The notes under the pieces are model-generated. The model was not told the DNA's origin, did not search any database, and saw nothing but the letters and a program-made list of their open reading frames with translations. Source: Bacteroidales bacterium (lineage in GTDB: Bacteria > Bacteroidota > Bacteroidia > Bacteroidales > UBA932). Taken from it: a stretch of 13,727 bases of DNA. The stretch is from assembly GCA_017561265.1 (NCBI GenBank), contig JAFZDJ010000104.1:1-13727 (forward strand), given 5' to 3'. Positions within the stretch are counted from its first letter, which is position 1, and each line of letters opens with the position of its first letter. A program made the position numbers and the translations under genes. Below, one piece after another: positions 1 to 13,727 of the stretch.

Positions 1-186
1 CGCGATATCGTTCTTCGGAAGTCTGGTGACAAACTCCACATCGATTCCGTAATTTGCGAGCGACACGGCCACATTAGCCTCACCGCCACCGAATGTGGCA
101 TCGAACTGCTTTACCTGAGAAAAACGGAGATAGCCCGGCGTAGAAAGGCGAAGCATGATTTCTCCGAATGTTATTACTTTAGCCAT
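1..186 (-). CDS. kdgK: 2-dehydro-3-deoxygluconokinase (PfkB family), N-terminal 62 codons only
   Basis: This is the start of a sugar kinase that runs off the left edge; exactly 62 codons are visible. The N-terminus (MAKVITFGEIMLRL) and a glycine-rich GGGEANVA segment at residues 33-40 followed by VSLANYG are typical of the PfkB/ribokinase fold, and of KDG kinases in particular. The family phosphorylates 2-keto-3-deoxygluconate to KDPG with ATP in the cytosol. No signal peptide is present. The start is the ATG at 184-186, 11 bases after the kduI stop, with only a weak GGAAT upstream. Its place after kduI and kduD supports KdgK over fructokinase or ribokinase, because KDG is the product of KduD. 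The ATP-binding C-terminal half and catalytic Asp are outside the window, so integrity cannot be judged. A KDPG aldolase gene (kdgA) may follow downstream. Confidence 0.9.
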   Translation of the reverse strand, partial: MAKVITFGEIMLRLSTPGYLRFSQVKQFDATFGGGEANVAVSLANYGIDVEFVTRLPKNDIA

Positions 187-197
187 ATTCCAAAATT

Positions 198-1139
198 TTA
201 TCTCATTTCAGTATAAGGAATCTCATCTTTGTCGCCGTAGTTGAGGTTTTCGCCGCCCATTCCCCAGATGAACATATAGTTGCTGGTTCCTGCAGCTGCA
301 TGTATAGACCACTCTGGTGAAGTTATCGCCTGTTCGTTCTGCATCCATACGAGGCGCTGCTGCTTAGGCTCGCCCATGAGGTGGCAGATCGCGTTGCCAG
401 GAGTAACGTTGAAATAGAAGTATGCCTCCATACGGCGCGTATGCGTGTGTGCCGGCATTGTGTTCCACACTGAACCCGGCTTGAGCTCTGTAAGACCCAT
501 CTGAAGCTGGTTGGTTCCGCCTCCCTTTACCTTGCTGAGAACAGAACTTACGATAAGCTGGTTGACTACACGGTCGTTGCTGTCTTCCATCTTTCCGTAC
601 TTATCAGACTGGGCGATAGCGTACTTCTTTGGGTCGGCATTCTTGTCTGTCGTGATAAGCTGAGTCACATACTCCTTGTAGGCTGGTGTAGAGTTGATGT
701 AGAATTTTGCAGGATTCGCCGGATCCACACTTCTGAAGGTTACTTCCTTCTTTCCACATCCTACATAGAGGCCTTCCTTGAATGTCATAGGATATTCCTT
801 ACCGTCCACGGTTACTATGCCGTCTCCGCCGACATTTATCACTCCAAGCTCTCGTCTGTCGAGGAAGTGCTCTGCCTTGAGCTCGTCAAATGTCTCGAGA
901 GCGAGTGTCTGGTTCACCGGCATGATGCCACCATATATGAGGCGGTCATATAGGGTATAAGTCAGATTGATCTCGTCTGGAGACATTACCTTTTCCATAA
1001 GGAATGCGCTACGCAGACGCTCTGTGTCATAATGCTTTACGTCATCGGGATGACAAGCTGTCTGAACTCTATAGTTCAACTGTGCGTTTGCTGCCATTGT
1101 CATAAGGCTCATTAATGTGAATAAAATTGTTTTCTTCAT
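198..1139 (-). CDS. kduI: 5-keto-4-deoxyuronate isomerase (4-deoxy-L-threo-5-hexosulose-uronate ketol-isomerase) with signal peptide
   Basis: KduI converts 5-keto-4-deoxyuronate to 2,5-diketo-3-deoxygluconate in pectin breakdown. The 313-residue protein matches the family along its whole mature length: EKV.SPDE near 49-56, [12 protein letters not shown] at 64-75, [12 protein letters not shown] at 94-105, then the cupin core. The four zinc ligands expected from E. coli KduI are present as H231, H233, E238 and H280. E. coli KduI is about 278 residues; the excess here is mostly an N-terminal extension, MKK plus a hydrophobic stretch ending ANA|Q, which looks like a signal peptidase I site after residue 19. 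Family homology begins right after it. This implies a periplasmic enzyme, unlike the usual cytosolic KduI. It starts 4 bases after the EIIC gene and is followed 11 bases later by kdgK. The function call is firm; export is a prediction. Confidence 0.95.
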
Positions 1140-1143
1140 ATTG

Positions 1144-2550
1144 TTACTGTTGATTATTATCTGTCTCAGAGGCCTTCTGGTATCTGATGATAGCCCTGCG
1201 GTTGAGGAACATTAGGAACATTGTCATGAGTACAAGGATGCTCACTCCGATCCACTTGAGAGAATACGAAAGGTGGAAGATCACCCAGGCAAGAGGGCTT
1301 GAAGCGAAGTCGAGAGAACCTCCGTCAAATCCTGCAGGAATCGCAACGGCCGCATCGCCTGTCTTTGAGAACACGTCCTGTGCAGCCTGTGTGAAGAACG
1401 GAGCAAGGTCGGTCACAAAGTAAAGTCCTATGAGCATCAGCACCAGACCGATAATGAAGGTCTTGGGTATGTTGCCTTTTGTTATAGGGAGAATCAGCGG
1501 GAATACATAGAACATTCCGGCAAGAGATGCAAGAGGCAGGAACTCGTTCCCCGGAAGCACTACTGCAAGGATGAGTGTCACAGGGATGAGCAGGAGTGAT
1601 ACTACGAGTGTGGCAGGATGGCCGATTACCAACGCCGGACTCATTCCGATGTTCAGTCCCTTGGCTCCCTTGAATTTTCTGTCAATCAGCTCGCGTGTCG
1701 CATCAGAGATCGGCTTAAGACCTTCGATGAACAGCGAAGTGATACGCGGGATAAGTTCCATTACTGCTCCCATCTTTATTCCAAGTCCGAGGATATAAGG
1801 AATCTTGTCAGCTATTTCTTTCCAGCTCTCGCAAGACAGTGAACCGATTATGATTCCGACCAGGATACCGAGGAAGAGAGGCTCTCCGAGGAGACCGAAT
1901 TTCTTCTTCATTCCTTCCGCGTCGATGTCAAGTCTGTTGATACCTGGAATCTTGTCCAGACCTTTGTTCAGAACCTCAGCGACAGGTACGAAACCTTGGC
2001 AGAAAGGCTGCGGGATGGAGATTCCGTCCATCTTGTCATAGAATCGCTGGAATCTCTCTGCAGTATAGTCAGCAAGGATCAGGGTTATGATATAGCAGAT
2101 GATAGCTGCGAAAAATCCCCACCATATGTTGTCCGAAGCAAAATATACTATGGCTCCTATGAATGCGAAATGCCAGTAGTTCCACAGGTCTATATTGACG
2201 GTCCTGGTAGTCTTTGTTACCAGCATGAGTATGTTCACTCCAAGACATACAGGTATGATGAAGGCTCCGACAGAGGTGTTGTATGCCACAGAGGCAGCTG
2301 CAGGCCATCCCATATCGAAGACCTTCAACTGCAGCCCGTAGATTTCAACCACCTGGCTGAGAGCAGGTCCGAGGGTACTTGTCAACAGTGAAGTGATTAC
2401 TGAAAGCCCGACGAATCCGACTCCTACGATAAGCCCGCTCTTGAGGGCCTTGCTGAACTTGATGCCGATGCAGACGCCCAGAATCGTGAAGATAATAGGC
2501 ATCATTACGGCAGCACCTAGTCCGATTATGTAACTAAATACTTGTTCCAT
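1144..2550 (-). CDS. PTS EIIC permease, galactitol (GatC) family, no partner subunits nearby
   Basis: This 468-residue polytopic inner-membrane protein has about ten or more hydrophobic segments. It resembles E. coli GatC (about 451 residues) over its full length. Shared landmarks are [10 protein letters not shown] near 16-25, VGFVGL at 44-49, DMGWP at 79-83, [13 protein letters not shown] at 115-127, KIPGINR at 200-206, FGLLGEP at 218-224, PALVIGH at 305-311 and VLPGN.FLP at 331-339. GatC is the translocating subunit of the galactitol PTS and normally needs EIIA and EIIB. None is encoded in the window and none is fused here, as both termini are accounted for by membrane segments and short tails. 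Most Bacteroidota lack a sugar PTS, so it may work as a facilitator or ion-coupled carrier. Lying 3 bases after kduD and 4 bases before kduI, it most likely imports a ketodeoxyuronate or related uronate. The family is firm; the substrate is inferred. The symbol gatC is withheld because galactitol is unlikely. Confidence 0.9.
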
Positions 2551-2553
2551 ATG

Positions 2554-3348
2554 TTATTTGGGCTGTTTACCGATATAAGCGAGGATGCCTCCGTCTACAT
2601 ATAGGATATGTCCGTTCACAAAATCTGAGGCATTTGAAGCAAGGAATACGACAGGTCCCATGAGATCATCAGGTGTTCCCCAGCGTTCTGCAGGAGTCTT
2701 TGCCACAATGAACGAGTCGAACGGGTGTCTGCTGCCGTCTTCCTGACGCTCGCGAAGCGGGGCAGTCTGCGGAGTAGCTATGTAGCCGGGGCCGATACCG
2801 TTGCACTGTATGTTGTATTGGCCGTATTCCGAAGCAATGTTTCTTGTGAGCATCTTGAGGCCTCCTTTTGCCGCTGCATATGCAGAAACGGTTTCACGGC
2901 CGAGCTCGGACATCATTGAACATACATTGATGATCTTTCCGGCTTTTTTCTCCATCATTCCAGGAAGTACCGCCTTTGCACATATATAAGGTGCAACAAG
3001 GTCAATATCAACCACCTGACGGAACTCTTCTGCAGCCATCTCATGCATCGGGATGCGCTTGATTATGCCGGCATTGTTCACCAGAATGTCTACAGGTCCC
3101 AGAGTAGCTGCTATATCGGCTACCATTGCCTTCACACCTTCTTCATCGGTGCAGTCACATATATATCCTTTGGCTTCGATTCCAAGTGCCTTGTACCCTT
3201 CAAGCGCCTTGTCCATATTGGCCTGTGTACGGCAGTTGAATGCTATTTTTGCGCCAGCCTCGGCAAGCGCCTGAGCCATTGCGAATCCTATTCCGTAAGC
3301 GGCTCCGGTCACAAGTGCGACCTTGCCTTCAAGAGAAAAATTTACCAT
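2554..3348 (-). CDS. kduD: SDR-family 2-dehydro-3-deoxy-D-gluconate 5-dehydrogenase (KduD-type)
   Basis: This 264-residue classical short-chain dehydrogenase/reductase carries the cofactor motif TGAAYGIG (14-21), NNAG (91-94), catalytic S144, Y157 and K161 (YAAAK), and a VDGG segment near the C-terminus. There is no signal peptide, so it is cytosolic. KduD reduces 2,5-diketo-3-deoxygluconate to 2-keto-3-deoxygluconate (KDG), the step after KduI. Close relatives are often labelled gluconate 5-dehydrogenase, and sequence alone does not separate the two; the kduI and kdgK neighbours decide in favour of KduD. The residues after the second strand are N38-C39-R40, without the acidic residue that marks strict NAD use, so the cofactor is open. 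It begins 38 bases after the GH43 stop with no strong Shine-Dalgarno, and its stop lies 3 bases before the EIIC start. Confidence 0.87.
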   Translation of the reverse strand: MVNFSLEGKVALVTGAAYGIGFAMAQALAEAGAKIAFNCRTQANMDKALEGYKALGIEAKGYICDCTDEEGVKAMVADIAATLGPVDILVNNAGIIKRIPMHEMAAEEFRQVVDIDLVAPYICAKAVLPGMMEKKAGKIINVCSMMSELGRETVSAYAAAKGGLKMLTRNIASEYGQYNIQCNGIGPGYIATPQTAPLRERQEDGSRHPFDSFIVAKTPAERWGTPDDLMGPVVFLASNASDFVNGHILYVDGGILAYIGKQPK

Positions 3349-3386
3349 AGTGCTATATCTTGTTTTTCAGATTGTAAAATTAATGA

Positions 3387-5213
3387 TTATTCCGTTACAT
3401 TGACCCAATCTATCTGTACCCATCCGCTATCATTTTTAGATGCGAAGCGATTGCAATACAGACCGAACTTAGCTCCAATCCATTTTCCAGATCGGCCTGT
3501 GAACGGTTTTTCAGTAAGTTCTGTCCATTTCTTTCCGTCAAGGCTGTAGAAGAATCTGGCTGTAAGATCCGGTACATTGCCGTTTCTTTCCTTCGGTTCC
3601 ACATCCATCTTTATGAATACATCAGCTGCCTTGTAAGCAATAGGTGATACAGGAGGAACTGTGGTGGAAATGTATTTGTTGGAATATGGCTTGGGGAGAG
3701 GGGTGAAGTCAACGGTGACCGTCTTCAGAATCTGTTCCTGCGTGCCCTTCAATGCATCTTTGCATTCTACATACTGAAGGATGATACCTTCCGAAGTGTC
3801 TGTCAATCTTATTGTGGCATAGTCCGTACCCATCAGTACGAATCCGCAGTTCTCTCCCCTTTCCTTCAGTTGCGGGTTAGGAACGAAACGAAGCTTTGCC
3901 GTCACTGTAAACTTATCAGCAGGGGTCTTCTGCATGAGCAGATTCGGTGAGTCTCCGAGATTGTGCCATCCTTCTGCCTGATCCACGGAGTAAAGCCTCA
4001 GTGCTCCAAGTCCTTTGGTATGGGTCTCAGTGGCTCCTGCATCCAGATAATACCAATAAGGTGAAGGGACTCCGTGCCATTGCCACTGCAGTCCGAGCTC
4101 TGTACTGCAGAAAGTATCGCTTTCAACAGGCTGGAAGACTCCCGAACTTTTCAGGGCAGGCTTCCTGTACTTTTCTACAGGTTCTCCTACTCCGTCGCCA
4201 TCATCATCCACACCTATTACAGGCCATTCCTCGGCATTCCACTTCATTGGTTGGAGATGTACCACTCGTCCGTATGCATCCTTGTCCTGGAAGTGTATGA
4301 ACCAATGTTCTCCGGAAGGAGTATCTACCCAAGCTCCCTGATGTGGTCCGTTGACCAAGGAACTGCCCTGAGCCATTACGACTCTTTCCTGGTATGGTCC
4401 GAATGGGCTTGCTGCCTTGAGTACTACCTGCCAGCCCGTAGAAACCCCTCCTGCAGGAGAGAAGATATAGTAGTTGCCTTTATATTTATAGAATTTGGTA
4501 CCTTCAATGGTTGGCTGGGTTTCGTGGCCGTCATATACAATGCGGCTGGGGCCTGTCAGTCTCGTCCCGTCAGGAGACATGGGAGCTACGAAGAGTACGC
4601 TCTTGTGTCCGGCACGACTACCGGCACATCCGTGCGAGAGGTATGCCTTGCCATCCTCGTCCCATAACGGGCATGGGTCGATGAAACCTTTCGCCTTCAC
4701 CACCCACACCGGATCTTCCCAACGTCCGCGAGGATCGGATGTCTTCACCATGAAGATACCCCTGTCGGGATCTCCGCAGTAGATATAGAATTCTCCGTTG
4801 TGATAGCGTATGGCCGGTGCCCACACTCCGTTGCCGTGCTGAGGGATTGTCCGCCATTCCAGCTGACCTGGTGGAGGCGTATCCGGGGTGTCAAGTTTCT
4901 GCCCGATGGTCTCCCAATGCCTTTCGTATGACCAGTTCGGGCCTGGATAGTCAGTCAGTGCAGCGCCAATTATCTCCCAGTTCACAAGGTCTGTGGAGTG
5001 TAGTATCTGCAGGCCGGGGAAACATCCGAAAGAGGAAGATGTCATATAGAAGTCTTCACCTACACGGCATACATCCGGGTCAGAGTAATCTGCATTGATG
5101 ACAGGGTTGACATAGTGGGTGCCTCTGTCTGGATTCCAGCTTTCTGATGGCTGTTGAGCCGCTGCAGCAAATGATAGGCCGGCCATAACGCCGGCAACCA
5201 ATATATGCCTCAT
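3387..5213 (-). CDS. Glycoside hydrolase family 43, two-domain, exported (beta-xylosidase / alpha-L-arabinofuranosidase)
   Basis: This 608-residue enzyme has a signal peptide ending near AAAAQQ (residues 1-20). No lipobox is present, so it is probably periplasmic. The five-bladed propeller fills about residues 33-355. The expected catalytic triad is visible: base D45 in YSDPDV, pKa-modulating D179 in GFIDP, and acid E237 in PTIEGTK. WAPAIRYHNGEFYIY at 131-145 is also typical of GH43. An acidic glycine-rich stretch (DDDGDGVGEP, 336-345) precedes a C-terminal beta-sandwich at about 360-606, as in xylosidase-type GH43 proteins. Activity is expected on terminal arabinofuranose or xylose. In this pectin setting, arabinan or arabinogalactan side chains of rhamnogalacturonan I, or xylose on xylogalacturonan, are likely targets, but the sequence does not choose among them. 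The start is the ATG at 5211-5213, which begins the signal peptide; it lies directly after two hairpins. Confidence 0.95.
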   Translation of the reverse strand: MRHILVAGVMAGLSFAAAAQQPSESWNPDRGTHYVNPVINADYSDPDVCRVGEDFYMTSSSFGCFPGLQILHSTDLVNWEIIGAALTDYPGPNWSYERHWETIGQKLDTPDTPPPGQLEWRTIPQHGNGVWAPAIRYHNGEFYIYCGDPDRGIFMVKTSDPRGRWEDPVWVVKAKGFIDPCPLWDEDGKAYLSHGCAGSRAGHKSVLFVAPMSPDGTRLTGPSRIVYDGHETQPTIEGTKFYKYKGNYYIFSPAGGVSTGWQVVLKAASPFGPYQERVVMAQGSSLVNGPHQGAWVDTPSGEHWFIHFQDKDAYGRVVHLQPMKWNAEEWPVIGVDDDGDGVGEPVEKYRKPALKSSGVFQPVESDTFCSTELGLQWQWHGVPSPYWYYLDAGATETHTKGLGALRLYSVDQAEGWHNLGDSPNLLMQKTPADKFTVTAKLRFVPNPQLKERGENCGFVLMGTDYATIRLTDTSEGIILQYVECKDALKGTQEQILKTVTVDFTPLPKPYSNKYISTTVPPVSPIAYKAADVFIKMDVEPKERNGNVPDLTARFFYSLDGKKWTELTEKPFTGRSGKWIGAKFGLYCNRFASKNDSGWVQIDWVNVTE

Positions 5214-5230
5214 ATAATGCTTTCATTATA
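5213..5230 (-). promoter_or_regulatory. Small A/T-rich hairpin abutting the GH43 start codon
   Basis: TATAATG (5213-5219) and CATTATA (5224-5230) form a perfect 7-bp inverted repeat with a 4-base loop. On the transcript the stem includes the A of the GH43 ATG and covers the usual ribosome-binding region, so it could affect initiation. It is A/T-only apart from one pair and so weak; chance is possible. Confidence 0.4.
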
Positions 5231-5231
5231 A

Positions 5232-5261
5232 GCGGAGCAGCAGCATCTGCCACTGCTCCGC
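5232..5261 (-). promoter_or_regulatory. Intergenic G/C-rich hairpin between the large lipoprotein gene and the GH43 gene
   Basis: GCGGAGCAG (5232-5240) and CTGCTCCGC (5253-5261) are a perfect 9-bp inverted repeat around a 12-base loop, in the only gap of the operon longer than 40 bases. On the minus-strand transcript the stem is followed by TTATAATG, not a run of U, so it is not a classical intrinsic terminator. It may be an mRNA-stability or processing element protecting the upstream susCD message, or a partial terminator that lowers downstream expression. The structure is plain in the sequence; the role is inferred. Confidence 0.6.
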
Positions 5262-5285
5262 AAAACAATATAAATAGGTTTCCGT

Positions 5286-8200
5286 TTAGTTCGAGTGGAA
5301 CTCGATCTTGTAGAATCTCAGTCCGTTACCTGTAGGGTAGATTCTGACTGCACCGGCCTTGATATTGAATTCCACCGGTACTGCGCCGTTTGAGCTTGAA
5401 TAACCTCCAGGAAGAGATTCTGGCTCACCATCGCCTACCTTTACGGTAACCATTCTTGTGAGATCCTCAGAACTTCCTGTATTTGAAGCGTATACGGTGA
5501 GTTTTCCTGCAGACTCTGTAGTGAATTCAAAGTAACGTGTAGTTCCGTCGCTCTTTCCTCCTGGCTGCCAGTAATAGGTTTCTCCTGACTTGTTCCATTT
5601 GATGGATCCGCCACCAGAAACGACCTTGAGTCCGTTTACCTCAAGATTCCAGTTGCTGTCGTTTGTGTTAGCTGCAATACCGCTTGCGTTCATTGCATCC
5701 ACCCACTCAGGAGCAGAGAAGTCCCATACATAGTCAACCCCGGCAGGAGCGCCTTCGAGAGCATCGTAAATGATACCGTAGAAGTTGATTCCATTGTTAA
5801 GAACCACCTGGATATCACCCGCCTTGACGTCTACTACTACATATGGGAACGCCGATGCATCACCTGCAGTGAACTTGTCTGCATCCTTGATGACTGTCGG
5901 AGCAAGTATTTCCTTGTCGCCCTGCATCAATGCCATCGTACGGTCGGTAGCGGATGAGTTCGCTGAACGTGCGGCAATGTAAAGCTTACCGTCATCAGGT
6001 ACAGTGATGGTCATGGTCTTGCTGTCGGATGTCTTCGAACCTTTGAGGCGTGAACTGTACTGATCGTATTCTGATGCTCCAGGAACCGCAAATTTCTGAG
6101 AGTTAGCGTCGATGACCCATCCTCCGGTAGTCTTGACATAGAATCCTGCGTTGTTTTCACAGACATATTTTTCTTCAGCATTGGCTGCATCAGGGAAGGC
6201 AAGGCTATATCTTACGACCTTGATACCAGGTTCATCAGGCACATCATTTACATGGAATGAGAGTTCAGCAGGCTGTGATTCTACGCGTGTGTAGTCATCT
6301 GTTGCAGGAACTGCTGTAACCTGGATGGTGAAGTCTCCGCCAGCCTCTTCTACCGCATAACCGGATGTCTCGAAAGAGTAAGTGGTCTCAGTGACATTCT
6401 TGATTTTTCCGTCTACGCTTACATTGTATGAACCGGCATAGTCGATTGCATCCCAGGTAAGAGTGATGGTTTCTTCAGCTCTTTCATTTACTACAGTCTT
6501 GCTGATCTTTACATCAGGGGTAGCAAGAACCTTGTCAAGAACCTGTGTGTCTGCGGTCCACTGAAGGAATGTCATTGTTGCAGGGTGACATCCGTAGATG
6601 TAGATCATACTTTCCTGAGAGATGGATGCAAAAGTGACTTTCTGGTACTCTGCACCGGCAGCCACTGCTGCTGAAATCTTTCCGTCAAGGCTCACCACAA
6701 GATTTGAATGGCCTGCAGCTTCAGCTGTAGAGATGATGATTGAGCCAGGCTCGTTCACCTTGATGCCGATAGCACCGTCAACCGGGATGCCTTCTGCATC
6801 AATAGTTGCTTCACCTGTGAACTCGAAACCTTCCTTAGTGAAGCTGATAGGAGTGTTCTTTACGTAGAAGCGGATGCCGTCACGTACCATGTCCTTGTCA
6901 GCAACTTTCTTGAAGGTCTGACCATCAGTGAGATCCCACTCCTTGCCTGTAGCAGTCACCTCCTGAGTAAGGTCTTCAGGAATCTCTACATAAGCGGCAT
7001 ACCATCTTGGGTCACCTGCATTTGCCTCAACGACTTCCTTGCTGGTAATATTGTATTTGTCACGTGCGCTGTCGACACAAGGGTCAACATTGAGTTCGTA
7101 GCTCTCGTTTACAAGAATGCGTGCACGCCCCTCGTCAGCAGCAGCCTTAAGGTCATCGCCAGAAAGTGACGAACCGTCCTTCTGTGCGACAAAGAATCTG
7201 TCGTAGCAGTTATAGAAGAAGTTGTCCGAAAGCTCTGTAGGGAATGCAGAAGTAGAGTTCTTCGCAATGAGGCAGCATCTCTTGTTGTCGTCATTCATGT
7301 TGAGGAACACGTTGTGTGTCAGTACGAATGTCGGAGCAGCACCGGCTGCATTAAGAGCACGGATATTGAAGATACCGTTATTGTTACCATTGTTTGCAAA
7401 GCAGAGGTTGTTGAATGTACAGTGTGTGAGCTTGATTGACTCGAGGACTGTCTTCGCGTCGATACGGAACCATGTGCGGGCACCCGTATTAAGTGTCGAA
7501 TTGATGAATTCAATGCTGTTTACACTGGCTGTGCCGCGGAAGTCGAAGCAGTCGCCGCCATCACCTGTAACGTTATTGACCTCAACACCGTCATATCTGA
7601 TGGAACCCACAGACGGACCTTTGGAATTCTCGTAAAGAACTCCGCGGAGGTAGTTATTGAGCTTGCAGTTCACGACTGTGATGCTCTCCATAGCAGCAGC
7701 AGCATCGAATGTAAGGTTGTGAGGATAGTCGGCAGAACCGAGGCCGTCGAATGTGAGGGCTTCGAGATGGATGCTTGTAACATCTGCACCGATCTTAAGT
7801 CCACCCTGGATTGTCGGCTGAGCTCCTTCTGCAGTAGCATCACCATAAATCGCTACCGGACCACCGAGAACAACACTACCGATTACATAAGGAGTCTCAG
7901 AATATGCCACCTTGATGACTGCAGCCTTGTCAGCGATAGCCTGGATGAGAGCCTCTGAAGTAGCAACCTCTGTCGCTCCTTCGATTGCAGGACGGGTCCA
8001 TGCGGAAACCTGTCCACGGTCAGCACTCTTGAAGTGTACTGCGAGGGTATAGTTCACAGATGGCTTGAGACCTGTCACCTCAACCTGAGCAGCTGCAACT
8101 GCATTTGCATCTACATCGAAACGGGTGTACTCCTCATCTGCATTGAGAGCAGGAGTCACGCGGATATGGTCTACCTCTTCATCCTTAGTCCACTTGATTG

Positions 8201-8654
8201 TGATTGAAGATTCCGATCTGTCCACAAGCTCTGGATTGAGAGAAGACTTGATTGCGTATGTCTGGAGACCACGGTCAAATACTGCCCAGTTGGAGTCTGC
8301 AATCCTGCCTTCTCCGTTTACAGCCTTTACACGCGCATAATAGGTCATATCTGCCTCGAGATCCGCAGTATATGGGATATCGGTTGCAGGAATAGTAATT
8401 GACTCTACAAGAGCACTCATCTGCTCGTCAGAGTAAAGTTCGAGAACGAACTCTGTAGCTCCCTTGGACTTGGTCCATGAGAATTCGATAAACTCTCCAT
8501 TGATGACCTTGGCAGAGAGTTCTGTAGGAGTAAGGCATCGTCCGAGAGTGATATCGTCGTTGATGTCAACCATCTCCTCGGTGCAGCTTGAGAAAGCCGC
8601 TCCGAAGGCGATGAGTGATAATCCCAATATTATTGCTGAAAATAATCTTTTCAT
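5286..8654 (-). CDS. Large surface lipoprotein: FN3 repeats, beta-helix (DUF4957/DUF5123-like) and C-terminal carbohydrate-binding-like modules
   Basis: This gene occupies the SusE/SusF position after susD. The chosen start is the ATG at 8652-8654 (1122 residues), which gives MKRLFSAIILGLSLIAFG and a lipobox ending in C24, followed by acidic residues typical of surface-exported lipoproteins. A start at 8684 would overlap susD and add a non-signal leader. Approximate domains: FN3-like 38-128 and 135-225; right-handed beta-helix 225-552 with recurring strands such as ESITVVNCKLNN, NSIEFINSTLN and ESIKLTHCTFNN, closing at NAGDPRWY as in DUF5123 proteins and Bacteroidota pectate lyases; beta-sandwich 562-702 opening EWDLTD; a third FN3 710-802; and two more beta-sandwich modules 812-965 and 974-1122 ending FYGIIYD and FYKIEF. 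No complete pectate lyase or GH28 active site is recognisable, so a glycan-binding role at the cell surface is more likely than catalysis. Thirteen bases separate it from susD. Domain borders are by eye. Confidence 0.82.
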   Translation of the reverse strand: MKRLFSAIILGLSLIAFGAAFSSCTEEMVDINDDITLGRCLTPTELSAKVINGEFIEFSWTKSKGATEFVLELYSDEQMSALVESITIPATDIPYTADLEADMTYYARVKAVNGEGRIADSNWAVFDRGLQTYAIKSSLNPELVDRSESSITIKWTKDEEVDHIRVTPALNADEEYTRFDVDANAVAAAQVEVTGLKPSVNYTLAVHFKSADRGQVSAWTRPAIEGATEVATSEALIQAIADKAAVIKVAYSETPYVIGSVVLGGPVAIYGDATAEGAQPTIQGGLKIGADVTSIHLEALTFDGLGSADYPHNLTFDAAAAMESITVVNCKLNNYLRGVLYENSKGPSVGSIRYDGVEVNNVTGDGGDCFDFRGTASVNSIEFINSTLNTGARTWFRIDAKTVLESIKLTHCTFNNLCFANNGNNNGIFNIRALNAAGAAPTFVLTHNVFLNMNDDNKRCCLIAKNSTSAFPTELSDNFFYNCYDRFFVAQKDGSSLSGDDLKAAADEGRARILVNESYELNVDPCVDSARDKYNITSKEVVEANAGDPRWYAAYVEIPEDLTQEVTATGKEWDLTDGQTFKKVADKDMVRDGIRFYVKNTPISFTKEGFEFTGEATIDAEGIPVDGAIGIKVNEPGSIIISTAEAAGHSNLVVSLDGKISAAVAAGAEYQKVTFASISQESMIYIYGCHPATMTFLQWTADTQVLDKVLATPDVKISKTVVNERAEETITLTWDAIDYAGSYNVSVDGKIKNVTETTYSFETSGYAVEEAGGDFTIQVTAVPATDDYTRVESQPAELSFHVNDVPDEPGIKVVRYSLAFPDAANAEEKYVCENNAGFYVKTTGGWVIDANSQKFAVPGASEYDQYSSRLKGSKTSDSKTMTITVPDDGKLYIAARSANSSATDRTMALMQGDKEILAPTVIKDADKFTAGDASAFPYVVVDVKAGDIQVVLNNGINFYGIIYDALEGAPAGVDYVWDFSAPEWVDAMNASGIAANTNDSNWNLEVNGLKVVSGGGSIKWNKSGETYYWQPGGKSDGTTRYFEFTTESAGKLTVYASNTGSSEDLTRMVTVKVGDGEPESLPGGYSSSNGAVPVEFNIKAGAVRIYPTGNGLRFYKIEFHSN

Positions 8655-8667
8655 AATTGTCGTTGAT

Positions 8668-10542
8668 TTAGAAACCATAGTCATTGAAGAGAGTTCCCTG
8701 GCTGTTCACGAGAGTTGCCTCAGGGATCGGCCACCACTGCTTGGTGTCAGGGTCGATGTCATAGAACGAATCAAGCTTCTTCTGCGCTGATTCGCTGTAT
8801 GTACCGGTTTCCTCTGAAATGAACTTGAAGTATGTAGAAACCTCACCCTTTGAGTCTGTATAGCACTCCCAACCGTCTCCTGCAGGAGCAGCATCGGTAG
8901 TCGCAGTCTCATTGTAGCCATAAGTCTCAATAGAACCATCAGCCGCATATCTGTACCATACTGCAGGGCCGAACTGTGCACCAGCGTTGTCCATCCATGC
9001 CTGAAGTTCTGCCTTTGACTCGTCCATCTTGGTCTTGAGGAGATTCCAGCGGATGAGGTCCTGCTTACGTAGCATCTCACCCACGAATTCAAGAGCACGC
9101 TCGTCAACGATTGCATTGAAGATGGCATCCTGACCGCTGAGTCCGTTGACATAAGATGAAGCTATTCCTTCATTGCCCTTGTATGCTCTCTGGCGGACCT
9201 GGAGGAGGCAGTTCTTTGCAAAGTTCTCGTCACGGTTTCCGCATGCAGGATCGTTGGCGATTTCGGCTGCCATGAGGAGAATGTCTGAATATCTCATATA
9301 TACCGGCTTGATGCCGTCGTCATTTCCACCATTATACGGACTCTTGTTCTGCCACTCAAGACGGAACTTTCCGAAATACCAGTCGTTAGGACCTGCAAGG
9401 ACAGGAACGTTCTTTCCATTGGTTCCGAGGACCCATTTCCAGTTCACGCAGCTCATGTCACGGCGGACATCCTCATCCTCATACTTCCAGTAGAGAGTTG
9501 GGACAGGGCCTGCTGTTCCGCCACGGCTTGATGTCGGCCCCTGACTCCAGTCAGGATTACCTTCTGTTCTGATAGCGAATGTATAGTTCCAACGTCCACG
9601 GGTGTCGGATGAAGGGATTACATAGATGACCTCCTTGCCTGCTGTGATGTCCATGTTGTTGAACTCCTTCCAGAGCTGTGTGTAATCCATGAGGGAGAGA
9701 CCTGCATTCTCGATGATATCCTTGAGAGCCGCCAATGCCTTAGGGTAAAGTACATCCTTCTGAAGCTCAGGGTCGTTCGAGAGTCTTACTGTTCCAGGAT
9801 TTCCAGTTCCTACAAGTCCTTCGTCCGGACGGAGAGAGTATCCGGAAGCCATGAGGGCGAGGCGTGCGTAAAGTCCCTTTGCAAAAGCAAGACTCGGACG
9901 GTCGGTAGTAGCTGTAGCTGCACTCTGTCCAGGCCATTTCATATATCCGAATGCTTCTTCAAGGTCAGCAAGCAGCTGCTTGTAGATGATATCCTTGTCT
10001 GATTTGTTGAGATATATGGTCTCCGCATCGATCGGTGCAAAACGAGCGGGAACCTCTCCGTAAGCCTTGAGAAGCTCTGTATAAAGAAGAGCACGGGCTG
10101 TCAGCGCCTCACCAAGCAGTTCTGCCATATCTGCATTGATTTCAGGATTACCATACTGGCGGATTCCTCTGATGGCAAGATTGGCTCTCTCGATACCGCC
10201 CATAAGCTCGTTGTATGGACCATTAGCGAGATTGAGCTGACCGTTTGTGGCTGTCTGAGAGTACCTTGCGATGCTTGACTTCTCATCAGCCGTCGTATTG
10301 TTGTAAATCTCGATATCGGTATTGAAACCGTACCAAGGGAGGTATCGTCCACGGTGACAGTTTGTGTGGCCGAACACTTCGTAGATTCCGAATACATTGT
10401 ATTCTGCAAGAGTGTAGTTGGAATATACCACAGACTCGTCGAATGATGACTGGGTCGGTGTCTTGAGTCCATCCTCTGAACAAGAAGTCAGGGACATGGC
10501 CGCAAGCATTCCTACACCTATGATTTTATTTATCAGTTTCAT
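8668..10542 (-). CDS. susD: SusD/RagB-family outer-membrane glycan-binding lipoprotein
   Basis: This 624-residue SusD homologue caps the SusC barrel and binds glycan at the cell surface. A lipoprotein signal ends in SLTSC with the lipidated Cys at residue 21. Family landmarks are the TPR-like helix ALTARALLYTELLKAYGEVP (146-165), YMRYSDILLMAAE (415-427), IVDERALEFVGEMLRKQDLIRW (478-499, written here as its landmark ends) and WWPIPE (603-608) followed by the terminal N-x-G-F-like end FNDYGF. It is slightly longer than common SusDs because of an aromatic-rich insert at about 505-600. It starts 13 bases after the susC stop, with GGAATTC just upstream of the ATG. The ligand cannot be read from sequence; uronate-pathway neighbours suggest a pectic oligosaccharide. 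The assignment to the family is secure. Confidence 0.97.
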   Translation of the reverse strand: MKLINKIIGVGMLAAMSLTSCSEDGLKTPTQSSFDESVVYSNYTLAEYNVFGIYEVFGHTNCHRGRYLPWYGFNTDIEIYNNTTADEKSSIARYSQTATNGQLNLANGPYNELMGGIERANLAIRGIRQYGNPEINADMAELLGEALTARALLYTELLKAYGEVPARFAPIDAETIYLNKSDKDIIYKQLLADLEEAFGYMKWPGQSAATATTDRPSLAFAKGLYARLALMASGYSLRPDEGLVGTGNPGTVRLSNDPELQKDVLYPKALAALKDIIENAGLSLMDYTQLWKEFNNMDITAGKEVIYVIPSSDTRGRWNYTFAIRTEGNPDWSQGPTSSRGGTAGPVPTLYWKYEDEDVRRDMSCVNWKWVLGTNGKNVPVLAGPNDWYFGKFRLEWQNKSPYNGGNDDGIKPVYMRYSDILLMAAEIANDPACGNRDENFAKNCLLQVRQRAYKGNEGIASSYVNGLSGQDAIFNAIVDERALEFVGEMLRKQDLIRWNLLKTKMDESKAELQAWMDNAGAQFGPAVWYRYAADGSIETYGYNETATTDAAPAGDGWECYTDSKGEVSTYFKFISEETGTYSESAQKKLDSFYDIDPDTKQWWPIPEATLVNSQGTLFNDYGF

Positions 10543-10555
10543 ATGAATTCCGGTT

Positions 10556-13500
10556 TTAGAATGTGATGTTTACGCCGACTACATAACCCCTGCTCTTTGG
10601 ATATGCTGAGCAGTCAACACCTGGAGTAAGAGGAGTCTTACGTCTGGTGTCCACTTCAGGGTCATAGCCTGAATATCTGGTGAGGCAGAAGAGGTTGCTT
10701 CCTGTTGCATATATACGGAGCTTCTGCATCTTTATCTTCATTGTCCATTTCTGTGGAAGGGTATATCCGATGGTAGCAGACTGGAGACGGAGGAAAGAAC
10801 CGTCCTCGACTGCCCAGTCAGAGAATATCGCCTTGTTTACACCTGGATTCCACATTGTAGTTCCGGCATTGATCTGAGCAAGACGATCCGGATCGGTAAT
10901 CTCCTCTCCTGTAGCCCAGTCGATGTTGGTCCAGCGGTTTGCCACATTCATTGATGAAAGGAGGTTGCGGTTCGAATACTTTCTGGAGTGACTGAACTCG
11001 ATCTTGTTGGCATTGTATATATTGTTGCCGAAGACATAGTTGAAGTTAGCAGAGAAGTCGAAACCGTAGAGGTAACCGGAAAGGTTGAATCCGCCGACTC
11101 CGAGTGGCTGTGCATTGCCGATGATGGTCTTGTCGTCTACAGTGATCTTGCCGTCACCGTTCATATCCTTGAGCTTCATGGCTCCCGGACGGAAGAATTC
11201 CTTTCCGAGGATGTCAGATGCGTCTACAGTACCTTCATTAGCCACCCATGCAGATCCGTTATGAGTGAATTCGTCTGTAGAATAACGGCCGTCAGAGATA
11301 TATCCGTACATGTCGCCGAGAGGTCGGCCGACAGTCACGACATAGTCAGGGCCGATCTCGGTAGAAGCCCACTCTGATGTTGCTTCGATTTTTTCAAGTC
11401 CTCCAAGGCTGGTGACCTTGTTTTCATTCAAGCTGATGTTGCCGCCGAAGGTGAGACCGAAATTCTTCTTCTCGAATATTACAAAATTGACAGATGCTTC
11501 GAAACCGCGGTTCTGGACTGATCCGAGATTGCGGTACTGGTAATCATAACCCGAACCTGCCACAGGGAACTGGATCAGGAGGTCGTTGGTAGTATTGTGA
11601 TATACTTCGAAGGATCCGTTGATGCGACTGTTGAAGAATGCATAGTCGAGACCGATGTTATGGGATACTGTAGTTTCCCATGTGAGGTCCGGATTAGGCA
11701 TGATGGATTTTCCTCCTACAGTAGTGGTTCCCCACCAGGTGTTGCCCATGGATATCCACTGAGTCTGATTGGCCTGGAAAAGGAGTGAAGATACATTCGA
11801 AGGAATATTGTTGTTACCTGCTGTACCGTAGCTGTAGCGCAGCTTGAGGTTGTCAAGCCATGAAGCATTCTCCATCCAAGGCTCGTTGGAAATGGTCCAT
11901 GATGCGGCTCCAGACGGGAATATGCCCCACTGATTACCCTTTTCAAACTTAGATGAACCATCTGAGCGGACTGTAGCTGAAACTGCATATCGGCCGGCAT
12001 ATTCGTAGTTGGCTCTTCCGAAGAATGACAGGAGCTGTCCGTCCGGATTATAGAAATTGTTTGATGCTACAGGAGTACCTGATGCCATGAAATTCCATGC
12101 CATCTGAGAATCGAAGAATGTAGGGAATCCTTCAATTGTAGAAGAAAGAGTGTTCGATTTGGTAAGGATATACTCCTGACCCACAAGAAGATCCAGCTTA
12201 TGGTCATCATTGGCGAACACATCCGCGAAGTTATAGTTGAGAGTGTTGGTAGTACGGTAGTTTGTACGGAATTCATTCTTATACTGAGTGGCAGGCTGGC
12301 CCTTGATTGTGGCATTGTTGCCTACATAGTATGTTGTAAGTCCGTAGTAACGGTTGTCCTCCTGAGAATAATCATCCAGACCTCCCTCTATCTTGAGGTT
12401 GAGGTTCTTGATTATGTGCCAGGTAACCGATCCGTTGATAGTCCAGTTCTTGCGGATTCTTCTGTTGTCGTTATCGGCCACTGACTTCAGAGGCGGAGCA
12501 TTGTCTCCGTAATCTTCAGCAAGGTCTGAATCCGTTGCAACTCCTGTGATAGGGAAAGGAGTGTACTGGACTGCGTGCTTGAGACGTCCGTTGCTTGAAG
12601 TCGAACCGCCGTCGTTCATTGAGTTGGCTCCGGCGCCGAGGACTTCAGTGTGCGAGTATCTTGCATTTAAGTCTACAGTAATCTGCTTGATAGGCTTATA
12701 CTGTGTCTTGAAGTTGAGGTTGTCTCTCTTGTAGTCTGATCCTACCATGATGGCCTTGTCACCTACATGAGCATAACTTGCTGTCCACTTTACCTTGTCT
12801 GTAGATCCCGACACGGAGAGGTTCTGGTTGAATGTTGTTCCTACATTTCCAAAAACTTTCTTTACCCAGTCGTTCTTCTCCACATTCTTGTACAGATCCA
12901 TATCTTCGAATACTCCGAAGACCTTTACAAAATCGTCTTCCACCTTATCTCTGAGGACTGCGAGCTCGTATTGGTTCTGTACGAAATCATAAGGGGATCC
13001 GGTCTGGATGGCGTCTGCATTGGCCATAGTCTTCTGTCCCCAGTATGCATTGTAGCTTACGGAAATCTTGCCGGCTGCACCTGATTTGGTAGTCACGAGG
13101 ACAACACCGTTTGCACCTCTCGAACCGTAGATGGCAGTTGAGAAGGCATCCTTGAGGACATCGATGGACTGAATATCGGATGCAGGTATGTCAGAAATGC
13201 TTTCTACAGGGAAACCATCTACAATGTAAAGAGGGGAAGCATCCTGAGTGATTGAACCTCCACCGCGGACACGGATCTTGATTTCCGCATCAGGGTCTCC
13301 TTCGGTTGTAGTTACCTGCACACCTGCCATCTTACCTGTAAGAGCCTCTCCTACAGTCGCTACGGGCACCTGTGTGAGAGCTTCGTTTCCTACAGATGTC
13401 ACAGAACCCATAAGGTCGCGACGTTTTACAGTAGCATAACCGATGACTACAGTTTCGTCAAGGAAATTGGAATCCTCATCGAGGACAACATTGACAGTCG

Positions 13501-13727
13501 TAGAATTTCCTATGACCACCTCTTTCGTTGCCATACCGATCATCGAGAAAACAAGTGTCTTTCCCTTTGCAGAAGGGACATCGATAGTGTAATCACCATC
13601 CACACCCGTAGATACACCTAAAGTTGTGCCGTCCACGAAAACGGACACGCCTATCAGCGGTTGGCCGTTTGCGTCTGATACGACACCCTTGATCTCCTGG
13701 GCATTCGCCACAAAGGCTGTGGCAAAC
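10556..13727 (-). CDS. susC: SusC/RagA-family TonB-dependent outer-membrane transporter, 5' end beyond the window
   Basis: The frame is open to the right edge. The last codons before the mature part read FATAFVANAQ, the tail of a signal peptide with cleavage near ANA|Q, so the true start lies outside the window. Counting from the GTG at 13711: carboxypeptidase-regulatory-like domain at about 6-82 (EIKGVVSDANGQPLIGVSV), TonB-box-like DETVVIGY at 85-92, plug domain with GKMAGVQV, LYIVDGFPV (161-169) and the SusC signature AIYGSRGANGVVLVTTKSG near 193-211, then a beta-barrel ending in VVGVNITF with the terminal Phe used in barrel assembly. About 1056 residues are visible, normal for SusC. It imports oligosaccharides across the outer membrane with TonB energy, as a complex with SusD encoded 13 bases downstream. 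The promoter and any ECF, hybrid two-component or AraC regulator lie outside. Confidence 0.97.
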   Translation of the reverse strand, partial: FATAFVANAQEIKGVVSDANGQPLIGVSVFVDGTTLGVSTGVDGDYTIDVPSAKGKTLVFSMIGMATKEVVIGNSTTVNVVLDEDSNFLDETVVIGYATVKRRDLMGSVTSVGNEALTQVPVATVGEALTGKMAGVQVTTTEGDPDAEIKIRVRGGGSITQDASPLYIVDGFPVESISDIPASDIQSIDVLKDAFSTAIYGSRGANGVVLVTTKSGAAGKISVSYNAYWGQKTMANADAIQTGSPYDFVQNQYELAVLRDKVEDDFVKVFGVFEDMDLYKNVEKNDWVKKVFGNVGTTFNQNLSVSGSTDKVKWTASYAHVGDKAIMVGSDYKRDNLNFKTQYKPIKQITVDLNARYSHTEVLGAGANSMNDGGSTSSNGRLKHAVQYTPFPITGVATDSDLAEDYGDNAPPLKSVADNDNRRIRKNWTINGSVTWHIIKNLNLKIEGGLDDYSQEDNRYYGLTTYYVGNNATIKGQPATQYKNEFRTNYRTTNTLNYNFADVFANDDHKLDLLVGQEYILTKSNTLSSTIEGFPTFFDSQMAWNFMASGTPVASNNFYNPDGQLLSFFGRANYEYAGRYAVSATVRSDGSSKFEKGNQWGIFPSGAASWTISNEPWMENASWLDNLKLRYSYGTAGNNNIPSNVSSLLFQANQTQWISMGNTWWGTTTVGGKSIMPNPDLTWETTVSHNIGLDYAFFNSRINGSFEVYHNTTNDLLIQFPVAGSGYDYQYRNLGSVQNRGFEASVNFVIFEKKNFGLTFGGNISLNENKVTSLGGLEKIEATSEWASTEIGPDYVVTVGRPLGDMYGYISDGRYSTDEFTHNGSAWVANEGTVDASDILGKEFFRPGAMKLKDMNGDGKITVDDKTIIGNAQPLGVGGFNLSGYLYGFDFSANFNYVFGNNIYNANKIEFSHSRKYSNRNLLSSMNVANRWTNIDWATGEEITDPDRLAQINAGTTMWNPGVNKAIFSDWAVEDGSFLRLQSATIGYTLPQKWTMKIKMQKLRIYATGSNLFCLTRYSGYDPEVDTRRKTPLTPGVDCSAYPKSRGYVVGVNITF

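Follow-up and report, generated by a model that had tools for sequence, protein, structure and literature searches.

In the Dickeya pectin route, as outlined in part of PMC12838403, oligomers enter the cytosol first through TogMNAB, the lyases are cytosolic and 5-keto-4-deoxyuronate (DHU) is made there. For the Bacteroides glycosaminoglycan route, the relevant passages of PMC6994673 and PMC9067506 describe a GH88 hydrolase followed by import of the monomer, and these passages name no inner-membrane carrier for DHU. The route that we propose here has its post-DHU chemistry in common with this account of the Dickeya route but differs in the site of DHU formation. As in the Bacteroides route so described, DHU must cross the inner membrane, for which we propose both a carrier and an exported isomerase. 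The isomerase and reductase families are shared with the DHU pathway of PMC12838403, which comprises KduI/KduD and a hybrid kduI-dhuD arrangement ('type E'); there too kduI lies near an SDR reductase, and a kinase and an aldolase occur in the same genomes. The locus described here differs in that KduI carries a predicted signal peptide and adjoins an EIIC gene, and the terms 'signal peptide', 'PTS' and 'EIIC' do not occur in the main text of that paper. The open-licence literature yielded nothing direct on exported KduI, on EIIC with KduI or on the corresponding PDB entries, and the KduI passages of PMC8072126, PMC5306329, PMC7953866 and PMC4891872 make no mention of an exported form.

The window, i.e. 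the whole stretch of 13,727 nucleotides analyzed, contains, all on the minus strand and in this order, kduD, EIIC, a kduI with a signal peptide and the beginning of a kdgK-like kinase gene. The original prediction had given this order with gaps of 3, 4 and 11 bases, and the spacing is exact. The KduD/DhuD-type SDR reductase (2554..3348, minus strand, 264 aa) has the SDR nucleotide-binding strand at its N-terminus. It scores 226 bits against TIGR01832 (kduD), below the cut-off of 339, and its best NCBIfam model is PRK07097 (478 bits, cut-off 369); these scores would fit a DhuD-type reductase such as PMC12838403 reports for Bacteroidota. The kdgK-like PfkB kinase, assigned by sequence match, is cut by the window edge after its first 62 codons (5′ end, 1..186, minus strand). 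In G001, the nearest genome compared, whose proteins are 90–99% identical to those of the window, the kinase is full length (346 aa, PfkB) and followed by a KDPG aldolase; the best model for this orthologue is NF041633, at 497 bits against a cut-off of 700 and over the kinase half of the model. On the other side of kduD, and in the same direction, lie genes for a GH43 protein with a C2 domain (3387..5213; PF04616, PF17851), an FN3/DUF4957/DUF5123-type protein after SusD (5286..8684; PF00041, PF16318, PF17161, the DUF5123 match being below cut-off), a SusD-like protein (8668..10542; PF07980) and a SusC-like TonB-dependent receptor whose 5′ end is cut by the window edge (10556..13726; TIGR04056, 836 bits). 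G001 extends this locus into a run of pectinesterase, GH105, MFS, FN3, SusC, SusD, FN3 protein, GH43, KduD, EIIC, KduI, KdgK and KdgA. SusC/SusD and GH43 are present in the window, and pectinesterase and GH105 only in the extension.

The KduI of the window (198..1139, minus strand, 313 aa; PF04962) exceeds the NF002091 equivalog cut-off (372 bits versus 250), and its nearest solved structure by sequence is 9kd0 (461 bits). Its HxHxxxxE motif (H231, H233, E238; 426..449) and a fourth histidine, H280 (300..302), correspond to residues that we take to be metal ligands from their role in the E. coli enzyme. The first 20 residues read as a typical Sec signal peptide, with residues 1–19 (1083..1139) preceding a predicted A-N-A|Q cleavage site. 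By this measure the protein appears unlike the KduI of a cytosolic pathway, which would carry no export signal.

Predicted export rests on N-terminal sequence, and a sister signal-peptide rule flagged 30 of 115 KduD-type SDRs, which is a Rossmann false positive. The hydrophobic N-terminus of KduI might go unused and leave the enzyme in the cytosol. We regard this as very improbable for several reasons. The N-termini of the exported KduIs vary among genomes, yet the K/R residues and hydrophobic core are kept, and a small-x-small site precedes Gln in 54 of 60. The window protein starts 36 residues before the YDT motif, as compared with 16–19 for almost every KduI that has no EIIC neighbor. Finally, the 9kd0 chain is identical over 287 aligned residues to an exported KduI of B. 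xylanisolvens and begins at the predicted cleavage site. The export signal is well supported as a prediction.

To compare this arrangement across genomes, we surveyed two sets, 295 genomes from the order and 121 from a single family. Every one of the 63 EIIC matches (8 in the order set and 55 in the family set, 61 of them distinct) adjoins kduI on the same strand, and the matches are spread over six family codes of the order. The pair is also found at 76 of 80 loci of named genomes, which overlap in part with the 61 distinct survey loci; in 67 of these pairs the two genes are no more than 500 bp apart (median gap, 27 bp). Recurrence on this scale is more than chance. A signal peptide is predicted for all 61 EIIC-adjacent KduIs, as expected from the proposed co-occurrence of the two features; the HxHxxxxE motif is kept in 60 and the H280 motif in all 61. 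Frequent exported KduI without EIIC, which had been named as evidence against the proposal, was not seen: the 104 KduIs lacking an EIIC neighbor include no clear exported case, and the signal of one near-copy (in G686) is ambiguous. Departures from the pattern include a MAG with EIIC and no KduI match (L097) and Phocaeicola faecium, where the exported-type KduI lies on a contig other than that of EIIC. G709, in which EIIC has an in-frame stop, KduI has lost one ligand and no GH88/GH105 match was found, counts in favor of the proposal. At the level of sequence, the coupling of EIIC to exported KduI is well supported.

The exported form has a single origin. In the tree, the signal-peptide, EIIC-linked KduIs form one clade save for one duplicate, with two label changes as compared with ∼50 in shuffles. 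Some EIIC-linked KduIs have cytosolic-like scores, which had led us to expect that the signal peptide was acquired twice, independently; the single clade made us discard that idea. As all members of the clade go back to one origin, the 61 loci do not count as independent cases.

The EIIC protein (1144..2550, minus strand, 468 aa), a proposed PTS-free inner-membrane carrier of the galactitol family, contains nine hydrophobic 19-mers and matches PF03611 over essentially its whole length (278 bits, profile positions 1–386 of 394); a solved homologue is 9u82 (270 bits). This likeness to galactitol PTS EIICs extends to TIGR00827, the galactitol-specific PTS EIIC model, at 389 bits. However, that score is below the cut-off of 542, which no protein exceeds in either the 295 or the 121 genomes, and the window EIIC is linked to a uronate-pathway isomerase. 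Three weak EIIC matches (G109, G409 and G468, 18–21 bits) were excluded from all counts, and a 677-aa EIIC (P0001) was set aside because an internal repeat makes it a probable assembly artefact. A further difference from the galactitol PTS is that searches for the EI N-domain (PF05524), HPr (PF00381) and EIIB (PF02302) found none of the three in any of 12 EIIC genomes of relatives, one of which (G001) is 57% complete. Control searches for HPr, EIIB and the EI N-domain gave matches in 7, 6 and 7 of 14, respectively. We infer that this EIIC is a transporter and that its cargo is a diketo acid.

Whether DHU or its isomer crosses the inner membrane bears on the role of the exported enzyme. EIIC could carry DHU, or both species, with exported KduI merely equilibrating the outside pool and the isomerization that matters taking place inside. 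A second, cytosolic KduI in the same genome, which the original prediction had counted against itself, is indeed found in some cases: a cytosolic-type enzyme is additionally present in 10 of the 54 family genomes with EIIC and in 2 of the 8 in the order set. B. xylanisolvens, P. vulgatus and B. congonensis each have two KduI matches, one in an ORF whose length leaves no room for a signal peptide (the N-terminus of the second KduI was read in B. xylanisolvens only). We read the two forms in one genome as two parallel routes. In contrast, in 43 of the 54 family genomes no KduI was found other than the EIIC-linked one; in H. faecis, P. coprophilus and P. clara the only KduI match is that of the cassette, and the one match in P. 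faecium has a signal peptide. Where the sole KduI found is exported, imported DHU would meet no isomerase unless a non-homologous DhuI were present. KduD requires cytosolic NAD(P)H. With KduD in the cytosol and only the EIIC-linked KduI found in these 43 genomes, the isomerized product should be what crosses, if the pathway runs. Import of DHU as the step that matters is therefore unlikely.

The hydrolases that make DHU also speak for the proposed route. GH88/GH105 matches occur in 36 of 38 EIIC genomes, the weak ones among them being G687 (28 bits), G054 and G734 (<50 bits) and G770 (62 bits), and in 8 of 20 searched among 48 KduI-less genomes. A signal peptide is predicted for 29 of 30 of the hydrolases by rule and at 45 of 46 loci by eye. 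In B. xylanisolvens, genes for an exported GH105 and for pectinesterases lie divergently to an EIIC–KduI–MFS run, which likewise favors the route. Hydrolase export alone does not demand an exported isomerase because four cytosolic-KduI genomes also encode GH88/GH105 proteins with an export signal; for the same reason, hydrolase location was dropped as a discriminator between EIIC and EIIC-free genomes. The original prediction restricted the module to pectin, and this is too narrow. The only GH88-family matches of G054 and G734 look like lipoproteins, and the two in G054 adjoin a sulfatase and a heparinase, extending the substrates to glycosaminoglycans.

The pair might instead serve another uronate, with periplasmic KduI catalyzing an aldose–ketose isomerization of galacturonate or glucuronate and EIIC importing the keto-uronate. 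E. coli KduI is reportedly active on both sugars, EIIC belongs to the galactitol family, and Heminiphilus faecis (G022) has the EIIC–KduI pair with no GH88/GH105 match found. This explanation is nevertheless improbable given the hydrolase counts above and the recurrence of KduD, KdgK and KdgA among the neighbor families sought.

Slightly less probable still is the idea that an adjoining MFS protein is the true importer of DHU or the diketo acid, and that EIIC has another cargo, galacturonate for example, or acts as a sensor. A galactonate-transporter-type MFS, with a score short of the model cut-off, comes next after kduI at 29 of the 80 named loci, and an MFS gene also lies within the G001 locus. 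However, the MFS does not track exported KduI: across the order and family survey, MFS genes occur in the neighborhood of 18 of the 89 EIIC-free loci as compared with 3 of the 35 EIIC loci, whereas EIIC stands beside all 61 survey KduIs scored as exported, apart from the ambiguous G686 copy and a mis-flagged protein (L218). The original prediction had asked whether genomes with cytosolic KduI use another transporter. No common partner carrier emerged beside cytosolic-type KduI: a polytopic same-strand ORF lay within 500 bp of kduI at no more than 4 of 85 EIIC-free loci. Within 6 kb the most frequent group was MFS (14 EIIC-free and 2 EIIC loci), which was rejected as a partner of cytosolic-type KduI.

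The best interpretation of these results, and one that we consider probable, is a split-compartment KduI–KduD pathway in which a PTS-free EIIC imports the diketo product. SusC/SusD would let oligouronides into the periplasm, where exported GH88/GH105 enzymes would free the unsaturated uronate, which opens to DHU. Exported KduI would convert DHU to 2,5-diketo-3-deoxygluconate, and EIIC, working without a PTS as a secondary carrier or facilitator, would move this product through the inner membrane. In the cytosol, KduD would reduce it, KdgK phosphorylate it and KdgA cleave it. The elements established at the sequence level are the predicted export signal, the active-site motif, the gene linkage, the lack of matches to three PTS parts and the predicted hydrolase export signals. 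The split pathway as first proposed is supported in part. The export signal, its coupling to EIIC and the lack of PTS matches in the genomes searched speak for it; its pectin-only scope is too strong, and the second KduI of some genomes counts against it.

We also favor, with somewhat less confidence, an evolutionary extension in which a former PTS permease became a phosphorylation-free carrier of 2,5-diketo-3-deoxygluconate and the isomerase moved outside once, together with the carrier. This would supply the missing inner-membrane uptake route for unsaturated uronates from both pectin and glycosaminoglycans, and perhaps for DHU released by neighbors, in part of the Bacteroidales. The proposed route would explain why the isomerase is exported and offers a candidate carrier of unsaturated uronates into the cytosol of gut Bacteroidales, a step left open in the relevant passages of PMC6994673 and PMC9067506. 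If correct, it would provide a case of an EIIC working without the phosphotransferase system, and the EIIC–KduI pair would be a marker by which the pectin and glycosaminoglycan users of a single genus fall into two metabolic types. Together, our findings suggest a previously unrecognized import of pectin and glycosaminoglycan sugar acids in many gut Bacteroidales.

All seven genes of the window, and the start of an eighth, are on the minus strand. The seven encode a SusC truncated at the 5' end, SusD, an FN3/DUF4957-type protein, GH43, a KduD-type SDR, a galactitol-family EIIC and KduI; the eighth is for a PfkB-type sugar kinase, of which only codons 1-62 fall inside the window. The intergenic gaps originally given for the cassette proved exact on recheck. 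KduI (198-1139) starts with a signal peptide whose cleavage site has no cysteine, the HxHxxxxE...H motif is intact, and the start lies 36 residues ahead of the YDT motif, compared with 16-19 in nearly all KduIs without an EIIC neighbour. For the reductase at 2554-3348 the best NCBI model, above its cut-off, is 'gluconate 5-dehydrogenase' (PRK07097), so automatic naming would mask its likely role; it fits the kduI-dhuD hybrid type that occurs in Bacteroidota according to PMC12838403. The nearest genome compared (G001, 57% complete) has the same gene run, with proteins 90-99% identical to those of the window. There the run continues upstream into genes for a pectinesterase, a signal-peptide-bearing GH105-type hydrolase, an MFS carrier and one FN3 protein, and downstream into those for a KdgK-like kinase and a KDPG aldolase. 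A single locus thus encodes the carrier together with the hydrolase, the isomerase, the reductase, the kinase and the aldolase.

We searched 295 genomes drawn from the order and 121 genomes of one family (f53) with profiles for KduI (NF002091) and EIIC (TIGR00827). KduI gave 84 matches in 80 of the 295 order genomes and 85 matches in 73 of the 121 family genomes. EIIC was found in 8 order genomes (a ninth match, in G109 at 20.7 bits, was left out) and in 54 family genomes, at 55 loci once split matches were merged. A same-strand KduI adjoins EIIC at 8/8 and 55/55 of these loci, respectively, the profile ends being 165 to 895 bases apart. In a phylum sample of 392 genomes, EIIC occurs only in G001, G054 and G223, all from the same order as the window; matches in G409 and G468 (18 bits) were left out.

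Because G054, G223, G146 and G281 are common to the order and family sets, these searches yield 165 distinct KduI matches, 61 adjacent to EIIC and 104 not. By a crude, home-made rule (positive n-region, hydrophobic 8-mer and small-x-small site), a signal peptide is present in all 61 EIIC-adjacent KduIs. The original observation is confirmed, and the central claim of the original prediction, that exported KduI and EIIC co-occur, passes a hard test. The rule is negative for 101 of the 104 others; L218 is flagged from a far-upstream start alone and also has the usual start, and of the two proteins without a script score, L188 reads as cytosolic and L197 has an incomplete 5' end. The negatives include one KduI from G686, a genome with two near-identical copies (L292 and L293) and EIIC visible beside one only; this second copy keeps the signal-peptide-coding stretch, has a different beginning, adjoins a run of N and is ambiguous for export. 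A sister rule using the first Met only flags 0/98 KdgK/KdgA proteins, 22/27 CE8/GH105 proteins and 30/115 KduD-type SDRs, the last because their first Rossmann strand resembles a signal peptide.

A set of 80 EIIC loci in named genomes, out of at least 570 relatives, overlaps in part with the order and family sets (L067, for example, is the G022 locus). Among the matches listed, KduI is in the stretch examined at 76 of these loci and never on the opposite strand from EIIC; the two genes are no more than 500 bp apart at 67 (median gap 27 bp) and 1.1-3.1 kb apart at nine. By eye, a signal peptide begins the protein in the 75 where the N-terminus is readable (L046 is a fragment). At L082 and L112, which have no KduI, the sequence stops within about 1.7 kb behind EIIC. 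At L076 (Phocaeicola faecium) the genome's single KduI, with a signal peptide, sits on another contig, and the genome of L097, a MAG carrying the label Muribaculum, gave no KduI match. Also among the matches listed, KduD lies within 300 bp upstream at 24 of the 80 loci, MFS is the next downstream gene at 29, and GH105 is in the stretch examined at 20, with a signal peptide by rule in all.

A quick 165-protein tree was built from the window KduI and 164 of the matches, one short row being left out; it was rooted at the midpoint, with SH-aLRT as its sole support measure. On it the EIIC-linked proteins form one supported clade, broken solely by the second G686 copy. The adjoining branch is a cytosolic-type, EIIC-free KduI from G291. 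Only 2 label changes are needed on this tree versus about 50 in shuffles, and a single origin of KduI export and carrier linkage, with later transfer or loss as a unit, is most likely; the 61 loci are therefore not independent events. Four genera (g53, g174, g355 and g356) each include both EIIC-bearing and EIIC-free genomes. Two KduIs of the set are unusual: L203 (G072:C20), a cytosolic-type KduI that accompanies the linked one in an EIIC genome, sits on a long branch, and its metal-ligand motif is degenerate. L161 (G119:C350), whose genome holds another KduI, is a very divergent paralogue that shares 39% identity with the window KduI and has an end branch of 1.5.

A second, cytosolic-type KduI in an EIIC genome, which the original prediction counted against itself, was seen in 10 of the 54 f53 EIIC genomes; 43 have the EIIC-linked KduI only, and G686 has its ambiguous copy. 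In the order set, 6/8 EIIC genomes have the linked KduI only. Eight named genomes were checked for further KduI. Two matches each occur in B. xylanisolvens, P. vulgatus and B. congonensis, one of them in a frame of 281-282 residues and so too short for a signal peptide (the N-terminus was read in B. xylanisolvens only); the sole match in each of H. faecis, P. coprophilus and P. clara is at the cassette; and P. faecium and the Muribaculum MAG, with one and none as described above, make up the eight. KduD is a cytosolic NAD(P)H enzyme. A cell with exported KduI only must therefore import the isomerised product, unless DhuI is present, and in such genomes this diketo product should be the species that crosses the inner membrane. 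Searches for HPr, EIIB and the N-terminal domain of EI each gave matches in control genomes but in 0/12 EIIC genomes, and the window EIIC is a full-length PF03611 member scoring under the galactitol PTS cut-off; the carrier thus most likely works uncoupled from phosphorylation, perhaps as a proton or sodium symporter or as a facilitator of diffusion. The proposed mechanism, periplasmic isomerisation followed by EIIC import, is the best reading, with its transport step inferred.

GH88/GH105 hydrolases (PF07470), a source of the KduI substrate 5-keto-4-deoxyuronate (DHU), were matched in 36 of 38 EIIC genomes tested (of 60) and in 8 of 20 tested among 48 KduI-less f53 genomes, some matches being weak (G687, 28 bits; G054 and G734, under 50; G770, 62). 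Signal peptides were assigned by rule at 29/30 loci of one search, and 45/46 loci of another look exported by eye (the exception is L347). Of those 46, however, 32 come from four genomes whose KduI is exclusively of the cytosolic type. It thus seems that DHU is produced outside in either case and that the two kinds of genome differ in the place where it is isomerised. The sole matches in G054 and G734 look like lipoproteins, and those in G054 adjoin sulfatase and heparinase II/III, which points to glycosaminoglycans rather than pectin; the original restriction of the module to pectin is too narrow. The two EIIC genomes without a match are G022 and G709. In G022 (Heminiphilus faecis; L067, L194) the EIIC-KduI pair looks intact, and this organism might feed on DHU produced by other organisms; its upstream KduD match is confined to the last 170 or so residues of a 541-aa frame with a signal-peptide-like start, either a fusion or an assembly fault. 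In G709 (L272, C381:24000-36000), an in-frame TAG interrupts EIIC and the adjacent KduI has lost one of its metal-ligand histidines; the cassette appears to degenerate where the supply of its substrate has disappeared.

In B. xylanisolvens (L078), genes for an exported GH105 and for pectinesterases are transcribed divergently from an EIIC-KduI-MFS run, and P. vulgatus (L048) seems by sequence to be arranged alike; the window SusC and SusD are only 40% and 31% identical to those in the stretch neighbouring the B. xylanisolvens run. The gene set there fits what PMC4769552 describes for PUL 49, a homogalacturonan locus induced by pectin, so that, judged by gene content rather than locus tags, the EIIC-KduI pair seems to lie just beyond the annotated edge of that PUL. 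The chain in PDB 9kd0, starting at the predicted cleavage site, is identical in 287/287 aligned residues to the exported KduI of B. xylanisolvens XB1A in its mature form, and 9kcz agrees with the cytosolic-type KduI of that genome at 275/276 residues compared. The two isozymes of a single strain, or of one very close to it, have thus already been prepared; we found no paper naming these entries in the open-licence literature. Monomers are described as entering the cytoplasm (PMC6994673, PMC9067506), with the DHU carrier unnamed in the passages concerned, and 'signal peptide', 'PTS' and 'EIIC' do not occur in the main text of PMC12838403 as far as accessible. The open-licence literature, including KduI passages in four papers, yielded no description of an exported KduI/EIIC pair. 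The cassette is a variant form of an already known pathway, and is worth a bench test.
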